Shown: positions 1-64,000 of the stretch, in pieces | Position numbering within the stretch: position 1 is the stretch's first letter | Layout: each line of letters starts with the position of its first letter | From: Solobacterium sp. | GTDB taxonomy: Bacteria > Bacillota_I > Bacilli_A > Erysipelotrichales > Erysipelotrichaceae | Assembly (NCBI GenBank): GCA_017512725.1 | Contig: JAFWEW010000023.1 | Location: forward strand, 1-64,000 | Direction: 5' to 3' | Length of the DNA: 64,000 nucleotides | Program-made: the position numbers and the translations under genes | The notes under the pieces: generated by a model | Databases searched by the model: none | Seen by the model: only the letters and a program-made list of their open reading frames with translations | Told to the model about the DNA's origin: nothing

Positions 1-270
1 ATTGCGGCATCTTTCTTCCATCTGACGAAGACTGTACACCTGGTTCATATACGCGAACAGCACGACTTTCATCATCATGAGGCTATTGTGACCCTGATTT
101 CCGCGATGTGGTTTCAGGTACTTCTTCAGATTTACCTCCTTAATAACCTCAAGAAATGACCACAGGGGATCATATTTGTCGATAGCGACAGATAAATCCA
201 GTGGTAATCGCAGCTGTTCTACGTTATAATCCAAGTGGTTGGTTGGGTTATAGTTAGAACATGCTTGCAT
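1..270 (-). CDS. IS1182-type transposase, N-terminal part (cut by window edge)
   Basis: Reading the minus strand from the ATG at 270 gives 90 residues with no stop up to the window edge. They include a leader-like start (MQACSNYNP), the block LPLDLSVAIDKYDPLWSF, a YLKPHRGNQGHN stretch and MNQVYSLRQMEERCRN. This is the amino-terminal domain (DUF772-like) of transposases of the IS1182/IS5-like group, which comes before the DDE catalytic domain. The catalytic part lies outside the window, so I cannot say whether the element is intact. It sits next to two leader-peptide genes, which suggests a mobile junction. The family call is from memory of the motif pattern, not from a search. Confidence 0.8.
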   Translation of the reverse strand, partial: MQACSNYNPTNHLDYNVEQLRLPLDLSVAIDKYDPLWSFLEVIKEVNLKKYLKPHRGNQGHNSLMMMKVVLFAYMNQVYSLRQMEERCRN

Positions 271-289
271 GCAATAATTATATCAAACA

Positions 290-330
290 AAAAGTGTCTT
301 TCCCTTAATTGGGTTAGACACTTTTCTTTT
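290..330 (-). terminator. Hairpin between transposase and leader gene (terminator or IS end)
   Basis: AAAAGTGTCT (290-299) and AGACACTTTT (316-325) are exact inverted repeats, with an inner CCC/GGG pair closing a TTAATT loop. T-rich sequence follows on both strands. It can end transcription of the minus-strand leader gene at 364-645, or it may be the terminal inverted repeat of the IS element. Confidence 0.55.
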
Positions 331-363
331 TCGGGCTAGTTTTATGCGTTACAGCCCCTGTCA

Positions 364-645
364 TTACCACATCGCTTTACCGGTGTTCCCGAAATAATAG
401 ATTTCTTTGGAGCAGGAAGCAGATCTGCCATATTTCTTAAAAAATCTTACCGCCTTATTTGCCAGATCTTCATCAATATATTCCTTAGAATTTCTCAGAA
501 AATAACCGTCATTGGCGATCCATCCCGGATCGAGGATTGTAATGCCTGCGGCATCGTATTCTTCGTCTGAGTATTTATCCATCAATCCGCCGCCGGAAAC
601 GTTGTCTAATTCGGTTTCTTCAATCTTCCTGATATCTTCTGCCAT
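364..645 (-). CDS. Small protein with double-glycine leader (VSGGG), unknown core
   Basis: The protein is 93 residues. I chose the ATG at 645 because AGGAG lies 7 bases upstream and because the upstream neighbour starts the same way; a longer frame to 723 lacks such support. Residues 1-20 (MAEDIRKIEETELDNVSGGG) form an acidic leader ending in a double glycine, the cleavage signal used by C39-peptidase exporters of class II bacteriocins and related precursors. The core of about 73 residues is acidic then basic, with one cysteine and no zinc ribbon. The leader is nearly identical to that of the gene at 739-1020, so the two are tandem paralogues at least in the leader. No exporter lies beside it. 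Function unknown. Confidence 0.65.
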   Translation of the reverse strand: MAEDIRKIEETELDNVSGGGLMDKYSDEEYDAAGITILDPGWIANDGYFLRNSKEYIDEDLANKAVRFFKKYGRSASCSKEIYYFGNTGKAMW

Positions 646-738
646 TTCTAAATTTCTCCTTTTCGTCAATTGCATTAGTGAATACAGAGAGGCGGAGCGG
701 ATCTTAAAGATCTGCCGCATCACGAAACAAAGTAAAAA

Positions 739-1020
739 CTATTCAAAGTCAGTCGTATGGCGCCAGTAGTCGCAGTAAAGACAAGGAACCGCCGCACAGC
801 CAAACTTTTCAAACTGTCTTACGACGCGGTTTTGGTAAGGCGAATAACGTGCCCAGACTTCATTTCTGTCAAATGTCTTTTTGCAGAACTTGCAGGTCTT
901 GCCATTAAGCGAATCCATCACCGCAAGCATGTCATTCATGGTGGCACCTGCTGCAGCCAGAGCACCGCCGGAAACTTCGTCTAATTCCAGTTCTTCAATC
1001 TTTCTGATATCGTCTGTCAT
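739..1020 (-). CDS. Small protein with double-glycine leader (VSGG) and two CxxC pairs
   Basis: The protein is 93 residues and has AGGAG upstream of its ATG. The leader MTDDIRKIEELELDEVSGGA matches that of the next gene at most positions. The core starts with a small hydrophobic stretch (ALAAAGAT), then carries CKFC (about residue 43) and CLYC (about residue 81), a spacing that suggests a zinc-binding ribbon or knuckle. The 5' untranslated sequences of this gene and the next share an AAAGGAGAAATTT ribosome-site block and a CAATTG further up, so duplication included the leader region of the mRNA. Classical bacteriocins rarely have such a ribbon. Function unknown. Confidence 0.65.
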   Translation of the reverse strand: MTDDIRKIEELELDEVSGGALAAAGATMNDMLAVMDSLNGKTCKFCKKTFDRNEVWARYSPYQNRVVRQFEKFGCAAVPCLYCDYWRHTTDFE

Positions 1021-1391
1021 TTCAAATTTCTCCTTTTTGTCAATTGCTTTGCTGAGTGTGGAGGTGCCTGATCAGCATAAAACCACAATCAGATCATCTG
1101 CATCTATTTATACGATATATATGGATATTATCCACGAACAATCATGTAATGCCCACTTCCTGACCGTCCAAAGCCGGCAGGAACAGGCAACTTGAAGATT
1201 CAGTGAAAAGTGTTGTGTTGCAATAATTGCCATGGATTTATTTATTAATAATTACAGGGACAGAATATCGTCTATTCTCATCCACAAACAGACTTCTTAT
1301 CAATGTTTCATCCTCTTTATGTTCACTATTCTAATACAACCATCCAAATATCCTGAGAGGAATTCAATTCTCTCTCCCGGATCGAAGGAAA
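1021..1391. other. Intergenic region, likely promoter of the leader genes
   Basis: No convincing gene is seen here. On the minus strand an AT-rich stretch near 1107-1125 contains TATAAA and could be a -10 region for the leader genes, leaving a 5' untranslated region of about 90 bases. The part from 1200 to 1391 is AT-rich without a recognisable signal. Confidence 0.35.
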
Positions 1392-1982
1392 TCAGTTTTT
1401 TACAAGTCCCGCTTTGTCCAGTATCCGGCAACCAAGATACAGCAGCAGCTGAGCTATGAGATTGATGCCCTGGGCAATCCAGTTCATATATGCCAGTGTG
1501 AAATCCTGGGAGGACAGATAGCCCATCATGATCGACAGGAAGAAGGAAATGATGAAGAAGACCATTGCCTTCCTCTGTTTCATCTGCTCTGCCAGATAAC
1601 AGAGCGAAGCATCCATCGCACAGATCCCGATGACCATGATAATGACAAGAGACAATGTAGGAAGAAACCCGAACAGTTTCTTCTCTGGCTTTGTAACACC
1701 GATGGTCAGACTGATACCGGCCAGCATAAGTCCAAATGCCTGATTATCAAAAAACTGGTCAGACATCCAAAGGAAGTCCCCGACACCGGTGGAATACAGA
1801 AGCTTGTAAGTTGCTTTCAGGAATCCTGCAGCGGTCACCATCGTAATGCCAATTACAAAGACCCACCAGGTCAGTTTCGATATTCTGCCTTTCAGATCTT
1901 TCGCGATGATCTTTGTCGCAAGCAGGAACAGTATGACCGGAATATAATCCATGATGGACATTCCCAATGTGAATTCTTTCAT
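1392..1982 (-). CDS. Integral membrane protein, unknown function
   Basis: The 196-residue protein is strongly hydrophobic with about six predicted membrane spans (near residues 10-27, 38-57, 75-96, 104-126, 139-157 and 163-185) and short charged loops such as KTKIIAKDLKGR-like and EQMKQRK segments. There is no signal for a known transporter or enzyme domain that I recognise. It stands alone, with 370 bases before the leader genes and about 260 bases to the nitroreductase. The region 1983-2246 upstream of it holds no gene I can support. Confidence 0.6.
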   Translation of the reverse strand: MKEFTLGMSIMDYIPVILFLLATKIIAKDLKGRISKLTWWVFVIGITMVTAAGFLKATYKLLYSTGVGDFLWMSDQFFDNQAFGLMLAGISLTIGVTKPEKKLFGFLPTLSLVIIMVIGICAMDASLCYLAEQMKQRKAMVFFIISFFLSIMMGYLSSQDFTLAYMNWIAQGINLIAQLLLYLGCRILDKAGLVKN

Positions 1983-2246
1983 CGAAACATGGCAAGGAGA
2001 CCCCTCTTCTATAAGACAGGGTGGAATTGCCTTCCTCCTTTTCTTTTTATTCTCCAGAACTGCAGATCATGCTGTTCTTTCCCATATATCGGACGGTGTA
2101 CCTGGAGTGGTATTCTGACTGCGTTCTGCGGGACGATTCCTCTCCGGATACCGTTGTTGTTTTCATAATATACGTTTGTGATCGGATTATTCCTTGGAAA
2201 TGGCCGGTTTGTCCTGTTACACCCTCTTTTACGTGATGATCAGTTC

Positions 2247-2864
2247 TCAGAAATGATTCCAGTGGATCTGCTCTTCGGTGTTGACATCCAGCTGTTTGAC
2301 CTTGGCCGCATCTTCACGGGGACGGCCGATCCCGATGAAGCAGGGGATCATGAAGGAATCCGGGAAACCAAGGGCTTCTCGCGCAATCTCTTCCTCATTC
2401 CCCAAAGGGATCCGGACATTACATCCATAACCTTCTGAAGTTGCCGCAAGCCACACATTTTCAATACTGCACCAGATGGAGGCATAGCAGTTGAGATCAG
2501 ACAGGCAGGAGGGATGAAGGAGATCTGTTTTTTTCTTCATCAGCGGGATGAGAAGTGCTGACGCTTCGGTCAGCATCTTATACTGCAGCGGTACTGCGAT
2601 CTGATAGCTTTTCTTTTGGATCGGGTCGCTGATGAAAGTCATATCATCTACATCTCGTTCGGTCAGATTCTGCGGCACGCCGCTGACTGCCTGTTTCATG
2701 ATTTTCTTATCCGTAATCACGATGTAATGCCAGTCCCGGAAATGATCATTGGCCGGTGCGTAATATCCGGCTTCGACAATTCGCTTCAGGGTTTCCTCCG
2801 GAATTGTTTCCCCGGTAAACTGCCGGATGCTTCGTCTGGCCTTCACAACATCATAGAACTCCAT
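2247..2864 (-). CDS. Nitroreductase family protein
   Basis: The 205-residue product begins MEFYDVVKARRSIRQF, the usual start of FMN-dependent nitroreductases in which the RRS(I/V)R motif binds the flavin phosphate. The APANDH..DW.YIVI segment and the late GYGCNVRIPLG and IGIGRP blocks also fit. These enzymes reduce nitroaromatics, quinones or related electrophiles with NAD(P)H in the cytoplasm. I place the start at 2864, preceded by AAGGAAGA; a longer frame to 2990 would run through the flavodoxin gene. It overlaps the upstream flavodoxin gene by 14 bases and is the last gene of a MarR-controlled operon, which points to a redox or electrophile response. Confidence 0.85.
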   Translation of the reverse strand: MEFYDVVKARRSIRQFTGETIPEETLKRIVEAGYYAPANDHFRDWHYIVITDKKIMKQAVSGVPQNLTERDVDDMTFISDPIQKKSYQIAVPLQYKMLTEASALLIPLMKKKTDLLHPSCLSDLNCYASIWCSIENVWLAATSEGYGCNVRIPLGNEEEIAREALGFPDSFMIPCFIGIGRPREDAAKVKQLDVNTEEQIHWNHF

Positions 2865-3447
2865 TGTCTTCTTCCTTAGAATGATTTCTGATCGGATCAC
2901 AAGCAGATGTATCTGTCTGGGACAGTGCCTGGAGGATTGGCTCCAGACTGTTGAAATTGGTGAAATCAACCTGTTTGTTATAGGTTTCAATCATTGCCTG
3001 AACTTCTGCGTTTTTCTGTTCCTCCGGCAGGTTGACCGCTTTCCGGTAAACCATCGACATCATTGTTTTATGCAGAAAACTCAGCTGCGCATAATCGATG
3101 CCGCCTCTCAGATGAAAGATCTGAGCCTGCTCAAACAGTTCCTTTGATAGCTGGGATTTCATTTTGCTGCGGATCGTTTCGATGTTTTCCGGATCGGTCG
3201 GATCGGCAAGCCCCACGGTGACGATCATGACGTTCTTATGAGGAAGATCGGAAAGATGCTTCAGCGTCTGTTTCATTCCCTGTACGCCGCCGGCATATAA
3301 TCCACCCATGTAGATGATTGTTTTATAAGAATTGATGTCTTCAACGTTCTCATAGGATACTGCCGGGATTCCGGTTTTTTCAGACAGCGCTTCGGCATAT
3401 CTCCGGGTGGCTCCGTAACAGGATCCATAGACAATGATTTTATTCAT
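2851..3447 (-). CDS. Flavodoxin-domain protein
   Basis: The 198-residue protein starts MNKIIVYGSCYGATRRYAEAL: the S-x-Y-G-A-T-x-x-Y phosphate-binding loop of flavodoxins of the HemG/BilS-like type. Next come an IIYMGGLYAGG strand-loop and a VMIVTVGLADPTD segment. These are short-chain electron carriers or FMN proteins. The C-terminal third (about residues 120-198) is less typical and rich in helices. It lies between marR (8-base overlap) and the nitroreductase (14-base overlap), so the three are almost certainly translated together. Its exact partner is unknown; electron supply to the nitroreductase is an inference. Confidence 0.8.
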   Translation of the reverse strand: MNKIIVYGSCYGATRRYAEALSEKTGIPAVSYENVEDINSYKTIIYMGGLYAGGVQGMKQTLKHLSDLPHKNVMIVTVGLADPTDPENIETIRSKMKSQLSKELFEQAQIFHLRGGIDYAQLSFLHKTMMSMVYRKAVNLPEEQKNAEVQAMIETYNKQVDFTNFNSLEPILQALSQTDTSACDPIRNHSKEEDNGVL

Positions 3448-3925
3448 GACTCACCGCCTCCTGCAGGTTGTTCTCCAGTTTGAGGATGGTTTTGATCGTC
3501 GTTTCCAGTTCACGTTCGGATATATCGGAAAACAGATGGTTCATAAACGGCATGCTCATCGCATCATTTTTCTCACAGAACTTCTGACAGGATCTCGTCA
3601 GATGGATCCGCTGTTTTCGCTTATCCGCATCATCTGCGCGGAACTCAATAAAGCCTTTCTGTTCCAGTTTCAGAAGGATCTGTTTCACATTCTGATGGGA
3701 ACTGCCCAGAATATCGGAGAGTTCTTTCAGTGTTGGCGGTTCCTTACACGCATTGATACAGATGATCGCAAAAAACTGTTTCCAGCTGATTTCCTTCATC
3801 AGGTTGTCCGCAGCTGCCTGAAAGCGATTCTCAAATGCACTCAGCAGTCCCATCAGATACCCATTTGACGGGACACTGGAAAAATCAACGTTCCCGCTCT
3901 GCAATACTTCTTCCAGATTCTTCAT
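3440..3925 (-). CDS. MarR-family transcriptional regulator
   Basis: The 161-residue protein has the MarR winged-helix pattern: LKELSDILGSSHQNVKQILLKLEQKGFIEFRADDADKRKQ spans the recognition helix and the wing, where the D-x-R-x-x-x-x motif is typical. I start it at MKNLEEV (3925) because the upstream alternative ATG at 3952 lies inside the operator palindrome. The gene heads the flavodoxin-nitroreductase operon and sits 20 bases from two inverted copies of a 14-bp palindrome, so autorepression relieved by an electrophile or aromatic ligand is the simplest model. The ligand is not predictable from sequence. Confidence 0.85.
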   Translation of the reverse strand: MKNLEEVLQSGNVDFSSVPSNGYLMGLLSAFENRFQAAADNLMKEISWKQFFAIICINACKEPPTLKELSDILGSSHQNVKQILLKLEQKGFIEFRADDADKRKQRIHLTRSCQKFCEKNDAMSMPFMNHLFSDISERELETTIKTILKLENNLQEAVSHE

Positions 3926-3944
3926 CTTGTTTCCCAAAAAAAAA

Positions 3945-3993
3945 GGTAACATATTACCGTATAAAAGGTAATATGTTACCTGATTTGTGTCAA
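3945..3993 (-). promoter_or_regulatory. Paired operator and promoter of the marR operon
   Basis: GGTAACATATTACC (3945-3958) and GGTAATATGTTACC (3967-3980) are exact reverse complements of each other and each is itself nearly palindromic; centres are 22 bp apart, two helical turns. On the minus strand a TTGACA box (3988-3993) lies just upstream of the pair, so bound repressor would cover the promoter. This fits MarR-dimer sites. Confidence 0.8.
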
Positions 3994-4026
3994 GAAAGAT
4001 TCAAAGAATCTGATGCTTTGCAGGAG

Positions 4027-4956
4027 TTACTTTGCGCTGAAGGTTTCCAGCAGCTCAATGATGCGCAGGCTGATCGATTCGGTTTCCGGATCCGAGATGA
4101 TGCCGTTTTCAATCCGGTCGATAAACCGCTGCGCTTCAAAGGTGAATTCACTGCGGAATGGGAACTGATATTCTTTCTCCCCGTCATCCGACTGTATCCA
4201 ATACCGGTCGCTTTTCCAGAAAGAAGTACAGGTCAGGGTTCCCTTACTTCCGCGGATACGAAGATCACAATCCCCGTCTTCCTCAAACGAATAGCGCATG
4301 GTCATCGGGATGCCATCGCAGTCCATATGGAATACGCCTCCGGTATCCGTTCCCGAAACGGAACACTGATCAGTTGAGACAACAGTCATCTTTGTTCCAA
4401 ACAATCCGAATAATCCGGCAAGGCCGTAACAGCCCACATCATATAAAGCTCCTTTGCCGGGTGTATTCAGCCGCCATTCCTCCGCGTCATGCGGCTCTTT
4501 TCGGCAAAAGCCGGCAGAAGCCTCCAGTATCGTTCCAAGCTCCTGATTCTTCAGTACTTCCTTGATGGATTGAAAGGTCGGTGTATACAGGGTCTTATGC
4601 GCTTCCATCAGCACCAGATTGTTGGAACGGGCCAGTTCAAACAGTTCCTTCAGCTGATCTGCGGTGACCGTGACCGGTTTCTCACAGATCACATGTTTCC
4701 CGCTAAGCAGTGCCTGTCTGATCATATCGTAATGAACATGGTTGGGTGTGGATACATAGAAGCCGCGGATCGAAGGATCTTTACAAAGCGCATCAAAGGA
4801 GTCGATCTGATGGATCTGATATGCTTCGGCATATTCACGGACACGGTCTGGGTTTCGGGTGGCGAATGCACAAACACGGCCATTTGGCACATCCTTCATG
4901 CCTTCGAGAAACCTGCGGCTGATCCGGCCGGGGCCGGCAACTGCGATTTGGATCAT
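4027..4956 (-). CDS. Gfo/Idh/MocA family oxidoreductase
   Basis: The 309-residue protein starts MIQIAVAGPGRISRRFLEGM, a Rossmann NAD(P)-binding loop, and has the family hallmark CEKPVTVT near residue 95, whose lysine takes part in catalysis. The EAHKTLYTP and GALYDVGCYG segments fit the C-terminal substrate domain. Members oxidise or reduce sugars, inositols or related hydroxy compounds; the substrate cannot be read from sequence. It stands alone upstream of the marR operator. The 170-base gap to the kinase gene at 5127 should hold divergent promoters, but I saw no clean consensus. Confidence 0.85.
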   Translation of the reverse strand: MIQIAVAGPGRISRRFLEGMKDVPNGRVCAFATRNPDRVREYAEAYQIHQIDSFDALCKDPSIRGFYVSTPNHVHYDMIRQALLSGKHVICEKPVTVTADQLKELFELARSNNLVLMEAHKTLYTPTFQSIKEVLKNQELGTILEASAGFCRKEPHDAEEWRLNTPGKGALYDVGCYGLAGLFGLFGTKMTVVSTDQCSVSGTDTGGVFHMDCDGIPMTMRYSFEEDGDCDLRIRGSKGTLTCTSFWKSDRYWIQSDDGEKEYQFPFRSEFTFEAQRFIDRIENGIISDPETESISLRIIELLETFSAK

Positions 4957-5126
4957 AACAATACCTCTTCTGGATCGATGATTTCATCATAACGTGACAG
5001 GGGCCGGCTGTATATGAACACAAGCGCCGGACAAACGATGTTCTTGTTTTCTAAGGAATTACAATAATATATACTTTAGACAGCAGATACTTTTTGTATT
5101 GAAACAGAAATGAGTGAGGGTTTGTT

Positions 5127-6578
5127 TTGAAAACCATTATTGTAGTAATGATTCTGGCCGGCAGTGCCCTGATGGTCTATAACATCTACGGTTTTATTCG
5201 CTTTGCACGGTTTATCAAAAACCAGAAGACGTGGGGCGATAATAACCGGATTTTATATTTGCCGATCATTCTGCTTGTGATGTTTCTGATCGGTTATCTG
5301 ATCGTCGGACTGTTCGGTAATCCGGATATCATCATGGCCGGCATTCTGCTTGGCGGAAGTATCTTCGTTTTTGTCATGTATCGGATGCTGAATGGGATCA
5401 CGGTACGGATCCTTGAGAATGAACGTCTGGAAGCGGATCTCTTGGCTTCCGAGCGCAGCAGTCAGGAGAAGTCCGAGTTTCTGGCAACGATCAGCCATGA
5501 AATGCGTACACCGCTGAATGTCATTCTCGGAATGGATAAGAAGGCACTGAACCAGCCGGATCTTCCGGAATCCGTGCGGGAACCGCTGCTGAAGATCGGC
5601 TACAGTGCGAATCATCTTCTCAGTCTGATCAACAATATTCTGGATATGCAGCAGATCGAAAGCGGAACGTTCATGATCAGGGAAGAACCGTTCTCGATGA
5701 AGGATTCGATGAATCAGGTCAATGCGATTGCCGGAACTCTTTCGGAAAACAAGGGGCTTACATTCAAGACCTCGCTCTGCGATGAGATCAACGGAACCTA
5801 TCTTGGCGATGCGTCTCATCTTCGTCAGGTGCTGCTCAGCATTCTGGATAATGCGGTGAAATATACCGAGGTACCGGGAACGGTAACATTTAAGGTTTCC
5901 TGTGAACCGTCGGATGGCGTTTCGGCGTTCTCCTTCCGGATCGAAGATACCGGTATTGGCATGTCGGAAGCGTTCCTGCCGAAACTGTTTGATGTCTTCA
6001 CGCGGGAAGATACCAGTACGACAAACAAGTACAGCGGCAGCGGTATGAGCCTTGCGGTAGCCAAAAACATGGTCGACCAGATGAACGGAACGGTCACGGT
6101 TGAAAGTGAAAAAGGGAAAGGCTCCGTCTTTACGGTGACGGTACCGCTGAAGCGAATTGAAACAGCCGAACCGGCAGAAGAACATCCGGAAGGCGTTCTG
6201 GCCGGACACCGGGTATTGATCGTGGAAGACATTCATGAGAATGCAGAGATCGTTTCGGATCTTCTGAGTCTTGAAGGGGTCACGACCGAGATCGCTGAAA
6301 ACGGACAGGTCGCTTTGGAGATGTTTGAACAGTCGCCCGGAGATTATTACGATGCGATCCTGATGGATCTGCGCATGCCGGTGATGGATGGTCTTGAGGC
6401 AACCCGACGCATCCGTGTACTGAACCGGGACGACGCAAAGAGAGTACCGATCATTGCGCTGACCGCCAATGCATTTGACAGTGATATCAAACAGTCATTC
6501 GATGCCGGGATGAATGCCCACATGGCAAAACCCACGGACGCGGATCTTCTGTATGCAGAACTGAGGAAAGTGTTCTGA
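5127..6578 (+). CDS. Membrane hybrid sensor histidine kinase
   Basis: The 483-residue protein has three membrane spans (about 4-22, 44-63, 68-86) and no extracellular sensor domain. These are followed by a HisKA domain with the phospho-accepting His124 in SHEMRTPLN, an HATPase_c domain (N box [26 protein letters not shown]) and a C-terminal receiver domain with Asp414 in MDLRMP and a late lysine (AKPTD). The start is TTG, with GAGGG 6 bases upstream; the nearby ATG at 5110 runs into a stop. It is followed by a REC-GGDEF-EAL gene and an Hpt gene, so phosphate probably passes His - Asp - Hpt His - Asp. The stimulus is likely sensed in or at the membrane. Confidence 0.9.
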
Positions 6579-6609
6579 GCGAATCAACCGGGAAAGGACA
6601 GACTGCAGA

Positions 6610-8313
6610 ATGTTTGAGTCGAAAGAAATAAGAGGCAGCCAGCTGGTGCTGGTTGTCGATGACCACGAGATCAACCGGGATATTCTGGGCGGGATTCTGG
6701 AAGATCACTATGATGTGATCTATGCGGAAAACGGTCGGGAAGCGCTGGAACAGATCCGGGCGCATATCAATGATCTGGCACTTGTTCTGCTGGATCTGGT
6801 CATGCCGGAAATGAATGGTTTTGAAGTGCTCCAGTACGCAAAAAACGATGAACAGATGAGTAAGATTCCGTTCATCGTACTGACGGCTGAAAAATCCGCG
6901 GAACTGGAAGCGCTGCAGCTGGGTGCGGTGGACTTCATCACCAAGCCGATCGATATGCATGAAGTGATCAATGCCCGTGTCAGCCGTGTCATTGAACTCA
7001 GTGACGGCAAGAAACTGATCCAGGCGGCAGAGCGGGACAAGCTTACCGGTCTTTATACCAAGAACTTCTTCTTCGAATATATCAATCGGATCCTCAAGGT
7101 TCACGGGGATGAAAAGTACGATGCGGTCGTACTGAATATCGAACAGTTCCATACGGTCAATGCCCTGCATGGCCGGGAATTCGGAGATAAGGTATTGATT
7201 GGTCTCGCCGATGCGATCCGGCAGTTTCTTACCGGAACAAAGGGTGTTGCCAGCCGAATTGAATCCGACCGTTTCTTTATCTACTGCCAGCAGCAGGAGG
7301 ATTACCACGCACTTCTGAATCGCTTCCAGGAAGCGGTAAATGCGATTGCCGGAAATACCGGTGTTCATATCCGGATGGGTGTGAAGACGTGGGAAGACAA
7401 GGAAGATCCGTTTGTCATGTTCGATAATGCGGTGACCGCATGTAATAAAGTGCGCGGGGACTTCCAGAATCCGTTGATGATCTATGATGAAAACATGCGG
7501 ATCAAAGAAGTCCGTGATCAGGAGCTGCTCAATGATCTGGATCAGGCAATCGAAGAACATCAGTTCCAGGTGTTCTACCAGCCGAAATACGATATCAAGC
7601 AGAACCCGCCGCGGCTTGCCAGTGCAGAAGCACTGATTCGCTGGAACCACCCGAAACTGGGTATGCTCTCTCCGGGAGACTTCGTTCCGCTGTTTGAGCG
7701 GAACGGTCTGATCACCAAGGTCGACCACTATGTATGGGAGGTGTCAACCAGACAGATCGCAGAATGGCGAGACCAGTTCGGATTTGAACTGCCGATCTCC
7801 GTAAATCTCTCCCGGGCGGATGTCTTTGATCCGGACCTGATCAACCGTCTGGTCAAACTGGTAGCGGACAACCATCTGAAAGAAGGAAGTCTGAAGCTGG
7901 AAGTTACGGAAACATCGTATACGGACAACGCAAGGGTGCTGCTGGATGTGATCGACAAACTGCGCAGCAGCGGCTTCGAGATCGAAATGGATGATTTCGG
8001 AAGCGGGTATTCATCGCTGAACATGTTGTCGGACATGCCGATCGATGTTCTGAAGATGGACATGAAGTTTGTCCGGAATATTGAAGATAACATGACCGAC
8101 CTCAAGCTTGTTGAGCTGATCCTGGATATCGCCGGTGCTCTGCAGCTTACGGTCGTGGCAGAAGGTGTCGAAAAAGAAGGACAGCTGCAGCTTTTGAAAA
8201 ATGCCGGGTGCGACCTGGTACAGGGTTATTACTTCTCAAAACCGGTTCCTGCAGAAGAGTTTCAGGAACTGATTAAAAAAGAAATTGAAAACGAAAGGAA
8301 CAGACAACTATGA
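6610..8313 (+). CDS. Response regulator with degenerate GGDEF and EAL domains
   Basis: The 567-residue protein has an N-terminal receiver domain (acidic DDHE near 17-20, phospho-acceptor Asp62 in LDLVMP, TAEKSAE, KPID). A GGDEF-like domain (about 145-300) has the signature replaced by ESDRF, so it should not make c-di-GMP. The C-terminal EAL domain (about 315-560) keeps EALIRW, the NLSR Asn, EVTET, DDFGSG, the DVLKMDMKFV Lys, AEGVE and QGYYFSKP, as expected for an active phosphodiesterase. It is the obvious output of the kinase upstream: phosphorylation would set c-di-GMP breakdown. The gene is 31 bases after the kinase gene and overlaps the Hpt gene by 4 bases (ATGA). Confidence 0.9.
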   Translation: MFESKEIRGSQLVLVVDDHEINRDILGGILEDHYDVIYAENGREALEQIRAHINDLALVLLDLVMPEMNGFEVLQYAKNDEQMSKIPFIVLTAEKSAELEALQLGAVDFITKPIDMHEVINARVSRVIELSDGKKLIQAAERDKLTGLYTKNFFFEYINRILKVHGDEKYDAVVLNIEQFHTVNALHGREFGDKVLIGLADAIRQFLTGTKGVASRIESDRFFIYCQQQEDYHALLNRFQEAVNAIAGNTGVHIRMGVKTWEDKEDPFVMFDNAVTACNKVRGDFQNPLMIYDENMRIKEVRDQELLNDLDQAIEEHQFQVFYQPKYDIKQNPPRLASAEALIRWNHPKLGMLSPGDFVPLFERNGLITKVDHYVWEVSTRQIAEWRDQFGFELPISVNLSRADVFDPDLINRLVKLVADNHLKEGSLKLEVTETSYTDNARVLLDVIDKLRSSGFEIEMDDFGSGYSSLNMLSDMPIDVLKMDMKFVRNIEDNMTDLKLVELILDIAGALQLTVVAEGVEKEGQLQLLKNAGCDLVQGYYFSKPVPAEEFQELIKKEIENERNRQL

Positions 8314-8684
8314 CAATCGAAGAACTTTATGAACAGATCGGAGGAGATTATGAACAGGCGAAGCGGGTCCTCCGTATGGACAAGCTGATCGACAAGCATA
8401 TCCGGAAACTGGCGACCAACGGAATCATTGAGTCGCTGATCACCGCGGGAGTTGCACTGGATCCGACAACGATGTTTGAGTCTGCTCATGCGGTAAAGGG
8501 ATACTGTGCAAATCTCGGATTAACGCGGATTTCAGATCTTGCGTCAGAGCTGTCTGAGGAATACCGTCCCGGCAATCCCCGGAAGATGAGCGATGAAGAA
8601 GTACGGGCAAAAGTAGATGAGATCAAAGAGCTTTACCGCAAGTCGGTAGAAGGCGTCGAACAGTACGAAAGCTCTCTGAATTAA
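8310..8684 (+). CDS. Hpt-domain phosphotransfer protein
   Basis: The 124-residue protein is predicted all-helical and has the Hpt signature around His60 (SAHAVKGYCANLG), matching the H-x-x-K-G-x-x-x-x-x-G pattern. It would carry phosphate between the receiver domain of the hybrid kinase and that of the GGDEF-EAL protein. The ATGA overlap with the upstream gene implies coupled translation. A stand-alone Hpt coded with a hybrid kinase and an EAL output is a complete four-step relay in one operon. Confidence 0.85.
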   Translation: MTIEELYEQIGGDYEQAKRVLRMDKLIDKHIRKLATNGIIESLITAGVALDPTTMFESAHAVKGYCANLGLTRISDLASELSEEYRPGNPRKMSDEEVRAKVDEIKELYRKSVEGVEQYESSLN

Positions 8685-8726
8685 CCAACCGTAATTATTT
8701 CGTTCAACCGTATCAATACAGAACTG

Positions 8727-8776
8727 CAAACGAGGAGCGCTGCCGATATGGGGCGCCTTCTGATTCGTTGTTTTTT
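8727..8776 (+). terminator. Terminator after the phosphorelay operon
   Basis: A long imperfect stem pairs CAAACGAGGAGCGC with GCGCCTTCTGATTCGTTG and is followed by six T (8771-8776). It lies about 40 bases after the Hpt stop codon. Confidence 0.7.
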
Positions 8777-8863
8777 CCTGCGTGCGGCAGACGGCTGAAC
8801 AAAACGGAATAAAAACGGAGGGAACCACCAGAGAGATCCTTTCGATACATACATGTGAAGACA

Positions 8864-8886
8864 GGGGATGGCTGCCATCCCCTTTT
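8864..8886 (+). terminator. Second strong hairpin with T-run before tmk
   Basis: GGGGATGG - CTG - CCATCCCC is a perfect 8-bp stem followed by TTTT. It comes 48 bases before the tmk -10 box. No gene is seen between the two terminators (8777-8863), so it may be a backup terminator or end an unseen small RNA. Confidence 0.75.
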
Positions 8887-8910
8887 AAATAGGTACAGCG
8901 CCTGAAAGAA

Positions 8911-8945
8911 CCTTTCACGGGGACAGTGCGTGCTATAATCACGAT
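8911..8945 (+). promoter_or_regulatory. tmk promoter placed for a leaderless message
   Basis: TATAAT (8934-8939) lies only 6 bases before the tmk ATG, so transcription should begin at or within a base or two of the start codon. No Shine-Dalgarno sequence is visible upstream of the ATG. A weak -35 (CTTTCA region, 8912-8917) is 16 bases upstream. Confidence 0.6.
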
Positions 8946-9578
8946 ATGGAAAAGGGGAAATTCATTACATTTGAAGGACCGGACGGAAGCGGAAAGACGA
9001 CCGTTTCCAAGGCGGTAAGTGAGCGCCTGCAAGAAATTGGCTATCCGGTTCGTTATACAAGAGAACCGGGGGGATCGGCGATTGCGGAATCGATCCGGGA
9101 CATTATCCTTGATCCGAAGAATACTGCAATGGATGCACGGTGTGAGGCATTGCTATATGCGGCCAGCCGCCGCCAGCATCTTGTTGAGATCATCCTGCCG
9201 TGCATGGAAGCAGGCACGCATGTGATCTGTGACCGTTTCGTTGACAGTTCCGTCGCCTATCAGGGCTATGCCCGCGGGATCGGTGCGGAAGAAGTGCTTT
9301 CGATCAACCGGTTCGCGATCGACAATGTTATGCCGGAAAAGACGATCTTTCTCGATCTTCCGGCAGAACTCGGGCTGGAACGGATCCGTTCCAATCACCG
9401 GGCTGCGGACCGTATGGACCAGGAGAGCACAGCGTTCCATAATGCGGTTTATCAGGGGTATCAGAAGGTGCTTGAGAACGACCGTGACCGAATGATCGTA
9501 ATTGACGCATCACAGCCGGTTGAGGCGGTGATCGAACAGGCATTTCAGGCAGTGAAAGGAATACTGGATGGCAGGTAA
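8946..9578 (+). CDS. tmk: Thymidylate kinase
   Basis: The 210-residue product starts with ITFEGPDGSGKTT (P-loop at about 10-18), the DR(Y/F) motif in CDRFVDSSVAYQG, the REPGGSAIAE segment that binds dTMP, and a lid region (RSNHRAADRMD). It phosphorylates dTMP to dTDP with ATP in the cytoplasm. Length is normal. The start codon directly follows a -10 box and lacks a ribosome site, suggesting a leaderless message. It overlaps holB by 11 bases and heads the tmk-holB-ricT-rsmI cluster, an arrangement common in Bacillota. Confidence 0.95.
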   Translation: MEKGKFITFEGPDGSGKTTVSKAVSERLQEIGYPVRYTREPGGSAIAESIRDIILDPKNTAMDARCEALLYAASRRQHLVEIILPCMEAGTHVICDRFVDSSVAYQGYARGIGAEEVLSINRFAIDNVMPEKTIFLDLPAELGLERIRSNHRAADRMDQESTAFHNAVYQGYQKVLENDRDRMIVIDASQPVEAVIEQAFQAVKGILDGR

Positions 9579-10704
9579 AGTCAAACTGACAGCCAAAGAT
9601 AAGGAAGCGATTGCCCGGGAAAAGGAACGGGACGATGCGGATCTGGAAGAACAGAGACGGCGGGAGGAATTCTATCAGCTGTTTCAGTCTTCTCCGGTGT
9701 TTGCACAGCTGGATGCGGCACTGAAACAGGACCGGGTGTTCCACGCCTATCTGTTTCACGGACCAAGAGGCTCGCTGAAAGAAGAAGCGGCACAGCTGTT
9801 TGCGGCCAGCATTATGACCGGTTCCAGAGGACTGCTGAAGGAATCGGAAGCGGATGAAGAGACAAAGACTGCGGTCTCCCAGATTTATCGCGGGGATCAC
9901 AGTGATTTCATATTTTTAAATGGCGGACGAAAAGAAGCGATCAAAAAGGAAGAAGTGGATGAAATCCAGAGACGGTTTTCCATGACAGCCTCTGCCGCAC
10001 TTGGCCGGAAAGTCTATCTGATCTCGCACGCGGAAAATTCCAGTATCGGGGCAATGAACGGTCTTCTCAAGTTTCTGGAAGAACCGGCAGACAATGTATA
10101 TGCGATTCTCACCGCAGACAATCCCGAACGGATCCTTCCAACGATCCGTTCCCGGTGTATGCTGGTGCCGTTTCAGCCGCTTGGCAAAGAGGTGCTGAGG
10201 GAACTGTGCATCCGGGAAGGGCTGGATGAGGAAGATGTCCGGTTCATTTCCAATCTGGCGTTCAGTGTCCGGGAGATCTCGGAGATCGCATCCGGGAGAA
10301 GCTATCAGACCGCCAAGAAGATGCTGAAGCAGTATCTGAATGCGGAGGGCAGCCGGGACCTGCTGTTTGTGGATTATGAGTACCGCTACCGCTCCAAGAC
10401 AGATAAGGAAGCCGGGGAGGGGATCCGGTACAAGGATGCCAGAGATGAGAACCTGGATACCCTGAACATGTTTTTCAGCCTGCTGGTCATGACGTTCCGG
10501 GATGCACTTAAAAATGACGCATCGGAGCCGGCATGGTATCATAAAGCAGTAAATCAACTGCGCAGTGACGCGGATTTTATTCGTGTGTGCACAGAACGGA
10601 TGAATATCGCGGCCAGTGCCAGGGACCGCGTGAATCGGAACAACGACCTCAGCCTGCTGTTTGCTCAGGCCGTTGCTCAGCTGGAGGAAGTTTCAAATGA
10701 TTGA
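9568..10704 (+). CDS. holB: DNA polymerase III delta' subunit
   Basis: The 378-residue AAA+ protein contains HAYLFHGPRGSLKEEAA, where the P-loop is degenerate (no GKT), as expected for delta', which does not hydrolyse ATP. It also has the sensor 1 region NGLLKFLEEP and the IRSRC motif that contributes the trans-acting arginine. It belongs to the clamp loader with tau/gamma and delta. An extra lysine/glutamate-rich helix of about 35 residues precedes the core. It overlaps tmk by 11 and ricT by 8 bases. Confidence 0.9.
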   Translation: MAGKVKLTAKDKEAIAREKERDDADLEEQRRREEFYQLFQSSPVFAQLDAALKQDRVFHAYLFHGPRGSLKEEAAQLFAASIMTGSRGLLKESEADEETKTAVSQIYRGDHSDFIFLNGGRKEAIKKEEVDEIQRRFSMTASAALGRKVYLISHAENSSIGAMNGLLKFLEEPADNVYAILTADNPERILPTIRSRCMLVPFQPLGKEVLRELCIREGLDEEDVRFISNLAFSVREISEIASGRSYQTAKKMLKQYLNAEGSRDLLFVDYEYRYRSKTDKEAGEGIRYKDARDENLDTLNMFFSLLVMTFRDALKNDASEPAWYHKAVNQLRSDADFIRVCTERMNIAASARDRVNRNNDLSLLFAQAVAQLEEVSND

Positions 10705-11971
10705 TAAACCGTTAACGGGCCATTATACCGGATCCTCATCAGGCCCGAAACATTATGAATATGCAGTGGCAGTGCGGTTCCGCAACAGCGGGCGCTCTTA
10801 TACCTTCGGCACCGACCGCGATGATTTCAAACTCGGTGACAAGGTTGTAGTAGAGACCAGCCAGGGTGTGGAACTGGGCATCTGCCAGAACGCAAGCATG
10901 CATACCCGGTACCTTGGAAAGACAAAACAGCCGGAGAAACCGGTTCTTCGTCTTGCGGATGAAGAAGATCTCCGGAATTTTGAGGAGAACATCGAATATG
11001 CCAGAGACGCACTGGCGGTCTGTGAGGAAGAGGTCAAAGACCTCGGACTGGAGATGCACCTGCTGTCTTCGGAATACATGCTGGATCGTTCCAAGATCCT
11101 CTTTGTCTACCAGGCAGAGCACCGGGTAGACTTCCGTGAACTGCTCAAGCGCCTTGGCGCAAGGCTCCACTGCCGCATCGAACTGCGTCAGATTGGAGAA
11201 CGGGACAAAGCCAAGATGGTCGGCGGCATTGGCCTTTGCGGAATGGAGTGCTGCTGTGCCCGGTTCAAGACAAAGACCGATGTGATTTCAATCAACATGG
11301 CAAAGAACCAGCTGCTTGCCCTCAATACCGAGAAGCTCTCCGGTATGTGCGGAAAGCTGATGTGCTGTCTGAAATACGAAGACGCCAACTATAAAGAACT
11401 GACTGCAGGCCTGCCGAAGATGGGGGCGCATGTCGAATATGAAGATGAGATGTACCGTGTTACTTCAATGAATGTCATGACCAATGAGGCGCGTCTGGAA
11501 AACAGCGAACGCTATCAGGTCATTACGATCGATGAACTGCGGGAAAAGACCGTCGTCCGCAAGGGCGTTGCGATTGCCCGCAAATCCGCCGGACGCGGCC
11601 AGCGGCAGACGCATGTGGCACCGGGTGTGCGTGAGATGCACGATCAGCGGGCTGCCTTCAGTGCCAGTGAAAGTGAAAAGAGCCGCGGCATTTCTGCAGA
11701 ATCCAAGGATACCAGCCATCAGCAGAGTGCCAGCTTAAAGCCGATGCGCAATGAGCGCAAGCCGAAGCAGAACAAGACCGCCAATTCTTCCGAGAACCGG
11801 AATACATCCGGCCGGAACAATAACAGCAAACGCTCTGCGAATAATGGCGGAAATAACCGCCGCAGGGAGAACCGGCGCGCAAGTGACGCTTCGAATCCGA
11901 ATGTAACCGTACGGAGCTTCAAGTCTTCCAAGACCAAAGCCGGGGAAGCAGCGAAGGAAGCAAAGAAATGA
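10697..11971 (+). CDS. ricT: RicT/YaaT-like PSP1-domain protein with long basic tail
   Basis: The 424-residue protein has the PSP1 C-terminal domain: cysteine-rich GLCGMECCCARF and MCGKLMCCLKYE blocks provide the conserved cysteines that in Bacillus subtilis RicT help hold Fe-S clusters in the RicAFT complex, which affects RNase Y processing and phosphorelay. I start at MIDKPL (10697), which has GGAGGAAG upstream. After about residue 290 the protein continues with about 130 residues of low-complexity, Lys/Arg/Asn/Ser-rich sequence (for example RNERKPKQNKT, NNGGNNRRRENRR), probably disordered and RNA-binding; classic RicT lacks such a long tail. Confidence 0.85.
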   Translation: MIDKPLTGHYTGSSSGPKHYEYAVAVRFRNSGRSYTFGTDRDDFKLGDKVVVETSQGVELGICQNASMHTRYLGKTKQPEKPVLRLADEEDLRNFEENIEYARDALAVCEEEVKDLGLEMHLLSSEYMLDRSKILFVYQAEHRVDFRELLKRLGARLHCRIELRQIGERDKAKMVGGIGLCGMECCCARFKTKTDVISINMAKNQLLALNTEKLSGMCGKLMCCLKYEDANYKELTAGLPKMGAHVEYEDEMYRVTSMNVMTNEARLENSERYQVITIDELREKTVVRKGVAIARKSAGRGQRQTHVAPGVREMHDQRAAFSASESEKSRGISAESKDTSHQQSASLKPMRNERKPKQNKTANSSENRNTSGRNNNSKRSANNGGNNRRRENRRASDASNPNVTVRSFKSSKTKAGEAAKEAKK

Positions 11972-12822
11972 ACCGGCAGAAAAGCTTCGAAAATGAAAAG
12001 CCGACCCTGTATCTCGTAGCGACACCGATCGGAAATCTCTCGGAGATGTCTCCGCGGGCAATTGAGATCCTGCAGACGGTGAATGTGATCGCCTGCGAGG
12101 ATACCCGGACCAGCGGACAGATGCTGAAGCACTTCGGAATCAAAAGCCGACTGATCTCCTATCAGAACTTCAATGAAGATCCCAGTGCCAAGGGAATCCT
12201 GAACCTGCTGTCGCAGGGACAGAATGTCGCATTGATCTCGGATGCCGGATATCCGCTGATCAATGATCCGGGGCAGCGGGTGGTAAGCGAAGCGGCTGCG
12301 GAAGGCTATAATGTCGTTCCGGTATCCGGAAGTTCGGCATTTCTGAACGCACTGGTCGCAAGCGGCCTGGTCGTACAGCCGTTCCTCTTTATCGGCTTTC
12401 TGCCCTCGTCGGACAACGAGCGGGCCAAGAAACTGCGGGAATACCGCAGCTATCCGATGACACTGGTGTTTTATGAAGCGCCGCACCGGATCGTTAAGTG
12501 CCTTGAGACCTGTCTTGAGGTACTGGGTGACAGACGGTGCTGTATCGCAAGAGAACTCACCAAGGTTCATGAGGAGTTTATCCGGGGCACGCTGAAGGAA
12601 GTGCTTGCGGAATGCGAAGGCCTCAAAGGTGAGATCGTTCTGATTATCGACGGAAACAAAGATGATTACCGCAAGGATGTGGACTACGGGACCCTGATGA
12701 ACATGGTCAACAGTCAGGTCATGCATGGTCTGTCCAAATCGGATGCGGTCAAGAAGGTTGCCGGAGAAACCGGCATTTCCCGGAAAAAGCTGTATGACCT
12801 TGTTCACAGCAAGGAAAACTGA
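11968..12822 (+). CDS. rsmI: 16S rRNA (cytidine-1402 2'-O) methyltransferase
   Basis: The 284-residue product contains LYLVATPIGNLSEMSPRA, ACEDTRTSG, ISDAGYPLINDPG and VSGSSAFLNALVASG, the SAM-binding pattern of the tetrapyrrole-methylase-like RsmI family. It methylates the ribose of C1402 in 16S rRNA. The start ATG overlaps the ricT stop (ATGA), and the conserved order holB-ricT-rsmI supports the call. A short C-terminal region (SKSDAVKKVAGETGISRKKLYDLV) looks like the helix-turn-helix-like domain found at the end of many RsmI proteins. Confidence 0.95.
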   Translation: MNRQKSFENEKPTLYLVATPIGNLSEMSPRAIEILQTVNVIACEDTRTSGQMLKHFGIKSRLISYQNFNEDPSAKGILNLLSQGQNVALISDAGYPLINDPGQRVVSEAAAEGYNVVPVSGSSAFLNALVASGLVVQPFLFIGFLPSSDNERAKKLREYRSYPMTLVFYEAPHRIVKCLETCLEVLGDRRCCIARELTKVHEEFIRGTLKEVLAECEGLKGEIVLIIDGNKDDYRKDVDYGTLMNMVNSQVMHGLSKSDAVKKVAGETGISRKKLYDLVHSKEN

Positions 12823-12848
12823 ATATTAGTTAAGAGGAGGGGATTCCT

Positions 12849-13547
12849 ATGAGTTTATCTACGTATATTTATCTGTTCTCTGCAATTCTTCCGGCAGTTG
12901 TCCTGTTAATGATTATTTACAGACAGGACAAGCTGGAACGGGAACCGGCGGCACTGCTTATGAAGCTGGCGTTCGGCGGTATTCTTGCGGCACTTGTGGC
13001 AATTGTTCTGGAAAGTGTATTCGGCGGAATACTGGAGAACATGTATTTCCGTGACATCGTGACTGCGACAATCGCAAATGCAATCATGATCGGTCTTTCC
13101 GAAGAATTTGCGAAGATGCTTTTCCTGAAGAAATTCAGCTGGAACAGTCCGGAATTCAACTACATGTTTGACGGCATCGTATATGCGGTTGCGGTTTCTC
13201 TTGGCTTTGCGGCATTTGAAAACGTCTTCTATGTATTCCAGTACGGTCTTACTGTAGCAGTATCCAGAGCACTGCTTGCGGTACCTGCGCATACGGCATT
13301 TGCGGTATACATGGGTTCTTTCTACGGAAAGGCAAAGTACTGCGATGTCTACGGAAAGAAATGTGCCTGCAGATCAAATCTTCTGTGGGGTTTCCTGTTT
13401 GCGGTCGCGCTCCATGCGTTCTATGATGCATGTGCACTGCTTGGCTCCGATACGGCAATGATTGTGTTTGCGGTATTCGTCATCCTGATGTATATCATCA
13501 TCATCCGTAAGGTCAGAAAAGAATCCCGGGAAGATCAGGCGTTCTGA
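12849..13547 (+). CDS. PrsW-family intramembrane protease
   Basis: The 232-residue membrane protein has about seven spans. Conserved acidic and polar sites fit the PrsW glutamic-type protease family: SEEFAKMLFLKK, then FDGIVYAVAVSLGFAAFEN, then VPAHTAFAVYMG and ALHAFYDA. In Bacillus subtilis PrsW starts cleavage of an anti-sigma factor; here the substrate is unknown and no anti-sigma gene is adjacent. It follows rsmI by 26 bases behind an AGGAGG site and is followed by a DUF3842 gene after 10 bases. Confidence 0.85.
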   Translation: MSLSTYIYLFSAILPAVVLLMIIYRQDKLEREPAALLMKLAFGGILAALVAIVLESVFGGILENMYFRDIVTATIANAIMIGLSEEFAKMLFLKKFSWNSPEFNYMFDGIVYAVAVSLGFAAFENVFYVFQYGLTVAVSRALLAVPAHTAFAVYMGSFYGKAKYCDVYGKKCACRSNLLWGFLFAVALHAFYDACALLGSDTAMIVFAVFVILMYIIIIRKVRKESREDQAF

Positions 13548-13557
13548 GTAAAAAACG

Positions 13558-13971
13558 ATGAAACGGGTACTGATTGTCGATGCGCAGGGCGGAGGTCTTG
13601 GAAAACAGCTGATCCTGAAGATCCGTAAAGAACTTCCGGATGTTCATATCACAGCAGTCGGGACCAATGTGGCCGCAACGACTGCGATGATGAAGGCCGG
13701 GGCCGATGAAGCGGCAACCGGAGAGAACGCCGTCTGTGTCTGCGTGAAAAAAGCAGATTATATCGTTGGTCCGATCGGTATCGTGATTGCCGATGCGATG
13801 CTTGGAGAGATCACGGCAGAAGTAGCCCGTGCGGTTTCTCAGGCAGACGCAAAGCGGATCCTGGTTCCTTTCAGCAACTGTGACAACTTCATTGCGGGCG
13901 TATCGGATTTCTCGACCGGACAGCTGGTGGATGAAGCGGTAAAGCATCTGAAAAAAGAACTGTCCGACTGA
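13558..13971 (+). CDS. DUF3842 family protein
   Basis: The 137-residue protein begins MKRVLIVDAQGGGLGKQL, with a glycine-rich loop like a nucleotide-binding fold. It contains VGTNVAATTAMMKAGADEAATGENA and ends with a cysteine-containing SNCDNFIAG block. This pattern is that of DUF3842, small proteins of Clostridia and relatives with no assigned role. It lies 10 bases after the PrsW gene and is the last gene before the accessory island. Confidence 0.75.
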   Translation: MKRVLIVDAQGGGLGKQLILKIRKELPDVHITAVGTNVAATTAMMKAGADEAATGENAVCVCVKKADYIVGPIGIVIADAMLGEITAEVARAVSQADAKRILVPFSNCDNFIAGVSDFSTGQLVDEAVKHLKKELSD

Positions 13972-14021
13972 GTGATCCAGACAGCTGCGAATAACAGACA
14001 ACATAAGTCATAACAAAAAAC

Positions 14022-14075
14022 AAGGAGCTGTAAAAATCCGACAAAATGATCGGAAGCGATAACAGCTCCTTTATT
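14022..14075 (+). terminator. Terminator-like nested hairpin
   Basis: AAGGAGCTGT (14022-14031) and ACAGCTCCTT (14062-14071) are exact inverted repeats; the 30-base loop holds a second stem (TCCGA / TCGGA). T-rich sequence follows. It should end the tmk-to-DUF3842 transcription and marks the island boundary. Confidence 0.65.
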
Positions 14076-14148
14076 AATTTTGGTTGATGAAAACAAATGG
14101 AAAAAGTTTGCAGATAACCGTAAATCATCTTGAAGGAGAATAAACGAT

Positions 14149-14427
14149 ATGGAAAAAGTGTTTCGTGATACACCTGAGATTTTAAAAACCGATCATCTGG
14201 AAACGGTGTCGGCAGGGACTGAGAGGGCAGCCGGCAATTCCGGCATTCCTCTGCCGGGGGTTACCATGCCGACATGTACGATCTGCGGAAGCAAAGATAC
14301 AACGTGTGATGTTTTTAAAGAAAATGGAAAGTGGTACAAACAGTACAAATGTCTGAGCTGCGGCTCATATTTTTCGGAACGGCAGGAAGTTCAAATTCCC
14401 GATCAGATGCAGGTCAGGCCGCGGTGA
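14149..14427 (+). CDS. Small zinc-ribbon protein with leader ending VSAG
   Basis: The 92-residue protein has AAGGAG 10 bases before its ATG. The N-terminus ends in DHLETVSAGTE, which aligns with the VSGG leader ends of the next two genes but has Ala for the first Gly. The core holds CTIC (about residue 42) and CLSC (about residue 69) around an aromatic/basic strand region (KWYKQYK), a zinc-ribbon layout. It is the first of three such genes in a row on the plus strand. Whether the VSAG leader is still cut is unclear. Function unknown. Confidence 0.65.
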   Translation: MEKVFRDTPEILKTDHLETVSAGTERAAGNSGIPLPGVTMPTCTICGSKDTTCDVFKENGKWYKQYKCLSCGSYFSERQEVQIPDQMQVRPR

Positions 14428-14620
14428 TAATCATCCGGGTTTGATTACCGATTGAAGAGCATTTGGCATCGCTGATGAGAAAGGAAACGGTACCGTGTTT
14501 TTCGGTTATGAAGAGGAACCGTTTGCGAAATTGATCATTTTCTAGGAATAATTCTTTTCGGAAAACGATGTAATGCATGACAGGTTCCATTACAATTTAA
14601 AAAAGGAGAAGGAACGATCC

Positions 14621-14815
14621 ATGGGAGAAGAAAAGAAAGAAATTAATCCGGATCAGGAAAAAACGGTCAGCGGTGGTGCTGCAGCGCTTCCGAATATCTT
14701 TACCTGTCCGGAATGCGGGTCAAACGAAGTTTCTGTGACTTATATTTATACGAAAGAAGGAAAACGAATCCCGACAGGTTTGAGGTGCCGCAGCTGCGGT
14801 CATACCTGGAAATAA
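14621..14815 (+). CDS. Small zinc-ribbon protein with VSGG leader
   Basis: The 64-residue protein begins MGEEKKEINPDQEKTVSGGA, an acidic leader with double glycine, and AAGGA lies 7 bases before the ATG. The core of about 45 residues is nothing but a zinc ribbon: CPEC ... LRCRSCGHTW, the same pattern as transcription-factor-type ribbons (TFIIS or rubredoxin-like knuckles). Such a ribbon behind an export leader is unusual. A longer frame begins at 14573 but lacks a ribosome site. The preceding 190 bases (14428-14620) hold no gene I can support. Confidence 0.65.
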   Translation: MGEEKKEINPDQEKTVSGGAAALPNIFTCPECGSNEVSVTYIYTKEGKRIPTGLRCRSCGHTWK

Positions 14816-14925
14816 TGTCTGAAACGTTGCGGAAGGAAACGGCAGGTTCACTCTTCAGAGGGGAACTTTCCCGCGGATCTCCTGAGACATTGGTATGAAT
14901 TCAATCAGAGAAAGGTGAGGGTGAA

Positions 14926-15141
14926 ATTTTTAAGGAAGATGTAAAAGAAATCAATCAAAAAGAACTCGACACGGTGTCCGGCGGACACGAGGAGGACTGC
15001 TGCACCCATTATGTCTGTCCGATCTGCGGGGAAGAACTGATTCTGGTCAGATTTTATGGTTTCACGAAGCTTTACTATAAATGTTATGAGTGCAGTGAGA
15101 ATTTCAGCCTGGAAGAGATCGAGGGGAAAAACGGCCAGTGA
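14926..15141 (+). CDS. Small zinc-ribbon protein with VSGG leader, probable ATT start
   Basis: An open frame from 14899 to 15141 encodes a leader (FKEDVKEINQKELDTVSGGH) and a core with CPIC and CYEC knuckles, clearly a paralogue of the preceding gene. The frame has no ATG, GTG or TTG before the leader: a TGA stands at 14896, and the first usual start is the GTG that codes the V of VSGG. AAAGGTGAGG stands 6-10 bases before an ATT at 14926 that would give a 71-residue protein with a normal-length leader. ATT is a rare but known start. If it is not used, this is a pseudogene whose start was lost. Confidence 0.5.
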   Translation: MFKEDVKEINQKELDTVSGGHEEDCCTHYVCPICGEELILVRFYGFTKLYYKCYECSENFSLEEIEGKNGQ

Positions 15142-15202
15142 TTCCTGCGCTCTTTTGAATTAAAAAATGATGTTTCGGATCGGCATCAGGCCGATTTTTC
15201 TT

Positions 15203-15290
15203 ACTGGGCGTGAAGCGGATCCCCTCAGGTCAGCGTCGGGATGTTTCCCATGTCAAACCTCTCTGGAAACGCAGAAAGAGATGAGATATC
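15203..15290 (-). pseudogene. Decayed RelE/ParE toxin fragment
   Basis: On the minus strand 15290-15203 reads SSLSAFPERFD then, after a stop and a one-base shift, GIRFTP. The intact toxin at 17436-17768 has DLSTFPERFN and GIRFTPIK at the same spacing. At DNA level both share GGGCGTGAAGCGGAT and AAACCTCTCTGGAAA about 50 bases apart. The piece is therefore a relic of a second copy of the toxin gene, and it underlies the space just before the DUF5131 gene. Confidence 0.65.
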
Positions 15291-15300
15291 TTGTTTTTGT

Positions 15301-16191
15301 ATGGCGATGCACAGTAATTGGAATCCATGGCACGGATGTAAAAAATGCAGTGAAGGATGTCAGAACTGTTATGTTTATTATCTTGATCACATGAGGGGAA
15401 AAAGCGGATCTGAAATATACAAGTCAAAGACAGGTTTCAGATATCCGCTGGCAAAAGACAGACTGGGAAGATACAAGATACGAAGCGGCGAAATGATCAG
15501 TGTCTGTATGACGTCGGATTTCTTCCTTGAAGAAGCGGATGAATGGCGTGCAGAAGCCTGGGAGATGATGCGTCAAAGGAGGGATGTTATTTTTCTCCTT
15601 CTGACCAAAAGAATCGAAAGAGTTCGGGATTGCCTGCCGGAAAACTGGGGTAATGGATGGGATAATATTTTTCTCAATGTCACCTGTGAAAACCAGCGCA
15701 GGGCAGATGAGCGGATTCCGGTTCTTCTGGAACTGCCGTTCAAGCATAAGGGGCTGCATTGTGCACCGCTTTTAGGACCGATTCGTATTGGTGAATATCT
15801 GGATAGCGGACAGATCGAACAGGTCGCCTGTGGAGGAGAAAACTATGGCGGAACAAGACCCTGTGATTTTGACTGGGTGAAGGCGCTGAGAGAAGAGTGT
15901 GTATCGAAGAATATTACATTCTGTTTTATGGAGACGGGTACCGTCTTCATCAAAGATGGCAGGGAATACCGAATCACCAGCAAACAAATACAGAATCTGC
16001 AGGCACATAAATCCGGTATGAACTTCAGGGGAAACGAGATACATTTCGACCTTGTTGACAGTTCTGGAGTTCCAATCCCGAAGGAAGAATTGTATGTGCC
16101 GCATTTCAGAGAAAAATGCGAAACCTGTTCCTTTCAGATTCTTTGCAATGGCTGCAGCGATTGCGGCGCATGCGTGAGTTCTGACGGATGA
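15301..16191 (+). CDS. DUF5131 (phage Gp37/Gp68-like) protein with radical-SAM-like cysteines
   Basis: The 296-residue protein starts MAMHSNWNPWHGCKKCSEG, the family signature, and has the cysteine run CSEGCQNCY (C-x3-C-x2-C), as in radical SAM enzymes. LLLTKRIERV, NVTCENQ and VACGGENYGG are further family blocks. The tail has seven cysteines (CETC...CNGCSDCGAC), suggesting an additional Fe-S or zinc site. I chose 15301 because the frame back to 15241 lies over the toxin relic and family members begin close to WNPWHGC; no good ribosome site is seen for either. It follows three zinc-ribbon leader genes and precedes HIT and NlpC/P60 genes. No reaction is established for the family that I know of. 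Confidence 0.75.
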   Translation: MAMHSNWNPWHGCKKCSEGCQNCYVYYLDHMRGKSGSEIYKSKTGFRYPLAKDRLGRYKIRSGEMISVCMTSDFFLEEADEWRAEAWEMMRQRRDVIFLLLTKRIERVRDCLPENWGNGWDNIFLNVTCENQRRADERIPVLLELPFKHKGLHCAPLLGPIRIGEYLDSGQIEQVACGGENYGGTRPCDFDWVKALREECVSKNITFCFMETGTVFIKDGREYRITSKQIQNLQAHKSGMNFRGNEIHFDLVDSSGVPIPKEELYVPHFREKCETCSFQILCNGCSDCGACVSSDG

Positions 16192-16676
16192 ATTCAAATT
16201 TAATGGTGAGAAAAATGGACAATTGTAATTGGTGCAACCTGTCGGAAGAAGATAAACAGTTCCAGGTATACGAAAGTGAATCATGGTCTGTTTTTCTTTC
16301 GGACGAACAGGATTATATCGGACGATGCATTTTGGTGTTAAAGCGTCATTGCAATTCGATGTCAGATCTGACAGATGATGAATGGGATGAGCTTCGCAAT
16401 CTGGTTTGCAGAGTGGAGGCGTGTTTAAAAGCTGTTTTAGGTGCGACGCTTTGTAATTGGAGCTGTCTGATGAACAGCTTCTATAAAGAGTCAGTACCGG
16501 ATCCTCATCTGCATATTCATGTAAGGCCAAGATATGAAAAGCCCGTAATTCTTAATGGGAACACCTATACTGACAGCGAGTTTAGTCATCATTATGCGCT
16601 GAATAAGAACGGAGTAATACCTGAGAAAGACAGGGAAGAAGTGTTCATCCGGTTAAAAGAATGGCTGAATCGGTAA
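16188..16676 (+). CDS. HIT-family protein
   Basis: The 162-residue product has the histidine triad HLHIHVRPRY (about residues 105-114), the active site of nucleotide hydrolases and transferases that act on AppppA, AMP-lysine-type or similar phosphoramidates. An N-terminal CNWC pair resembles the zinc-binding CxxC of many HIT proteins. The first ATG (16188) overlaps the DUF5131 stop as ATGA; ATGs at 16203 and 16215 are alternatives, the last one having GGTGAG 4 bases before it. Its place between DUF5131 and an NlpC/P60-like gene suggests one transcript. Confidence 0.8.
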   Translation: MNSNLMVRKMDNCNWCNLSEEDKQFQVYESESWSVFLSDEQDYIGRCILVLKRHCNSMSDLTDDEWDELRNLVCRVEACLKAVLGATLCNWSCLMNSFYKESVPDPHLHIHVRPRYEKPVILNGNTYTDSEFSHHYALNKNGVIPEKDREEVFIRLKEWLNR

Positions 16677-16705
16677 GCAGGATTTGTGAAGGCAGGGGTT
16701 TTCAG

Positions 16706-17122
16706 ATGGAGAAACGAACAGAGAACATGATTTGCTGGGCTGTAAGCCAGCTTGGCAGCACAACGTATGCAGGCTGGTGTCTTTCATTTGTCGAAGATGC
16801 GCTTGAGCTCAGCAATAAAATAGAGATCTTCGGCGGAGATTCCGCAAAGGAATCCTGTGAGATGTACAAAGATGCGCTGCAGGGAGGAACGCCGGAACGG
16901 GGAGCGTTCGTGTTCTATGACTGCCTTTGTCCAAGCGAAAACGGTCCGGTCAACTGGGGACACTGCGGTATCAGCCTCGGGGCAGGCAGTGTGATCCATG
17001 CGTGGGATATAGTTCGTATCGATGACTATCTGGAAATCGAAACACTGACAGCACTGACCGGGGACCATCCGAAATACCTGGGCTGTGTACCGCTCCAACG
17101 GGTATTAAATCAAAAACCGTAA
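16706..17122 (+). CDS. NlpC/P60-like (CHAP-type) cysteine hydrolase
   Basis: The 138-residue protein fits a small papain-like hydrolase: Cys25 in YAGWCLSFVEDAL, a GTPERGAFVFYD block, and His86 in NWGHCGISLG, followed by VIHAWDIVRID. This order (Cys, PxxGxxVF, GHVGI-like) is seen in NlpC/P60 proteins that cut cell-wall peptides or amides. There is no signal peptide, so it acts in the cytoplasm or on another substrate; cleaving leader peptides is conceivable but only an inference. I start at 16706, preceded by AAGGCAGGGG, rather than the in-frame ATG at 16661 inside the HIT gene. Confidence 0.65.
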   Translation: MEKRTENMICWAVSQLGSTTYAGWCLSFVEDALELSNKIEIFGGDSAKESCEMYKDALQGGTPERGAFVFYDCLCPSENGPVNWGHCGISLGAGSVIHAWDIVRIDDYLEIETLTALTGDHPKYLGCVPLQRVLNQKP

Positions 17123-17195
17123 AACCGAACTTATGAATTCCGGCTTGGGGATATAAGGTGACAATCGAAAATGCCCTGACACAGGAAACAAAAAT

Positions 17196-17312
17196 GTGGA
17201 AAGCCGCAAAAACAAGGATGCTGAAAGAATCTTAGAGATAGTAAGTCCTGAAGCAGTAAAGGTTTGCGGAGGATACAGGTGTACAGGGAAAGAATATGCA
17301 GAAAAAGCATAA
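17196..17312 (+). CDS. Possible 38-residue peptide or gene remnant
   Basis: A GTG with AGGAAAC upstream opens a 38-codon frame reading ERILEIVSPEAVKVCGG near its middle and YRCTGKEYAEKA at its end. The hydrophobic-then-CGG pattern faintly recalls the leader genes nearby, but it may be a remnant or chance. Apart from this, 17123-17402 shows no gene. Confidence 0.2.
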   Translation: MESRKNKDAERILEIVSPEAVKVCGGYRCTGKEYAEKA

Positions 17313-17402
17313 TGAAGAAAGTAATGATTTTCCAGAATCATAACCAAAGTGATGATGGAAGAGAATCGTTTCGCAAAATTATAACGGTTGAAAAAAGGAT
17401 TA

Positions 17403-17428
17403 AAGAAAATGCCGGCAAAGAACCGGCA
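17403..17428 (-). terminator. Terminator of the toxin-antitoxin operon
   Basis: On the minus strand TGCCGG - TTCTTTG - CCGGCA is followed by TTTTCTTT. It begins 8 bases after the toxin stop codon. Confidence 0.7.
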
Positions 17429-17435
17429 GTTCGCA

Positions 17436-17768
17436 TCATTTGAGTGAAAAGCTCTGTTTTAGGATAGTGATCCAGTCTCGTTTCCCGTATAGAAAACGTA
17501 CGATGTAGACAGTGCGATGATCTTTGGAGATTACATAGAAAGCGATGTAGTTTTTAATGGGCGTGAAGCGGATTCCCCAGGCTTTCAGCACCGGGTCATC
17601 TACCAGGTTAAACCTCTCTGGAAAAGTAGAGAGATCAGAAATCGTTCTTTCAGCTTCATCGAGAAGGGCATCCGCAGCCTGCGGACTGTGCAGTACAAAT
17701 TCAATGTAATCGGCAGCACTATTTAAGTCCTTTTCGGCGGCTTGGGTGATGTGGATATCGTATTTCAT
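17436..17768 (-). CDS. RelE/ParE-family toxin
   Basis: The 110-residue protein matches the ParE/RelE toxin fold: MKYDIHITQAAEKDLNSAADYIE at the start (helix pair that binds the antitoxin), a FPERF loop, GIRFTPIKNYIAFYVI strands and IVRFLYGKRDW at the end, which carry the usual Arg/Tyr/Trp positions. ParE types poison gyrase and RelE types cut mRNA; which applies cannot be told. It overlaps the antitoxin stop by 4 bases. A decayed copy of part of this gene lies at 15203-15290. Confidence 0.85.
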   Translation of the reverse strand: MKYDIHITQAAEKDLNSAADYIEFVLHSPQAADALLDEAERTISDLSTFPERFNLVDDPVLKAWGIRFTPIKNYIAFYVISKDHRTVYIVRFLYGKRDWITILKQSFSLK

Positions 17769-18028
17769 CTTTTATGTCTCGATCGGATGGCTGACAAAGC
17801 CTCGGAGAACGGACGGGTATTGCCGGACTTGATATCATCCATACCTTCCTGCAGAAGACCGTAGAGTTCAAAGCGCCCGAGAAGCTGTTCGTAAGCTTCG
17901 ATGCTTAAGACTGCAAGATCGCCTTTTCCGTTTTTCGTGATGAACACAGGTTCGCCATATTGATGGCAAAAGGAAGAGATCTCATTGTAACAATTGCGAA
18001 GATCCGCGCTTGATTTAATGGTGGGCAT
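17765..18028 (-). CDS. Phd/YefM-family antitoxin
   Basis: The 87-residue protein begins MPTIKSSADLRNCYNEISSFCHQYGEPVFITKNGKGDLAVLSIEAYE; the EPVFITKNG and VLSxEAY blocks are the Phd/YefM DNA-binding fold. It neutralises the toxin encoded next and normally represses the operon. A strong GAGGAGGTGAATTT ribosome site precedes it and a TATAAT about 25 bases further up is a likely -10 box. Confidence 0.85.
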   Translation of the reverse strand: MPTIKSSADLRNCYNEISSFCHQYGEPVFITKNGKGDLAVLSIEAYEQLLGRFELYGLLQEGMDDIKSGNTRPFSEALSAIRSRHKR

Positions 18029-18123
18029 AAATTCACCTCCTCAGAAGATAACAAAATTATACATAAATTTCTTTATTCGAGCGACGACTAATCGTTTCGT
18101 TTCACGTTCACTCATAGGCGTAT

Positions 18124-18159
18124 AAAAAAGTCCAAGGAACAGATGTCTGTTCATGGACT
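18124..18159 (-). terminator. Terminator of the Nif11-like leader gene
   Basis: AGTCCA-A-GGAACAGA and TCTGTTC-A-TGGACT pair across a tiny loop (18129-18159). On the minus strand six T follow. It stands about 75 bases after the stop of the gene at 18233-18556; the space between holds no gene. Confidence 0.7.
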
Positions 18160-18232
18160 ATATCAGGTATCTGTGACAATGGCAGAGTTCCAGTCATGTA
18201 AAACAACTTGGAACTAGAAAGCTTTCTGGAAA

Positions 18233-18556
18233 TTAATATTTTGTGATGACTCCATAACTGGATACTTTGAAGTAGCAGTTACATTTCCGGCATCTGTATT
18301 TGGTTGCGGAATCTGTAAACATTGAAGCCCAGAACTGACGTGAAATTTCATCTCTTTCTCCGTTGCCGCAGTCAGGGCAATGGATGTCGATATCAAGTCT
18401 TTTATAACCTCCATTCACTTCTTCTAAATAGTTGTCAGGAAGAGACCTCTCAAATTCTTCCGGATCGATTCCGTTGTCGGCCAGAATCTTGCATACCTGA
18501 ACATCGGACTCTGCTGACTCAAGCTTTGTCAAAAGTTCCTTTGGTAAATTCATCAT
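18233..18556 (-). CDS. Nif11-like leader protein with zinc-ribbon core
   Basis: The 107-residue protein has a long leader (about residues 3-50) of the Nif11 type: an LTKLESAESDVQVCKILADN helix, NGIDPEEFERSLP, and the end LEEVNGG. Nif11 leaders serve RiPP precursors in cyanobacteria and other bacteria. The core holds CPDCGNGE and YRCRKCNCYF, a zinc ribbon rather than a thioether or bacteriocin core. AAGGAGATG lies 7 bases before the ATG. It stands alone, next to the toxin-antitoxin pair, and is a longer-leader relative of the zinc-ribbon genes at 14149-15141. Function unknown. Confidence 0.65.
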   Translation of the reverse strand: MMNLPKELLTKLESAESDVQVCKILADNGIDPEEFERSLPDNYLEEVNGGYKRLDIDIHCPDCGNGERDEISRQFWASMFTDSATKYRCRKCNCYFKVSSYGVITKY

Positions 18557-18751
18557 GGTATTTCATCTCCTTATGTCAAATTATACGTAATAACCGAGGT
18601 AAATCCAGAGAGTGAGAATAACTGTCTGTTTCAGTGACGGTTTCGAAAAACTGAGTATTACGATTACAAAGTAAAAGGGAGAGAGGGAATTTATTGGTCT
18701 TAGATGGTAGAGTGATGATTGAAATACCCAAAGGACAGGAAAGGAAAGAAC

Positions 18752-19183
18752 ATGAAACGATTTTTATTGGCTGTATGTACAGTTTTATTATTGGGGTGCG
18801 GTAATGCTGCATCGGAAGGATCCCCGGCTACGGATTCATCAACCGCTGAACAGGCGGTCTCAAATGAACCGATTCATGTGAAAGTGACAACGGATGAAGT
18901 GGTTCCGGCAATGGAAGACCCATATGATATTACAGTTTCTTTTACGGTTGACGGAAATGAAGTGAAAGATTTTCAGATGACGGCAGAAAACGGCGGAAAG
19001 CTCTGGAACGAAACAATCGAACCAATTGTTTCGGAAGGAGTCAATAAAAAAGGTCTTGGATTCCTGAATGATGTGATTTCAGGAGCTACACGTTCCAGCG
19101 AGGTTATAAAAAAGGCGGTTGTAACTGCGCTGAAAGATGAAGGACTTAATCCTGAGGACTATGGATTAACCGAAAACGGATAA
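18752..19183 (+). CDS. Small lipoprotein with FMN-binding-like SGAT motif
   Basis: The 143-residue protein starts MKRFLLAVCTVLLLGCGN: a lipoprotein signal with the lipobox ending at Cys16. A Ser/Thr-rich linker follows, then a domain ending in DVISGATRSSEVIKKAV, the motif in which ApbE-type flavinyl transferases attach FMN to the Thr of FMN-binding domains (SGAT-S). The rest of the domain is weakly conserved. It would be anchored outside the membrane and may carry electrons. I start at 18752, behind AGGAAAGG, not at the longer frame. No flavin-transfer or electron-transport gene is adjacent. Confidence 0.7.
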   Translation: MKRFLLAVCTVLLLGCGNAASEGSPATDSSTAEQAVSNEPIHVKVTTDEVVPAMEDPYDITVSFTVDGNEVKDFQMTAENGGKLWNETIEPIVSEGVNKKGLGFLNDVISGATRSSEVIKKAVVTALKDEGLNPEDYGLTENG

Positions 19184-19238
19184 TCATACCATAGTAAAAA
19201 GAACCGCAAAAATGCGTGGGAGAAGGAGACTATAATAA

Positions 19239-19829
19239 ATGGCACAAATAATATATTGGGTAGTAATTATTGGGTTCTGTATTGCTTTTGTAGTAATAAA
19301 AAATTCTTGGAGTCACGAAAAAGAAGTTTATCGGGAAGAAAAACTTGAGGCTGATAAGACTATTTATAAAGAAGGATTGAAGAATCTTTCAAATAGTGCA
19401 TTAAAAGAATTATGCTCAACAATGTGGATGGTGTATGGAGTGTCCGGAGTTGATGCTAAACAACTTCCGGAGAATTATTCAAAATTATTTATTGCGGCTA
19501 GTGAAGAACTAAAAAACGAATCGAGAGTTGTAAATAATCCGGTTTCTGATAGGAAAACATCTGATTATTGTGAATACATCAAAATTGCAGCTGGTGTTGG
19601 TAATAAAAGAGCTAATGCAGCCATGAATAAAGGCTTGGACTATGGAATAATAACAAATAGTGCTGCTGATATGGCTCTGTACTCGGCTCTTGATACTTCA
19701 AAAAAAATCAAGAATGTTAGACAAGAAGAAGGGGCCACAATGAGAATATTAAAAGACGCGACCGATAAATACTGTAAAGAAGTTCTTGGTATGAAAGAGT
19801 TTAAATCAAAAAACGTTTCATTTATGTGA
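19239..19829 (+). CDS. Membrane-anchored protein of unknown function, AT-rich
   Basis: The 196-residue protein has an N-terminal membrane span (about residues 4-22, MAQIIYWVVIIGFCIAFVVI), then a charged coil-like stretch and a largely helical domain with no motif I recognise. The gene is visibly richer in A and T than the neighbours and uses TTA, ATA and AAT freely, which suggests acquisition from elsewhere. AGAAGGAG precedes the start. It is next to decayed lipoprotein DNA, so the area looks like a recombination hot spot. Confidence 0.6.
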   Translation: MAQIIYWVVIIGFCIAFVVIKNSWSHEKEVYREEKLEADKTIYKEGLKNLSNSALKELCSTMWMVYGVSGVDAKQLPENYSKLFIAASEELKNESRVVNNPVSDRKTSDYCEYIKIAAGVGNKRANAAMNKGLDYGIITNSAADMALYSALDTSKKIKNVRQEEGATMRILKDATDKYCKEVLGMKEFKSKNVSFM

Positions 19830-19875
19830 GAACCTATTTTAAGAAATGAAAGAAAACTAATTGGTAAAGGGAACA

Positions 19876-20047
19876 ATGATAAAATTATCATATTTGATCT
19901 GTTGTATAACAACACTATTTATATGCATGTGGAAATGGATCGGAGTCCCAAACGAGTAAAAAAGCTTATTTATCGGCTGATGAAATAAGAGAAACCATTG
20001 TCGGCACTTGGAATGTTAAGTGCAGTTATGATGAAAGATGGTTATGA
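19876..20047 (+). pseudogene. Frameshifted lipoprotein remnant
   Basis: A signal-peptide-like start (MIKLSYLICCITTLFIC) is followed one base out of frame by CGNGSESQTSKKAYLSADE and IVGTWNVKCSYDE, ending in a stop. Joined, this would be a lipobox cysteine and the GTW motif of small lipocalin-like lipoproteins. The frame break and short length indicate decay. The rest of 19830-20289 is AT-rich and holds no intact gene. Confidence 0.5.
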
Positions 20048-20289
20048 AAAAAGAGTAGTTTTCTTTAATAACAGATATTTAAAAACATGATAAAACTGAG
20101 GGATATCTTGCGGTTTACAGTGCGTTTCTGCATGATATACAATATTTAAGGACGCAGAAGCTATCCGTGATCTGTACAGAAGTACAGTAATGTATTACCA
20201 AGATTAATTATTTTTGCATAGCCATGAAGGCATGCGGAATCTCTGAAGAGGTCGTATGCCTTTTTTCATTTGTACAAGGAGGAGATATT

Positions 20290-20652
20290 ATGGCATGTTT
20301 TATTGTTCCGGCGGCAGAAGCGATCGTTGTTACGGCAGCCGCTAAAGCTTCCAAGGCAGAACCGAAGGAAGCAGAAGTAAAGATTCCGATGAAGGTCAAA
20401 CTGAAATGGCTCAGTGCACTTCTCTGGGGCGGTGCTGTTCTGCTTGCGTTTGAACATGTATGGCACGGTGAAGTAGTTCCCTGGTTCCCGTTCCTGACAG
20501 CGATGAATGATCCTGCAGATGCGGCAGAGATGTTCCATGAGATGTCGACGGTCGGCGTAACGATGGCAGTGCTTGTAACAGCTGTCTGGGCTGTTATGTG
20601 TGTTGCGGCAGACGCAATTATGAAGCGTAAGCCGGCAGAGAATGCCGCTTAA
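20290..20652 (+). CDS. Small membrane protein, first of a two-gene unit
   Basis: The 120-residue protein starts MACFIVPAAEAIVVTAAAKASK behind AAGGAGGAG. It has an amphipathic Ala-rich start, a basic linker, and about two membrane spans (near 38-58 and 88-108) with a conserved-looking LAFEHVWHGEVVPWFPF loop containing two histidines. It is 24 bases before a second small membrane gene and probably forms a complex with it. I do not recognise the family by name. Confidence 0.6.
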   Translation: MACFIVPAAEAIVVTAAAKASKAEPKEAEVKIPMKVKLKWLSALLWGGAVLLAFEHVWHGEVVPWFPFLTAMNDPADAAEMFHEMSTVGVTMAVLVTAVWAVMCVAADAIMKRKPAENAA

Positions 20653-20676
20653 TCAGTAACGAGGGGGATAAAATCA

Positions 20677-20985
20677 ATGACTCTGCTGATTACAGTATTT
20701 GCGGCGGTTATTGCCACTGTAGTGTGGTATAACCGGAAGAACGATGATATGAAGCTCGGGATCCTGTGTTTCATGTACTGGGGCGCATCCATCATGTGGC
20801 TGGTTGATGCGATCTTCGAGTATGCGGAACTGAAGGAAGCGTATTTCACGCCGGCACCGGCCGATATGCTGAATGATGCGTTCCTTGGTCTTTCGGTAGT
20901 GGCACTCGGACTGGTTATCTGGCTGGTTCGTCTTCTGATCACAGATCCGAAGGGCTCTGTACGGGCAGCTCTGAAGCGTTCTTAA
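20677..20985 (+). CDS. Small membrane protein, second of a two-gene unit
   Basis: The 102-residue protein has about three membrane spans (residues 2-18, 27-45, 71-90). Acidic residues (VDAIFEYAELKE) lie after the second span. It follows the previous gene after 24 bases, with AGGGGGAT before the start. No recognised domain. A strong terminator follows. Confidence 0.6.
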   Translation: MTLLITVFAAVIATVVWYNRKNDDMKLGILCFMYWGASIMWLVDAIFEYAELKEAYFTPAPADMLNDAFLGLSVVALGLVIWLVRLLITDPKGSVRAALKRS

Positions 20986-21010
20986 GAATTTCTGGAACAA
21001 GTGTAATAAG

Positions 21011-21056
21011 AAGACCGGATATCTTTCGAGGGGAAGATCATATCGGTCTTTTTTTT
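21011..21056 (+). terminator. Terminator of the two small membrane genes
   Basis: AAGACCGGATAT and ATATCGGTCTT pair across a 17-base loop, then eight T follow. Confidence 0.8.
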
Positions 21057-21176
21057 GCGTCAGAACAGCAAAAATATACAAACAAAATGGAAAAAAGTTA
21101 GTGCTTTATAACTTAATAATATTGATTTTATCAATCTATTAAATGCAAAATAGAGTAAGACAATAGGAATCACATC

Positions 21177-22928
21177 ATGGCAAAAACAAAGACTTCAGAT
21201 GACCGAAACCTGAACAATACGAACCGGCTGATGGAGCGTCTGTTGAAAAACAGGAGTGTTTCGTATTTCTGGATTTTTGTATTGCTTGCGATTTATGCCA
21301 TAGCGTCCGTTTTTGTAATCCAGACATCCCGTTCTGAAGGATTTATTCTGATCAGCGGAAATCAGATCCCGCTTCGGATGCTGACGGGTGCGCTTTCTTC
21401 GGTTGCCAACCTTGCCATCATCCTGATTGTCGTATACTTTGGCAGGCTCGGTTTTATCATTGCACTGGTGATTCTGCTCGTACAGTTCCCGATCATTCTG
21501 ATGGGTATCGTTCGCGAACATATTTTTAACAATATCTCCGGTCTGTTCACCAATATCGTGACACTCTTTGCGATCATTTTGATTTACAAGCGCAATTCCA
21601 GTATCGAAAAATATCAGAAGCGGATGCGGGAACAGGCCGCGACCGATATTCTGACCGGTCTTCCCAACCGGTTTGCCTGTACGGAAGTACTGAATTCTTT
21701 AATCCGCAGCGGTGAGAACTTTGCGGTTGCGATTCTGAACATCCGAAACTTCAAGAGTATCAACAGCACCATGGGACAGACGACCGGTGATGCGGTACTG
21801 AAAGAGATCGCAAACCGTCTGGTGGAATCGGCTGATAAAGGCAGATCCGGCACCCAGGATTTTGTGACCCGTCAGAGCGGAGATGAATTTGCCCTGATCA
21901 TCCGGGACCGCAAATCCGAAGCGGATCTCGTTAAGACACTGGAATACTATCAGAAGATCCTGGAAGAAAAGATGACCGTAGAAAACTATGATTTCTTCCT
22001 GACTTCCAATATCGGCTATGCGGTATACCCGACGGATGCGAAAAGCGGAGATGCAGTGCTTTCCGCTGCGATGGAGGCACTGAGTTATTCCAAACGGAAC
22101 ACCACGAGCGACCGCATCTGCCGCTATTGCGAAGAGAGTATGAGTCTTGAACGGGAGATGATGCTCGAACAGAAAGTGCGGACCGCACTGGAAAACAATA
22201 CGCTGTATTACTGCATGCAGCCGCAGTATGACATGTCCCATAAGCTCAGGGGTTTTGAGGTTCTTGCCCGCATGAAGGATGAAGACGGCACACCGATCAG
22301 TCCGGCGGACTTCATACCGGCTGCGGAAAAGTACGGCATGATCAATAAAGTGGACTACACCGTCTTCAAAAATGCGGCGAAGTTCTTTACAGAACTGATC
22401 CGCAAATCAAAGCGAGATGATATTACCCTCAGTGTCAATGTTTCGGTAAAACATCTGATGAAGAATGATTTCCTGGAGGAAATCCGCTCCGTACTGAACG
22501 AAACCGGTCTGCCGGCACAGCAGCTTGAGATCGAGATTACGGAATCGATCGTAATCGAATCCTTTGAAAAAGCGATGCAGGTCATTACGGAATTCAAGAA
22601 GATGGGCATCAAAGTGGCGATCGATGACTTTGGCACCGGGTACTCTTCTCTCAGCTATCTGAACAGTTTCCCGGGAGATCTGCTCAAGGTCGACAAGTCG
22701 TTTATCGATAAGATGAATTCCGGCGAAACATCCAGACAGTATGTCGCTACGATCATTTCCATCGGCCATGTTCTGCACTTTGACGTCATTGCCGAAGGCG
22801 TGGAAGAAGAGGATCAGATCGAAACGCTCCGCAGCATCGGATGCGATTACATTCAGGGCTTTATCTGGGGCAAACCGCTGCTGCCGGAAGAAGCAGAACA
22901 GCTGGTGCTAAGCAGCACTTCAAAGTAA
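21177..22928 (+). CDS. Membrane GGDEF-EAL protein
   Basis: The 583-residue protein has four membrane spans (about 28-49, 68-88, 92-112, 118-137), a GGDEF domain with SGDEF at the active site, and an EAL domain in which EAL is EVL (FEVLARM). The rest of the EAL site is kept: the VNVSV Asn, EITES, DDFGTG, LLKVDKSF, AEGVE and QGFIWGKP. Both halves could be active in making and breaking c-di-GMP, or one may be regulatory. With the EAL protein at 6610 it shows that c-di-GMP signalling operates in this organism. It is monocistronic and ends before a terminator. Confidence 0.9.
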   Translation: MAKTKTSDDRNLNNTNRLMERLLKNRSVSYFWIFVLLAIYAIASVFVIQTSRSEGFILISGNQIPLRMLTGALSSVANLAIILIVVYFGRLGFIIALVILLVQFPIILMGIVREHIFNNISGLFTNIVTLFAIILIYKRNSSIEKYQKRMREQAATDILTGLPNRFACTEVLNSLIRSGENFAVAILNIRNFKSINSTMGQTTGDAVLKEIANRLVESADKGRSGTQDFVTRQSGDEFALIIRDRKSEADLVKTLEYYQKILEEKMTVENYDFFLTSNIGYAVYPTDAKSGDAVLSAAMEALSYSKRNTTSDRICRYCEESMSLEREMMLEQKVRTALENNTLYYCMQPQYDMSHKLRGFEVLARMKDEDGTPISPADFIPAAEKYGMINKVDYTVFKNAAKFFTELIRKSKRDDITLSVNVSVKHLMKNDFLEEIRSVLNETGLPAQQLEIEITESIVIESFEKAMQVITEFKKMGIKVAIDDFGTGYSSLSYLNSFPGDLLKVDKSFIDKMNSGETSRQYVATIISIGHVLHFDVIAEGVEEEDQIETLRSIGCDYIQGFIWGKPLLPEEAEQLVLSSTSK

Positions 22929-22953
22929 AAACGAAACGAAAAACTATCGGAAA

Positions 22954-22982
22954 GGCTTCTGCTGTATGGCGGGAGCTTTTTT
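22954..22982 (+). terminator. Terminator after the GGDEF-EAL gene
   Basis: GCTTCTGC pairs with GCGGGAGC (with G-T pairs) across a short loop and six T follow. Confidence 0.65.
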
Positions 22983-23017
22983 GAAAATTGTTTCTTTCTG
23001 TCTGATGAAAAAGTTTC

Positions 23018-23046
23018 TTGACGAACGGTATTCCATCAAGTAGGAT
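23018..23046 (+). promoter_or_regulatory. Promoter of the leucine T-box operon
   Basis: TTGACG (23018-23023) and TAGGAT (23041-23046) are 17 bp apart, a good housekeeping promoter, starting the leader RNA near 23053. Confidence 0.75.
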
Positions 23047-23052
23047 TGAACC

Positions 23053-23330
23053 GATAAGTAAATGCGATGACGGGGAAAAATACGGTCCCTTCGGTTACAG
23101 AGAGCTGCCGCCTGGTGCAAGGCAGTACGGAACGATCGGAATAACTCACCCCCAAGCAGCGAAGCTGAATTCAGTAGGCTGAGCCGGACTGACCAACGTT
23201 AACCTGGTACACGATTCGCCGCAGGGCTGATCGTCAGAGTGGCCATCCAGGATGGCAACGAGAGTGGTACCGCGGAAGTGATATGCAGCTTCCGTCTCTC
23301 AGGAATTCTCTTGAGAGGCGGAAGCTTTTT
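23053..23330 (+). promoter_or_regulatory. T-box leader, leucine specifier (CTC)
   Basis: The leader has stem I (AGAGCTGCCGCCTGGTGCAAGG region), a specifier loop with CTC at 23145-23147 followed by ACCCCC, the T-box GAGTGGTACCGCGG at 23262-23275, and a terminator pairing GCTTCCGTCTCTC with GAGAGGCGGAAGC before five T. Aligning it with the leader at 30088 puts CTC exactly opposite ATC there, so it should read uncharged tRNA-Leu and raise transcription of leuACDB-ilvBN when leucine is short. Confidence 0.95.
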
Positions 23331-23368
23331 AACTCTCAGAGGAAAAACAGAAGAGGAGAGTGATTACT

Positions 23369-25045
23369 ATGATGAACGCAGCGAAGTATTCCCCCGGGTA
23401 TTATCCCGCACCCGCAGGCTATGACGAATGGGTAAAGAAAGACCATATCGAAAAGGCGCCTGCCTGGTGCAGTGTTGACCTTCGTGACGGCAATCAGGCC
23501 CTGATCATTCCAATGAGCCTGGAAGAGAAGGTGGAATTCTACCAGATGCTGGTAAAGATCGGGTTTAAGGAAATCGAAGTCGGTTTCCCTGCCGCAAGTG
23601 AAACGGAATATGAATTCCTGCGGAAGCTGATCGAAGAACATCTGATTCCGGATGATGTTACCGTGCAGGTTCTCACCCAGTGCCGGGACCACATTATCCG
23701 CAAAACCTTTGAAGCGGTGAAGGGTGCACCTTCTGCTGTGATCCACTTCTATAACTCGACCAGTGTTGCCCAGCGCGAACAGGTATTCAGGATGAGCAAG
23801 GAAGAGATCAAGCAGATTGCCATTGACGGCGCAAAGCTTGTCAAACAGCTCTCAGAAGAATACGAAGGAAACTTCCGGTTTGAATATTCTCCGGAAAGCT
23901 TTACCGGAACAGAACCGGAATACGCGTTGGAAGTATGCAATGCGGTACTGGATGTGATGCAGCCGACACCGGACAAACCGATGATCATCAACCTGCCGTC
24001 GACCGTACAGATGTCGATGCCGCATGTCTATGCATCGCAGATCGAATACATGTCCAAAAACATGAAGTACCGTGATTCGGTCATTCTCTCCCTGCACCCG
24101 CATAACGACCGGGGAACCGGCGTTGCGGATGCGGAACTGGGCATGCTGGCAGGGGCAGACCGCATTGAGTGCTGCCTGTTTGGAAACGGTGAGCGTACCG
24201 GAAACGTGGATGCAGTCACACTCGCAATGAATATGTACAGCCATGGCGTTGATCCGAAACTCGACTTCTCCGATATGCCGGCGATTGCCGAAGTCTACGA
24301 GCGGGTTACCCGCATGCAGGTCTACCAGAGAAGCCCGTATGCCGGCGAACTGGTATTCGCGGCATTCTCCGGAAGCCACCAGGATGCGATTGCCAAGGGC
24401 ATGAACTACCGGGCAGACCGTAAAGACGAGCGCTGGACGGTACCGTATATCGTCATCGATCCGCATGATATCGGACGTACCTATGATGCGGACATCATCC
24501 GGATCAATTCCCAGAGTGGAAAGGGCGGTATCGGCTTCATTCTCGAGCAGAATTACGGTTTCGTACTTCCGCCGAAGATGCGCGAACATCTGGGATATAC
24601 CGTCAAGGAAGTATCCGATGCGGGACACTGCGAACTCAAGCCGGATGAAGTCTATCAGGTATTTGAAGACAACTATCTGAATCTCAAGGAACCGCTGAAT
24701 CTGCGCAGTGCGCACTTCTCGCAGGAAGAAGATGAACGAATCGGTGCTACTGCCAAAATCATTCTCAACGGAGAAGAGCACCGGATGGCATCCGAAGGCA
24801 ACGGCCGTCTCGATGCGATCGCCAATACGATCCGCGATTTCACCGGAACCCACTTCGTTCTGGAAACCTACAGTGAACATTCTCTCGATACCGAATCCAG
24901 CAGCCGTGCCGCATGTTATGTCGGCCTGCGATGGGCAGATGCCTCCACGAGCTGGGGCGCAGGTACGGATACCGATATCATCCGTGCCGGTATCAAGGCA
25001 CTGGTCTCTGCATTCAATAACGGATACAAACAGGAGGAAAACTGA
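23369..25045 (+). CDS. leuA: 2-isopropylmalate synthase
   Basis: The 558-residue enzyme joins acetyl-CoA and 2-ketoisovalerate, the first step of leucine synthesis. [13 protein letters not shown] and HPHNDRGTG give the metal and catalytic residues. Its start ([21 protein letters not shown]) and length match the LeuA type 2 subgroup. A C-terminal regulatory domain (about 430-558, with the GTGADTD-like block GAGTDTDI) provides leucine feedback in this family. I use the ATG at 23369, with GGAGAG 8 bases upstream, over a GTG at 23360. It is the first gene of the T-box-controlled operon. Confidence 0.95.
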
Positions 25046-25047
25046 TC

Positions 25048-26319
25048 ATGGCAATGACGATGACGCAGAAGATCCTTGCGGCACATGCGGATCTCGATTC
25101 GGTAGAAGCCGGTCAGCTGATCAACGCAAGACTGGATCTTGTGCACGGCAATGACATCACAACGCCGGTTGCGATCAATGAATTTGAAAAAGCCGGATTT
25201 ACGGAAGTGTTCGACAACAAAAAAGTATCGATCGTTCTGGACCACTTTGTTCCCAACAAGGATATCAAGAGCGCACAGCAGTCCAAGCAGTGCCGTCTGT
25301 TTGCCGGAAAGCAGGGGGTCTCGCATTTCTATGATGTCGGTACGATGGGCATTGAACATGCGCTGCTTCCGGAACAGGGCGTTGTCGGCGCAGGGGACTG
25401 CGTGATCGGCGCAGACAGCCATACCTGTACCTATGGTGCACTTGGCGCCTTCTCGACCGGTGTCGGTTCCACCGATATGGCAGCCGGTATGGCAAGCGGC
25501 TATGCCTGGTTCAAGGTTCCTTCCGCGATCAAAGTCGTACTGAAGGGAAAGCTGAATCCAAGGGTATCCGGCAAGGATGTGATCCTGGATCTGATCGGCC
25601 GGATCGGAGTGGACGGCGCGCTGTACAAGAGCCTGGAGTTTACCGGAGAAGGCGTTCAGTCCCTCTCGATGGATGATCGCTTCTGCATCTGCAATATGGC
25701 AATTGAAGCAGGGGCCAAGAACGGCATCTTCCCGGTCGATGAAAAGACGATCGCCTATATGGAAGGAAGAACCGAACGGCCTTATACGGTCTATGAGGCC
25801 GATGAAGACGCGGTCTATGACCAGACGATCGAGATCGATCTTTCCGAACTGGTTCCGACGGTTGCCTACCCGCATCTGCCGGAGAATACCCATCCGGCAT
25901 CCGAGGGATCGGATATCAAAATCGATCAGATCGTGATCGGCAGCTGCACCAACGGACGGATTGAAGACATGGAAGCGGCTTATGAGATCCTCAACGGAAA
26001 AAAGATCGCTCCCTGGGTCAGAGGTATTATTATCCCCGCAACGATGGACGTATTTAAGGAATGCATCAAGCGCGGATACGCAACGGCATTCATCGACAGC
26101 GGCTGTATCATTTCGACTCCGACCTGCGGACCGTGTCTGGGCGGATATATGGGCATTCTGGCAGAAGAGGAACGCTGCGTTTCTACCACGAACCGGAACT
26201 TTGTCGGAAGAATGGGACATGTAAAGAGTGAAGTTTATCTTGCAAGTCCTGCGACTGCAGCCGCAAGCGCACTGACCGGTTATATTACCGACCCGCGTAC
26301 GATCAAGGAGGAAAACTGA
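25048..26319 (+). CDS. leuC: 3-isopropylmalate dehydratase large subunit
   Basis: The 423-residue protein has aconitase-type Fe-S ligands in IGSCTNGR and [10 protein letters not shown] and the [15 protein letters not shown] block. With LeuD it isomerises 2-isopropylmalate to 3-isopropylmalate. The length of about 420 residues fits the archaeal/clostridial type. It starts 2 bases after leuA stops, behind AGGAGG. Confidence 0.95.
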
Positions 26320-26320
26320 G

Positions 26321-26809
26321 ATGGAAGCCCGTGGAACAGTCTTTAAATACGGTGACAATGTTGATACGGATGTCATTATTCCTGCGCGCTATCTGAATAC
26401 GCAGGACGCAAAGGAACTTGCGGCGCATGCGATGGAAGACATCGATGCGGACTATGTCAAAAAGGTACAGCCTGGCGACATTATGGTTGCCGGATGGAAC
26501 TTCGGGTGCGGGTCTTCCCGTGAACACGCTCCGCTTGTCATCAAGACCAGCGGCGCTGCCGTCGTAATCGCAAAGAGCTTTGCGCGGATCTTCTACCGCA
26601 ACGCGATCAACATCGGCCTGCCGATCATGGAATGTGAAGAAGCAGCGGATGCGATTGAAAACGGCGATACCGTCAGCGTGAATTTCGATACCGGAGAGAT
26701 CAAAGATGAAACGACCGGAAAGACCTTTCAGGCACAGCCGTTTCCGGAATTCATCCAGAAGATGATCAGAGCCGGCGGTCTGATGAATTCGATTCGGGAG
26801 AAACAGTAA
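26321..26809 (+). CDS. leuD: 3-isopropylmalate dehydratase small subunit
   Basis: The 162-residue protein has the swivel-domain signature [12 protein letters not shown] and [10 protein letters not shown]. It forms the active site together with LeuC. The size is that of the short (clostridial/archaeal) LeuD form, matching the LeuC type. It lies between leuC (1 base) and leuB (overlap of one base). Confidence 0.95.
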
Positions 26810-27879
26810 TGGAAAAAACGATAGCGGTGATCTGGGGTGACTATTCCTCCCGGGAATTTGTAAAGGAAACGCTGCGGGTACTGGACCGCATTGCGGAAAA
26901 ATACGGACATACGTTTCACTATGTGGATGCGGCCATGGGCGGCGATGCGATCGATCAGTATGGAGAACCGCTTCCGGAAACGGAACTGGAAAAGTGCCGG
27001 AAGAGCGATTCGGTACTGCTGGGTTCCGTCGGTGGTCCGAAATGGGATGACATGCCGGGGGACAAACGTCCGGAAAAGGGACTGCTGAAACTTCGTGCGG
27101 GCATGGGGCTTTATTCCAACGCCCGTCCGGCAACGATCTGGCCGCAGCTTGCGCCGGCAAGTCCGCTGCGCAGTGATATCGCAGCCAACGGCATTGATTT
27201 CATCATCATCCGTGAGCTGACCGGCGGCGTCTACTTCGGCGATCACAAAACCGAAAACAACGGAACGGAAGAGGTCGCGACCGATATCATGACCTATACC
27301 GAACATGAGATCCGCAGGATCGGAAAGATCGGATTCGAAACGGCGATGAAGCGCCGGAAGAAGCTGACCAGTGTGGACAAGGCAAACGTACTGGATACCT
27401 CCAGGCTCTGGCGGAAGATCATGCATGAGCTGAAGGAAGAATATCCGGAAGTGGAATATGAAGACATGCTGGTGGATAACTGTGCCATGCAGATTGTAAA
27501 GAACCCGGCACAGTTCGATGTCATCGTAACGGAAAACATGTTCGGCGATATCCTTTCGGATGAGGCAAGCATGATCACCGGATCGATCGGCATGATCCCG
27601 TCTTCTTCTCTCGGGGATACAACGGTAGGCGTGTATGAGCCGATTCACGGCAGCGCACCGGATATCGCCGGGAAGAACATCGTCAATCCGACCGCATGCA
27701 TTCTCAGTGCGGCAATGATGCTGCGATACAGCTTTAACATGGCAGAGGAAGCAGATGCGATCGAAGCAGCAGTCGGAGCGGTCCTCGACAAAGGGTTCCG
27801 AACAGCTGATAATCAAAGCGAAGGGTGCACCGTACTGGGCACTATCGAATTTACAGACAGGATTCTTGAAGAACTCTGA
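26809..27879 (+). CDS. leuB: 3-isopropylmalate dehydrogenase
   Basis: The 356-residue NAD-dependent decarboxylating dehydrogenase has [11 protein letters not shown], the [10 protein letters not shown] substrate loop, VDNCAMQ and [13 protein letters not shown]. It forms 2-ketoisocaproate, the leucine precursor. The ATG overlaps the leuD stop by one base (TAATG). Confidence 0.95.
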
Positions 27880-27900
27880 TACGTATTAAAGGAGGCAACT

Positions 27901-29535
27901 ATGAACGGTGCAGATGCAGTCGCAAAATGTCTCGAACTGCAGGGCGTAACAACGGTATATGGCTATCCCGGAGTTGCGATCTGTCCGGTATATGACAGTC
28001 TGATCAATACGAATATCCATGCGGTGCTGGTGCGCTCCGAGGCGAATGCGGCACATGCGGCATCCGGTGAAGCACGGATCTCCGGCAAACCCGGAGTCTG
28101 CATCTGTACGAGCGGTCCCGGTGCCACGAACCTGATTACCGGAATCGCAACGGCATATATGGACAGTATTCCCCTGGTATGCATTACCGGTCAGGTAAAC
28201 AGTGATCTGATCGGCGGGGACGTGTTCCAGGAAGCAGATATTACCGGTGCAGCAGAAAGCTTTGTGAAATACAGTTATCTGGTGCGCAAGGCATCTGATA
28301 TCCCACGTATTTTCAAAGAGGCGTTTTATATTGCCTCGACCGGACGCAGAGGCCCCGTGCTGATCGATATTCCGTTTGATATTCAGAACCAGGAACTGCG
28401 GAAATTTGAATGGCCGGAAGAAGTGAACCTGAGAACCTATAAGCCGACCTACTTTGGCAATCCGATGCAGATCCGGAAAGTCGTTACGGCACTGGAGAAC
28501 TGCGAACGTCCGATCCTTTATACCGGAGGAGGCGTGCATCTCTGTCAGGCAAGAGAACTCGTCCGCCAGTTCAGTGAGAAATACAATATTCCGGTCGTTT
28601 CCACGATGATGGGAATCGGCACCATGCCATCCCTGCACCCGCTGTATATGGGAATGGCAGGCAATAACGGCAATCTCGCTGCGAACCGGGCGATCCATGA
28701 TTCGGATACCGTCATTCTGGTCGGTGCCCGCATTGCGGACCGTGCGGTCAGTCAGCCGCAGAAAATGATGGCGAACAAGACGCTGATCCATATTGATGTC
28801 GACCCGGCTGAAATCGGGAAGAACGTAAAATGCGATCTGCCGATCGTCGGAGATGCGAAGGCGATCTTTGAAGAAATGATGAAACAGGAGATCCAGATGC
28901 CGGATTTCTCCGCCTGGGTCACAGAGCTGCAGAGCTGCCGGCAGAGAAAGAGCCGTCAGGTCGTTCCGGACAAGTATACGGATCCCGCTTACTTCGTCAA
29001 TGAACTGAGCACCCATATGCAGGAAGATGCAGTATATGTGGCGGATGTCGGGCAGAACCAGATCTGGAGCTGTGCCAATGTCGTAATGCAGAACGGACGG
29101 TTCCTGACCAGCGGCGGCATGGGAACGATGGGGTATGCACTGCCTGCGGCGATCGGTGCCAAGATGGCAGATCCAAAGCGGGAAGTGGTTTCCGTCAGCG
29201 GGGACGGCGGGTTCCAGATGGCAATGATGGAACTGGCCACCAGCAATCAGGAAGGCCTGGAGCTCAAGCATGTCGTTATGAATAATGAGTCGCTCGGAAT
29301 GGTGCGGGAAGCACAGAAGTTCAGCTTTGGCGGCCGTTATACGATGGTTGACCTCAAGGGCGGACCGGATTATGAACAGCTTGCGAAGGCCTACCGCATG
29401 AAATATCTGAAGATTGAAACGAATGCAGATGTGGAAACGGTAGTGCCGAAATTCCTGAAGGCAAAAGGAAGCGTGCTTCTGGAAGTGCTTGTGGATGAAG
29501 ACGGCATCGTACGGAAGGGAGGAACGGTAAAATGA
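27901..29535 (+). CDS. ilvB: Acetolactate synthase large subunit, first copy
   Basis: The 544-residue thiamin-diphosphate enzyme has the active-site glutamate in RSEANAAHAASGEAR, CTSGPGATNLITGIATAYMDS and the cofactor motif GDGGFQMAMMEL...NN. It begins branched-chain synthesis from pyruvate (and 2-ketobutyrate). It differs clearly from the copy at 33248: the flavin region and the N-terminal GYPGVAICPVYD block are distinct, so it is not a recent duplicate. It lies behind leuB, so the Leu T-box controls it. The ilvN gene overlaps by 4 bases. Confidence 0.9.
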   Translation: MNGADAVAKCLELQGVTTVYGYPGVAICPVYDSLINTNIHAVLVRSEANAAHAASGEARISGKPGVCICTSGPGATNLITGIATAYMDSIPLVCITGQVNSDLIGGDVFQEADITGAAESFVKYSYLVRKASDIPRIFKEAFYIASTGRRGPVLIDIPFDIQNQELRKFEWPEEVNLRTYKPTYFGNPMQIRKVVTALENCERPILYTGGGVHLCQARELVRQFSEKYNIPVVSTMMGIGTMPSLHPLYMGMAGNNGNLAANRAIHDSDTVILVGARIADRAVSQPQKMMANKTLIHIDVDPAEIGKNVKCDLPIVGDAKAIFEEMMKQEIQMPDFSAWVTELQSCRQRKSRQVVPDKYTDPAYFVNELSTHMQEDAVYVADVGQNQIWSCANVVMQNGRFLTSGGMGTMGYALPAAIGAKMADPKREVVSVSGDGGFQMAMMELATSNQEGLELKHVVMNNESLGMVREAQKFSFGGRYTMVDLKGGPDYEQLAKAYRMKYLKIETNADVETVVPKFLKAKGSVLLEVLVDEDGIVRKGGTVK

Positions 29536-30020
29536 AGCGTATCTTTTCGGTACTGGTAGAAAACCGTTCCGGTGTTCTGAGCAAGGTATCCGGTCTCTTC
29601 GCACGCCGTTCGTTCAACATTGAATCCCTTGCGGTCGGCGAAACCAATGATCCGGAAGTCTCCTGCATGACGATCGTTTCATCCGGCAGTAAGCAGACGA
29701 TGGAACAGATCGAAAAGCAGCTGAACAAGAAACTCGATGTGATCAAGATCAAGAGCTTTGAAAACTGGCAGAGTGTTACCAGAGAACTGATCCTGATCAA
29801 GCTCCGCTACAATAAGTCCAACCGGGAAGAGATTCTCAGTATCTGCACACTGGCAAATGCCGAAGTGGTCGATGCCGGCAAGCGGACGATGATGATCCAG
29901 ATGTGTGATACCCCGGAAAAAGTACAGATGCTGCTGGATCTCTTGGCTGGCATCAGTATCGTTGAAGTTGCCCGTACCGGCACGCTTGCACTGCAGCGCT
30001 GTGTGGATACGGAAAAATGA
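29532..30020 (+). CDS. ilvN: Acetolactate synthase small subunit, first copy
   Basis: The 162-residue protein has the ACT start MKRIFSVLVENRSGVLSKVSGLFARRSFNIESLAVG, the site of valine feedback in the family, and the C-terminal ALS_ss domain with RELILIKL. Its ATG overlaps the large-subunit stop by 4 bases. It ends the Leu-T-box operon; the ilvA leader begins about 70 bases later. Confidence 0.9.
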   Translation: MKRIFSVLVENRSGVLSKVSGLFARRSFNIESLAVGETNDPEVSCMTIVSSGSKQTMEQIEKQLNKKLDVIKIKSFENWQSVTRELILIKLRYNKSNREEILSICTLANAEVVDAGKRTMMIQMCDTPEKVQMLLDLLAGISIVEVARTGTLALQRCVDTEK

Positions 30021-30052
30021 AATATTTTCAGAAATATTTTCACGATTCTTTC

Positions 30053-30081
30053 TTTACAAATGAAAAAAGAAAGGTTACTAT
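30053..30081 (+). promoter_or_regulatory. Promoter of the isoleucine T-box operon
   Basis: TTTACA (30053-30058) and TACTAT (30076-30081) are 17 bp apart, placing the RNA start near 30088. Confidence 0.7.
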
Positions 30082-30087
30082 TTTCCC

Positions 30088-30367
30088 ATATTGTTAAATA
30101 TAAAAGAAATGCGCTCAACGGGGAGTGGCGATGAAACAGCCCGAAACAGAGAACTGTCGGCTGGTGCAAGACAGAATCGGAGTTCTGAGCAGATCACCCC
30201 GCAGCTAATTCGCTGAACCGGATCAGTAAGCGAATTCGGCAGACACCGTTATCAGAGTCTACGGGTTGAAGGACCCGGATGAGAGGTCATGGTCACATGA
30301 CAAAAAGAGTGGTACCGCGGAAGAACAGGCTTTCGTCTCTTGGTGAGAGAAAGCCTTTTGTTTTTTT
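30088..30367 (+). promoter_or_regulatory. T-box leader, isoleucine specifier (ATC)
   Basis: The leader carries stem I, the specifier loop GAGCAGATCACCCCGC with ATC at 30193-30195, the T-box GAGTGGTACCGCGG at 30307-30320, and a terminator (AGGCTTTCGTCTC / GAGAGAAAGCCT, then T-rich). The ATC specifier predicts tRNA-Ile reading and control of ilvA by isoleucine supply. Confidence 0.95.
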
Positions 30368-30377
30368 GGAGATGAAT

Positions 30378-31583
30378 ATGGTGACATTGGACAGGGTTTA
30401 TCAGGCGGCATTTACATTAAAGGAAGTAGCACGGAAGACAGACCTGATTGCGGCAGAGAAGCTCTCCGCAGACGGCAATCTGTTCCTGAAGACCGAAAAT
30501 CTTCAGACAACCGGCAGCTTTAAGGTCAGAGGTGCCTACTTCAAGATCTCCCAGCTGACGCAGGAAGAGAAAGAAAAGGGAATTGTGGCCTGTTCGGCAG
30601 GGAACCACGCCCAGGGTGTGGCGCTGGCAGCGACCCGGATGAAAACCCGTTCCGTTGTCTGTATGCCGGACAGTGCGCCGATCATGAAGATCGAAAGCAC
30701 AAAGGCACTCGGTGCGGAAGTGTGTCTCGTCAAAGGAACCTATGATGATGCCCATGACAAGGCAGTCGAGCTGCAGAAAGAAACTGGAATGACCTTCATT
30801 CATCCCTATGATGATCCGGATGTGATCGCCGGTCAGGGAACGATCGGTCTGGAGATCCTGGAACAGCTGAGCGATGTTGAAGCGGTTGTCGTGCCGGTCG
30901 GCGGCGGCGGACTGATCGCAGGCGTAGCCTTCGCAATCAAGAGCCTGAAGCCGGAATGCAAGGTGTATGGCGTACAGGCAGCCGGCGCTGCTTCCATGTA
31001 TAACTCCTTCCACGATCATAAACGGGAAGTGCTGGATCAGGTATCAACGTTCGCAGACGGCATTGCAGTCAAGAATCCCGGAGAACTGACCTTCGAAATG
31101 ATCAATCAGTATGTCGATGATATTGTAACGGTCACCGAAGATGAGACTGCAGCAGCGATCCTGGCGCTGATGGAGAAACAGAAAGTCGTTGCTGAAGGCG
31201 CTGGAGCGGTTCCGGTGGCAGCTGTCCTGTTTGACAAGCTTCCGGTCCGCGGAAAGAAAACCGTATGTGTCGTATCCGGCGGCAATATCGACGTCAACAT
31301 TCTCTCCCGTGTCATTACAAGAGGTCTTGTGATGAGCGGACGGAACACGACTCTCATGATCGCACTGACCGATAAGCCGGGTCAGCTGCAGGTCGTAAGT
31401 GAGATCGTTGCCTCCTGCGGAGCGAATGTCGTATCGGTCTATCATGACCGCAGTGATACCAACATGGCGATCAGTGACTGTTACCTGAGACTGGGTCTGG
31501 AAACCAGGGACCGGGAACAGATCAATGAAATCATCAAAAAACTGCATGAGGCGGGATTCAGCCGCGTCAAAGAGTATTCATAA
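30378..31583 (+). CDS. ilvA: Threonine ammonia-lyase (threonine deaminase)
   Basis: The 401-residue PLP enzyme has the lysine motif TGSFKVRGAY, the phosphate-binding loop GGGGLIAG and SAGNHAQGVA, and a C-terminal ACT-like domain (LMIALTDKPGQLQVVSEIV). It deaminates threonine to 2-ketobutyrate, the first step to isoleucine. The length is that of the short, single-ACT form. GGAG stands 6 bases before the ATG at 30378; another ATG at 30372 abuts the ribosome site and is unlikely. The isoleucine T-box precedes it and ridA follows. Confidence 0.95.
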   Translation: MVTLDRVYQAAFTLKEVARKTDLIAAEKLSADGNLFLKTENLQTTGSFKVRGAYFKISQLTQEEKEKGIVACSAGNHAQGVALAATRMKTRSVVCMPDSAPIMKIESTKALGAEVCLVKGTYDDAHDKAVELQKETGMTFIHPYDDPDVIAGQGTIGLEILEQLSDVEAVVVPVGGGGLIAGVAFAIKSLKPECKVYGVQAAGAASMYNSFHDHKREVLDQVSTFADGIAVKNPGELTFEMINQYVDDIVTVTEDETAAAILALMEKQKVVAEGAGAVPVAAVLFDKLPVRGKKTVCVVSGGNIDVNILSRVITRGLVMSGRNTTLMIALTDKPGQLQVVSEIVASCGANVVSVYHDRSDTNMAISDCYLRLGLETRDREQINEIIKKLHEAGFSRVKEYS

Positions 31584-31604
31584 AAAAGGGGAGATTGAAC
31601 AATT

Positions 31605-31988
31605 ATGGCAAAGGAAATTGCAACGAAAAAGGCACCGGCGGCAGTCGGACCGTACTCGCAGGCACTGCAGGTCGGACCGTTTGTATTCGCCAGCGGGCAG
31701 ATTCCGCTGAATCCGGAAACCGGAGCGATTGAAGGCAGTACTGCTGCAGAGCAGGCAGAACAGGTATTCTGCAACATTGAAGCGGTCCTGGCGGAAGCGG
31801 GACTCTCGATGAAGGATGTCGTAAAAAGCACGGTGTTCCTCTGTGATCTGAAAGATTTTGTCGCAGTCAACGAAGTATACGCAAAGCATTTCGTACAACC
31901 GTATCCGGCACGTTCCTGCGTCGAGGTCAGCAATCTGCCAAAAGGCGCAATGATCGAATGTGAAGTAATTGCTTCAAAAGGGGAATAA
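31605..31988 (+). CDS. ridA: Enamine/imine deaminase RidA
   Basis: The 127-residue protein is a YjgF/YER057c/UK114 family member with GPYSQALQVG, FASGQIPLNPETG and a late PARSCVEVSNLPKGA block carrying the catalytic Arg and the Glu. It hydrolyses the reactive 2-aminocrotonate or 2-aminoacrylate made by threonine and serine dehydratases. Lying 21 bases after ilvA, it acts on that enzyme's own by-product, a well-known functional link. Confidence 0.95.
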   Translation: MAKEIATKKAPAAVGPYSQALQVGPFVFASGQIPLNPETGAIEGSTAAEQAEQVFCNIEAVLAEAGLSMKDVVKSTVFLCDLKDFVAVNEVYAKHFVQPYPARSCVEVSNLPKGAMIECEVIASKGE

Positions 31989-32016
31989 AAAAAACCGGGT
32001 GCTCAGAGCACACCGG
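31987..32016 (-). terminator. Terminator of the DUF815 gene, overlapping its stop codon
   Basis: CCGG-GTGCTC / GAGCAC-CCGG pair almost perfectly, and on the minus strand eight T follow. The stop codon of the minus-strand gene (32003) lies within the stem, so its last codons double as terminator. The ridA operon also ends here, on the other strand. Confidence 0.75.
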
Positions 32017-33178
32017 ACTTGATCTGTTCGATAAACTGTCTTGCGACACGGGGCGTTCTGCCGCCGGCACGGAGCGCAAACGCTTCTGCCTTCTCGGCAA
32101 GCACCTCGTGGTCTTCGGAGATTCCGTATTCTTCCGCTAGGGCCTGAACGATATAGAGGTACCGGTTCTTGTCCGGTTTCTGGAACGTAACGATGAGACC
32201 GAACCGGGCGGACAGGGACAGCAGTTCCTGCCGGGTATCGCTCTCATGAAGATCGTCCTGGAAGCGGTCCGAAACGGATTCCTTGACAAGGTGTCTGCGG
32301 TTGGAAGTGGCTGCGATGATCGTATTGGAAGCCTGACGGCTGACGCTTCCTTCAAGGATCGCCTTCAGGGAAGCGAAGTTGTCATCGTTGGAAGAGAAAC
32401 TGAGATCATCGATGAAGAGGATGAACTTCAGCGGCAGACTTGCCAGCTGTTCCAGTAGATTCGGGATGAAGTAGAGCTGATTGCGGCGGACTTCCACAAG
32501 CCTCAGTCCTGCATCCCGGTACTCATTGACCAGTGCCTTGATCGTACTGGACTTGCCGGTTCCCGCATCCCCGTACAGCAGCATGTTCACCGCCGGCTGA
32601 CCCTTCAGAAGTGCTTCAACATTGGCAACGACCTTCTGCCGCTCTGCCTCATAACCGGGCAGGTCGGAAAGGCGCTGAGGATCGGGATACTTGACCGGAA
32701 CGAGTTCATCTCCGCGGAGCGTGAAGACGTGATAGTCGGCATACATGCCGTATCCTTTGCGGGAAACTTCTTCCAGCCTTGCCTGATAGGCTTCGGCCAG
32801 AGCAACCGGGGATGTCTTCCATGGCGTAAAGAATTCCACGGCCGGGAAGTTAAAATCCTCCAATGTAACCGCTGCCAGCTGATCAAGTAGCGAAAGTTCC
32901 TGTTCCAGGGCAGTATCGATTACCGGACTGGATTTCGAAACAGCCTTCAGCCGCACGGCGATATTCTCGCTGTGCAGCACCGCATGGGCAAGGTATTCGC
33001 TCCAGTTATCACCTTTGGAAAACAGCCGGGATTCAAACTCCGCACAGGCGTTCACAAAGGCGGAGTCATTGCCGGCACTCAGCAGTTCGTCGAATCTCTG
33101 AATGACCGGATCGTTGAGAAGATCACGGAATACTACCAGCGAATGCATGCGCATACGCAACAATTGAAGATCTACCAT
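32003..33178 (-). CDS. DUF815 AAA-type ATPase
   Basis: The 391-residue protein has the DUF815 pattern: a helical N-terminal half, then YPDPQRLSDLPGYEAERQ, Walker A GDAGTGKSST, Walker B FILFIDDLSF, a sensor-like IIAATSNRRHL and an RFGLIVTF block. These P-loop ATPases have no known task. It is convergent with ridA and divergent from the second ilv operon, so it interrupts the branched-chain cluster on the other strand. The promoter region of the two divergent genes is only 69 bases. Confidence 0.85.
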   Translation of the reverse strand: MVDLQLLRMRMHSLVVFRDLLNDPVIQRFDELLSAGNDSAFVNACAEFESRLFSKGDNWSEYLAHAVLHSENIAVRLKAVSKSSPVIDTALEQELSLLDQLAAVTLEDFNFPAVEFFTPWKTSPVALAEAYQARLEEVSRKGYGMYADYHVFTLRGDELVPVKYPDPQRLSDLPGYEAERQKVVANVEALLKGQPAVNMLLYGDAGTGKSSTIKALVNEYRDAGLRLVEVRRNQLYFIPNLLEQLASLPLKFILFIDDLSFSSNDDNFASLKAILEGSVSRQASNTIIAATSNRRHLVKESVSDRFQDDLHESDTRQELLSLSARFGLIVTFQKPDKNRYLYIVQALAEEYGISEDHEVLAEKAEAFALRAGGRTPRVARQFIEQIKSGVL

Positions 33179-33247
33179 AAATTACCTCAGATATTTCTGA
33201 ATCAGTATATTCTAAATTAACCGTAAAACAAAGGAGGACACTACTTC

Positions 33248-34930
33248 ATGAAACTCACAGGATCCCAGATTTTTGTGGAAGTGCTCGTGGAGCAGGGTGT
33301 AGACACACTGTTCGGCTATCCGGGCGGTGCGGTTCTGAATCTGTACGACGAACTGTATAAGAATCAGGACCGGATACATCATTACATGAGTGCGCATGAA
33401 CAGGGCGCAAGTCATGCGGCAGACGGATATGCCAGGGCAACCGGAAAGACCGGCGTGGTACTGGCGACCAGCGGCCCGGGTGCGACGAACCTGGTGACGG
33501 GTATCGCCACTGCATACATGGACAGTGTGCCGGTCGTAGCCTTTACCGGCAACGTCGGAACAGCAGGGCTTGGAAAGGATTCCTTCCAGGAGGCATACAT
33601 CGAAGGAATTACGATGCCGATCACAAAGCACAACTACACCGTGCGCCATGTGGAAGAACTCGCAGACATCATGCGGGAAGCGTTCCGGATCGCCCAGAGC
33701 GGAAGAAAGGGACCGGTGCTGGTGGATATCCCGAAAGATATCACGGCAGCCTCCTGTGAATTCACGCCGGCAGAACCGGTTCAGCCAAGCGTACCGCAGG
33801 AATATGACGAACAAGCAGTGAAGAAAGCTGCCGAGATGCTGAACCAGGCAAAGCGGCCGATCATCTACTTCGGAGGAGGCGTCATTCTTTCCCGGGCGGA
33901 TGAGGAACTCAAGAGCGTCATGAACCGGGCAGACATTCCGGCCGTCTGGACCCTGATGGCAAAGGGAACGCTGGAAGATGATGATCCGCTGAACCTCGGA
34001 CTGATCGGCATGCATGGCAGCTTCGTCTCAAACAAGGCGATCGATACCGCAGATGTGGTACTGGCCGTCGGAACCCGCTTCTCAGACCGGGTCGCACTGA
34101 ATCCAAAGAAATTTGCCAAGGATGCCAAAATCATCCAGTTTGATATCGATGCCAGTGAAGTGGATAAGAACGTTGCGGTCGATCTCTCGGTCGTGGGAGA
34201 TGCGAAAGTCGTTCTGAAGGCATTGCTGGAAGATCTGAAAGAAACCCGGCACGAAGAGTGGAAGGAAGACATTGCCCGCTGGAAAGCAGCGGACTACCGT
34301 CCAAGCGACAGCGACGAGCGTCTCAAACCGCATCAGATCCTCAGAACCATATGTGATCTTTCCGGGGATGATGCCATCTACGTAACCGATGTCGGCCAGC
34401 ATCAGATGTGGGCGGCACAGTACCTGACGCATGTAAAGCCGCGGCACTTCCTGACCAGCGGCGGCCTTGGCACAATGGGCTATGGCTATGGCGCTGCGAT
34501 CGGTGCACAGATCGCAAAAGGAAATGCACAGCGGGTGGTACATCTGACCGGTGACGGCAGCTTCCATATGAATCTGAATGAAGCGGTAACCGCAGTCAGC
34601 TACGATCTGCCGGTCATTACGGTCATCTTCAATAACCAGGTGCTCGGCATGGTGCGCCAGTGGCAGACCCTGCTGTATGGAAAACGCTACTCCAGCACCG
34701 ATCCGCACCGGAAGACAAATTACGTAAAGCTTGCGGAAGGATTTGGCGCAAAGGGATGGCACTGCGAGACACCGGAAGAATTTGAAAAGGCCTTCCGGGA
34801 AGCACTTGAGAATAACGGTCCTTCCTGGATCGAATGCGTGATTGAAAAGGATGAGAAGGTCCTGCCGATGATACCGGCGGGAGCCACGATCGAAGACATC
34901 ATCCTGGCAGACGGAAAGGAGGCGGAGTGA
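33248..34930 (+). CDS. ilvB: Acetolactate synthase large subunit, second copy
   Basis: The 560-residue enzyme has the standard start GSQIFVEVLVEQGVDTLFGYPGG and HEQGASHAADGYARATGK (active-site Glu), and GDGSFHMNLNEA...NNQVLGMVRQW for the thiamin-diphosphate site. It closely resembles biosynthetic AHAS large subunits and heads a complete ilvBNCDE operon. AAAGGAGGAC is its ribosome site. Only 69 bases separate it from the divergent gene, so there is no room for a T-box or attenuator. Confidence 0.95.
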   Translation: MKLTGSQIFVEVLVEQGVDTLFGYPGGAVLNLYDELYKNQDRIHHYMSAHEQGASHAADGYARATGKTGVVLATSGPGATNLVTGIATAYMDSVPVVAFTGNVGTAGLGKDSFQEAYIEGITMPITKHNYTVRHVEELADIMREAFRIAQSGRKGPVLVDIPKDITAASCEFTPAEPVQPSVPQEYDEQAVKKAAEMLNQAKRPIIYFGGGVILSRADEELKSVMNRADIPAVWTLMAKGTLEDDDPLNLGLIGMHGSFVSNKAIDTADVVLAVGTRFSDRVALNPKKFAKDAKIIQFDIDASEVDKNVAVDLSVVGDAKVVLKALLEDLKETRHEEWKEDIARWKAADYRPSDSDERLKPHQILRTICDLSGDDAIYVTDVGQHQMWAAQYLTHVKPRHFLTSGGLGTMGYGYGAAIGAQIAKGNAQRVVHLTGDGSFHMNLNEAVTAVSYDLPVITVIFNNQVLGMVRQWQTLLYGKRYSSTDPHRKTNYVKLAEGFGAKGWHCETPEEFEKAFREALENNGPSWIECVIEKDEKVLPMIPAGATIEDIILADGKEAE

Positions 34931-34931
34931 G

Positions 34932-35420
34932 ATGGCGGAAAAACAGTATCCCCGCTCGGTGATCAGTATTCTGGTTGAGAACCACTACGGTGTTCTTGCC
35001 CGGATCGCCAGCATGTTTAACCGGCGCAGCTTCAACATTGATTCCATCGCTGCCAGTGAAACGATCGATCCCGGCATTACAAGAATTACGATCACCGTAC
35101 ACGCAGATCAGAACACGCTGAAGCAGATGCTGCTGCAGACCGAACGGCTTGAAGAAGTGAAGAAGGTATTCGTTCTGGATTCCAACAGCCTGCAGCGGGA
35201 ACTGCTGCTGATCAAGATCGGATGCGATCCGAAAAAGCTTCCTGCACTGCGGGACATTGCGGGCGTATACAACGCGAAGATCATCGATCTTTCCCCGGAA
35301 AGCCTGGTCATGGAACTGACGGGCAAGCCGGAGAAAATTGACGGCTTCCTGAAGATGTTTGGTAACTATAATGTATTAGAAATGTGCCGTACCGGAGTAA
35401 CGGCACTGAATCGCGAATAA
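34932..35420 (+). CDS. ilvN: Acetolactate synthase small subunit, second copy
   Basis: The 162-residue regulatory subunit starts RSVISILVENHYGVLARIASMFNRRSFNIDSIAAS and has the C-terminal RELLLIKIGCD domain. It should pair with the large subunit encoded one base upstream. It differs from the first ilvN, so each large subunit probably has its own partner and its own feedback behaviour. Confidence 0.95.
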   Translation: MAEKQYPRSVISILVENHYGVLARIASMFNRRSFNIDSIAASETIDPGITRITITVHADQNTLKQMLLQTERLEEVKKVFVLDSNSLQRELLLIKIGCDPKKLPALRDIAGVYNAKIIDLSPESLVMELTGKPEKIDGFLKMFGNYNVLEMCRTGVTALNRE

Positions 35421-35439
35421 GAAAAAAAGGAGATAAATC

Positions 35440-36453
35440 ATGGCGATCAAAAAGTATTATGACTCAGACTGCAACCTCGGCGTACTCGACGGAAAGACCG
35501 TAGCTGTAATCGGCTTTGGTTCTCAGGGACACGCACATTCGGAAAACCTCGCAGAAAGCGGCGTAAATGTTGTCGTTGGTCTGCGTGAGGGAAGCGGACA
35601 CTGGAAGAAGGCTGCGGAATTTGCAGAGACCCATCCGAACTTCAAGGTTATGGACATCGAAAGTGCCGCTGAAGCAGGTGATGTGGTAATGATGCTGGTA
35701 CCGGATGAAAGAGCTGCCGATATCTATAACAAGCTTGTCGCTCCGCACATGAAGGAAGGCGATACGCTGGCATTCGCACACGGCTTCAACGTTCATTTCC
35801 AGTTCATCAAGCCGGCCAAGGACATCAATGTCATCATGATCGCCCCGAAGGGCCCGGGACATGTTGTCCGTTCCACTTATACCGAAGGCCAGGGCGTTCC
35901 TTCCCTGATCTGCGTCGAACAGGATTTCACCGGCAACGCGAAGGAGATCGCTCTTGCGTATGCATGCGGCATCGGCGCAGGCCGTGCCGGCATTCTTGAG
36001 ACAACCTTCCGTGAAGAAACCGAAACCGATCTGTTTGGCGAACAGGCAGTTCTCTGCGGCGGTGTCTGCGAACTGATCCACGCCGGGTTCGATACCCTCG
36101 TAGAAGCAGGCTATGCGCCGGAAATGGCATACTTTGAGACCTGCCATGAAATGAAGCTCATCATCGACCTGATCAACAAGGGCGGCTTCGGCCTGATGCG
36201 CTACTCCATTTCCAATACTGCGGAGTATGGTGACTACCGTACCGGCAAGCGTCTCATCACTGAAGAGACCCGCAAGGAAATGAAGAAGATCCTCTCGGAG
36301 ATCCAGGATGGGTCCTTCGCAAGTGAATTCATGCAGGAGATGTCTGCAGGCCGTCAGGCGAAGTTCCTGGCAATGCGCAAGAAGGAAGCAGAACATCCGA
36401 TCGAGAAAGTCGGAAGCGAACTGCGTTCCATGATGAGCTGGCTCAAGAAATAA
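35440..36453 (+). CDS. ilvC: Ketol-acid reductoisomerase
   Basis: The 337-residue class I enzyme has [29 protein letters not shown] and the C-terminal E-rich KARI domain ([28 protein letters not shown]). It converts acetolactate or acetohydroxybutyrate to the dihydroxy acid. The loop after the Rossmann motif ([13 protein letters not shown]) with Arg and Ser suggests NADPH use. An AAGGAG site precedes it, 19 bases after ilvN. Confidence 0.95.
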
Positions 36454-36481
36454 ATTAAAGAAACAAGGAGACTTAACATAT

Positions 36482-38140
36482 ATGCGCAGCGATAACGTTA
36501 CAAAAGGCGCAGAACGCGCCCCGAACCGAAGCCTGTTCTATGCGCTCGGTTATACCAAGGAAGATTTGGAAAAACCTCTGATTGCCATTGTGTCTGCACA
36601 CAGTGACATTGTTCCGGGTCATACTAATCTTGACAAGCTGACCGATGCGATCAAGATGGGAATTGAGGCAGCCGGCGGAACACCGTTCATGGTTCCGGCG
36701 ATCGGTGTCTGTGACGGGATTGCGATGGGTCATATCGGAATGAAATATTCCCTCGCAAGCCGGGAACTGATTGCGGACAGCACAGAAACCATGATAATGG
36801 CACATCAGTTTGACGGTGCGGTTCTGGTACCAAACTGCGACAAGATCGTACCGGGTATGGTCATGGCTGCGGTAAGAATGGATATTCCTGCCGTGGTATG
36901 TTCCGGCGGTCCGATGCTGGCGGGAAGATATGACGGAGAAGAAGTCTCTCTTTCCAAAATGTTTGAAGCGGTCGGTGCCTATAAGGCAGGCATGATCAAT
37001 GAAGCAAAGCTGGATGAGTGTGAACAGAACTGCTGCCCGGGCTGCGGCTCCTGCAGCGGCATGTACACCGCCAACAGTATGAACTGTCTCTGCGAGGCAA
37101 TCGGCATTGCCCTTCCCGGCAACGGTACGATTCCCGCAGTATACGCAAAGCGTCTGCAGCTGGGCAGAAAGTCCGGTGCTGCGATCATGGAGCTGGTACG
37201 CAACGGCATTACGGCACGCGATATTATCAATCAGCGCAGTATCCGCAACGCCCTGACCTGTGATATGGCACTTGGATGCAGTACGAATACCGTGCTCCAT
37301 CTGCTTGCGATTGCCAAAGAGGCAGGCGTCAACGTCGATCTGAATCTCTTCAATGAGATCAGCGCAAAGACACCGAACCTCTGCCACCTTGCCCCGGCCG
37401 GCCCGACCCATATGCCGGATCTCTATGCGGCAGGCGGCATCCCGGCAGTTCAGGCAGAACTGGCTAAGAAGGATCTGCTGAACCTTGACTGTATGACCGT
37501 TACCTGCAAGACCGTAGGGGAAAACATTCAGGGTGCCCATATTCTGAATACGAATGCGATCCGTCCGATCGACAATCCGTACAGTGAGACCGGCGGACTG
37601 CAGATCCTCTTCGGAAACATCGCACCGGATGGCTGTGTTGTAAAACGGAGCGCAGTCGCACCGGAAATGCTTACGCATACCGGTCCGGCCCGTGTCTTCG
37701 ACAGTGAAGATGAAGCGATCAAATCGATCTATGAAGGCGGAATCAAGCCGGGTGATGTCGTAGTCATCCGCTATGAAGGGCCGCAGGGCGGTCCCGGAAT
37801 GCGGGAAATGCTGAACCCGACCTCTGCACTGGCCGGCATGAAGCTGGATACGACGGTTGCGCTTGTGACCGACGGACGGTTCTCCGGCGCAAGCCGGGGT
37901 GCTGCGATCGGACATGTATGTCCGGAAGCGTTCGCAGACGGGCCGATCGGACTTGTACAGGAAGGCGACATGATCGAAATCGATATTCCGAATGCCGCCA
38001 TCAATGTACTTGTCAGCGAAGATGAACTGGCAATGCGCAGAGCGAAGTTTGTGAAGCCGGAACCGAACATCAAGAGCGGCTGGCTGGCAAGATACGCACG
38101 TCTTGTTGACGGGGCGAACCATGGCGCAGTTATGAAATGA
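36482..38140 (+). CDS. ilvD: Dihydroxy-acid dehydratase
   Basis: The 552-residue Fe-S enzyme has NCDKIVPGM, the cysteine cluster [19 protein letters not shown], a GCSTNTVLH block and [12 protein letters not shown]. It forms the 2-keto acids of valine and isoleucine. It lies 28 bases after ilvC. A nearly full-length open frame on the opposite strand here is a shadow caused by codon bias. Confidence 0.95.
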
Positions 38141-38150
38141 GGAGAAGGAT

Positions 38151-39236
38151 ATGCTGGATATCAAAATTACAAAAGCAGAAACGCTGAAAGAAAAACCGAC
38201 CGATGAATCAAAGCTCGGTTTTGGCAGAATCTTTACCGATCATATGTTCCTGATGGATTACGACCGTTCCTACGGCGGAACCGGATGGCACAATCCGAGG
38301 ATTGAACCGTATCATCCCTTCAGCATTGCTCCGGGCTGTGTTGTTCTCCACTATGCTCAGGAAGTATTTGAAGGCATGAAGGCATACCGGACAGCGGACA
38401 ACAAGATCCAGCTGTTCCGTCCGGAATGCAATGCAAGACGGTACCAGGACAGCTGTGACCGGCTCTGCATCCCGCAGATCCCGGAAGAGGATTTTGTTCA
38501 GGCGGTAAAGGCGCTTGTAGAACTCGAAAAGGACTGGGTTCCGCATACTGAAGGTGCGACGCTCTATATCCGTCCGTTTACCTTTGCGACGATGGAACAG
38601 CTTGGCGTTCACGCAAGCACTTCCTATACCTTCTGCATTATTCTCTCTCCGTCCGGTGCCTATTACGCAACCGGTCTTGCGCCGGTACGCATCTATGTTG
38701 AAGATGAGTACATCCGTGCTGCACCCGGTCTGACCGGATTCGCAAAATGCGGCGGAAACTACGCCGCTTCGATCAAGTCCGGCGAGATCGCAGAAGCGCT
38801 CGGCTATTCCCAGGTACTCTGGCTGGATGGCGTAGAGCACAAGTATGTTGAAGAAGTCGGTTCGATGAACATCTTCTTCAAGATCGACGGCAAGATCTAC
38901 ACCGCCGCATGTACCGGTACGGTACTTCCGGGTGTTACCCGCCGTTCCATCATTGAGCTGTGCAAAGACTGGGGCTATGAAGTCATCGAAGGGAAGCTTT
39001 CCATTGATGATGTCATGAAGGCCGGCCATGACGGCAAGCTGGAAGAAGTATTCGGTTCCGGAACCGCTGCCGTTGTCAGCCCGGTCAAAGAACTGAAATA
39101 CGAAAAGGACGTCGTCCTGATCGGCGACGGAAAGATCGGCGAACTGACACAGAAGCTCTACGATACCATGACCGGTATCCAGTGGGGCAGAATCAAGGAC
39201 ACCAAGAACTGGATCGTCCCGGTCTGCCAGGGTTAA
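38151..39236 (+). CDS. ilvE: Branched-chain amino acid aminotransferase
   Basis: The 361-residue class IV PLP aminotransferase has GCVVLHYAQEVFEGMKAYR, FRPECNARR, the VEEVGSMNIFF motif near the cofactor and a TGTVLPGVTRRSI block. The length and pattern fit the longer BCAT-like IlvE type. It gives the final step for valine, leucine and isoleucine and is the last gene of the ilvBNCDE operon, followed by a terminator. Confidence 0.95.
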   Translation: MLDIKITKAETLKEKPTDESKLGFGRIFTDHMFLMDYDRSYGGTGWHNPRIEPYHPFSIAPGCVVLHYAQEVFEGMKAYRTADNKIQLFRPECNARRYQDSCDRLCIPQIPEEDFVQAVKALVELEKDWVPHTEGATLYIRPFTFATMEQLGVHASTSYTFCIILSPSGAYYATGLAPVRIYVEDEYIRAAPGLTGFAKCGGNYAASIKSGEIAEALGYSQVLWLDGVEHKYVEEVGSMNIFFKIDGKIYTAACTGTVLPGVTRRSIIELCKDWGYEVIEGKLSIDDVMKAGHDGKLEEVFGSGTAAVVSPVKELKYEKDVVLIGDGKIGELTQKLYDTMTGIQWGRIKDTKNWIVPVCQG

Positions 39237-39247
39237 TCAAAACACAG

Positions 39248-39294
39248 AAAAATACCGCAGAGAACTGCTTTACGCACAATCTGCGGTATTTTTT
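39248..39294. terminator. Bidirectional terminator between ilvE and pepD
   Basis: AAAAATACCGCAGA and TCTGCGGTATTTTTT are inverted repeats around an 18-base loop. Runs of A before and T after allow it to end both ilvE (plus) and pepD (minus). Confidence 0.85.
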
Positions 39295-39306
39295 AAGTGT
39301 ATTTGC

Positions 39307-40740
39307 TTATTTGCTCTCCCTCAGGATGTCGCAGAGGATGTTCCAGGCATCATCGAATGACTGCAGTTCCATGCGCTCATCCGGGGAATGGATCATGTCG
39401 GTGATCGGACCAAGGGTGATGATATCCATCTGCGGATCCAGTCCCTTGATGATGCCGCATTCAAGACCGCCGTGGGTCGCAACTTCCCTGTACGGGAACC
39501 CGCGCTTTTCCGCAACCATCTTCAGCGTCTCACGAAGTCTGGAGTTGGCATCATAAGACCATCCCGGATAGCCTTCCGGAATATCGTGTTCGAGTTTCAG
39601 AAGCTGGGCCAGCACATGAAGCTGATTGCAGATATGCGCCCGGGCACTGTCATCTGCCGCCCGGACCATGATCTCATAGGTAGCGATACCGTGCCTGACG
39701 TAGATCACACCGAGATTGAGCGATGCGGTCGTAAGGCCTTCGACTGCCATGGACCGGTGGATCATTCCGTGAGGCATCAGATAGATGAAGTCGATCAGAT
39801 GATCGGATACTTCCTGGGTAAAGCAGGAGGAAGCGGTTCCGGTCTCGTTCAGAGTGATGCTTACATCCGGATCGCTGTAAGCCAGTTCCTGTGCAATGTC
39901 ATCAGCGGACTTCTGAATCAGCTTCTCCAGAGCTTCTTTCGGCATGTCGGAGACAAAGCGGAACGAAGCTTCACGGGGAATGGCATTTTCCTTTAATCCG
40001 CCGGTCATCTCGGTCAGGGTGATATGCGCCCCTGCAAGCATGGCTTCCTTAAGAATGCGGCCGGCAATGATATTGGCGTTGCCGCGTTCCAGATGGATCT
40101 TGCCGCCGGAGTGACCGCCGAGCAGTCCCTGTACACGGAGCCGGTATTCCGGCAGGCTGCAGTCTTCTCTTGTGACAGGCTGAAGAATGCGGGCGCTGAC
40201 TGCACCGGCACAGCTGGTTTCGGTAATGGAAACGCCGTTGCCGTCCAGAGAGATATAGCGGTGACCATGAAGGTCTTCCGGGGTGAGTGCCGCAGCACCG
40301 AGCAGTCCGATCTCTTCCTGTACCGTGAAAATGCATTCCAGCGGCGGATGCGGGATACTGTCATCCTCAAGGATCGCCAGCATGTATGCAACACCGCTTC
40401 CGTCATCTGCGCCAAGGGTGGTGCCGTTTGCGGTAAGCCAGCCGTCTTCTACATACAGCTGCAGCGGATCTTTCTCAAAGTCATGGTCCACATCATCATT
40501 CTTTTCGTTGACCATATCAATGTGTGCCTGCAGGATAATCGGCTCACTGTTTTCATAACCCTCGGAAGCAGGCTTGTCGACCATGACATTCCAGATGGCA
40601 TCCTGCTTGTACTTCAGGCCGTGTTTTTCGGCGAAATCACAGATATAGTCACTGATCGCCTTTTCGTTGCGTGACCCGCGGGGAATGCGGGAAATCTCAT
40701 TGAAGTAATAACAATACCGTTTTGATAAATCGAAATCCAT
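39307..40740 (-). CDS. pepD: Aminoacyl-histidine dipeptidase
   Basis: The 477-residue M20-family metallopeptidase has the metal-site motifs LQAHIDMVNEKND, GTTLGADDGSGVAYMLA and FTVQEEIGLLGA, with the lid/dimer domain between. Such PepD enzymes cut Xaa-His dipeptides such as carnosine, in the cytoplasm. Length is normal for the family. It is a single gene convergent with ilvE. Confidence 0.9.
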   Translation of the reverse strand: MDFDLSKRYCYYFNEISRIPRGSRNEKAISDYICDFAEKHGLKYKQDAIWNVMVDKPASEGYENSEPIILQAHIDMVNEKNDDVDHDFEKDPLQLYVEDGWLTANGTTLGADDGSGVAYMLAILEDDSIPHPPLECIFTVQEEIGLLGAAALTPEDLHGHRYISLDGNGVSITETSCAGAVSARILQPVTREDCSLPEYRLRVQGLLGGHSGGKIHLERGNANIIAGRILKEAMLAGAHITLTEMTGGLKENAIPREASFRFVSDMPKEALEKLIQKSADDIAQELAYSDPDVSITLNETGTASSCFTQEVSDHLIDFIYLMPHGMIHRSMAVEGLTTASLNLGVIYVRHGIATYEIMVRAADDSARAHICNQLHVLAQLLKLEHDIPEGYPGWSYDANSRLRETLKMVAEKRGFPYREVATHGGLECGIIKGLDPQMDIITLGPITDMIHSPDERMELQSFDDAWNILCDILRESK

Positions 40741-40936
40741 ACGAAGGACCCCTTTCTTTCGTTAATCTTTTTTTAACTTTACTCCAATCTTCGTTCAGAA
40801 AACAACGAAAACGATCGAGGTTCGTGTAATCCAATCTCTGGAAAAAACAGGGTCCTGACTGACGAAGGGTGAAAAATGGCATGCATACCGGCGGGAGCGG
40901 GTTCTGTTTAACGGCATTCGGTTGTATCATTACTGT
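40741..40936. promoter_or_regulatory. Divergent promoter region, probable leaderless start
   Basis: No gene lies here. TATCAT (40925-40930) is only 6 bases before the ATG at 40937 and no ribosome site is visible, so the VanY message is probably leaderless, as proposed for tmk. The pepD promoter on the other strand is not clear. Confidence 0.4.
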
Positions 40937-41707
40937 ATGGAACTTTACAGACAATACCGGGGAAAACTGATTACGATCGTTGTCCTGTGCACCGCAATTG
41001 TAATCGGACTGATTATATTGAACTTTAAGGGATGCGGAAAAAAGCCAGAACCCGAGCCGACTCCGACACCGGAAGTGATCGTTACGCCCGAGCCGACACC
41101 GACGCCTGAACCAACACCGGAGCCGACACCGGAAGTCACGGTGGATCTTGAAGGGGACGACTCGATCAACCGGTATGTCTCCAAGTCACATCTGTTGCCG
41201 GAGACCTATGCGCCTTCGGATCTCCGTGTGGTCAACGTTCATGCGGCGGCACCGCAGAAGCTGCGGGAAGAAGCTGCCGGGAAACTGGAAGAACTGTTTC
41301 AGGCTGCGATCGATGATCATATCTACCTGAAACTGGTCAGCGGGTACCGTTCGTATCAGGAACAGTCAGATCTGTACAGCTATTACCGGCAGATCCGGGG
41401 ACAGTCCTATATCGATTCGGTCGATGATTTTCCGGGCGGCAGTGAACACCAGCTCGGACTTGCGGCAGATCTTGGATGCTGGAACGGATCGTGTGAACTG
41501 GCATACTGCTTTACTTCCTATCCGAACTATCAGTGGCTGCTTGATAACTCCTGGAAGTATGGATGGATCGAGCGCTATCCGCAGGGGAAACAGTCTGTGA
41601 CCGGTATTCAGTACAGCCCATGGCATTACCGCTATGTGGGTCTTGAAGAAGCACAGAAGATCCATGAGAGCGGACTGACCGTCGAGGAATACTACAATAT
41701 TCAGTAA
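40937..41707 (+). CDS. D-alanyl-D-alanine carboxypeptidase, VanY type
   Basis: The 256-residue protein has a membrane anchor (about residues 12-30), an extracellular Pro/Glu/Thr-rich linker (repeats of EPTPTP) and an M15B peptidase domain with VSGYRSYQEQ, the zinc motif SEHQLGLAADL and the third ligand region SPWHYRYVG. It trims the terminal D-Ala from peptidoglycan stem peptides outside the cell. The linker spaces the enzyme in the cell wall. It is monocistronic, with a terminator before the next gene. Confidence 0.9.
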   Translation: MELYRQYRGKLITIVVLCTAIVIGLIILNFKGCGKKPEPEPTPTPEVIVTPEPTPTPEPTPEPTPEVTVDLEGDDSINRYVSKSHLLPETYAPSDLRVVNVHAAAPQKLREEAAGKLEELFQAAIDDHIYLKLVSGYRSYQEQSDLYSYYRQIRGQSYIDSVDDFPGGSEHQLGLAADLGCWNGSCELAYCFTSYPNYQWLLDNSWKYGWIERYPQGKQSVTGIQYSPWHYRYVGLEEAQKIHESGLTVEEYYNIQ

Positions 41708-41712
41708 CCTAT

Positions 41713-41744
41713 AAAAACCCGTATGACAGTGAATGCGGGTTTTT
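41713..41744 (+). terminator. Terminator after the VanY-type gene
   Basis: AAAAACCCG (41713-41721) and CGGGTTTTT (41736-41744) pair; the end is a T-run. Confidence 0.8.
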
Positions 41745-41767
41745 CAGAAACAGAAAGGATACCTATC

Positions 41768-43216
41768 ATGAATCAGATCAAATGCCCGAACTGCGGGGAA
41801 GTATTTACCATCGATGAATCCAATTATGATTCCATCGTAAAACAGATCCGCAACCATGAATTCAATGAGGAAATTGAACGGCGCGAGAAGGAATTTCAGG
41901 AAAATACAAAGACACAGATCGCGCTGGTAAAGGCAGCGGAAGAAAAGACCCACATGGAGGAGATGAGCAGGCGCCGGGAAGAGATCGATAAGCTGCGCCA
42001 TGAAAATGAGCTTTTGAAGTCCCAGTATGACGCAAAGATCGCAGAAGAACTGGCCCGGAAGGAAAAGGAAGCCGCCGATGCACTGGCCGCTTCCAAAATC
42101 CGGATATCCCAGCTGGAAACCGATCTCAAAGCAATCGAAGAAACCAGTGCGGCTAAGCTCGGGGCGGAACTGGAAAAGAAAAACAGTGAACTGAATACCC
42201 TGAAGAGCCAGCTGGAAGCCAAGGAAACCGAAAAGAAACTGGCGGTAGAGACCGCACTGTCCCAGCTGAAGGAAACCAAGGATGATGAGATCCGGAAGAT
42301 CCAGAGCCGGCTGGACCAGGCAGTTGCGGAAGGACAGCTGAAACTGGACAGTCTGAAAGAGTCCTATGATGAAAAGCTGCTGACAAAAGAAAAAGAGATT
42401 GCCGAAAAGCAGGAACAGGTTGATTACTATAAAGACCTCAAGGCAAGGCTCTCCACCAAGATGGTCGGAGAAACGCTGGAACAGCACTGTTCCATCGAAT
42501 TCAACAAGAACCGGATGGCGATGTTCCCAAGAGCGGATTTTGATAAAGACAATGACGCACGGACCGGCTCCAAGGGAGACTTTATCTTCCGGGATTACAT
42601 GGAAGACGGCACCGAGTACATCTCGATTATGTTTGAGATGAAAAATGAGATGGATGCTACCGCGACCAAACACCGCAACGAAGACTTCCTGAAGGAACTG
42701 GATAAAGACCGAAACGAAAAGAAGTGTGAGTATGCGATCCTGGTATCCCTGCTGGAAAAAGACAATGAACTCTATAATCAGGGGATCGTCGATGTTTCCT
42801 ACCGGTATCCGAAAATGTATGTGGTACGCCCGCAGTTCTTCCTGCCGATCATTACACTGCTGAGCAATGCCGCAAGGAATTCGGCAGACTATAAGCGGCA
42901 GCTGATCATTGAGCGGAACAACAATCTCGATATCACGCACTTTGAGGAAAACATGGAAGAGTTCAAGAAGGCATTCGGACGGAACTATGAACTGGCTTCC
43001 AAGAGATTTGCGGAGGCAATTGAAGATATTGATAAGACGATCCGGGATCTGGAAAAGACGAAAGCGGCACTGCTGTCTTCAGAGAACAATCTGCGTCTTG
43101 CCAACAACAAAGCACAGGATCTCTCCATCAAGCGTCTGACCAGAAACGCACCTTCTGTAAGGGAGAAATTTGACGAGATCCGGGCGGAAAACGGAGGCGA
43201 TGATGGAACTGTTTGA
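41768..43216 (+). CDS. DUF2130 domain protein
   Basis: The 482-residue protein starts MNQIKCPNCGEVFTIDE with a two-cysteine knuckle, then has a long coiled coil (about residues 30-240, heptads rich in E, K and L) and the DUF2130 domain (about 245-420) with STKMVGETLEQHCSIEF and SKGDFIFRDY. Its restriction-endonuclease-like appearance suggests nucleic-acid binding, but no function is established. I start at 41768 behind AAAGGA. Its end overlaps the TatD gene by 14 bases. Confidence 0.85.
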   Translation: MNQIKCPNCGEVFTIDESNYDSIVKQIRNHEFNEEIERREKEFQENTKTQIALVKAAEEKTHMEEMSRRREEIDKLRHENELLKSQYDAKIAEELARKEKEAADALAASKIRISQLETDLKAIEETSAAKLGAELEKKNSELNTLKSQLEAKETEKKLAVETALSQLKETKDDEIRKIQSRLDQAVAEGQLKLDSLKESYDEKLLTKEKEIAEKQEQVDYYKDLKARLSTKMVGETLEQHCSIEFNKNRMAMFPRADFDKDNDARTGSKGDFIFRDYMEDGTEYISIMFEMKNEMDATATKHRNEDFLKELDKDRNEKKCEYAILVSLLEKDNELYNQGIVDVSYRYPKMYVVRPQFFLPIITLLSNAARNSADYKRQLIIERNNNLDITHFEENMEEFKKAFGRNYELASKRFAEAIEDIDKTIRDLEKTKAALLSSENNLRLANNKAQDLSIKRLTRNAPSVREKFDEIRAENGGDDGTV

Positions 43217-43985
43217 TTCCCATGCGCATTATGAAGATGCGATGTTCGAGGAAGACCGGCATGAGCGTCTGGAAGCACTGCGCAGTACCGATGTGAAGTA
43301 TGTGCTGAACTGCTGTTCGGATGCGGGTGTGTTTGAAACGGTCATCGAGATCACGGAAGTACATGACTTTGTATACGGCAGTATCGGCATCCATCCCCAC
43401 TGGGTACTGGAAGCGCCGGACAACTATCTCGATGTGATCTGGGATTACCTGCAGAACGATAAGATCGTGGCACTCGGGGAGATCGGTCTCGATTATTTCT
43501 GGAAGGAGCCGAGGGATCTGCAGGAAGTTGTCTTCCGCAGACAGCTCGGCATGGCGGTAGACGCAGACATTCCGGTCATCATTCATGACCGGGATGCACA
43601 CGCAGACTGTATCCGCATCCTGGAGGAATATAAGCCGCAGGGAATCCTGCACCGATATGGGGGACCGGTTGAGCTTCTCGAAAAAGCCTTCTCCTGGGGG
43701 ATGTATGTGAGTTATAACAATGACCTGACCTACCCGGAATGGAGACAGCCGCATATCGACTGCCTGATGAAAACACCTTGGGAGCGCATGCTGGTGGAAA
43801 CCGACTGCCCGTACGCACCTCCATATGAGCGAAAAGAGGACCGCTGTGAATCCTCGGATGTCGCGAATGTCGTAAAAGTGATCGCAGAGCTGCGCGGTGT
43901 GAGTGAAGAATTTGTGGCAAAGATCACAACGGAGAACGCAAAGCGAGTTTACCGAATTACAGACAAAAATAAAGTTGAACTTTAA
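43203..43985 (+). CDS. TatD-family hydrolase
   Basis: The 260-residue protein has DSHAHYEDAMF, GEIGLDYFWKEP, IIHDRDAH and VETDCPYAPP, the metal-binding motifs of the TatD deoxyribonuclease family (TIM barrel). Such enzymes act on DNA 3' ends or related substrates. I start at the second ATG (43203) because family members begin M-x-FDSHxH; GGAGG precedes it. It overlaps the DUF2130 gene. Confidence 0.9.
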   Translation: MELFDSHAHYEDAMFEEDRHERLEALRSTDVKYVLNCCSDAGVFETVIEITEVHDFVYGSIGIHPHWVLEAPDNYLDVIWDYLQNDKIVALGEIGLDYFWKEPRDLQEVVFRRQLGMAVDADIPVIIHDRDAHADCIRILEEYKPQGILHRYGGPVELLEKAFSWGMYVSYNNDLTYPEWRQPHIDCLMKTPWERMLVETDCPYAPPYERKEDRCESSDVANVVKVIAELRGVSEEFVAKITTENAKRVYRITDKNKVEL

Positions 43986-44018
43986 AAAATATAAAGTTCA
44001 ACTTTAAAATTGTATAAT
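43971..44018 (+). promoter_or_regulatory. Inverted repeat and promoter before the DUF4143 ATPase
   Basis: AAAGTTGAACTTT (43971-43983) and AAAGTTCAACTTT (43993-44005) are exact reverse complements, and each is itself a palindrome around one base. TATAAT (44013-44018) follows, so the second arm covers the -35/spacer zone. The first arm overlaps the TatD stop codon. An operator is likely; a terminator for TatD is the alternative. Confidence 0.6.
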
Positions 44019-44043
44019 AATACCGGAATCAGGGAGAACAGTT

Positions 44044-45282
44044 ATGTATAATCGAACGATACTGGCACAAATAAAAACATCAATTGAACATTTTCCTGTG
44101 ACAATCCTATCCGGACCAAGGCAGGTCGGAAAATCGACCGAACTTTACAATCATATCCGTCCTTTGGGATTTACCTATATCACGTTGGATAACAGGGCAG
44201 AACTGATGACGGCGAAGAATGACCCGGAACAGTTTCTGAAAAATCATCCGGCTCCATTAATCGTTGATGAGTGTCAACGTGCGAAGGAACTGTTCCCCGT
44301 CATTGAAGAAATCGTAAACAAAACCCGTCTTGAAAAAGGAACAAAAGCCGCAAATGGAATGTATGTTCTTTCCGGAAGCAGTTCAAAAGCACTGCTGGAA
44401 AACGCAAAGGAATCACTTGCCGGCCGTGTGAATATTCTGAAAATGAATCCTCTGAGTATGCGGGAGATACATGAAAGCCTTGATGTTCCTTTCGATATCG
44501 ACAAAGTGAAATCCGCAGAGCGTTCTTCTGATTTTTCCATTACCGAACCTGAGCTGCTGGAATACATTGTCAGAGGAATGATGCCGCAACTGTATGATGA
44601 TCCAGACACACCGAGAGATCAGTTTTTCTCTGATTACATTGAAACGTATATACAGAAGGATCTGCCGGAAGTACTGAATGTCAGAGACGATCTGAAATTC
44701 GAAAACTTTCTGATGCTGCTGGCATCGAATACAGGTGAAGAATTTGTTTACGATAATTATGCAAAACAAATTGGCGTTTCATCACCAACGATTAAGGAAT
44801 GGGTGAGCAGTCTTGCAAAGACTGGCATCATCTGGCTGGTAAAGCCTTACAATGATCAATCCATTACAAAGAGAGTTGTAAGACGTCCTAAGATGTACTT
44901 TTTTGACACTGGGCTTGCCTGCTTTGAAGCGGGTATCCGTGATGCTGAGACGTTATCAAGAAGTTTCATGAAAGGAAGATTTGTTGAAACATACATGGCC
45001 AATGAGATTCGCAAATCTTACATGAATAATGGAATTGAACAGCCAATCTACTATTACCGCGATAGCCAGAAAAATGAAGTTGATCTTGTTATTCCAAGAG
45101 GTGGGATCCTGAAACTGATCGAATGCAAATCAGGTACGAGATTCAATGCGTCAGATACAAAAGCGTTTTCCTGTCTTGATTCAGCGCTGCTGGACCGGAG
45201 GACGGATGCGCTGATCTGTACTGCAGAAAAGCCATATTCTATTTCGGAAAACATAATTGTATTACCTGTCTCGGCAATTTAA
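44044..45282 (+). CDS. ATPase with DUF4143 domain
   Basis: The 412-residue protein has Walker A LSGPRQVGKST, Walker B LIVDECQRAK and a sensor region YVLSGSSSKAL, and ends with the DUF4143 domain that contains YYYRDSQKNEVDLVI and a CKSG motif, like a PD-(D/E)XK nuclease. Such two-part ATPases are common and of unknown role; some reports connect relatives with toxin-antitoxin-like or mobile loci. The paired palindrome at its promoter implies tight control. Neighbouring genes are unrelated. Confidence 0.85.
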   Translation: MYNRTILAQIKTSIEHFPVTILSGPRQVGKSTELYNHIRPLGFTYITLDNRAELMTAKNDPEQFLKNHPAPLIVDECQRAKELFPVIEEIVNKTRLEKGTKAANGMYVLSGSSSKALLENAKESLAGRVNILKMNPLSMREIHESLDVPFDIDKVKSAERSSDFSITEPELLEYIVRGMMPQLYDDPDTPRDQFFSDYIETYIQKDLPEVLNVRDDLKFENFLMLLASNTGEEFVYDNYAKQIGVSSPTIKEWVSSLAKTGIIWLVKPYNDQSITKRVVRRPKMYFFDTGLACFEAGIRDAETLSRSFMKGRFVETYMANEIRKSYMNNGIEQPIYYYRDSQKNEVDLVIPRGGILKLIECKSGTRFNASDTKAFSCLDSALLDRRTDALICTAEKPYSISENIIVLPVSAI

Positions 45283-45434
45283 ACTAATCTGGAATAACTG
45301 GTGCTGCGTTATCTTTCGTATCCTGTTTTGCGCGTATTATTAAAAGGACTGCAAGGAACCGATGAATTGGAATGATCCAGATCATCAGGCCGCTGCAGAT
45401 CCTTTTTTCTCTTGTGAAGTGACTGCTGATGCTG

Positions 45435-46166
45435 TCAGGAAATCTTCTGCCGGACAGCGGATTCAATAAAGCATACCCGATCCGGTACATGGCGGGACTG
45501 GGTAAACTCAAACATCACACCGCGGGAATTAAATACCTGCCCGCTAACGACCAGAACAAAATCCAGTCCGTGCAGATCCAGATACTGGATATCTTCCGGG
45601 ATGGCCTGTTCCGCACTGACCCTCCGCTTGGAAGTGGTGATGGTCATGCCGAGTTCCATTTCAAGATAGCGGTAGATTGAAGCGGCGGCAATCTTCTCGT
45701 TCAGTTCCGGCATTTCCGATTTTAAAAACCAGTTTTCATCAAAGATGATCGGTTTGTTTCCGAACTGGCGGATACGCTGTACATGAAACAGTTCTTTTCC
45801 CGGATCGAAACCGGTTTTGATGCTGAGCTGCTCATCTGCAGTGACTTCTTCAAATCCGACCACTCTGGTTTTTACACGGAGGCTGTTGCGTGAAGCGGCT
45901 TCCGAAAAGCTTTCAATGCCGCCGACCGTGAACAGGGACTTGCCGGTATCGGGACTGTAGATGACCTGAACACCTCTTCCGTGCTGGGGCAGAAGAAGGC
46001 CTTCTGAGGTTAAAAGGCCGATCGCCCGGCGGATCGTATTTCGGGTACACCCGTATTTTTGGGTATATTCATTTTCCGAAGGAAGATAGTCGCCGTAGGC
46101 ATATACCCCGGAAAGGATTTCATTTCGTATTTCTTTATAAATTGGTTCGTATTTCGGTGATGGCAT
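45435..46166 (-). CDS. treR: GntR-family trehalose operon repressor
   Basis: The 243-residue protein has a GntR winged helix (YKEIRNEILSGVYAYGDYLPSENEYTQKYGCTRNTIRRAI) and a UTRA effector domain (FHVQRIRQFGNKPIIFDENWF, ending in FTQSRHVPDR). Divergence from the trehalose PTS and phosphotrehalase genes and the three matching boxes between them make it TreR, which responds to trehalose 6-phosphate. The 150 bases after its stop (45283-45434) hold no gene I can support. Confidence 0.9.
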   Translation of the reverse strand: MPSPKYEPIYKEIRNEILSGVYAYGDYLPSENEYTQKYGCTRNTIRRAIGLLTSEGLLLPQHGRGVQVIYSPDTGKSLFTVGGIESFSEAASRNSLRVKTRVVGFEEVTADEQLSIKTGFDPGKELFHVQRIRQFGNKPIIFDENWFLKSEMPELNEKIAAASIYRYLEMELGMTITTSKRRVSAEQAIPEDIQYLDLHGLDFVLVVSGQVFNSRGVMFEFTQSRHVPDRVCFIESAVRQKIS

Positions 46167-46200
46167 AGCTGATCTCCACTACAATTATTATAAGAGGAAA

Positions 46201-46286
46201 AACTTGTTTGAACAAATTTTGCAAAATCTATTGACTTGTATAAACAAGTTGACTATATTGTAGGTACATACTTGTTTAGACAAGTG
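46201..46286 (+). promoter_or_regulatory. Three TreR-like boxes and the tre promoter
   Basis: ACTTGTATAAACAAGT (46234-46249) and ACTTGTTTAGACAAGT (46270-46285) are clear inverted repeats, and ACTTGTTTGAACAAAT (46202-46217) is a third, weaker box. TTGACT (46231-46236) and TATATT (46254-46259) with a 17-bp spacer form the promoter, so one box covers the -35/spacer and one covers the start. Half-sites (ACTTGT/ACAAGT) match known GntR-type TreR sites (TTGTATATACAA-like). Confidence 0.85.
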
Positions 46287-46300
46287 AAAGGAGAAAAAGT

Positions 46301-48220
46301 ATGGGTAAATTTCAGGACGATGCGACCAGGCTGCTTGAATACGTAGGCGGCTCGGAAAACATCAATGCGGTCACTCACTGCGTGACGAGAATGCGGTTCG
46401 TTCTCGCCGATCCAGCAAAGGCGGACATCAAAAAGATCGAATCACTTCCGTCAGTCAAAGGCACCTTTACACAGGCCGGTCAGTTTCAGGTAATCATCGG
46501 CAATGAGGTGGCTGACTTCTACAAGGATTTCACTGCGGTAGCCGGCATTGAAGGCGTCTCGAAAGATGCCCTCAAGAGTGCCGCCAAGAGTAACCAGACA
46601 CCGCTTCAGAAGGCGATGTCCAATATCGCAGAAATCTTTGCACCGCTGATTCCGGCGATTATCTGCGGCGGTCTCATTCTCGGTTTCCGCAACATTCTCG
46701 AAACAGCAGTCGTTCTGCAGGAAGGCACCTTCCTGGCAGGTCTCGACAAGTTCCTGTGGATCATCGGTGAAGCAGTGTTCCATACCGGTATCCCGGTCGG
46801 CATCTGCTGGTCCGTCATGCGCAAAATGGGCGGAACCCCGATCCTCGGTGTGGTTCTTGGTCTCACACTGATCTCCGGTCAGCTTGTCAACGCATACGGG
46901 GTTGCGGGCATGGCAGCGGACGCATGGGCTCCGAACTATGTCTGGAACTTCGGCTTTGCGAGCTTCCGGATGATCGGCTATCAGGCACAGGTCATCCCGG
47001 CAATTCTTGCGGCATTCACACTGGCGTATCTGGAACGGTTCTTCAAACGGATCGTACCGCAGGTCGTACAGATGATCCTCGTTCCGTTCTTATCCCTTCT
47101 GCTGGCGGTTATGGCAGCACACTTCGTACTTGGCCCAATCGGATGGAAGATCGGTGAAGTGGTATCGAACTTCGTCATGGCTGGTATCTCCGGCAACTTC
47201 CGTGTTCTCTTCGGTGCGGTATTCGGATTCTTCTATGCACCGCTTGTCATCACGGGTCTTCACCACATGTCCAACGCGATCGATCTTCAGCTGATCAACA
47301 CGACCGGCGGAACGATGCTGTGGCCGATGATTGCACTCTCCAACATCGCACAGGGTTCTGCAGTTGCGGGCATGTCCTATCTGCAGCGCAGGAATGTCAG
47401 AGCACAGGAAGTTAACTATCCTTCCATGATCTCCTGCTGGCTGGGTGTTACGGAACCGGCAATGTTCGGTATCAACCTCAAGTACCAGTGGCCGTTCATC
47501 TGCGCAATGATCGGTTCCTCCATTGCGGCAGTCATCTCCACACTGTTTGGTGTTACTGCAGCGGCGATCGGTGTCGGCGGTCTGCCTGGCATTATCTCGA
47601 TCTTCCCGCAGTACATGGCAATCTTCGCAATTGCGATGCTTGTGGCACTGGTCGTTCCGTTTGTGCTTACCGTTCTGATCGGCCGTAAAAAGATCAATCC
47701 GGCAACCGGCGAACTCTATGAAGAAGACGCTCCGGAAGAAGAAAAGGCAGCTCCGGTTTTCACCGATGCAGAGAAGAATGAGGATTTCGCAGCGGTTGCC
47801 TATGGTACGATCATGCCGGTAACCGAAGTCGAAGATCAGGTCTTCGCTTCCAAGGCAATGGGTGACGGCATTGCGATCGATCCGAAGAACGGAAAGATCT
47901 ACGCACCGTATTCCGGTGAAATCACCGTGGCATTCCCGACCGGTCACGCCTATGGCATGAAAACCGCCGGCGGAAAAGAAGTGCTGATCCATATCGGCAT
48001 GGATACCGTTGAACTGAACGGAAAGGGATTCAAGCCTGCCGTAAAGCAGGGTGACAAGGTCAGACAGGGCGATCTTCTTACCGAGATCGATCTGGATTAT
48101 ATCCGCTCGCAGGGGAAACCGGTCATCACACCGGTCATCTTCACCGACGGTACGGCAGTAGAACTTCTCAAGAAAGGAGAAGTTCAGGCAAAGGAAACCG
48201 GTATTGTAAAATTGAGCTGA
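46301..48220 (+). CDS. treP: Trehalose-specific PTS transporter (EIIBCA)
   Basis: The 639-residue protein has EIIB (Cys27 in NAVTHCVTRMRF is phosphorylated), EIIC (about 100-470, ten or so membrane spans), and a C-terminal EIIA domain (about 485-639) with the active His in VLIHIGMDTVEL. It takes up trehalose with phosphorylation to trehalose 6-phosphate. A fused EIIA means that no separate EIIA-Glc is required. It is 8 bases before the phosphotrehalase gene. Confidence 0.95.
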   Translation: MGKFQDDATRLLEYVGGSENINAVTHCVTRMRFVLADPAKADIKKIESLPSVKGTFTQAGQFQVIIGNEVADFYKDFTAVAGIEGVSKDALKSAAKSNQTPLQKAMSNIAEIFAPLIPAIICGGLILGFRNILETAVVLQEGTFLAGLDKFLWIIGEAVFHTGIPVGICWSVMRKMGGTPILGVVLGLTLISGQLVNAYGVAGMAADAWAPNYVWNFGFASFRMIGYQAQVIPAILAAFTLAYLERFFKRIVPQVVQMILVPFLSLLLAVMAAHFVLGPIGWKIGEVVSNFVMAGISGNFRVLFGAVFGFFYAPLVITGLHHMSNAIDLQLINTTGGTMLWPMIALSNIAQGSAVAGMSYLQRRNVRAQEVNYPSMISCWLGVTEPAMFGINLKYQWPFICAMIGSSIAAVISTLFGVTAAAIGVGGLPGIISIFPQYMAIFAIAMLVALVVPFVLTVLIGRKKINPATGELYEEDAPEEEKAAPVFTDAEKNEDFAAVAYGTIMPVTEVEDQVFASKAMGDGIAIDPKNGKIYAPYSGEITVAFPTGHAYGMKTAGGKEVLIHIGMDTVELNGKGFKPAVKQGDKVRQGDLLTEIDLDYIRSQGKPVITPVIFTDGTAVELLKKGEVQAKETGIVKLS

Positions 48221-48227
48221 GGTCTGT

Positions 48228-49871
48228 ATGAGTAAATTCGATAAAATTGTGTACCAGATTTATCCGAAATCCTTTCAGGATTCCAATCATGACGGATGGG
48301 GGGATATCCGCGGCGTCATCTCACGCCTGGATTATCTGCAGGATTTGGGCATCAATTATATCTGGTTTAACCCGATGACGGTCTCTCCTCAGAAAGACAA
48401 CGGCTATGATGTAAAGGACTACCGCAGCTTCGATCCGCGCTATGGAACGATGGAAGATTTCGAAGAGCTTGCAAAAGAAGCGAAGAAACGGGGAATCGAT
48501 ATCATGTTCGATATGGTATTCAATCACACTTCCACCGAACATGAATGGTTCCAGAGAGCACTTGCAGGGGAAGAGAAGTATAAAAACTACTATATCTGGA
48601 AAAAGGGCAAAGGACCGGGAGTTCCTCCGAACAACTGGCAGTCCAAATTCGCAGGAAGCGCATGGGAATATGTCGAGCAGTTTGATGAGTGGTACCTCCA
48701 TCTGTTCGATGTATCTCAGGCAGATCTCGACTGGACCAATCCGGAGGTGCGCAGGGAGTGTGCGGATATCGTAAACTTCTGGCGCTCCAAGGGAGTGCAT
48801 GGCTTCCGCTTCGATGTCATCAATCTCATCAGCAAATCTTCCTTTGAAGATGATCCGTTCGGCTTTGACGGCCGGCAGTTCTATACCGACGGCCCGAGAG
48901 AACATGAATATCTCAAAGAGCTGAACCGGGCAAGCTTCGGCCAGGATGAAGACCATCTGACGGTCGGGGAGATGAGCTCCACCACGATCGACAACTGCAT
49001 CCAATACTCCGGGGCAGACAGTGAAGAACTGGATATGGTGTTCTCCTTCCATCATCTCAAGGTGGATTACCACAACAAGATGAAATGGGAACTGCAGGAA
49101 CCGGACTTCATGGAACTCAAGGCACTGCTCAGCGAATGGCAGGTAGCCATGCAGGAAAACAATGCGTGGAACGCACTGTTCTGGAACTGCCATGACCAGC
49201 CCCGTTCGGTATCCCGGTTCGGAAATGACGGGAAGTACCGGAAGGAAAGCGCAAAGATGCTCGCTGCCGCACTGCATATGCTGAGGGGGACCCCGTATGT
49301 GTACCAGGGAGAAGAGATCGGAATGCCGAATGCGTATTTCACGGATATCTCAGAATACGCAGATGTTGAGAGCACAAACATCTATGACATTCTTCTCAGG
49401 GAAGGCCATCCGAAGGAAGAGGTGCTTCATATTCTGCAGGAACGTTCCCGTGACAATGCCAGAACCCCGATGCAGTGGGATGACAGTCCAAACGGCGGAT
49501 TCTCGGATGTGACGCCCTGGCTCAAGAGTGCTTCCAGCTATCCGGACGTCAATGTCAAAACGGACCGGGAGAGCGAAGATTCGATCTTCGCATTCTACCA
49601 GAACCTGATCCGTCTGAGAAAGACGATGAAGGTTGTTCAGGAAGGGTGGTTCTCTCCGCTTCTGGAAGAAGACCGGCAGGTATTTGCCTACCGGCGGGAC
49701 TATGAATCCGAACATCTGATCTGTCTGAACAATTTCTATGAGGCAGAGACGGAAGTGACACTGCCGCTGGAAGGATATGAAATCCTGCTGGGCAACTATC
49801 CGGATGCGAAGGTGACGGATTCCATCCGCCTGCGCCCTTATGAAACACTGATTCTATACAAAAAAGACTGA
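48228..49871 (+). CDS. treC: Alpha,alpha-phosphotrehalase
   Basis: The 547-residue GH13 enzyme has the usual start VYQIYPKSFQDSNHDGWGDIRG, MVFNHTS, the nucleophile region FRFDVINLIS, the acid in VGEMSS and the third acid in NCHDQPR. It splits imported trehalose 6-phosphate into glucose and glucose 6-phosphate. It is the last gene of the operon with treP. Confidence 0.95.
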   Translation: MSKFDKIVYQIYPKSFQDSNHDGWGDIRGVISRLDYLQDLGINYIWFNPMTVSPQKDNGYDVKDYRSFDPRYGTMEDFEELAKEAKKRGIDIMFDMVFNHTSTEHEWFQRALAGEEKYKNYYIWKKGKGPGVPPNNWQSKFAGSAWEYVEQFDEWYLHLFDVSQADLDWTNPEVRRECADIVNFWRSKGVHGFRFDVINLISKSSFEDDPFGFDGRQFYTDGPREHEYLKELNRASFGQDEDHLTVGEMSSTTIDNCIQYSGADSEELDMVFSFHHLKVDYHNKMKWELQEPDFMELKALLSEWQVAMQENNAWNALFWNCHDQPRSVSRFGNDGKYRKESAKMLAAALHMLRGTPYVYQGEEIGMPNAYFTDISEYADVESTNIYDILLREGHPKEEVLHILQERSRDNARTPMQWDDSPNGGFSDVTPWLKSASSYPDVNVKTDRESEDSIFAFYQNLIRLRKTMKVVQEGWFSPLLEEDRQVFAYRRDYESEHLICLNNFYEAETEVTLPLEGYEILLGNYPDAKVTDSIRLRPYETLILYKKD

Positions 49872-49877
49872 ATGAAT

Positions 49878-49927
49878 ACTGCAGCTCCACAGGATCACAA
49901 TGAAGTAATCCGGAACTGCAGTTTTTT
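49878..49927 (+). terminator. Terminator of the trehalose operon
   Basis: ACTGCAGCTCC pairs with GGAACTGCAGT (one mismatch) and is followed by six T. Confidence 0.7.
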
Positions 49928-49935
49928 GATATTCG

Positions 49936-49963
49936 AAAAAAATACCCCCGGATCATCCGGGGG
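49936..49963 (-). terminator. Terminator of asnA
   Basis: CCCCCGGA - TCA - TCCGGGGG is a perfect stem; on the minus strand a T-rich run follows. It starts 8 bases after the asnA stop. Confidence 0.8.
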
Positions 49964-49970
49964 TCATGCA

Positions 49971-50981
49971 TTACAGTAACGGAATATTGTTTTTCTCGCA
50001 GGCCTTTACCATTTCCTTTGGCCAGATGCTTGCCTGAACTTCTCCGACATGCGCTTTGTTCAACAGCAACATGCACAGACGGCTCTGACCGATTCCGCCG
50101 CCGATCGTATACGGCAGTTCCTTCTTCTGGATCATCTGATGGTACGGAAGGGAAAGACGTCCTTCGCAGTGGTTTGCCCTGCACTGGGTGACGATGGAAT
50201 TCTCATCGACACGGATGCCCATGGATGAGATTTCAAGCGCGGTTGAGAGACTTGGCAGCCAGAACAGGAGATCTCCGTTCAGGTTCCAGTCATCATAGTC
50301 CGGTGCTCTGCCGTCATGCGGGTGATTGGAACGGTGCAGCGGCCAGCCGATCTGTTTGATAAAGACACAGCCTTTTTCTCTTGTGATTGCCGTTTCCCGG
50401 TCCTTTACAGACAGATCCGGGTAGCGGTCTTCCAGCTCCTGGCTGGTAATGAAGAATACATCATCTGCCAGATGGCATACTGCCTGGGGATATTTGTACC
50501 AGACTTCGTGTTCCATATGCTTGATGATCTTGAAGATTTCCCGTACGGTCGCTTCCAGCGTTTCTTCCGTACGTTCTTTTTTTGTGATGATCTTTTCCCA
50601 GTCCCACTGATCGACATAGGCACTGTGGGTATTATCGAGCAGTTCATCTCGGCGGATCGCATTCATATTGGTATATAGTCCCTCATGAACCGTAAATCCG
50701 TATTTCTTCAGTGCGAACCGTTTCCACTTGGCAAGGGACTGAACGACTTCGATCCGCTCTTCACTCATCTCCTGCATTTCAAAGGAGACCGGCCGTTCGA
50801 TACCGTTCAGGTCATCGTTGAGACCGCTTTTCTTAGTCACAAACAGCGGAGCGCTGATCCGGGAGAGATTCATTTCCTTTCCGAATTCCTTCTGGAATGT
50901 ATCACGGATATACTTGATCGCTTCCTGGGTTTCACGAATTGACAGGACTGGATCATATCCTTTCGGTGTTATGAGTTTCAT
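49971..50981 (-). CDS. asnA: Aspartate-ammonia ligase (asparagine synthetase A)
   Basis: The 336-residue protein has [27 protein letters not shown], the FEMQ region and the C-terminal [14 protein letters not shown] motif of class II tRNA-synthetase-like AsnA. It makes asparagine from aspartate, ammonia and ATP. Length is typical (about 330). It is a single gene between the tre operon and the ABC exporter. Confidence 0.95.
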
Positions 50982-51093
50982 GATGACTCCCTCCTACAAG
51001 AGACTATTCTACCAAAACTGTGCCTGAATATTTCAGGGAATTTTCTGAAAATGGTTTCAAACAAAAAGGCCGGCTTCTTTACCGGCCTGGGTG

Positions 51094-52941
51094 TTATACA
51101 TCTGCGAACTGCGAGTTGTAGAGATTTGCGTAGAAGCCGTTCTTTGCCATGAGTTCCTCATGGGTACCGACTTCCACGATATCGCCGTGATCCATGCACA
51201 GGATCATATCCGCATTGCGGATCGTGGAAAGACGGTGTGCGATGACAAAGCTGGTCCGACCCTTCATGAGGTTTTCCATGCCTTTCTGGATCAGGGTTTC
51301 CGTACGGGTATCGACGGAAGAAGTCGCTTCATCGAGGATCAGGATCTTCGGATCACTGAGGAACGCTCTTGCGATGGTAAGCAGCTGTTTCTGACCCTGA
51401 GAGATGTTTGTGGATTCTTCGTTGATCACCGTATCGTAGCCGTTCTCCAGCGTGCGGATAAAGTGATCCGCATAGGCGGCATCTGCAGCTTTGATCACTT
51501 CTTCATCCGTCGCATCCATGCGTCCATACCGGATGTTTTCCATCACGGTTCCGGAAGAGAGCCATGCGTCCTGAAGCACCATACCGAAGGCATCCCGCAG
51601 ATCAGTGCGGCGAAGCTTCCGGGTATCGATGCCGTCCACCCTGATCGTACCGCTGTTAAGTTCATAGAAGCGCATCAGAAGTTTGACGATCGTCGTCTTT
51701 CCGGCACCGGTCGGTCCGACGATTGCGACCTGCTGTCCTTCTTTAATGGAAGTGCTGAAATCATGAATGATGATCTCGTTGGGGTTATATCCGAAACAGA
51801 CATTCTCAAAGTCCACATTGCCGCGTACGGCAATCTCACCGCTTTCATCCCGGATCGATACCGGATCTTCCGGATCGGGATTTTCTTCGGGCTGCTCTAG
51901 GAACTCAAAGACCCGTTCGGCGGCAGCAGCGGTGCTCTGCAGTACATTCATGATCTGAGCGGTCTGGGTGATCGGCTGATTGAAGGAACGTACATAGGAG
52001 ATAAACGCCTGAATGTCGCCGATCGCAAGACCGTTATGAATGGAAAGATATCCGCCCAGAACAACACAGCCCACATAACCAACATTTCCGATCAGGTTGG
52101 TGATCGGCATCATGAGACCGCTGACAAACTGGGATTTCCAGCCTGCGTTATACAGGTCATTGTTGAGCTGGCTGAATTCTTCGATGGAACGCGCTTCTCC
52201 ATTGAAGGCCTTCATGACGATATGTCCGCCATACATTTCCTCAATATGCCCGTTGACCTTGCCGAGCGTTCTCTGCTGGGCTTTGAAGTAGGGCTGGGAA
52301 TGCTTTACGACAAATGCCGCCGCAATACCCGACAGCGGTACAACGATCAGTGCCATCAGGGTCAGCTGCCAGGAAATCCGGATCATCATGTACAGAACAC
52401 CGATGATCGTAACAAGTGAGGTAAAGATCTGCTGTACCGACTGGTTCAGCGACTGGGAGACGGTATCCACGTCATTGGTGACGCGGGAGAGCACTTCTCC
52501 ATGGGTCTGGGAATCAAAGTATTTCAATGGAAGCTTGTTGATCTTCTGACTGATTTCCTTGCGCAGTGTATAGGTAACACGCTGGGTGACACCGGCCATG
52601 AGCCATCCCTGAACATAGGAGAATATGGCAGATACAACATAGATGACGGCAAGCGTACGCAGGATCCGGAAGATCTTATCGAAATCAATGCCGCCTTCTC
52701 CGGTATACTTGGCAAAGAGACCCTGCGCCAGTGCAGTCGTGGCATTGCCGAGTACTTTCGGGCCGATGATCGTAAAGACGGTGGAAGCCATCGCAAAGAC
52801 AATGATGATAAACAGCTGCGGATAGTAGGGACGAAGATAGCGGAAGAGCTTGCGGATCGTTCCGCCGAAATCCTTCGCTTTATCTCCGGCCATCATTCCG
52901 CGCCGGCCGGATCCAGGACCTCTTCTGTTCGCGGTGCTCAT
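51094..52941 (-). CDS. ABC exporter half-transporter, active ATP site
   Basis: The 615-residue protein has an N-terminal tail, six membrane spans (about 30-320) and a C-terminal ATPase with Walker A GPTGAGKTT, signature SQGQKQ, Walker B ILILDEATSSVD and switch-histidine IAHRLS, all canonical. It forms a heterodimer with the protein encoded 4 bases upstream (overlapping starts). No C39 peptidase domain is present, so it is not the typical double-glycine leader processing exporter. Confidence 0.9.
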   Translation of the reverse strand: MSTANRRGPGSGRRGMMAGDKAKDFGGTIRKLFRYLRPYYPQLFIIIVFAMASTVFTIIGPKVLGNATTALAQGLFAKYTGEGGIDFDKIFRILRTLAVIYVVSAIFSYVQGWLMAGVTQRVTYTLRKEISQKINKLPLKYFDSQTHGEVLSRVTNDVDTVSQSLNQSVQQIFTSLVTIIGVLYMMIRISWQLTLMALIVVPLSGIAAAFVVKHSQPYFKAQQRTLGKVNGHIEEMYGGHIVMKAFNGEARSIEEFSQLNNDLYNAGWKSQFVSGLMMPITNLIGNVGYVGCVVLGGYLSIHNGLAIGDIQAFISYVRSFNQPITQTAQIMNVLQSTAAAAERVFEFLEQPEENPDPEDPVSIRDESGEIAVRGNVDFENVCFGYNPNEIIIHDFSTSIKEGQQVAIVGPTGAGKTTIVKLLMRFYELNSGTIRVDGIDTRKLRRTDLRDAFGMVLQDAWLSSGTVMENIRYGRMDATDEEVIKAADAAYADHFIRTLENGYDTVINEESTNISQGQKQLLTIARAFLSDPKILILDEATSSVDTRTETLIQKGMENLMKGRTSFVIAHRLSTIRNADMILCMDHGDIVEVGTHEELMAKNGFYANLYNSQFADV

Positions 52942-55106
52942 GCGAGTTCCTCCTCACTCAGCTGACTGAGTGCGATTTCCTGATAGACACTGCAGTTCTT
53001 CATCAGGGCGTCGTGGGTTCCGATTCCGGTGATTTCTCCGTTATCGAGAACGATGATCTTATCGGCATGACGGATCGTACTGATCCGCTGGGCAACGATC
53101 AGAACCGTTGCCTTTGTTTTTTCAACCAGACGGTTCAGCGCTTCCCGGAGTTTTGCGTCCGTGGCGTAGTCCAGGGCAGAGAACGCATCATCGAAGATAT
53201 AGACCTGCGGATCTTTGACGAGGGCTCTGGCAATCGAAAGCCGCTGTTTCTGACCGCCGGATACATTCGTGCCGCCCTGGGCAACCGGTTCCTGAATTCC
53301 CTTTGGCATCCGGTCTACGAATTCCTTCGACTGGGATACGTCCAGTGCCTGCAGGATCATTTCCGGACTTGCGGCTTCATCCGCATAACGCAGATTGGAT
53401 TCGATCGTACCGGAGAAGAGGATTCCCTTCTGCGGTACATATCCGATCCGGTCACGCAGATCACTTTGCCGCACATCCCGGATATCGGTATTGCCATAGG
53501 TGATCGATCCTTCTGTGACATCGAAGAACCGGGGGATCAGATTCACTAAGGTGCTCTTTCCGGAACCGGTGGATCCGATAAAGGCAACTGTCTCACCCGG
53601 ATTGGCTTCAAAGCTGATATGACGCAGCACGCTTTCTTCCGCATTCGGATAGCGGAAGGAAACATCGTGGAAGGTGATGGGCTGATTCTCCTGCGGGAGT
53701 GTTTTTGGATCGTTTGGATCGTGGATCATCGGTTCGGTTTCCAGCACCTCAAAGATACGGGTGGCACTGACCGAGGAACGGGGAATCATAATGAAGATCA
53801 CGGCGACGATCATAAAGGACATCAGCACATGGATCGCATACTGCAGGAATGCCATCATGTCTCCAATCTGCATGGTTCCAAGATCTATCTGCCGGCTGGC
53901 GGACCAGATGATCAGCACGGAAATAAAGCTCATCAGAAAGGTCATTGCCGGCATGATCGTCGCGAGCATCCGGTTGACAAAGATATTGACGCTTGTGATC
54001 TCGCGGTTGACATCGTCAAAGCGTTTCTCTTCAACTTCCTGGTTGTTGAATGCCCGGATGACCAGCATGCCGGAAAGCTGTTCCCGTGTCACAAGGTTCA
54101 GCCGGTCAACGAGTTTCTGAATCAGACGGAATTTCGGAAGGGTCATAACAAAGGTGATGGTCATGAGAATAACGATGACCAGCAGTACCCAGCCGAGGAT
54201 ATTTGCCATGCCCTTGTAGCGCATGACCTTGAACAGCGACGTCAGACCCATAAACGGTGCAAACAGCACGACCCGGAGGCTCATGTTTATCACCTGCTGG
54301 ATCTGCTGGATATCATTGGTTGTACGGGTGATCAGAGAAGCCGTGGAAAAGCGGCTGAACTCTTCACTGGAGAACGATTCGACCCGCCGGAAAACATCGG
54401 CACGCATATTGCGGCAGGCACCGGTCGCCGTGCGGGAAGAAAGGAATGAAGATCCGACTGCACAGAGACTTCCAAGAAAGGTGATTAACAACATCATCAG
54501 ACCTTCTTTCAGAATGTACTGGTTCTGCAGGGATTCGATATTCATTCCAAGTGCCGCATATTCATTTTTCAATGCCAGTAAAGAAGCAGACTTTTGGTTT
54601 TCCTCCGTATAAGAAGAAAGCTGTTCCGATACTTTGGAAAGGATCGTTTCCTTCATTTCCGGATTTGTTTCGAGCATGGTATACAGCGCTTGGCTGTCCA
54701 TTCCGCTCATTTCCGCCGCCGGTTCGCTTTCCAGCATGGAGACGATCAGAAAGGAACTGCTGAAATCCGCAGAGCTGTCCGGGGATGAGAGAACATACAC
54801 ATCTTCCGATTTCATGGCAGGATAGAGATCTGCCATTTCCGTACTGCCGGATGGATACAAGGTATAGCTCTTTTGGAACTGCTCCTGTTCTTCCTCACTC
54901 ATAAACAGAAACATATGTTCCGCCGTGCTGGCCCGCAGTGCCTGGGGAACCGGATCACTGATGCCGCTGTACTGAATGCCGTAGGTAACGATTCCGGACA
55001 TGTAATCCGGAAGGGCAAGCTCAAACTGAACCTGGGCAAAGGTCAGTACAATGATCGCAATGACCGACAGCCAGAATGGTTTTAAGTAGCGCAGGGCTTT
55101 GATCAT
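52938..55106 (-). CDS. ABC exporter half-transporter with degenerate ATP site and large external insert
   Basis: The 722-residue protein starts at MIKALRYLKPF, behind AAAGGAGG. After the first membrane span it has a Ser/Glu/Met-rich segment of about 170 residues (about 45-215) before the second span, likely outside the cell. The ATPase part has Walker A GSTGSGKST and signature NVSGGQKQR, but the Walker B ends DD rather than DE (VYIFDDAFSALD) and the switch His is Gln (IVAQRIST). So this half carries the degenerate site of a heterodimeric exporter, as in BmrC/BmrD-type drug pumps. Substrate unknown. Confidence 0.9.
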   Translation of the reverse strand: MIKALRYLKPFWLSVIAIIVLTFAQVQFELALPDYMSGIVTYGIQYSGISDPVPQALRASTAEHMFLFMSEEEQEQFQKSYTLYPSGSTEMADLYPAMKSEDVYVLSSPDSSADFSSSFLIVSMLESEPAAEMSGMDSQALYTMLETNPEMKETILSKVSEQLSSYTEENQKSASLLALKNEYAALGMNIESLQNQYILKEGLMMLLITFLGSLCAVGSSFLSSRTATGACRNMRADVFRRVESFSSEEFSRFSTASLITRTTNDIQQIQQVINMSLRVVLFAPFMGLTSLFKVMRYKGMANILGWVLLVIVILMTITFVMTLPKFRLIQKLVDRLNLVTREQLSGMLVIRAFNNQEVEEKRFDDVNREITSVNIFVNRMLATIMPAMTFLMSFISVLIIWSASRQIDLGTMQIGDMMAFLQYAIHVLMSFMIVAVIFIMIPRSSVSATRIFEVLETEPMIHDPNDPKTLPQENQPITFHDVSFRYPNAEESVLRHISFEANPGETVAFIGSTGSGKSTLVNLIPRFFDVTEGSITYGNTDIRDVRQSDLRDRIGYVPQKGILFSGTIESNLRYADEAASPEMILQALDVSQSKEFVDRMPKGIQEPVAQGGTNVSGGQKQRLSIARALVKDPQVYIFDDAFSALDYATDAKLREALNRLVEKTKATVLIVAQRISTIRHADKIIVLDNGEITGIGTHDALMKNCSVYQEIALSQLSEEELA

Positions 55107-55238
55107 GCGGGAACCTCCTTTAATATTTCCCCACAATTATAAAACGTAAAAAAGGGGAAAACGGAAATGCATTTGGGTTTTCCTGCATGTCGGATGAAGG
55201 TATCATGGTAGTACATGAAAACAGGAGTATTAATTCTT

Positions 55239-56285
55239 ATGGAAAAACTGTATTTTGCGTCGGACTATCAGGAAGGAATGTGCGAAGAAATCCTTGAACG
55301 CCTTCGGGAAACCAACCGGGTGCCGGTCAGCGGCTATGGTACGGATGAATACTGTGAAGCGGCAAGGGAAAAGATCCGCAGTGCCTGCGGGCTTCCGGAT
55401 GCGGAAGTATTCTTCATCAGCGGCGGTACACAGGCAAACAAGACCGTTATCGCGGCAGCCCTGCGTGAGTACCAGGGGGTAATCTCAGCAGATACCGGCC
55501 ATGTTAACCTGCATGAGGCAGGTGCGATCGAATATACCGGCCACAAGGTACTGGCGGTGCCGGGAGACCATGGGAAACTGCCGGCCAAAGCCCTGCGGGA
55601 ATATCTCGAAACCTTCTACGGGGATGCCAACCACGAACATATGGTCCAGCCCGGAATGGTATACATTTCCCAGCCGACCGAATACGGGACCCTGTATTCG
55701 AAACAGGAGCTTACGGAACTGCGGGAAATCTGCGACCAGTATGAACTGCCGCTGTATGCGGACGGTGCACGGCTTGCCTACGCACTGGCATGTGAAGAAA
55801 ATGATGTGACGCTCTGTGATCTGGCGCATCTGACCGATGTGTTCTATATCGGCGGGACCAAATGCGGCGCGATGATCGGAGAAGCAATCGTCATCCGGAA
55901 CAAAGCTCTGATGCCGCATTTCTTTACTTCGATCAAGCAGCACGGTGCTTTGCTGGCAAAGGGAAGGCTGCTGGGAATCTCGTTTGGAACGCTGTTCACC
56001 AATGGTCTGTATGAAACGCTTGGAACGCACGCACTTGAAATGGCGGCGAAGCTGAAGCAGGCGCTGCGGGAAAATCACTGGAAGTTTTTCTTTGAAACAC
56101 CGACCAATCAGATCTTTGTGGTCGTGGAAAACGAAGTGCTGAAGCAGCTTGGGGAATCCGTGGTATACAGCTTCTGGGAAAAGTATGATGATACGCATAC
56201 GGTAATCCGCTTTGCGACGAGCTGGGCAACACCGCAGGAAGATGTGGATCAGCTGATCGGTCTCTTACGGACGCTCTCCGCTTAA
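55239..56285 (+). CDS. Low-specificity L-threonine aldolase
   Basis: The 348-residue PLP enzyme has FASDYQEGMCEE, the TNRVPVSGYGTDEY start of the fold, and the PLP lysine in YIGGTKCGAMIGEA. It breaks threonine and allo-threonine to glycine and acetaldehyde. I start at the ATG at 55239, as family members begin K-x-x-FASD; AGGAG lies 12 bases upstream. An earlier ATG at 55215 lies close to a TATCAT box and is an alternative. Its stop overlaps the end of the convergent DeoR gene by 4 bases. Confidence 0.9.
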   Translation: MEKLYFASDYQEGMCEEILERLRETNRVPVSGYGTDEYCEAAREKIRSACGLPDAEVFFISGGTQANKTVIAAALREYQGVISADTGHVNLHEAGAIEYTGHKVLAVPGDHGKLPAKALREYLETFYGDANHEHMVQPGMVYISQPTEYGTLYSKQELTELREICDQYELPLYADGARLAYALACEENDVTLCDLAHLTDVFYIGGTKCGAMIGEAIVIRNKALMPHFFTSIKQHGALLAKGRLLGISFGTLFTNGLYETLGTHALEMAAKLKQALRENHWKFFFETPTNQIFVVVENEVLKQLGESVVYSFWEKYDDTHTVIRFATSWATPQEDVDQLIGLLRTLSA

Positions 56286-57037
56286 TCCGCAAGGATGATT
56301 TCACCAATTCCATCGAGCAGCTTTTGGGCATCCGGTGGAACACAGTCGGTGATGAGAAGGTCAAAATCACTGTTCTTTGCAAAGATATAAGATCCGGTAT
56401 GCAGGAACTTCGAGGAATCGCATACGAGGATCTTTTGTTTTGCCTTTTTCAGCACACTGCGCTTGATTTCCATTTCCTCAAACGAAAGAACGGTTGGCCC
56501 ATCGCCTCCCGAAAAACCATCGCATCCGATCAGGGCAAGATCAATTCTGAGATGGGAAAGGTTTTCTATCGCAAAGGCTCCGGTCGTACAGCTTCCTTTC
56601 TTCTGCACTCTTCCGCCGAGAAAGAGGACTTCATGTTTTGTGGCGCGCGCCCCTTCCGCAAGATCAAGGCTGTTGGTAATGATTGTAAGATCTTTGCGAA
56701 GCGGCAGATACCGTACGATACAGCTGAGGGTGGAACCGGGTCCGATCCAGATCTGACTTCCATCCGGTATGAAGTTTACCGCAGTACGGGCAATCCGGTT
56801 TTTCTCCGAGGCATGTTCTGATGCTTTAAAGTCGATACTGACTTCACTGTAGCCGGTCAGAGCTGCTCCTCCATGGGTCCGGGCACATAAGCCGAGGTTC
56901 TCAAGCTTTGAAAGATCTTGGCGGATCGTCTCCTGGGATACTCCAAAGGTTTCGGAAAGCTCCCGTACGGAGGTACTGCCTTCTTCAATCAGCTGTTTAA
57001 TGATCGCGTCCTGACGCTGTTCGCTTTTCTTTGACAT
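56282..57037 (-). CDS. DeoR-family transcriptional regulator
   Basis: The 251-residue protein has the DeoR winged helix (RQDAIIKQLIEEGSTSVRELSETFGVSQETIRQDLSKLE) and a DeoRC sugar-phosphate domain with IGPGSTLSCIV and NSLDLAE-like blocks and a late ALIGCDGFSGGDGPT. Effectors are phosphorylated sugars in this family. It diverges from hxlA with about 150 bases between, so it very probably controls the hxl genes. The stop overlaps the threonine aldolase end. Confidence 0.85.
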   Translation of the reverse strand: MSKKSEQRQDAIIKQLIEEGSTSVRELSETFGVSQETIRQDLSKLENLGLCARTHGGAALTGYSEVSIDFKASEHASEKNRIARTAVNFIPDGSQIWIGPGSTLSCIVRYLPLRKDLTIITNSLDLAEGARATKHEVLFLGGRVQKKGSCTTGAFAIENLSHLRIDLALIGCDGFSGGDGPTVLSFEEMEIKRSVLKKAKQKILVCDSSKFLHTGSYIFAKNSDFDLLITDCVPPDAQKLLDGIGEIILAD

Positions 57038-57185
57038 AGCTTCATCGTAGCAAAAATCTGTGATTTCGGGCCCAAAAACTTTGAAACACAGAATATTTTT
57101 CCTGTTTATTTCCAAAGGACAAGAAATTGATTGAAAAGGAAAACGGACTTCGCTATCGTGAAGACGTAAAAAACAGGAGGAAAAC

Positions 57186-57812
57186 ATGAAACTTCAGGCA
57201 GCACTGGATACACTGACACTGGACGAATGTGTCAAATTACTGGAAGAAACCCGGGGTTCGATCGACATTGCGGAAGTGGGAACGCCGTTTGTGATCGAAG
57301 AAGGCATGCGGCCGGTACGGGTGTTCAAGGAGAAGTTCCCGGAGATTGAAGTACTGGCAGATGTAAAGATCATGGATGCCGGAGAATACGAAGCCGACAA
57401 ATGCTTTGAGGCCGGCGCAGATATCTGCACGGTACTGGGCGTCTCCAACAATGCGACAATCGAAGGCGTTATAAAAAGCGCAAAGCGGCATGGGAAACAG
57501 GTCATGGTCGATATGATCGAAGTACCGAATCTGGCAGAACGGGCAGCTGAGATCGATGCGATGGGCGTTGATTATATCTGCGTACATACCGCATTTGACG
57601 TGCAGAAGACCGGCAAGGATCCGCTCGATGACCTGAAAGTCGTAAACAAGGTACTGAAAAATGCGAAGTCTGCGGTCGCCGGCGGCGTCAAGCTTGCGAC
57701 GATCGACGGCATCGTGGAAGAAGGTGCAGAGATCATTGTGGTCGGCGGCTTTATCTGCAACGCTGCAGACCGTGCCGCAACCGCAAAGGAACTGAAGGCA
57801 CATCTTAAGTGA
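57186..57812 (+). CDS. hxlA: 3-hexulose-6-phosphate synthase
   Basis: The 208-residue TIM-barrel enzyme has LQAALDTLTLDECVKLL, DVKIMDAGEYEA and VAGGVKLATIDGIVEEGAEIIVVGG, matching the orotidine-5-phosphate decarboxylase-like HPS family. It joins formaldehyde with ribulose 5-phosphate, or runs backward to supply pentose phosphate. AGGAGGAAA precedes it. hxlB follows 8 bases later. In an organism with no other methylotrophy sign here, the likely use is formaldehyde disposal or sugar interconversion. Confidence 0.9.
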   Translation: MKLQAALDTLTLDECVKLLEETRGSIDIAEVGTPFVIEEGMRPVRVFKEKFPEIEVLADVKIMDAGEYEADKCFEAGADICTVLGVSNNATIEGVIKSAKRHGKQVMVDMIEVPNLAERAAEIDAMGVDYICVHTAFDVQKTGKDPLDDLKVVNKVLKNAKSAVAGGVKLATIDGIVEEGAEIIVVGGFICNAADRAATAKELKAHLK

Positions 57813-57820
57813 GGATTGAA

Positions 57821-58381
57821 ATGAATAACAGAGAATACGGAGAAATCGTTGTAAAGGAACTGCAGGCAACGCTTGGGGCAATCGATACCGAAGCGACCGA
57901 GAAGTTCGTGAAGCTTCTGCTGGATGCGGATGAGATCTTCTGTGCAGGAGCCGGAAGAAGCGGATTTCAGATCCGCGGGTTTGCGATGCGTCTGATGCAT
58001 ATGGGCAGACAGTCTTATATGGTAGGTGAGACCTGCACGCCGAATATCACGGAGAACGGTCTGCTGGTAATCTGCAGCGGTAGCGGTACAACCAAGTCAC
58101 TGGTCAATCATGCGATGAAGGCAAAGGAAGTCGGCGCGAAGCTCGCACTGATTACCATCAATCCGGAATCCACAATTGGCAAGATGGCAGATGTGGTGAT
58201 TGAGATCCCGGCCGTCAGTCCGAAGAGTGATGTACAGGGTGCGGTCCGGTCGATCCAGCCGATGGGTTCGCTCTTTGAGCAGAGTGAAGGCATTTATATG
58301 GATATTGTGATCATGATCCTGATGGAAAAACTGGGACTGGACAGTGACACGATGTTTGGCCGCCATGCCAACATGGAGTAA
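57821..58381 (+). CDS. hxlB: 6-phospho-3-hexuloisomerase
   Basis: The 186-residue SIS-domain protein has FCAGAGRSGFQIRGFAMRLMHMG and ICSGSGTTKSLVNHAMKA, plus the C-terminal SLFEQSEGIYMDIVI. It converts hexulose 6-phosphate to fructose 6-phosphate, completing the ribulose monophosphate step with HxlA. I start at the ATG at 57821 behind GAGGATTGAA; a GTG at 57809 is an alternative. Confidence 0.9.
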   Translation: MNNREYGEIVVKELQATLGAIDTEATEKFVKLLLDADEIFCAGAGRSGFQIRGFAMRLMHMGRQSYMVGETCTPNITENGLLVICSGSGTTKSLVNHAMKAKEVGAKLALITINPESTIGKMADVVIEIPAVSPKSDVQGAVRSIQPMGSLFEQSEGIYMDIVIMILMEKLGLDSDTMFGRHANME

Positions 58382-58383
58382 GA

Positions 58384-58737
58384 ATGAAACAGGAACTGGT
58401 AAAGTTTGTAGAAAAACCGTGGGGCTATGAGAAGTGGATCGCGGTTACCGATCAGTATGCGCTGAAAGAGATCTTCCTGAAAAAGGGCAGCCGGTGTTCC
58501 CTGCAGTACCATAACGAAAAGGAAGAACACAGCTATCTTCTGAAAGGAAAGGTTTCGGTGGAAGAAGACAACGAAGCCGGCGAACTGGTCACGAATATTT
58601 ATGAACCGGGGGAATGCTGGCACGAAACGCCGCTGGCAAAACACCGGGTGACCGCACTGGAAGATTCGACCTTCATGGAAGTATCGACACCGCATCTCGA
58701 TGATGTTGTGCGGGTCGAGGATGACTTCGGACGATAA
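58384..58737 (+). CDS. Small cupin protein (phosphomannose-isomerase-C-terminal-like)
   Basis: The 117-residue protein starts VEKPWGYEKWIAVTDQYALKEIFLKKGSRCSLQYHNEKEEHSYLLKG, the cupin motif of mannose-6-phosphate isomerase type II and similar sugar-nucleotide enzymes (the KPWG..W start and HxHxxxxE metal site). Here the site reads Q-Y-H-N-E-K-x-E-H. It follows hxlB by 2 bases and so may act on a sugar phosphate in that pathway; the exact reaction is not known. Confidence 0.75.
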   Translation: MKQELVKFVEKPWGYEKWIAVTDQYALKEIFLKKGSRCSLQYHNEKEEHSYLLKGKVSVEEDNEAGELVTNIYEPGECWHETPLAKHRVTALEDSTFMEVSTPHLDDVVRVEDDFGR

Positions 58738-58746
58738 GCGTTACAG

Positions 58747-58768
58747 CCGGGCAGATCGCCCGGTTTTT
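58747..58768 (+). terminator. Terminator of the hxlAB-cupin operon
   Basis: CCGGGC - AGATC - GCCCGG is followed by five T, just after the cupin stop codon. Confidence 0.85.
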
Positions 58769-58910
58769 GTATGGGATTAATTTATTAAACCAAAATAAAT
58801 CAAAGCAACTGCTCTGAGCCTGACAGGCATCAGCAGACGCTTTTGTTAATGAACAGTAAGAATCGCCGTTACAGGGGTTTCTTTGACGATACCATCAGAA
58901 GAAACGGCTG

Positions 58911-59174
58911 TTATGCCCGTTTCAGGTTTTCTTCCAGCACATCTCTCGAATCGTGTTCTTCGTTATAGTTGTCTTTCAGCCAGTGGACGGCGTACATATT
59001 CCAGAAATGAGTCTGAAACTGGTAATAATAGGCTTCTGTAATGATACCAATCTGGTCATAGTATTTCAGAGTCACTCTGTCTCCGACCGCAAATGCAAAG
59101 GTCTGAGGTGTTTCCGTTCCTCCTGAGATGCCTTCCATAAAACGGTCATCCAGCACTTTTTTGTTCTCCGTCAT
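58911..59174 (-). CDS. Small protein with double-glycine leader (ISGG) and beta-barrel-like core
   Basis: The 87-residue protein has CGGAGG 8 bases before the ATG at 59174. Its N-terminus, MTENKKVLDDRFMEGISGGTE, is an acidic leader ending in a double glycine. The core has a KOW/SH3-like feel (VGDRVTLKYYDQIGIITEAYY, then MYAVHWLKDN) and no cysteines, so it is not a zinc ribbon. It is alone on the minus strand and no exporter is adjacent; the 58769-58910 gap holds no gene. Function unknown. Confidence 0.6.
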   Translation of the reverse strand: MTENKKVLDDRFMEGISGGTETPQTFAFAVGDRVTLKYYDQIGIITEAYYYQFQTHFWNMYAVHWLKDNYNEEHDSRDVLEENLKRA

Positions 59175-59359
59175 TATCGTCACCTCCGATTCTGTAAATC
59201 CGTTTTATGCATGTCTGCTTGCAACATCAGCATAGCGCAGTCTGTAACCGCAAACAAATCTGAGAGCGTCATCGATCAAACGGATTGAGCATTATTTATA
59301 ACCCGGTTTTTTGTATATGATTAAAGTACAAAAAAACAGAAAGACCAGAGAGGCAATGG

Positions 59360-59809
59360 ATGATGAAGGAATGCGAGTACGCAAATCAGAATGCGACAAA
59401 GGAACAGGTGGAACAGGCGATTAACACTGTAAAGGAGCTGATGAATCATCAGCCGCTGCCGCTGTCAAATGAACGTCCGTTCGCTGCGCTGGTCGGATAT
59501 CAGGAAGAAGCGACCGGAAGAAAATTCCTGCTGAAAGAGATCCGGGTATTTCCGTCGTTTGAATTATTTGATTCCGAAACCAGACGGGAAGGCTTTCACC
59601 GGCTCTTTGTGGTGAATGGCAGTTCGGAAAATTCCGAAGCCGGAAAGAACCAGACAACGCCGGATGGGGAGCCGTTTCTGTTTCGGGCCGTTGAATCGTT
59701 CACGATGGAAGAAGTCGAGAAATACCTGAAAGAGCATAAACCGACATTTCGAAAACCGGATGACAAGAATAGAATGATGAAAGCGAAAGGGGATTGTTAT
59801 GTTGAATGA
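59360..59809 (+). CDS. Conserved-looking protein of unknown function
   Basis: The 149-residue protein has no motif I recognise. The start region is charged and helical (KEQVEQAINTVKELMNHQ), the middle resembles a beta-rich fold (ALVGYQEEATGRKFLLKEIRVFPSFELFD) and the end is basic. It precedes a CPBP protease gene and overlaps it by 11 bases, so it is co-expressed. The 59175-59359 gap before it has no clear feature. Confidence 0.5.
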   Translation: MMKECEYANQNATKEQVEQAINTVKELMNHQPLPLSNERPFAALVGYQEEATGRKFLLKEIRVFPSFELFDSETRREGFHRLFVVNGSSENSEAGKNQTTPDGEPFLFRAVESFTMEEVEKYLKEHKPTFRKPDDKNRMMKAKGDCYVE

Positions 59810-60395
59810 GATGATCGGATCCGTGGTACAGGTATGTCTGTTTGCGCTGGTGCCGCTGATCGTCTGGCTTGTTACCGCACGGAAAGAAGCGTCTTTTTTC
59901 GCATGGATCGGTCTTAAAAAACCAGTCTGTAAAGAAAAAACGAAAACCCTGCTGATTACCGCAATTGCGGCAATCGCTTATATCACAGCGATGAATCTCA
60001 GTATGAAAATTCTGCCGGAGGGAATCACCACGGCCGGTTCCCAGTTTGCCGGCATGGGAATGGCAGGTCTTGTTGCGGTATTCTTCAATGCGTTTGTGCG
60101 CACGGCATTATCGGAAGAACTGCTGTTCCGCGGTTTCCTGTTAAAACGTATTTCGAACAAATATGGATTTCCTGCCGGAAACACCATACAGGCACTGCTG
60201 TTCGGTCTTCTGCACGGAATTCCGTTCGGCCTTGTCACCAAAAGTGTTTTCACCGTGATTCTGTTAACACTGCTGCCTGGTCTTTTCGGATGGTTCCAGG
60301 GCTGGCTGAATGAAAAACAGTGCGATGGATCGATCGTGCCGAGCTGGCTGCTTCACGGATGTATCAATTTTCTGACGGGTATCCTGTCCCTGTAA
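59799..60395 (+). CDS. CPBP-family intramembrane metalloprotease
   Basis: The 198-residue membrane protein has the motif SEELLFRGFLLKR (EExxxR, catalytic Glu pair), a later HG in LLFGLLHGIPFG and LLHGCIN near the end: the three conserved regions of the CPBP (Abi/CAAX) family. Such proteins are often bacteriocin-immunity or maturation proteases. In the window a leader-peptide gene lies about 600 bases away on the other strand, but a functional tie is only a guess. Confidence 0.8.
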   Translation: MLNEMIGSVVQVCLFALVPLIVWLVTARKEASFFAWIGLKKPVCKEKTKTLLITAIAAIAYITAMNLSMKILPEGITTAGSQFAGMGMAGLVAVFFNAFVRTALSEELLFRGFLLKRISNKYGFPAGNTIQALLFGLLHGIPFGLVTKSVFTVILLTLLPGLFGWFQGWLNEKQCDGSIVPSWLLHGCINFLTGILSL

Positions 60396-60405
60396 GGATG
60401 AAGTG

Positions 60406-60978
60406 ATGGAACACGGCTTCAGGGGACAGAAGGTTCTCGTGCTTGGCTGTTCCGGCAGCGGGAAGAGCACCTTTGCGAAAATACTGGCGGAACGCACCGG
60501 TCTTCCGCTGCTCCATCTCGACAATCTCTGGTGGAAGGCGGACCGGACGCATATCAGCCGGGAAGAATTTGATCAGAAACTGCGAGAGATTCTGAAAGAG
60601 GAACAATGGATCCTGGACGGCGATTACAGCCGGACTTATGAAACACGGATCCGGGCCTGCGATACCATTTTCGTTCTGGATTACCCGGAAGAAGTATGCA
60701 GGAATGGAATCGAAGAGCGTGTCGGGACAAAGCGCTCGGATATTCCCTGGATCGAGGAACAGCTGGATCCGGAACTCGTTGAACTCGTGACGAACTATCG
60801 GACAGAAAACCGTCCAAAGCTGTTTGCCCTGCTGGATCGTTATCCCAAGAAAGAGCGCTTTATCTTTCACGATCGGACAGAGGCGGATGCCTGGATCGAG
60901 GCATTAAAAGTTCCTGTCAAAGGGAACATCGGAAACAGAACGGAAAAGAGGGAAGCAGATGACTTACTTGAAAGATGA
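60406..60978 (+). CDS. P-loop kinase (topology-modulation/adenylate-kinase-like)
   Basis: The 190-residue protein has VLVLGCSGSGKSTFAKILAERTG (Walker A) and the FlaR/YqaB-like signature LPLLHLDNLWWK and WILDGDYSRTYE, placing it near the DNA topology modulation protein (FlaR) group of small nucleotide kinases. Its real substrate is not known. I start at 60406, behind AAGGATGAAG. It overlaps the next gene by 20 bases. Confidence 0.75.
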   Translation: MEHGFRGQKVLVLGCSGSGKSTFAKILAERTGLPLLHLDNLWWKADRTHISREEFDQKLREILKEEQWILDGDYSRTYETRIRACDTIFVLDYPEEVCRNGIEERVGTKRSDIPWIEEQLDPELVELVTNYRTENRPKLFALLDRYPKKERFIFHDRTEADAWIEALKVPVKGNIGNRTEKREADDLLER

Positions 60979-61618
60979 GTATACGGTCCGATATCAGGGA
61001 AAGGACATCGGATATTACAGTGTATTATCTGATCATTCCTGCCGGTTTTATCTGGCATGGGGTGCTCCCTGGGATATCGGAGAAGAACTGAAGGAACTTG
61101 GGCTGGATCAGGAGTTTGAGGGAAAACGGAGCCGAAAACCGTTCACGGATCTGATTCAGAACGAAAACCGGGTCGCCGGAAAGAAACAGATTATTTATGA
61201 AAAAGGACCGCTGCGGATGGAACGAAAACCAAGGGAAACAGGAGAGCGGTTTTCCGTCTACCGGAGAGCGGCGGAAAAGGGAGATCCGGATTATTCGCCG
61301 CTTCCTCATGATGCCCCGCACAATGAAGGTCCCCATACACCGGAAGGAATGCGGGAATGGGCTTCCTGGTATGCCTTTAACAAAATGGATGACGGCACCT
61401 ATGAAGCAGAGCTGGATGAAGCCTGGTGGTGGGGCGGCGGTCATAATGACGGCGGCACGATCAACACTGCGATTCCGGAAGAGTGGCAGGAACTGCCATA
61501 TAAAGAGTTTCTGGAAAATGTCGTGACCCTTGCGGCGGCAGCCCATTATGGCTTTACAGCGGAGATGCTGATGAAGCGAAAAGGGCTTCGGGAGTTCTTT
61601 GGCTATGGGACAGAGTGA
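60959..61618 (+). CDS. Protein of unknown function
   Basis: The 219-residue protein is rich in Glu, Lys and Trp, with blocks such as FYLAWGAPWDIGEEL and DEAWWWGGGHNDGG, and it has no span or signal peptide. The WWWGGGHNDGG stretch near residue 160 is unusual and looks like a conserved core. I do not recognise the family. It lies in a run of small genes with overlapping or near-overlapping ends. Confidence 0.55.
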   Translation: MTYLKDEYTVRYQGKDIGYYSVLSDHSCRFYLAWGAPWDIGEELKELGLDQEFEGKRSRKPFTDLIQNENRVAGKKQIIYEKGPLRMERKPRETGERFSVYRRAAEKGDPDYSPLPHDAPHNEGPHTPEGMREWASWYAFNKMDDGTYEAELDEAWWWGGGHNDGGTINTAIPEEWQELPYKEFLENVVTLAAAAHYGFTAEMLMKRKGLREFFGYGTE

Positions 61619-61619
61619 A

Positions 61620-62171
61620 ATGAATTATCCGATGAAATATCTTGTGATCAGTGACCTGCATGGTTCGAAAAGCTCGGCGGCGGCAGTCCGCGGTCTTCTT
61701 GAATTGCATGCATGTTCAAAGATCCTCTGTCTGGGGGATGTGCTGTATCACGGACCGCGCAACGATCTTCCGTCCGACTATGCGCCGAAAGAAGTCATCG
61801 CACTGCTGAACCCGCTGGCAGAGAAGATCATCGGTGTCCGGGGGAACTGTGATGCCGAAGTGGATCAGATGGTTCTGGACTTCGACGTGCATTCCGATGA
61901 TCAGCGGATCCCGTTCGGCAGTCATCGGGTTTATCTGGCGCATGGGCATCTGGAACCGGAGAAGATCCGGTTGACGGAAGGGGATATTCATCTGAGCGGG
62001 CATACGCATGTTCCGGTATGCGAGCGAAAGGACGGAATCATTTATTTAAACCCGGGCAGTATGACCCTGCCCAAGGAGAACCACCCGAGGTCTTACGGGG
62101 TGCTGGAAGAAGACCGGTTCACGGTACGAAAGCTGGAAGATCACAGCGTATATATGGAACTGCGGTTCTGA
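61620..62171 (+). CDS. YfcE-like metallophosphodiesterase
   Basis: The 183-residue protein has LVISDLHGS, LGDVLYHGP, GVRGNCDAE, AHGHLEP and SGHTHVP, the five metal-binding motifs of the small Mre11-like YfcE/MJ0936 phosphodiesterases. The substrate is unknown. I start at 61620; a later ATG at 61632 gives MKYLVISDLHG and is equally possible. Confidence 0.85.
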   Translation: MNYPMKYLVISDLHGSKSSAAAVRGLLELHACSKILCLGDVLYHGPRNDLPSDYAPKEVIALLNPLAEKIIGVRGNCDAEVDQMVLDFDVHSDDQRIPFGSHRVYLAHGHLEPEKIRLTEGDIHLSGHTHVPVCERKDGIIYLNPGSMTLPKENHPRSYGVLEEDRFTVRKLEDHSVYMELRF

Positions 62172-62209
62172 ATCGCTGCAGCGGATACCGGGTCAAACGG
62201 AGGAATGTT

Positions 62210-62902
62210 TTGAGAACGATCATCATCGGAGATATTCATGGATGCATAGAGCCTTTCTGCAGTCTGCTGGAAATGCTGGAGCCGAAACGGTCGGACCGGC
62301 TGGTGCTTCTGGGAGATCTTTTTGACCGCGGTCCGAGTTCCTGGGAAGTCTTTCAGAAGGTAAAGGAACTGGAACAGGAATACGGGGAGAACTTCATCCT
62401 GCTGCGGGGGAACCACGAAGACTATCTGCTGCAGAACGAACTGTCCGCATCCCTGTGGAAGGTATGGGAACGGGTCGGCCGGCCAACAACGGAACAGAGT
62501 TTCCGGGAACACGGAATGGACATGTATGACGCAGCACCCTGGCTGAAGGAACACTGCCGTCTGTTCTGGAAAGACGATGGGTACCAGTGCGTCCATGCCG
62601 GTGTGAAGTACGAACCGATCGAGGAAAACGATCTTCATACGCTGATCCATGATCATGGAATTGTCCTTAAGAACCAGTATCATGGGATCCTTACGGTAAC
62701 CGGTCATATCGCACTGGAGGAACCGACTTGGTTTAACGGAAAGGGACAGGAGGCGATCCTGCAGTACGGCGTTCACTATGAACTGCCGAAGACCGGTGTC
62801 ATCTGTATCGATACCGGCTGCGGCAAGGGCGGTGTTTTGACCGGAATGGTGATCGAGAATCAGGGATTTAAGCTTTTTCGTGCCGGATCTTCCGGTATCT
62901 GA
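62210..62902 (+). CDS. Serine/threonine phosphatase-like metallophosphoesterase
   Basis: The 230-residue protein has GDIHGCIEPF, LLGDLFDRGPSS, LLRGNHED and CVHAGV, motifs of the PPP/ApaH-PrpE group (Ser/Thr phosphatase or dinucleoside tetraphosphatase). It begins with TTG at 62210, preceded by a strong GGAGG 7 bases upstream, so I take TTG as start; the longer frame from 62018 overlaps the previous gene. It follows the YfcE-like gene by 38 bases. Confidence 0.85.
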   Translation: MRTIIIGDIHGCIEPFCSLLEMLEPKRSDRLVLLGDLFDRGPSSWEVFQKVKELEQEYGENFILLRGNHEDYLLQNELSASLWKVWERVGRPTTEQSFREHGMDMYDAAPWLKEHCRLFWKDDGYQCVHAGVKYEPIEENDLHTLIHDHGIVLKNQYHGILTVTGHIALEEPTWFNGKGQEAILQYGVHYELPKTGVICIDTGCGKGGVLTGMVIENQGFKLFRAGSSGI

Positions 62903-62936
62903 TAAGGTTTTGTTGAAGACGGAAAGATAACAGGCC

Positions 62937-63740
62937 ATGATTTCAGAAGAAGTAAAAGAATATATCGAGAGCCATAAACTGTGCTCGGAAAATCTGTTTG
63001 AGGACTGGGAAGCGTTCCTGGATTTTCTGTATCCGCGCGGAGGACGGGTGGAAGCCATCCTCTGGTTTGAACGCGTACTGATTGATGATCAGGAACTGAA
63101 CCAGTATACACGGGGATATGAAGACGTCATGGATCCGACCTATATGTATCTTGAGACAAAGTATTACGAAGACGGATTTGAATTCCTCGATCCGGATGAT
63201 ATCAAGGTCTATATTGAATCGATGCTGGAAGATTATGAAGGACAGGACATGAAGCCGTCATTCTATCTCTTTGAAGAAAACGACGCCATGGATCTGAAGC
63301 AGTATGACGGCAAATGCGTACGGATCATGGAATTCAGCAGGGATAACTTTGAAGGCATCTGCAGTTATGACAGCGCCGAATACAACAAGCATGAATTCAA
63401 CCGGTATGAGGAAAGCCTTTCGATCGTCAATCTGCAGTTCTACAAGAGTCAGATTGCAGAACTCGAAAGTCTGGAGCACCGGTCCGGACCGTACGGCAGG
63501 TATTCTGCGCCGTTTGGGAAAGCAGAGATGCTTGCGGTGGAAGACGGTGCCGACAGTGTCGCGGAGTTTCTGAACGGTGAGGACCGTGAGACGGTCGTCA
63601 GAATGCTGCGGTGCCTGGACCAGTATCTTGATCCAAAGGATCCGGATGTGATGCAGGAGCTGAAGAATCTTGTCCAACAGACCGGCAATGAAGAGATCCG
63701 CGAGATGGCACAGAAACTAATTGACCGGGCTGCCGGATAA
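62937..63740 (+). CDS. Protein of unknown function (acidic, helical)
   Basis: The 267-residue protein is acidic with Glu/Asp/Tyr-rich segments (EVKEYIESHKLCSENLFEDW, YVESMLEDYEG-like) and a C-terminal helical region. There is no membrane span and no motif I recognise. It has a modest GAAAG-type ribosome site and is 34 bases after the previous gene and 19 before the next. Confidence 0.5.
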   Translation: MISEEVKEYIESHKLCSENLFEDWEAFLDFLYPRGGRVEAILWFERVLIDDQELNQYTRGYEDVMDPTYMYLETKYYEDGFEFLDPDDIKVYIESMLEDYEGQDMKPSFYLFEENDAMDLKQYDGKCVRIMEFSRDNFEGICSYDSAEYNKHEFNRYEESLSIVNLQFYKSQIAELESLEHRSGPYGRYSAPFGKAEMLAVEDGADSVAEFLNGEDRETVVRMLRCLDQYLDPKDPDVMQELKNLVQQTGNEEIREMAQKLIDRAAG

Positions 63741-63759
63741 AGGAAGGCTTGAATCGGAT

Positions 63760-64000
63760 ATGAACTACCGTGTAATCGACAAAGAGACGTATTACCGCAA
63801 AGGTGTCTACCGGCACTTTACGGAAGACTGCAAATGTTCCGTGTCCATGACCGCAAGGATCGATGTGACGGATCTCATCGGTTATTCCAGACGCACCGGG
63901 ACAAAGTTTTATATTAATTTTCTTTATCTGCTTTCAAAAGTCCTGAACGCAAGAGAGGATTACCGCATGGCCTATCTCTGGGAGACGGATGAACTGATCT
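63760..64000 (+). CDS. Chloramphenicol-acetyltransferase-like protein (cut by window edge)
   Basis: The 80 visible residues start MNYRVIDKETYYRKGVYRHF and continue with FTEDCKCSVSMTARIDVTDL, the start of the CatA-type acetyltransferase fold (compare the classic Y-F-x-H-F...C-T-Y-S-M-T-A-x-I-D-I-T). AGGAAGG lies 12 bases before the ATG. The catalytic His region is outside the window, so activity cannot be judged. Such xenobiotic acetyltransferase relatives often sit in chromosomes without giving resistance. Confidence 0.75.
   Translation, partial: MNYRVIDKETYYRKGVYRHFTEDCKCSVSMTARIDVTDLIGYSRRTGTKFYINFLYLLSKVLNAREDYRMAYLWETDELI

What the first reader, a model, noticed from the sequence alone, without database searches (positions are those of the whole stretch)
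364..1020. Tandem leader genes with duplicated 5' untranslated region beside an IS element
Both genes have nearly identical leaders (xxDDIRKIEExELDxVSGG-like) and an AAAGGAGAAATTT ribosome-site block, yet the cores are unrelated: one acidic/basic without ribbon, the other with two CxxC pairs. Core swapping behind a constant leader is how precursor families diversify. The adjacent transposase could have helped.
Basis: partly seen in the sequence, partly recalled or inferred. Interest (0 to 1): 0.55.

Follow-up and report, generated by a model that had tools for sequence, protein, structure and literature searches.

The report
Shared export tag, unrelated small proteins
Two neighbouring small genes of a gut bacterium carry the same copied "export me" tag and ribosome site in front of unrelated small proteins, and they belong to a scattered set of similarly tagged proteins that a dedicated cutting-and-export pump probably secretes.

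Summary
Genes A (739-1020, -) and B (364-645, -) share a double-glycine leader (15 of 19 residues; leader DNA 84%) and its 5' flank (40 nt, 80%), while their cores are unrelated. B's core belongs to a small family (four homologues in three congeners, E 3e-17 to 6e-7) that sits behind other leaders there, with no second GG-leader gene seen nearby. A's core, with two CxxC pairs, has no relative among 195 other genomes searched. Among 60 GG-leader genes, A/B is the only pair with near-identical leaders and non-homologous cores, so a leader block was probably copied. The IS1182 fragment's role is untestable: the contig ends inside it.

The setting is larger: the genome has two NHLM-type peptidase/ABC exporter pairs, no LanC or YcaO, and about ten other dispersed GG-leader genes, several with zinc-ribbon-like cores (thioredoxin and LysM in relatives). 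Leader counts track the exporter across 70 genomes of the genus. I read A and B as substrates of a leader-tag secretion system, a variant of the known NHLP/Nif11-exporter kind. Export and function are inferred.

The parts
739..1020 (-). Gene A: 93 aa, GG leader (964-1020) plus 74-aa core (742-963) with CKFC and CLYC
   Evidence: ORF list; leader; no Pfam family above cut-off; no relative below E 0.01 in 195 other genomes
364..645 (-). Gene B: 93 aa, GG leader (589-645) plus 74-aa core (367-588) of a small conserved family
   Evidence: ORF list; homologues; profile
1021..1060 (-). 5' flank of A with ribosome site, alike to that of B
646..685 (-). 5' flank of B with ribosome site, alike to that of A
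1..270 (-). N-terminal part of an IS1182-type transposase, cut by the contig end
   Evidence: NCBIfam NF033551 E 9e-8; Pfam DUF772; only copy found in the assembly
14149..14427 (+). Leader-type ORF ending VSAG with zinc-ribbon-like core (read from the sequence)
   Evidence: no Pfam match at E 0.01
14621..14815 (+). GG-leader ORF (VSGG) with zinc ribbon core
   Evidence: PF01096 23.5 bits against cut-off 21
14899..15141 (+). Open frame with VSGG leader and CxxC pairs; no ATG/GTG/TTG before the leader, so unusual start or degenerate
18233..18556 (-). ORF with a 50-residue leader ending NGG and zinc-ribbon-like core
   Evidence: core homologue behind an 87-aa leader in L131
58911..59183 (-). GG-leader ORF (GISGG) with a core of unknown family
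   Evidence: no Pfam match at E 0.01

Best explanation
A and B are two members of a dispersed set of double-glycine-leader small proteins. The end of the leader is read by the C39 peptidase domain of an NHLM-type ABC exporter encoded elsewhere in the genome, the leader is cut after GG, and the 74-residue core is exported, probably without lanthionine or azoline chemistry. The leader with its ribosome site behaves as a module: one leader/5'-flank block was copied (by duplication, recombination or gene conversion) and now heads two unrelated cores. Shown: the shared block, the unrelated cores, B's core behind other leaders in relatives, dispersed GG-leader genes, two exporters, and their statistical co-occurrence. 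Inferred: cleavage, export, absence of modification, and the role of the exported proteins (competition or surface binding would be guesses).
For: Shared leader and flank. B-family cores with other leaders. A/B is the only one of nine high-leader-identity pairs without core homology. Two C39 exporter loci, the first over the TIGR03796 cut-off. Leader pattern 9 hits in the own genome, 0 in the reversed control. 18 genus genomes with the exporter average 4.7 pattern hits, 52 without it 0.85, one-sided Mann-Whitney p 7e-8; control pattern no difference. Hydrophobic -12 in 61 of 62 leaders although not selected for, as LahT150 needs (PMC6363468, section 8). No LanC-like or YcaO in the genome.
Against: No GG-leader gene was found beside either exporter. 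G049 has the exporter and no pattern hit; 3 of 52 genomes without it have three or more hits. The co-occurrence test is not corrected for kinship or for incomplete genomes. Pairwise core score of A and B is above all but 8 of 2000 shuffles. Radical SAM/SPASM proteins exist in the genome. No expression or cleavage data.
Confidence: 0.68

Rival explanations
1. A whole gene was duplicated in tandem; leader and ribosome site stayed alike under selection while one core diverged beyond recognition. No leader was swapped.
For: Tandem position; equal core length (74 aa); a 14-residue core stretch scores above all but 8 of 2000 shuffles. Tandem paralogues with kept cores exist in relatives (L096, L099, L124).
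Against: A does not fit the B-family profile (0.8 bits; 485 of 4000 shuffles higher). The non-coding flank upstream of the ribosome site is also alike, so divergence since the copy is modest. The L096 pair, with leader 0.92 and flank 0.85, keeps clear core homology (score 226).
Confidence: 0.17
2. A and B form a two-peptide bacteriocin: both are exported and act together on competitors.
For: Two adjacent GG-leader genes on one strand, 93 bp apart.
Against: Cores of 74 aa are long for such peptides (recalled). B's homologues show no GG-leader partner nearby. No immunity gene lies between A, B and the IS fragment; the nearest upstream gene on the strand, 1392-1982, was not examined as an immunity protein.
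Confidence: 0.1
3. A and B are precursors of modified peptides (RiPPs), matured by a radical SAM enzyme before export.
For: The exporter family is that of NHLP/Nif11 precursors (PMC2887384, passages); five SPASM matches in the genome, four over the cut-off, one near a Nif11-type precursor on C43.
Against: No LanC-like or YcaO. A and B have no NHLP/Nif11 leader match. No modification gene was seen beside A/B. In relatives such leaders head thioredoxin and LysM domains, which are folded proteins.
Confidence: 0.1

Closest known systems
NHLP/Nif11-leader precursors with the TIGR03794/TIGR03796/TIGR03797 exporter (Haft, Basu, Mitchell 2010, PMC2887384; passages read)
   Same: Same exporter family (C39 ABC protein plus second ABC protein); paralogous GG-leader genes with variable cores; species distribution tied to the exporter; a mix-and-match view was already proposed there.
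   Different: A and B have short leaders with no NHLP or Nif11 domain; cores are 74-aa mini-proteins, not Ser/Thr/Cys-rich peptides; genes lie away from the exporter; no LanC or YcaO in the genome.
LahT PCAT of a Lachnospiraceae bacterium (PMC6363468; passages and section 8 read)
   Same: One C39 protease cuts many leaders; -4, -7 and -12 matter; the last 13 leader residues suffice and short leaders are accepted.
   Different: Its nine precursors lie in one cluster and have Nif11-type leaders; lanthipeptide-type substrates were tested, not folded domains.
MAM of Faecalibacterium prausnitzii (PMC8836110; passages read)
   Same: A protein, not a modified peptide, with a conserved GG site at residues 20-21; the C39 transporter is in another chromosomal region in several strains.
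   Different: Different core; one or two copies rather than a dispersed, varied set; its export by the transporter is a hypothesis there.
Class IIb two-peptide bacteriocins (recalled)
   Same: Adjacent GG-leader genes.
   Different: Long cores, no recognised immunity gene, B's homologues unpaired.

Membership tests
Double-glycine-leader substrates of C39 (PCAT) exporters | GG at -2/-1 with hydrophobic residues at -4, -7, -12 | tested here: met
   A and B both have V-4, L-7, I-12 (leaders; set of 62; requirement)
Double-glycine-leader substrates of C39 (PCAT) exporters | A C39-peptidase ABC exporter in the genome | tested here: met
   Two loci, C45 and C12
Double-glycine-leader substrates of C39 (PCAT) exporters | Precursor gene beside the exporter (usual, not universal) | tested here: not met
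   A and B on C1, exporters on C45 and C12; no GG-leader ORF beside them by regex
Double-glycine-leader substrates of C39 (PCAT) exporters | Cleavage after GG and export | not testable with these tools
   Needs an assay
NHLP / Nif11-leader RiPP precursors | NHLP or Nif11-like leader domain | tested here: not met
   No such NCBIfam or Pfam match for A or B up to E 1
NHLP / Nif11-leader RiPP precursors | Modification enzymes (LanM/LanC or YcaO) | tested here: not met
   No PF05147 or PF02624 match in the genome; SPASM proteins are present
NHLM exporter (applied to the C45 locus) | TIGR03796 over its cut-off | tested here: met
   923.3 against 853.3 bits
NHLM exporter (applied to the C45 locus) | TIGR03797 and TIGR03794 over their cut-offs | tested here: not met
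   693.7 against 709.4 and 28.2 against 156.2 bits
Class IIb two-peptide bacteriocin | Conserved as a pair | tested here: not met
   B homologues show no GG-leader partner in the stretches read; A has no homologue
Class IIb two-peptide bacteriocin | Immunity gene in the operon (recalled) | not tested
   The membrane protein at 1392-1982 was not examined for this

The most novel reading that the evidence does not exclude
In these Erysipelotrichaceae and many gut Clostridia, NHLM exporters serve as a general secretion route for unmodified, folded mini-proteins (zinc ribbons, thioredoxin, LysM and others), addressed by a short, mobile leader module that can be placed in front of new cores anywhere in the genome. 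A/B is a captured, fairly recent leader transfer.
Probability: 0.42. Interest if true: 0.72.

Novelty: new variant of a known kind. Interest (0 to 1): 0.52.

Why it matters
If true, a transporter family filed under bacteriocin/RiPP export is also a wider small-protein secretion system, and many short, mostly unclassified GG-leader genes in gut bacteria are its cargo. The A/B pair gives a concrete case of a leader copied in front of an unrelated core, which makes leader mobility testable by comparing strains.

Tried and rejected
Relatives of A: none of the 195 other genomes matches A below E 0.01 (best 0.0148, with a stop inside); none in plasmids, in viral contigs (where only near-exact 8-residue stretches are sought) or in genome contigs by the leader patterns of A and B (253 pattern hits, none confirmed). 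A as a diverged B-family member: rejected on the profile, although the pairwise score left a doubt. PDB sequence search: nothing for A; three matches at E 0.7-0.98 for B, taken as chance. Single-sequence structure models were poor (mean pLDDT 60.8 and 43.3), so no fold search was run. Promoter-like sites in 280-1400: 2 found, 2.5 expected, uninformative.

Rows dropped or weak: 4 of the 61 ORFs ended in GA rather than GG and were left out (they look like chance frames or parts of other proteins); one of the 60 rows (window:14623) was misframed and left out. Of the 75 pattern hits in the 17 other exporter-bearing genomes I took stretches for 46, preferring hits that read as a leader, so the ORF set is not a random sample. 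The regex list (104 ORFs in 39 of 80 loci) contains evident false rows. The regex missed two of the four B homologues themselves (L214, L228), so for partners I rely also on the looser scan.

Literature searches for GG-leader domains or zinc ribbons with C39/NHLM export. From the listings and starts of abstracts I saw no such report; the library lacks most subscription papers and bioRxiv as such.

Full report
What is there. The window is the first 64 kb of contig C1 (93,116 bp) of a 2.72-Mb genome in 45 contigs. Two genes lie on the minus strand: A (739-1020) and, 93 bp downstream, B (364-645), each 93 aa with a 19-aa leader ending VSGG and a 74-aa core. Another 93 bp beyond B begins the N-terminal part of an IS1182-type transposase, cut by the contig end. 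It is the only copy found in the assembly, so nothing can be said about what the IS did.

Is the likeness more than chance? Leaders agree at 15 of 19 residues and leader DNA at 48 of 57 bases; no codon shuffle comes near (maximum 19 against 40). The likeness runs some 33-40 nt upstream through AAAGGAGAAATTT, and the part upstream of the ribosome site is itself alike (1 of 5000 shuffles). It stops at the GG codons: core DNA is at shuffle level (229 of 1000).

Are the cores related? Pairwise, a 14-residue stretch gives a score reached by 8 of 2000 shuffles, which left a doubt. B then turned out to have homologues in three congeners: G010 twice, G060 and G007, E 2.8e-17 to 5.7e-7 (weaker matches, also in G060, were not used). 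A profile of these four without B gives B 63.7 bits, while A scores -0.1 (865 of 4000 shuffles as high or higher); with B in the profile A scores 0.8 (485 of 4000). I therefore treat the cores as unrelated. A has two CxxC pairs, no Pfam family above cut-off and no relative among the other 195 genomes.

Swap or fixed pair? B's homologues sit behind leaders whose DNA is only 51-63% like B's, the level of random pairs (mean 0.57, sd 0.07 over 1770 pairs), whereas A's leader is 84%. No second GG-leader ORF was seen in the stretches around the four homologues, which are about 3.2 kb long for three and 2.0 kb for the fourth, L228 (L212 and the larger L240 were also read). For some of the four the start codon I used may not be the true one; the leader comparison is anchored at GG and hardly affected, the 5'-flank comparison may be. 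Among 60 GG-leader genes, nine pairs have leader identity of at least 0.80: eight keep homologous cores (scores 226-441) and only A/B does not (37). So A/B is an exception, and a leader-block copy explains it best. The reverse also occurs: one core type with a CAxTVExGSxC motif stands behind leaders of 28 aa (L109, L115), 46 aa (L100) and 58-62 aa (L113, L112), the longest with a weak Nif11-leader match.

What A and B belong to. A leader-DNA pattern (up to one mismatch) hits the own genome 9 times and its reversed control 0 times. Apart from A, B and one spurious hit these are leader-type frames on C1, C12 (with a second in tandem), C14, C26, C37 and C43. Reading the window adds those at 14149, 14621, 18556 (-) and 59183 (-). 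The genome has two loci with a C39-peptidase ABC protein followed by a second ABC protein: C45, with an ECF sigma factor and a short HlyD-like protein upstream, and C12. No GG-leader ORF was found beside either by regex in the 19-kb stretches. Among 70 genomes of the genus, own included, 18 carry such an exporter (over 500 bits, my threshold; the lowest is 587 and the next genus genome 379) and average 4.7 pattern hits; 52 lack it and average 0.85; 13 of 18 against 3 of 52 have three or more; the control pattern shows no difference. Kinship was not corrected for and many genomes are fragmented. G049 has the exporter and no hit.

Substrate logic. In 62 leaders, position -4 is hydrophobic in 62, -7 in 61 and -12 in 61. 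The regex demanded -4 and roughly -7, but not -12; orthologues among the 62 are not independent. LahT150, a C39 protease domain, needs -4, -7 and -12, and the last 13 leader residues suffice (PMC6363468, section 8). Cores have a median of 70 aa (13-108), and 11 of 59 have two or more CxxC. Examples from other genomes are a thioredoxin (L127, PF00085 E 5e-16) and a LysM domain (L183, PF01476 E 4e-18); the window's 14621 ORF matches zinc ribbons weakly; 6 of the 10 proteins tested had no Pfam match at E 0.01. 'SH3-like' for L046 is my reading of the sequence, not a family match. The genome has no LanC-like or YcaO protein but five SPASM matches.

The organism. The exporter's closest named relatives are an uncultured Solobacterium from reindeer (78%) and an uncultured Erysipelotrichaceae MAG (74%), so the genome is probably a gut Erysipelotrichaceae; this is inference. 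The same call gave 80 loci, mostly gut Clostridia; a regex found GG-leader ORFs in 39 of them, an upper estimate with some false rows.

Comparison with the known. The exporter family, paralogous GG-leader precursors and a mix-and-match view were published in 2010 (PMC2887384, passages). MAM of Faecalibacterium is a precedent for a GG-leader protein whose C39 transporter can lie elsewhere (PMC8836110, passages). What I did not find in print, within the searches named in Tried and rejected, is export of small folded domains by short leaders from dispersed genes. A and B fail the NHLP/Nif11 membership test but meet the leader test for C39 substrates. Hence a new variant of a known kind.

Verdict. 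Export and function are unproven.

Noticed in passing
L236 (own genome, contig C43) 2312-4674, minus strand: A Nif11-type leader precursor (4420-4674), a Fic-like ORF (3706-4398, named from recall) and a radical SAM/SPASM protein (2312-3703) in a row: looks like a separate, ordinary RiPP cluster.
   Followed up: partly
window 14149-15141: Three successive leader-type frames with zinc-ribbon-like cores; the third has no usual start codon before its leader and may be degenerate.
   Followed up: partly
window 18233-18556 (-): Zinc-ribbon-like core behind a 50-residue leader ending NGG; a homologous core stands behind an 87-residue leader in L131.
   Followed up: partly
L046 1471-2065 (own contig C12) and L120 1990-2584 (G032): A tandem pair of GG-leader genes is nearly identical in two species, leaders, flanks and cores alike, which suggests recent transfer.
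   Followed up: partly
L127 1988-2368 (G032): A thioredoxin with CGPC behind an 18-residue GG leader, a candidate secreted redox protein.
   Followed up: partly
L183, L195, L198: Sets of GG-leader genes with LysM-type cores in the loci of the exporter in other gut Firmicutes (only one tested against Pfam).
   Followed up: partly

What the first reader, a model, noticed from the sequence alone, without database searches (positions are those of the whole stretch)
14149..15141. A family of zinc-ribbon small proteins behind double-glycine (VSGG) leaders
Three consecutive genes code an acidic leader ending VSAG/VSGG/VSGG, followed by nothing but a CxxC...CxxC ribbon (CTIC..CLSC, CPEC..CRSC, CPIC..CYEC). 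Two more VSGG genes lie at 364-645 and 739-1020, an ISGG gene at 58911-59174, and a Nif11-type leader with VNGG and a zinc ribbon at 18233-18556. Leaders are alike while cores differ, as expected for a precursor family processed by a shared enzyme. Double-glycine leaders are known for bacteriocins and RiPPs (established knowledge); a zinc ribbon as the cargo is unusual in my view. They could be secreted metal-binding effectors, signals, or RiPP precursors.
Basis: partly seen in the sequence, partly recalled or inferred. Interest (0 to 1): 0.85.

Follow-up and report, generated by a model that had tools for sequence, protein, structure and literature searches.

The report
Export-tagged zinc-ribbon proteins of gut bacterium
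A gut bacterium carries a scattered set of tiny proteins, many of them zinc-binding modules resembling parts of the transcription machinery, each behind a short tag of the kind that a dedicated pump clips off while pushing the rest out of the cell; this suggests a previously undescribed cargo for a known secretion route.

Summary
Three neighbouring genes (14149-15141) and 18233-18556 put a double-glycine (GG) leader before a Cys4 zinc ribbon; 739-1020 is a looser case. The GG genes at 364-645 and 58911-59174 have other cores. The third gene lacks an ATG/GTG/TTG start in frame.

The genome (an Erysipelotrichaceae gut bacterium) encodes an NHLM-type C39 peptidase/ABC exporter with intact catalytic residues, on another contig. 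Among 60 genomes of the genus, 14 of 14 with this exporter have GG-leader genes, against 3 of 46 without it. Relatives of the second ribbon keep both parts; the near-invariant columns are leader residues, the four cysteines and one serine. That ribbon is of TFIIS/RPB9 type.

The repertoire is wider than ribbons: sister genomes put the same leaders before a complete IF-1, a thioredoxin, two ferredoxins and many unknown domains; a LysM domain lies beside such an exporter in another gut MAG.

Best reading: the small-protein cargoes of one C39 exporter. Leader and exporter are a known kind; the cargo class appears undescribed. Export, cleavage, zinc binding and function are inferred.

The parts
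14149..14427 (+). Gene 1: GG-type leader (14149-14217, ends VSAG) and Cys4 zinc ribbon core (14218-14424)
   Evidence: leader has Leu -12, Leu -7, Val -4; profile A4 of gene 2 relatives matches it at E 1.6e-8
14621..14815 (+). Gene 2: leader (14621-14677, ends VSGG; Glu at -7) and TFIIS/RPB9-type zinc ribbon core (14678-14812)
14926..15141 (+). Gene 3: leader (14926-14985, ends VSGG; ATT start or frameshift after GTG 14922) and Cys4 zinc ribbon core (14986-15138)
18233..18556 (-). Nif11-like leader ending VNGG (18556-18407) and Cys4 ribbon of the CPDCG..SRQFWA..YRCRKCN family
   Evidence: family model Nif11 not reached by this ORF itself
739..1020 (-). GG leader (VSGG) and core with two CxxC pairs 36 residues apart or more
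364..645 (-). GG leader (VSGG) and core without zinc ligands
58911..59174 (-). GG leader (ISGG) and core without zinc ligands

Best explanation
These genes encode cargoes of a leader-addressed small-protein export system. Shown from sequence: an N-terminal double-glycine leader, in most of the genes with hydrophobic residues at -12, -7 and -4 (the contacts known from solved C39 complexes), fused to a small domain, here a Cys4 zinc ribbon; and, elsewhere in the genome, an NHLM-type exporter whose C39 peptidase keeps Gln, Cys, His and Asp. Inferred: the leader docks on the C39 domain, the bond after GG is cut, and the ribbon (about 45-70 residues) passes through the ABC channel and binds zinc in the oxygen-poor gut lumen or at the cell surface. 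One exporter serves many unlinked cargo genes, so a small domain can become a cargo by gaining the leader. What the ribbons do outside is not shown; my guess is a pool of diversified extracellular effectors or surface proteins.
For: Genome-wide leaders: 14 matches of TIGR01847 and 27 of the genome's own leader profile. Exporter: ABC1 over the TIGR03796 cut-off, ABC2 beside it, catalytic residues present. Co-occurrence: 14/14 exporter-plus genomes of the genus have leaders against 3/46 exporter-minus. Co-conservation: in 15 relatives of gene 2 the invariant columns are M1, the first G of the leader, four Cys and a Ser, with V(-4) nearly invariant, at about 30% identity. Leader positions match solved C39-leader contacts. 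Ribbons are not a composition effect: 31 of 110 cores have the Cys4 pattern, against a mean of 1.6 (maximum 7) when residues are shuffled within cores. Purifying selection in diverged pairs, dN/dS 0.14-0.30. A GG-leader ribbon lies next to an exporter pair in G001:C43. A LysM cargo, expected only outside the cell, lies beside a related exporter.
Against: No experiment: cleavage, export and zinc binding are untested. The window genes are not linked to the exporter. Gene 2 and its relatives have a polar residue at -7, a position at which the solved complexes have Leu. Cargoes such as ferredoxin, IF-1 and thioredoxin are normally cytoplasmic, which makes export of them surprising. The co-occurrence test is not corrected for relatedness. 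Gene 3 may be broken.
Confidence: 0.7

Rival explanations
1. RiPP precursors: the cores are chemically modified (for example at Cys) by enzymes acting in trans before C39 export, and the CxxC pairs are modification sites rather than zinc ligands.
For: The exporter family and the Nif11-like leaders are typical of RiPP systems (PMC2887384); the genome has a Nif11-leader peptide next to a radical SAM protein on C16; in G015 a Cys-rich GG peptide and a radical SAM protein lie next to the exporter.
Against: No modifying enzyme recognised beside the window genes. Cores look like whole folded domains: ribbons match TFIIS/RPB9 profiles, others are a full IF-1 or thioredoxin.
Confidence: 0.1
2. The leader is a docking tag, not an export signal: some or all of these proteins stay inside and bind an exporter domain, for example as regulators or adaptors, with the dead C39-like domain of the second exporter as partner.
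For: A second exporter pair with a C39 domain lacking Cys and His is found in 9 genomes of the genus, all of which also have the live one. Gene 2 relatives, with an unusual -7 residue, were found in 8 of these 9 and in none of the 5 genomes with only the live exporter (p 0.003). In G000 and G010 a leaderless double-zinc-ribbon protein precedes that exporter.
Against: Most leaders fit the cleavable class; the 8/9 pattern may be kinship, since the same genomes have the most similar live exporters; a LysM cargo makes sense only outside.
Confidence: 0.12
3. Class II bacteriocins: the exported ribbons kill or inhibit competing bacteria.
For: Leader type and exporter are those of bacteriocins; gene 3 passes TIGR01847; patchy distribution and tandem paralogues.
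Against: No adjacent immunity gene recognised at 14149-15141; low dN/dS; cores lack the short amphipathic or hydrophobic character of class II bacteriocins (reading of the sequences, not a test).
Confidence: 0.15
4. Chance: small ORFs with an accidental V/I-S-G-G motif in front of ordinary intracellular ribbons.
For: The motif is short, and some matches in exporter-minus genomes are spurious.
Against: Shuffled windows give none; exporter-minus congeners almost none; leader and ribbon are conserved together; dN/dS below 1.
Confidence: 0.02

Closest known systems
NHLP and Nif11-derived (N11P) precursors with the TIGR03794/03796/03797 exporter (Haft, Basu and Mitchell 2010, PMC2887384)
   Same: Same exporter families (ABC1 over the equivalog cut-off), same leader logo before GG, several precursors per genome, Nif11-like leader in 18233-18556 and relatives
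   Different: There the core after GG is a short hypervariable stretch rich in modifiable residues; here it is a whole domain with conserved zinc ligands, most leaders are short, and no modifying enzyme was recognised beside the window genes
PCAT1 of Clostridium thermocellum and its cargo CtA (PMC6959990)
   Same: C39/ABC exporter with a small-protein cargo (24-residue leader, 66-residue cargo); leader contacts at -12, -7, -4 and GG; cargo itself not selected by the channel
   Different: One cargo described there; here many unlinked cargoes, and a two-ABC NHLM-type exporter
MAM of Faecalibacterium with its PCAT (PMC8836110, PMC12184118)
   Same: Gut bacterium; small protein with a GG leader, proposed to be cut and sent to the cell envelope by a C39 exporter
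   Different: A single abundant helical protein, not a zinc ribbon; processing there is also inferred
LahT of a Lachnospiraceae bacterium (PMC6363468)
   Same: C39 domain that cuts many GG leaders, recognising about the last 13 residues
   Different: Substrates are RiPP precursors of one cluster
TFIIS/RPB9/RPC10 zinc ribbons
   Same: Profile of gene 2 relatives matches 1qyp, RPC10 and RPB9 chains (best E 7e-8); Pfam PF01096 over its cut-off for gene 2
   Different: Those are intracellular transcription proteins without a leader

Membership tests
Double-glycine leader substrates of C39 exporters | GG (or GA/AG) at -2/-1 with hydrophobic -4, -7 and -12 | tested here: met
   Met by six of the seven window genes; gene 2 has Glu at -7. 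Partly circular for the genus-wide set, as -4 and -7 were in the search pattern and -12 in the profile
Double-glycine leader substrates of C39 exporters | Genome encodes a C39 exporter with active-site residues | tested here: met
   C45 exporter; Gln, Cys, His, Asp aligned
Double-glycine leader substrates of C39 exporters | Leader cut after GG and core exported | not testable with these tools
   Needs biochemistry or mass spectrometry
NHLM/N11P precursor system | Exporter of the TIGR03796 and TIGR03797 families | tested here: met
   ABC1 923 against 853 bits; ABC2 694 bits, just under its cut-off of 709
NHLM/N11P precursor system | HlyD-like TIGR03794 partner | tested here: not met
   Only a 161-residue protein with a 28-bit match to the N-terminus, cut-off 156
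NHLM/N11P precursor system | Nif11 leader model (PF07862 or TIGR03798) over cut-off | tested here: not met
   18233-18556 not reported; related proteins reach TIGR03798 at E 5e-5 to 4e-4, below the cut-off
NHLM/N11P precursor system (as RiPP) | Modifying enzyme linked to the precursor | tested here: inconclusive
   None recognised beside 14149-15141 by reading the ORFs; enzymes acting in trans are not excluded
TFIIS/RPB9-type zinc ribbon (gene 2) | CxxC..CxxC with profile match to the family | tested here: met
TFIIS/RPB9-type zinc ribbon (gene 2) | Fold | tested here: inconclusive
   Single-sequence model, pLDDT 77; Foldseek finds nothing significant; VIA-align ranks 1tfi first but only at Z 3.5, 2.5 A over 44 residues
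TFIIS/RPB9-type zinc ribbon (gene 2) | Binds zinc | not testable with these tools
   Needs protein
Class II bacteriocin | Cognate immunity gene adjacent | tested here: inconclusive
   None recognised at 14149-15141 by reading the ORFs; no systematic search made
Class II bacteriocin | Antibacterial activity | not testable with these tools
   Needs an assay

The most novel reading that the evidence does not exclude
A secretion route that recruits copies of cytoplasmic housekeeping domains (TFIIS-type ribbons, IF-1, thioredoxin, ferredoxin) by fusing them to a GG leader, and sends them out as decoys or effectors that act on the transcription, translation or redox machinery of other cells.
Probability: 0.12. 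Interest if true: 0.92.

Novelty: new variant of a known kind. Interest (0 to 1): 0.72.

Why it matters
GG leaders are used to find short bacteriocins and RiPPs. If whole metal-binding or housekeeping-type domains travel the same way, C39 exporters are general small-protein secretion systems in gut anaerobes, and a class of secreted proteins is being missed because searches look for short cores or Sec signals. It also makes a clear question testable: is the leader alone enough to turn a cytoplasmic-type domain into a cargo? The IF-1 and thioredoxin fusions are natural experiments for it.

Tried and rejected
Chance motif: rejected by shuffled windows, exporter-minus congeners and dN/dS. Leaderless homologues within the genus: no convincing one found for gene 2 in exporter-minus genomes; leaderless ribbon hits elsewhere in the phylum-wide search mostly lie in longer ORFs and look like ordinary ribbons. 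Phage or plasmid origin: gene 2 has no match in 50,697 phage records; a Nif11-leader ribbon from another family of the class (sequence) has none in 72,556 plasmid records. Prior description: no paper in the library holds 'Nif11' with 'zinc ribbon'; the one paper with double-glycine, leader peptide and zinc ribbon concerns Treponema antimicrobial peptides (listed, not read). The model of 18233-18556 is too poor to use (pLDDT 61).

Full report
What is there. The window is the first 64 kb of contig C1 of a 2.72 Mb draft. At 14149-15141 lie three small genes whose products are a leader ending VSAG/VSGG/VSGG followed by a Cys4 zinc ribbon. The third lacks a normal start codon: the in-frame candidate for a whole leader is ATT at 14926, and a GTG at 14922 with a good ribosome-binding site is out of frame across TTTTT. 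A homopolymer error, a real frameshift and an ATT start all remain possible. Four more GG-leader genes are at 364-645, 739-1020, 18233-18556 and 58911-59174, all on the minus strand; 18233 has a clear ribbon, 739 a looser one, 364 and 58911 none.

It is genome-wide. The bacteriocin leader model TIGR01847 gives 14 matches in this genome at E <= 10, five of them over its cut-off, and a profile of the genome's own leaders (A2) gives 27 at E <= 3. The ORFs are short, the cores diverse, mostly 30-100 residues, and several are ribbons.

The exporter. The genome has two C39/ABC pairs. On C45, ABC1 passes the TIGR03796 equivalog cut-off, and alignment shows Gln, Cys, His and Asp in place; ABC2, a short HlyD-like protein and an ECF sigma factor lie with it. 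On C12 the C39 domain has Asn for Cys and Tyr for His. The same Cys loss, with Tyr or Cys for His, is seen in the three congeners aligned, so the domain is kept in a form that can hardly cut but might bind.

In 60 genomes of the genus the live exporter is in 14 (in one, G010, as a fragment at a contig end), and all 14 have GG-leader ORFs. Of 46 without it, three drafts (70-87% complete) have one such ORF each (sequences; Fisher p 4e-11). Relatedness is not corrected for. Homologues of gene 2 in seven other genomes carry leader and ribbon. In their alignment A4, at about 30% identity, the invariant columns are M1, the first G of the leader, the four Cys and a Ser, with V(-4) nearly so. The closest one, in G010, has no recognisable start, as in gene 3 of the window.

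What the leaders look like. Over 110 leaders, -12, -7 and -4 are hydrophobic in 97-99%, and -10 to -8 and -6 are mostly acidic. This is partly circular, since -7 and -4 were in the search pattern and -12 in the profile, but it matches the contacts in the PCAT1-CtA and LahT structures (PMC6959990, PMC6363468). Gene 2 and its relatives form a distinct leader class, usually with Glu or another polar residue at -7. It is found in 8 of the 9 genomes with the dead exporter and in none of 5 with only the live one (p 0.003). The same genomes also share the most similar live exporters, so kinship may explain this.

What the ribbons are. A profile of gene 2 relatives matches archaeal 1qyp and eukaryotic RPC10 and RPB9 chains (best E 7e-8) and, more weakly, TFIIS; Pfam Zn_ribbon_TFIIS is over its cut-off. 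The single-sequence model agrees only weakly. The 18233 family sits behind Nif11-like leaders, and in some genomes behind two leaders in series, a short GG leader and then a Nif11-like one. In another family of the class (1.1-1.3 Mb genomes) a rather uniform Nif11-like leader precedes about a dozen different ribbons. Whether those genomes have a C39 exporter was not tested.

The wider cargo. Behind the same leaders in sister genomes stand a complete IF-1 (over the TIGR00008 cut-off, and additional to a normal infA in G003), a thioredoxin with WCGPC (G426:C284; Pfam E 5e-16) and two tandem ferredoxin-like proteins (G011:C70). Beside a related exporter in an uncultured Clostridia MAG there is a LysM domain (L219). 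So the ribbon is one of many small domains given this leader. Each of these housekeeping-type cases comes from a single draft genome.

Chance and selection. Cys4 patterns are in 31 of 110 collected cores, against a mean of 1.6 after shuffling residues within cores; some regions were fetched by ribbon queries, so the fraction is inflated, but in regions fetched by leader or exporter alone it is still 16 of 79. Diverged pairs have dN/dS 0.14-0.30, so these are real genes under constraint.

Who it is. The closest named records to the exporter are uncultured Solobacterium sp. and Erysipelotrichaceae MAGs; contigs of two sister genomes have the same lengths as named records (15195 and 5133 bases), which places the genus in Erysipelotrichaceae, with one record from reindeer.

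How it most likely works. The leader addresses the precursor to the C39 domain, which cuts after GG, and the ABC channel exports the core. PCAT1 work says that the leader alone is read and that the channel has no specific site for the cargo, which would explain why unrelated domains can share the route. Outside, in an oxygen-poor setting, a Cys4 ribbon could hold zinc. None of these steps is shown for these proteins, and their function is unknown. The most novel reading, exported copies of housekeeping domains acting on other cells, is not excluded but has no direct support.

Verdict. A real, sizeable and apparently undescribed cargo class for a known export mechanism.

Noticed in passing
L328:5521-5838 (G003:C63:60020-60337): Complete translation initiation factor IF-1 directly behind a VSGG leader, a second copy besides the normal infA at G003:C63:49568.
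   Followed up: yes
L308 (G426:C284:30287-30667): Whole thioredoxin with WCGPC behind a VSGG leader.
   Followed up: partly
L329:4111-4389 and 4467-4745 (G011:C70): Two tandem ferredoxin-like [4Fe-4S] proteins, each behind a GG leader.
   Followed up: partly
L004:10020-12203 (G000:C12): Second exporter whose C39 domain lacks the catalytic Cys and His; conserved in nine genomes of the genus, always together with the live one. A leaderless double-zinc-ribbon protein precedes it in G000 and G010.
   Followed up: partly
L092 (G000:C12:94859-95326); L148 (G010:C116:9102-11228): Tandem leaders: a short GG leader, then a Nif11-like leader ending in GG, then a ribbon, so two possible cut sites in one precursor. 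In G000 another such gene is split over the ends of contigs C40 and C31.
   Followed up: partly
L360, L361, L337, L354 and others (G116, G098, G371): A distant family of the class with 1.1-1.3 Mb genomes has about a dozen different ribbons behind a uniform Nif11-like leader.
   Followed up: partly
L219:10157-10393: LysM domain behind a VSGG leader near a related exporter in an uncultured Clostridia MAG.
   Followed up: partly
L019:1375-1878 and 2009-3094 (G000:C16): Nif11-leader peptide followed by a radical SAM protein: a probable true RiPP cluster in the same genome.
   Followed up: no
window 59799-60395: Membrane protein resembling CPBP/CAAX-type proteases, a group that includes bacteriocin immunity proteins, near the GG gene at 58911-59174 (by reading, no search).
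   Followed up: no
L303 (G426:C261:2617-3872): Four tandem paralogous GG-leader genes sharing a core with CPYC..RCNRKG.
   Followed up: no
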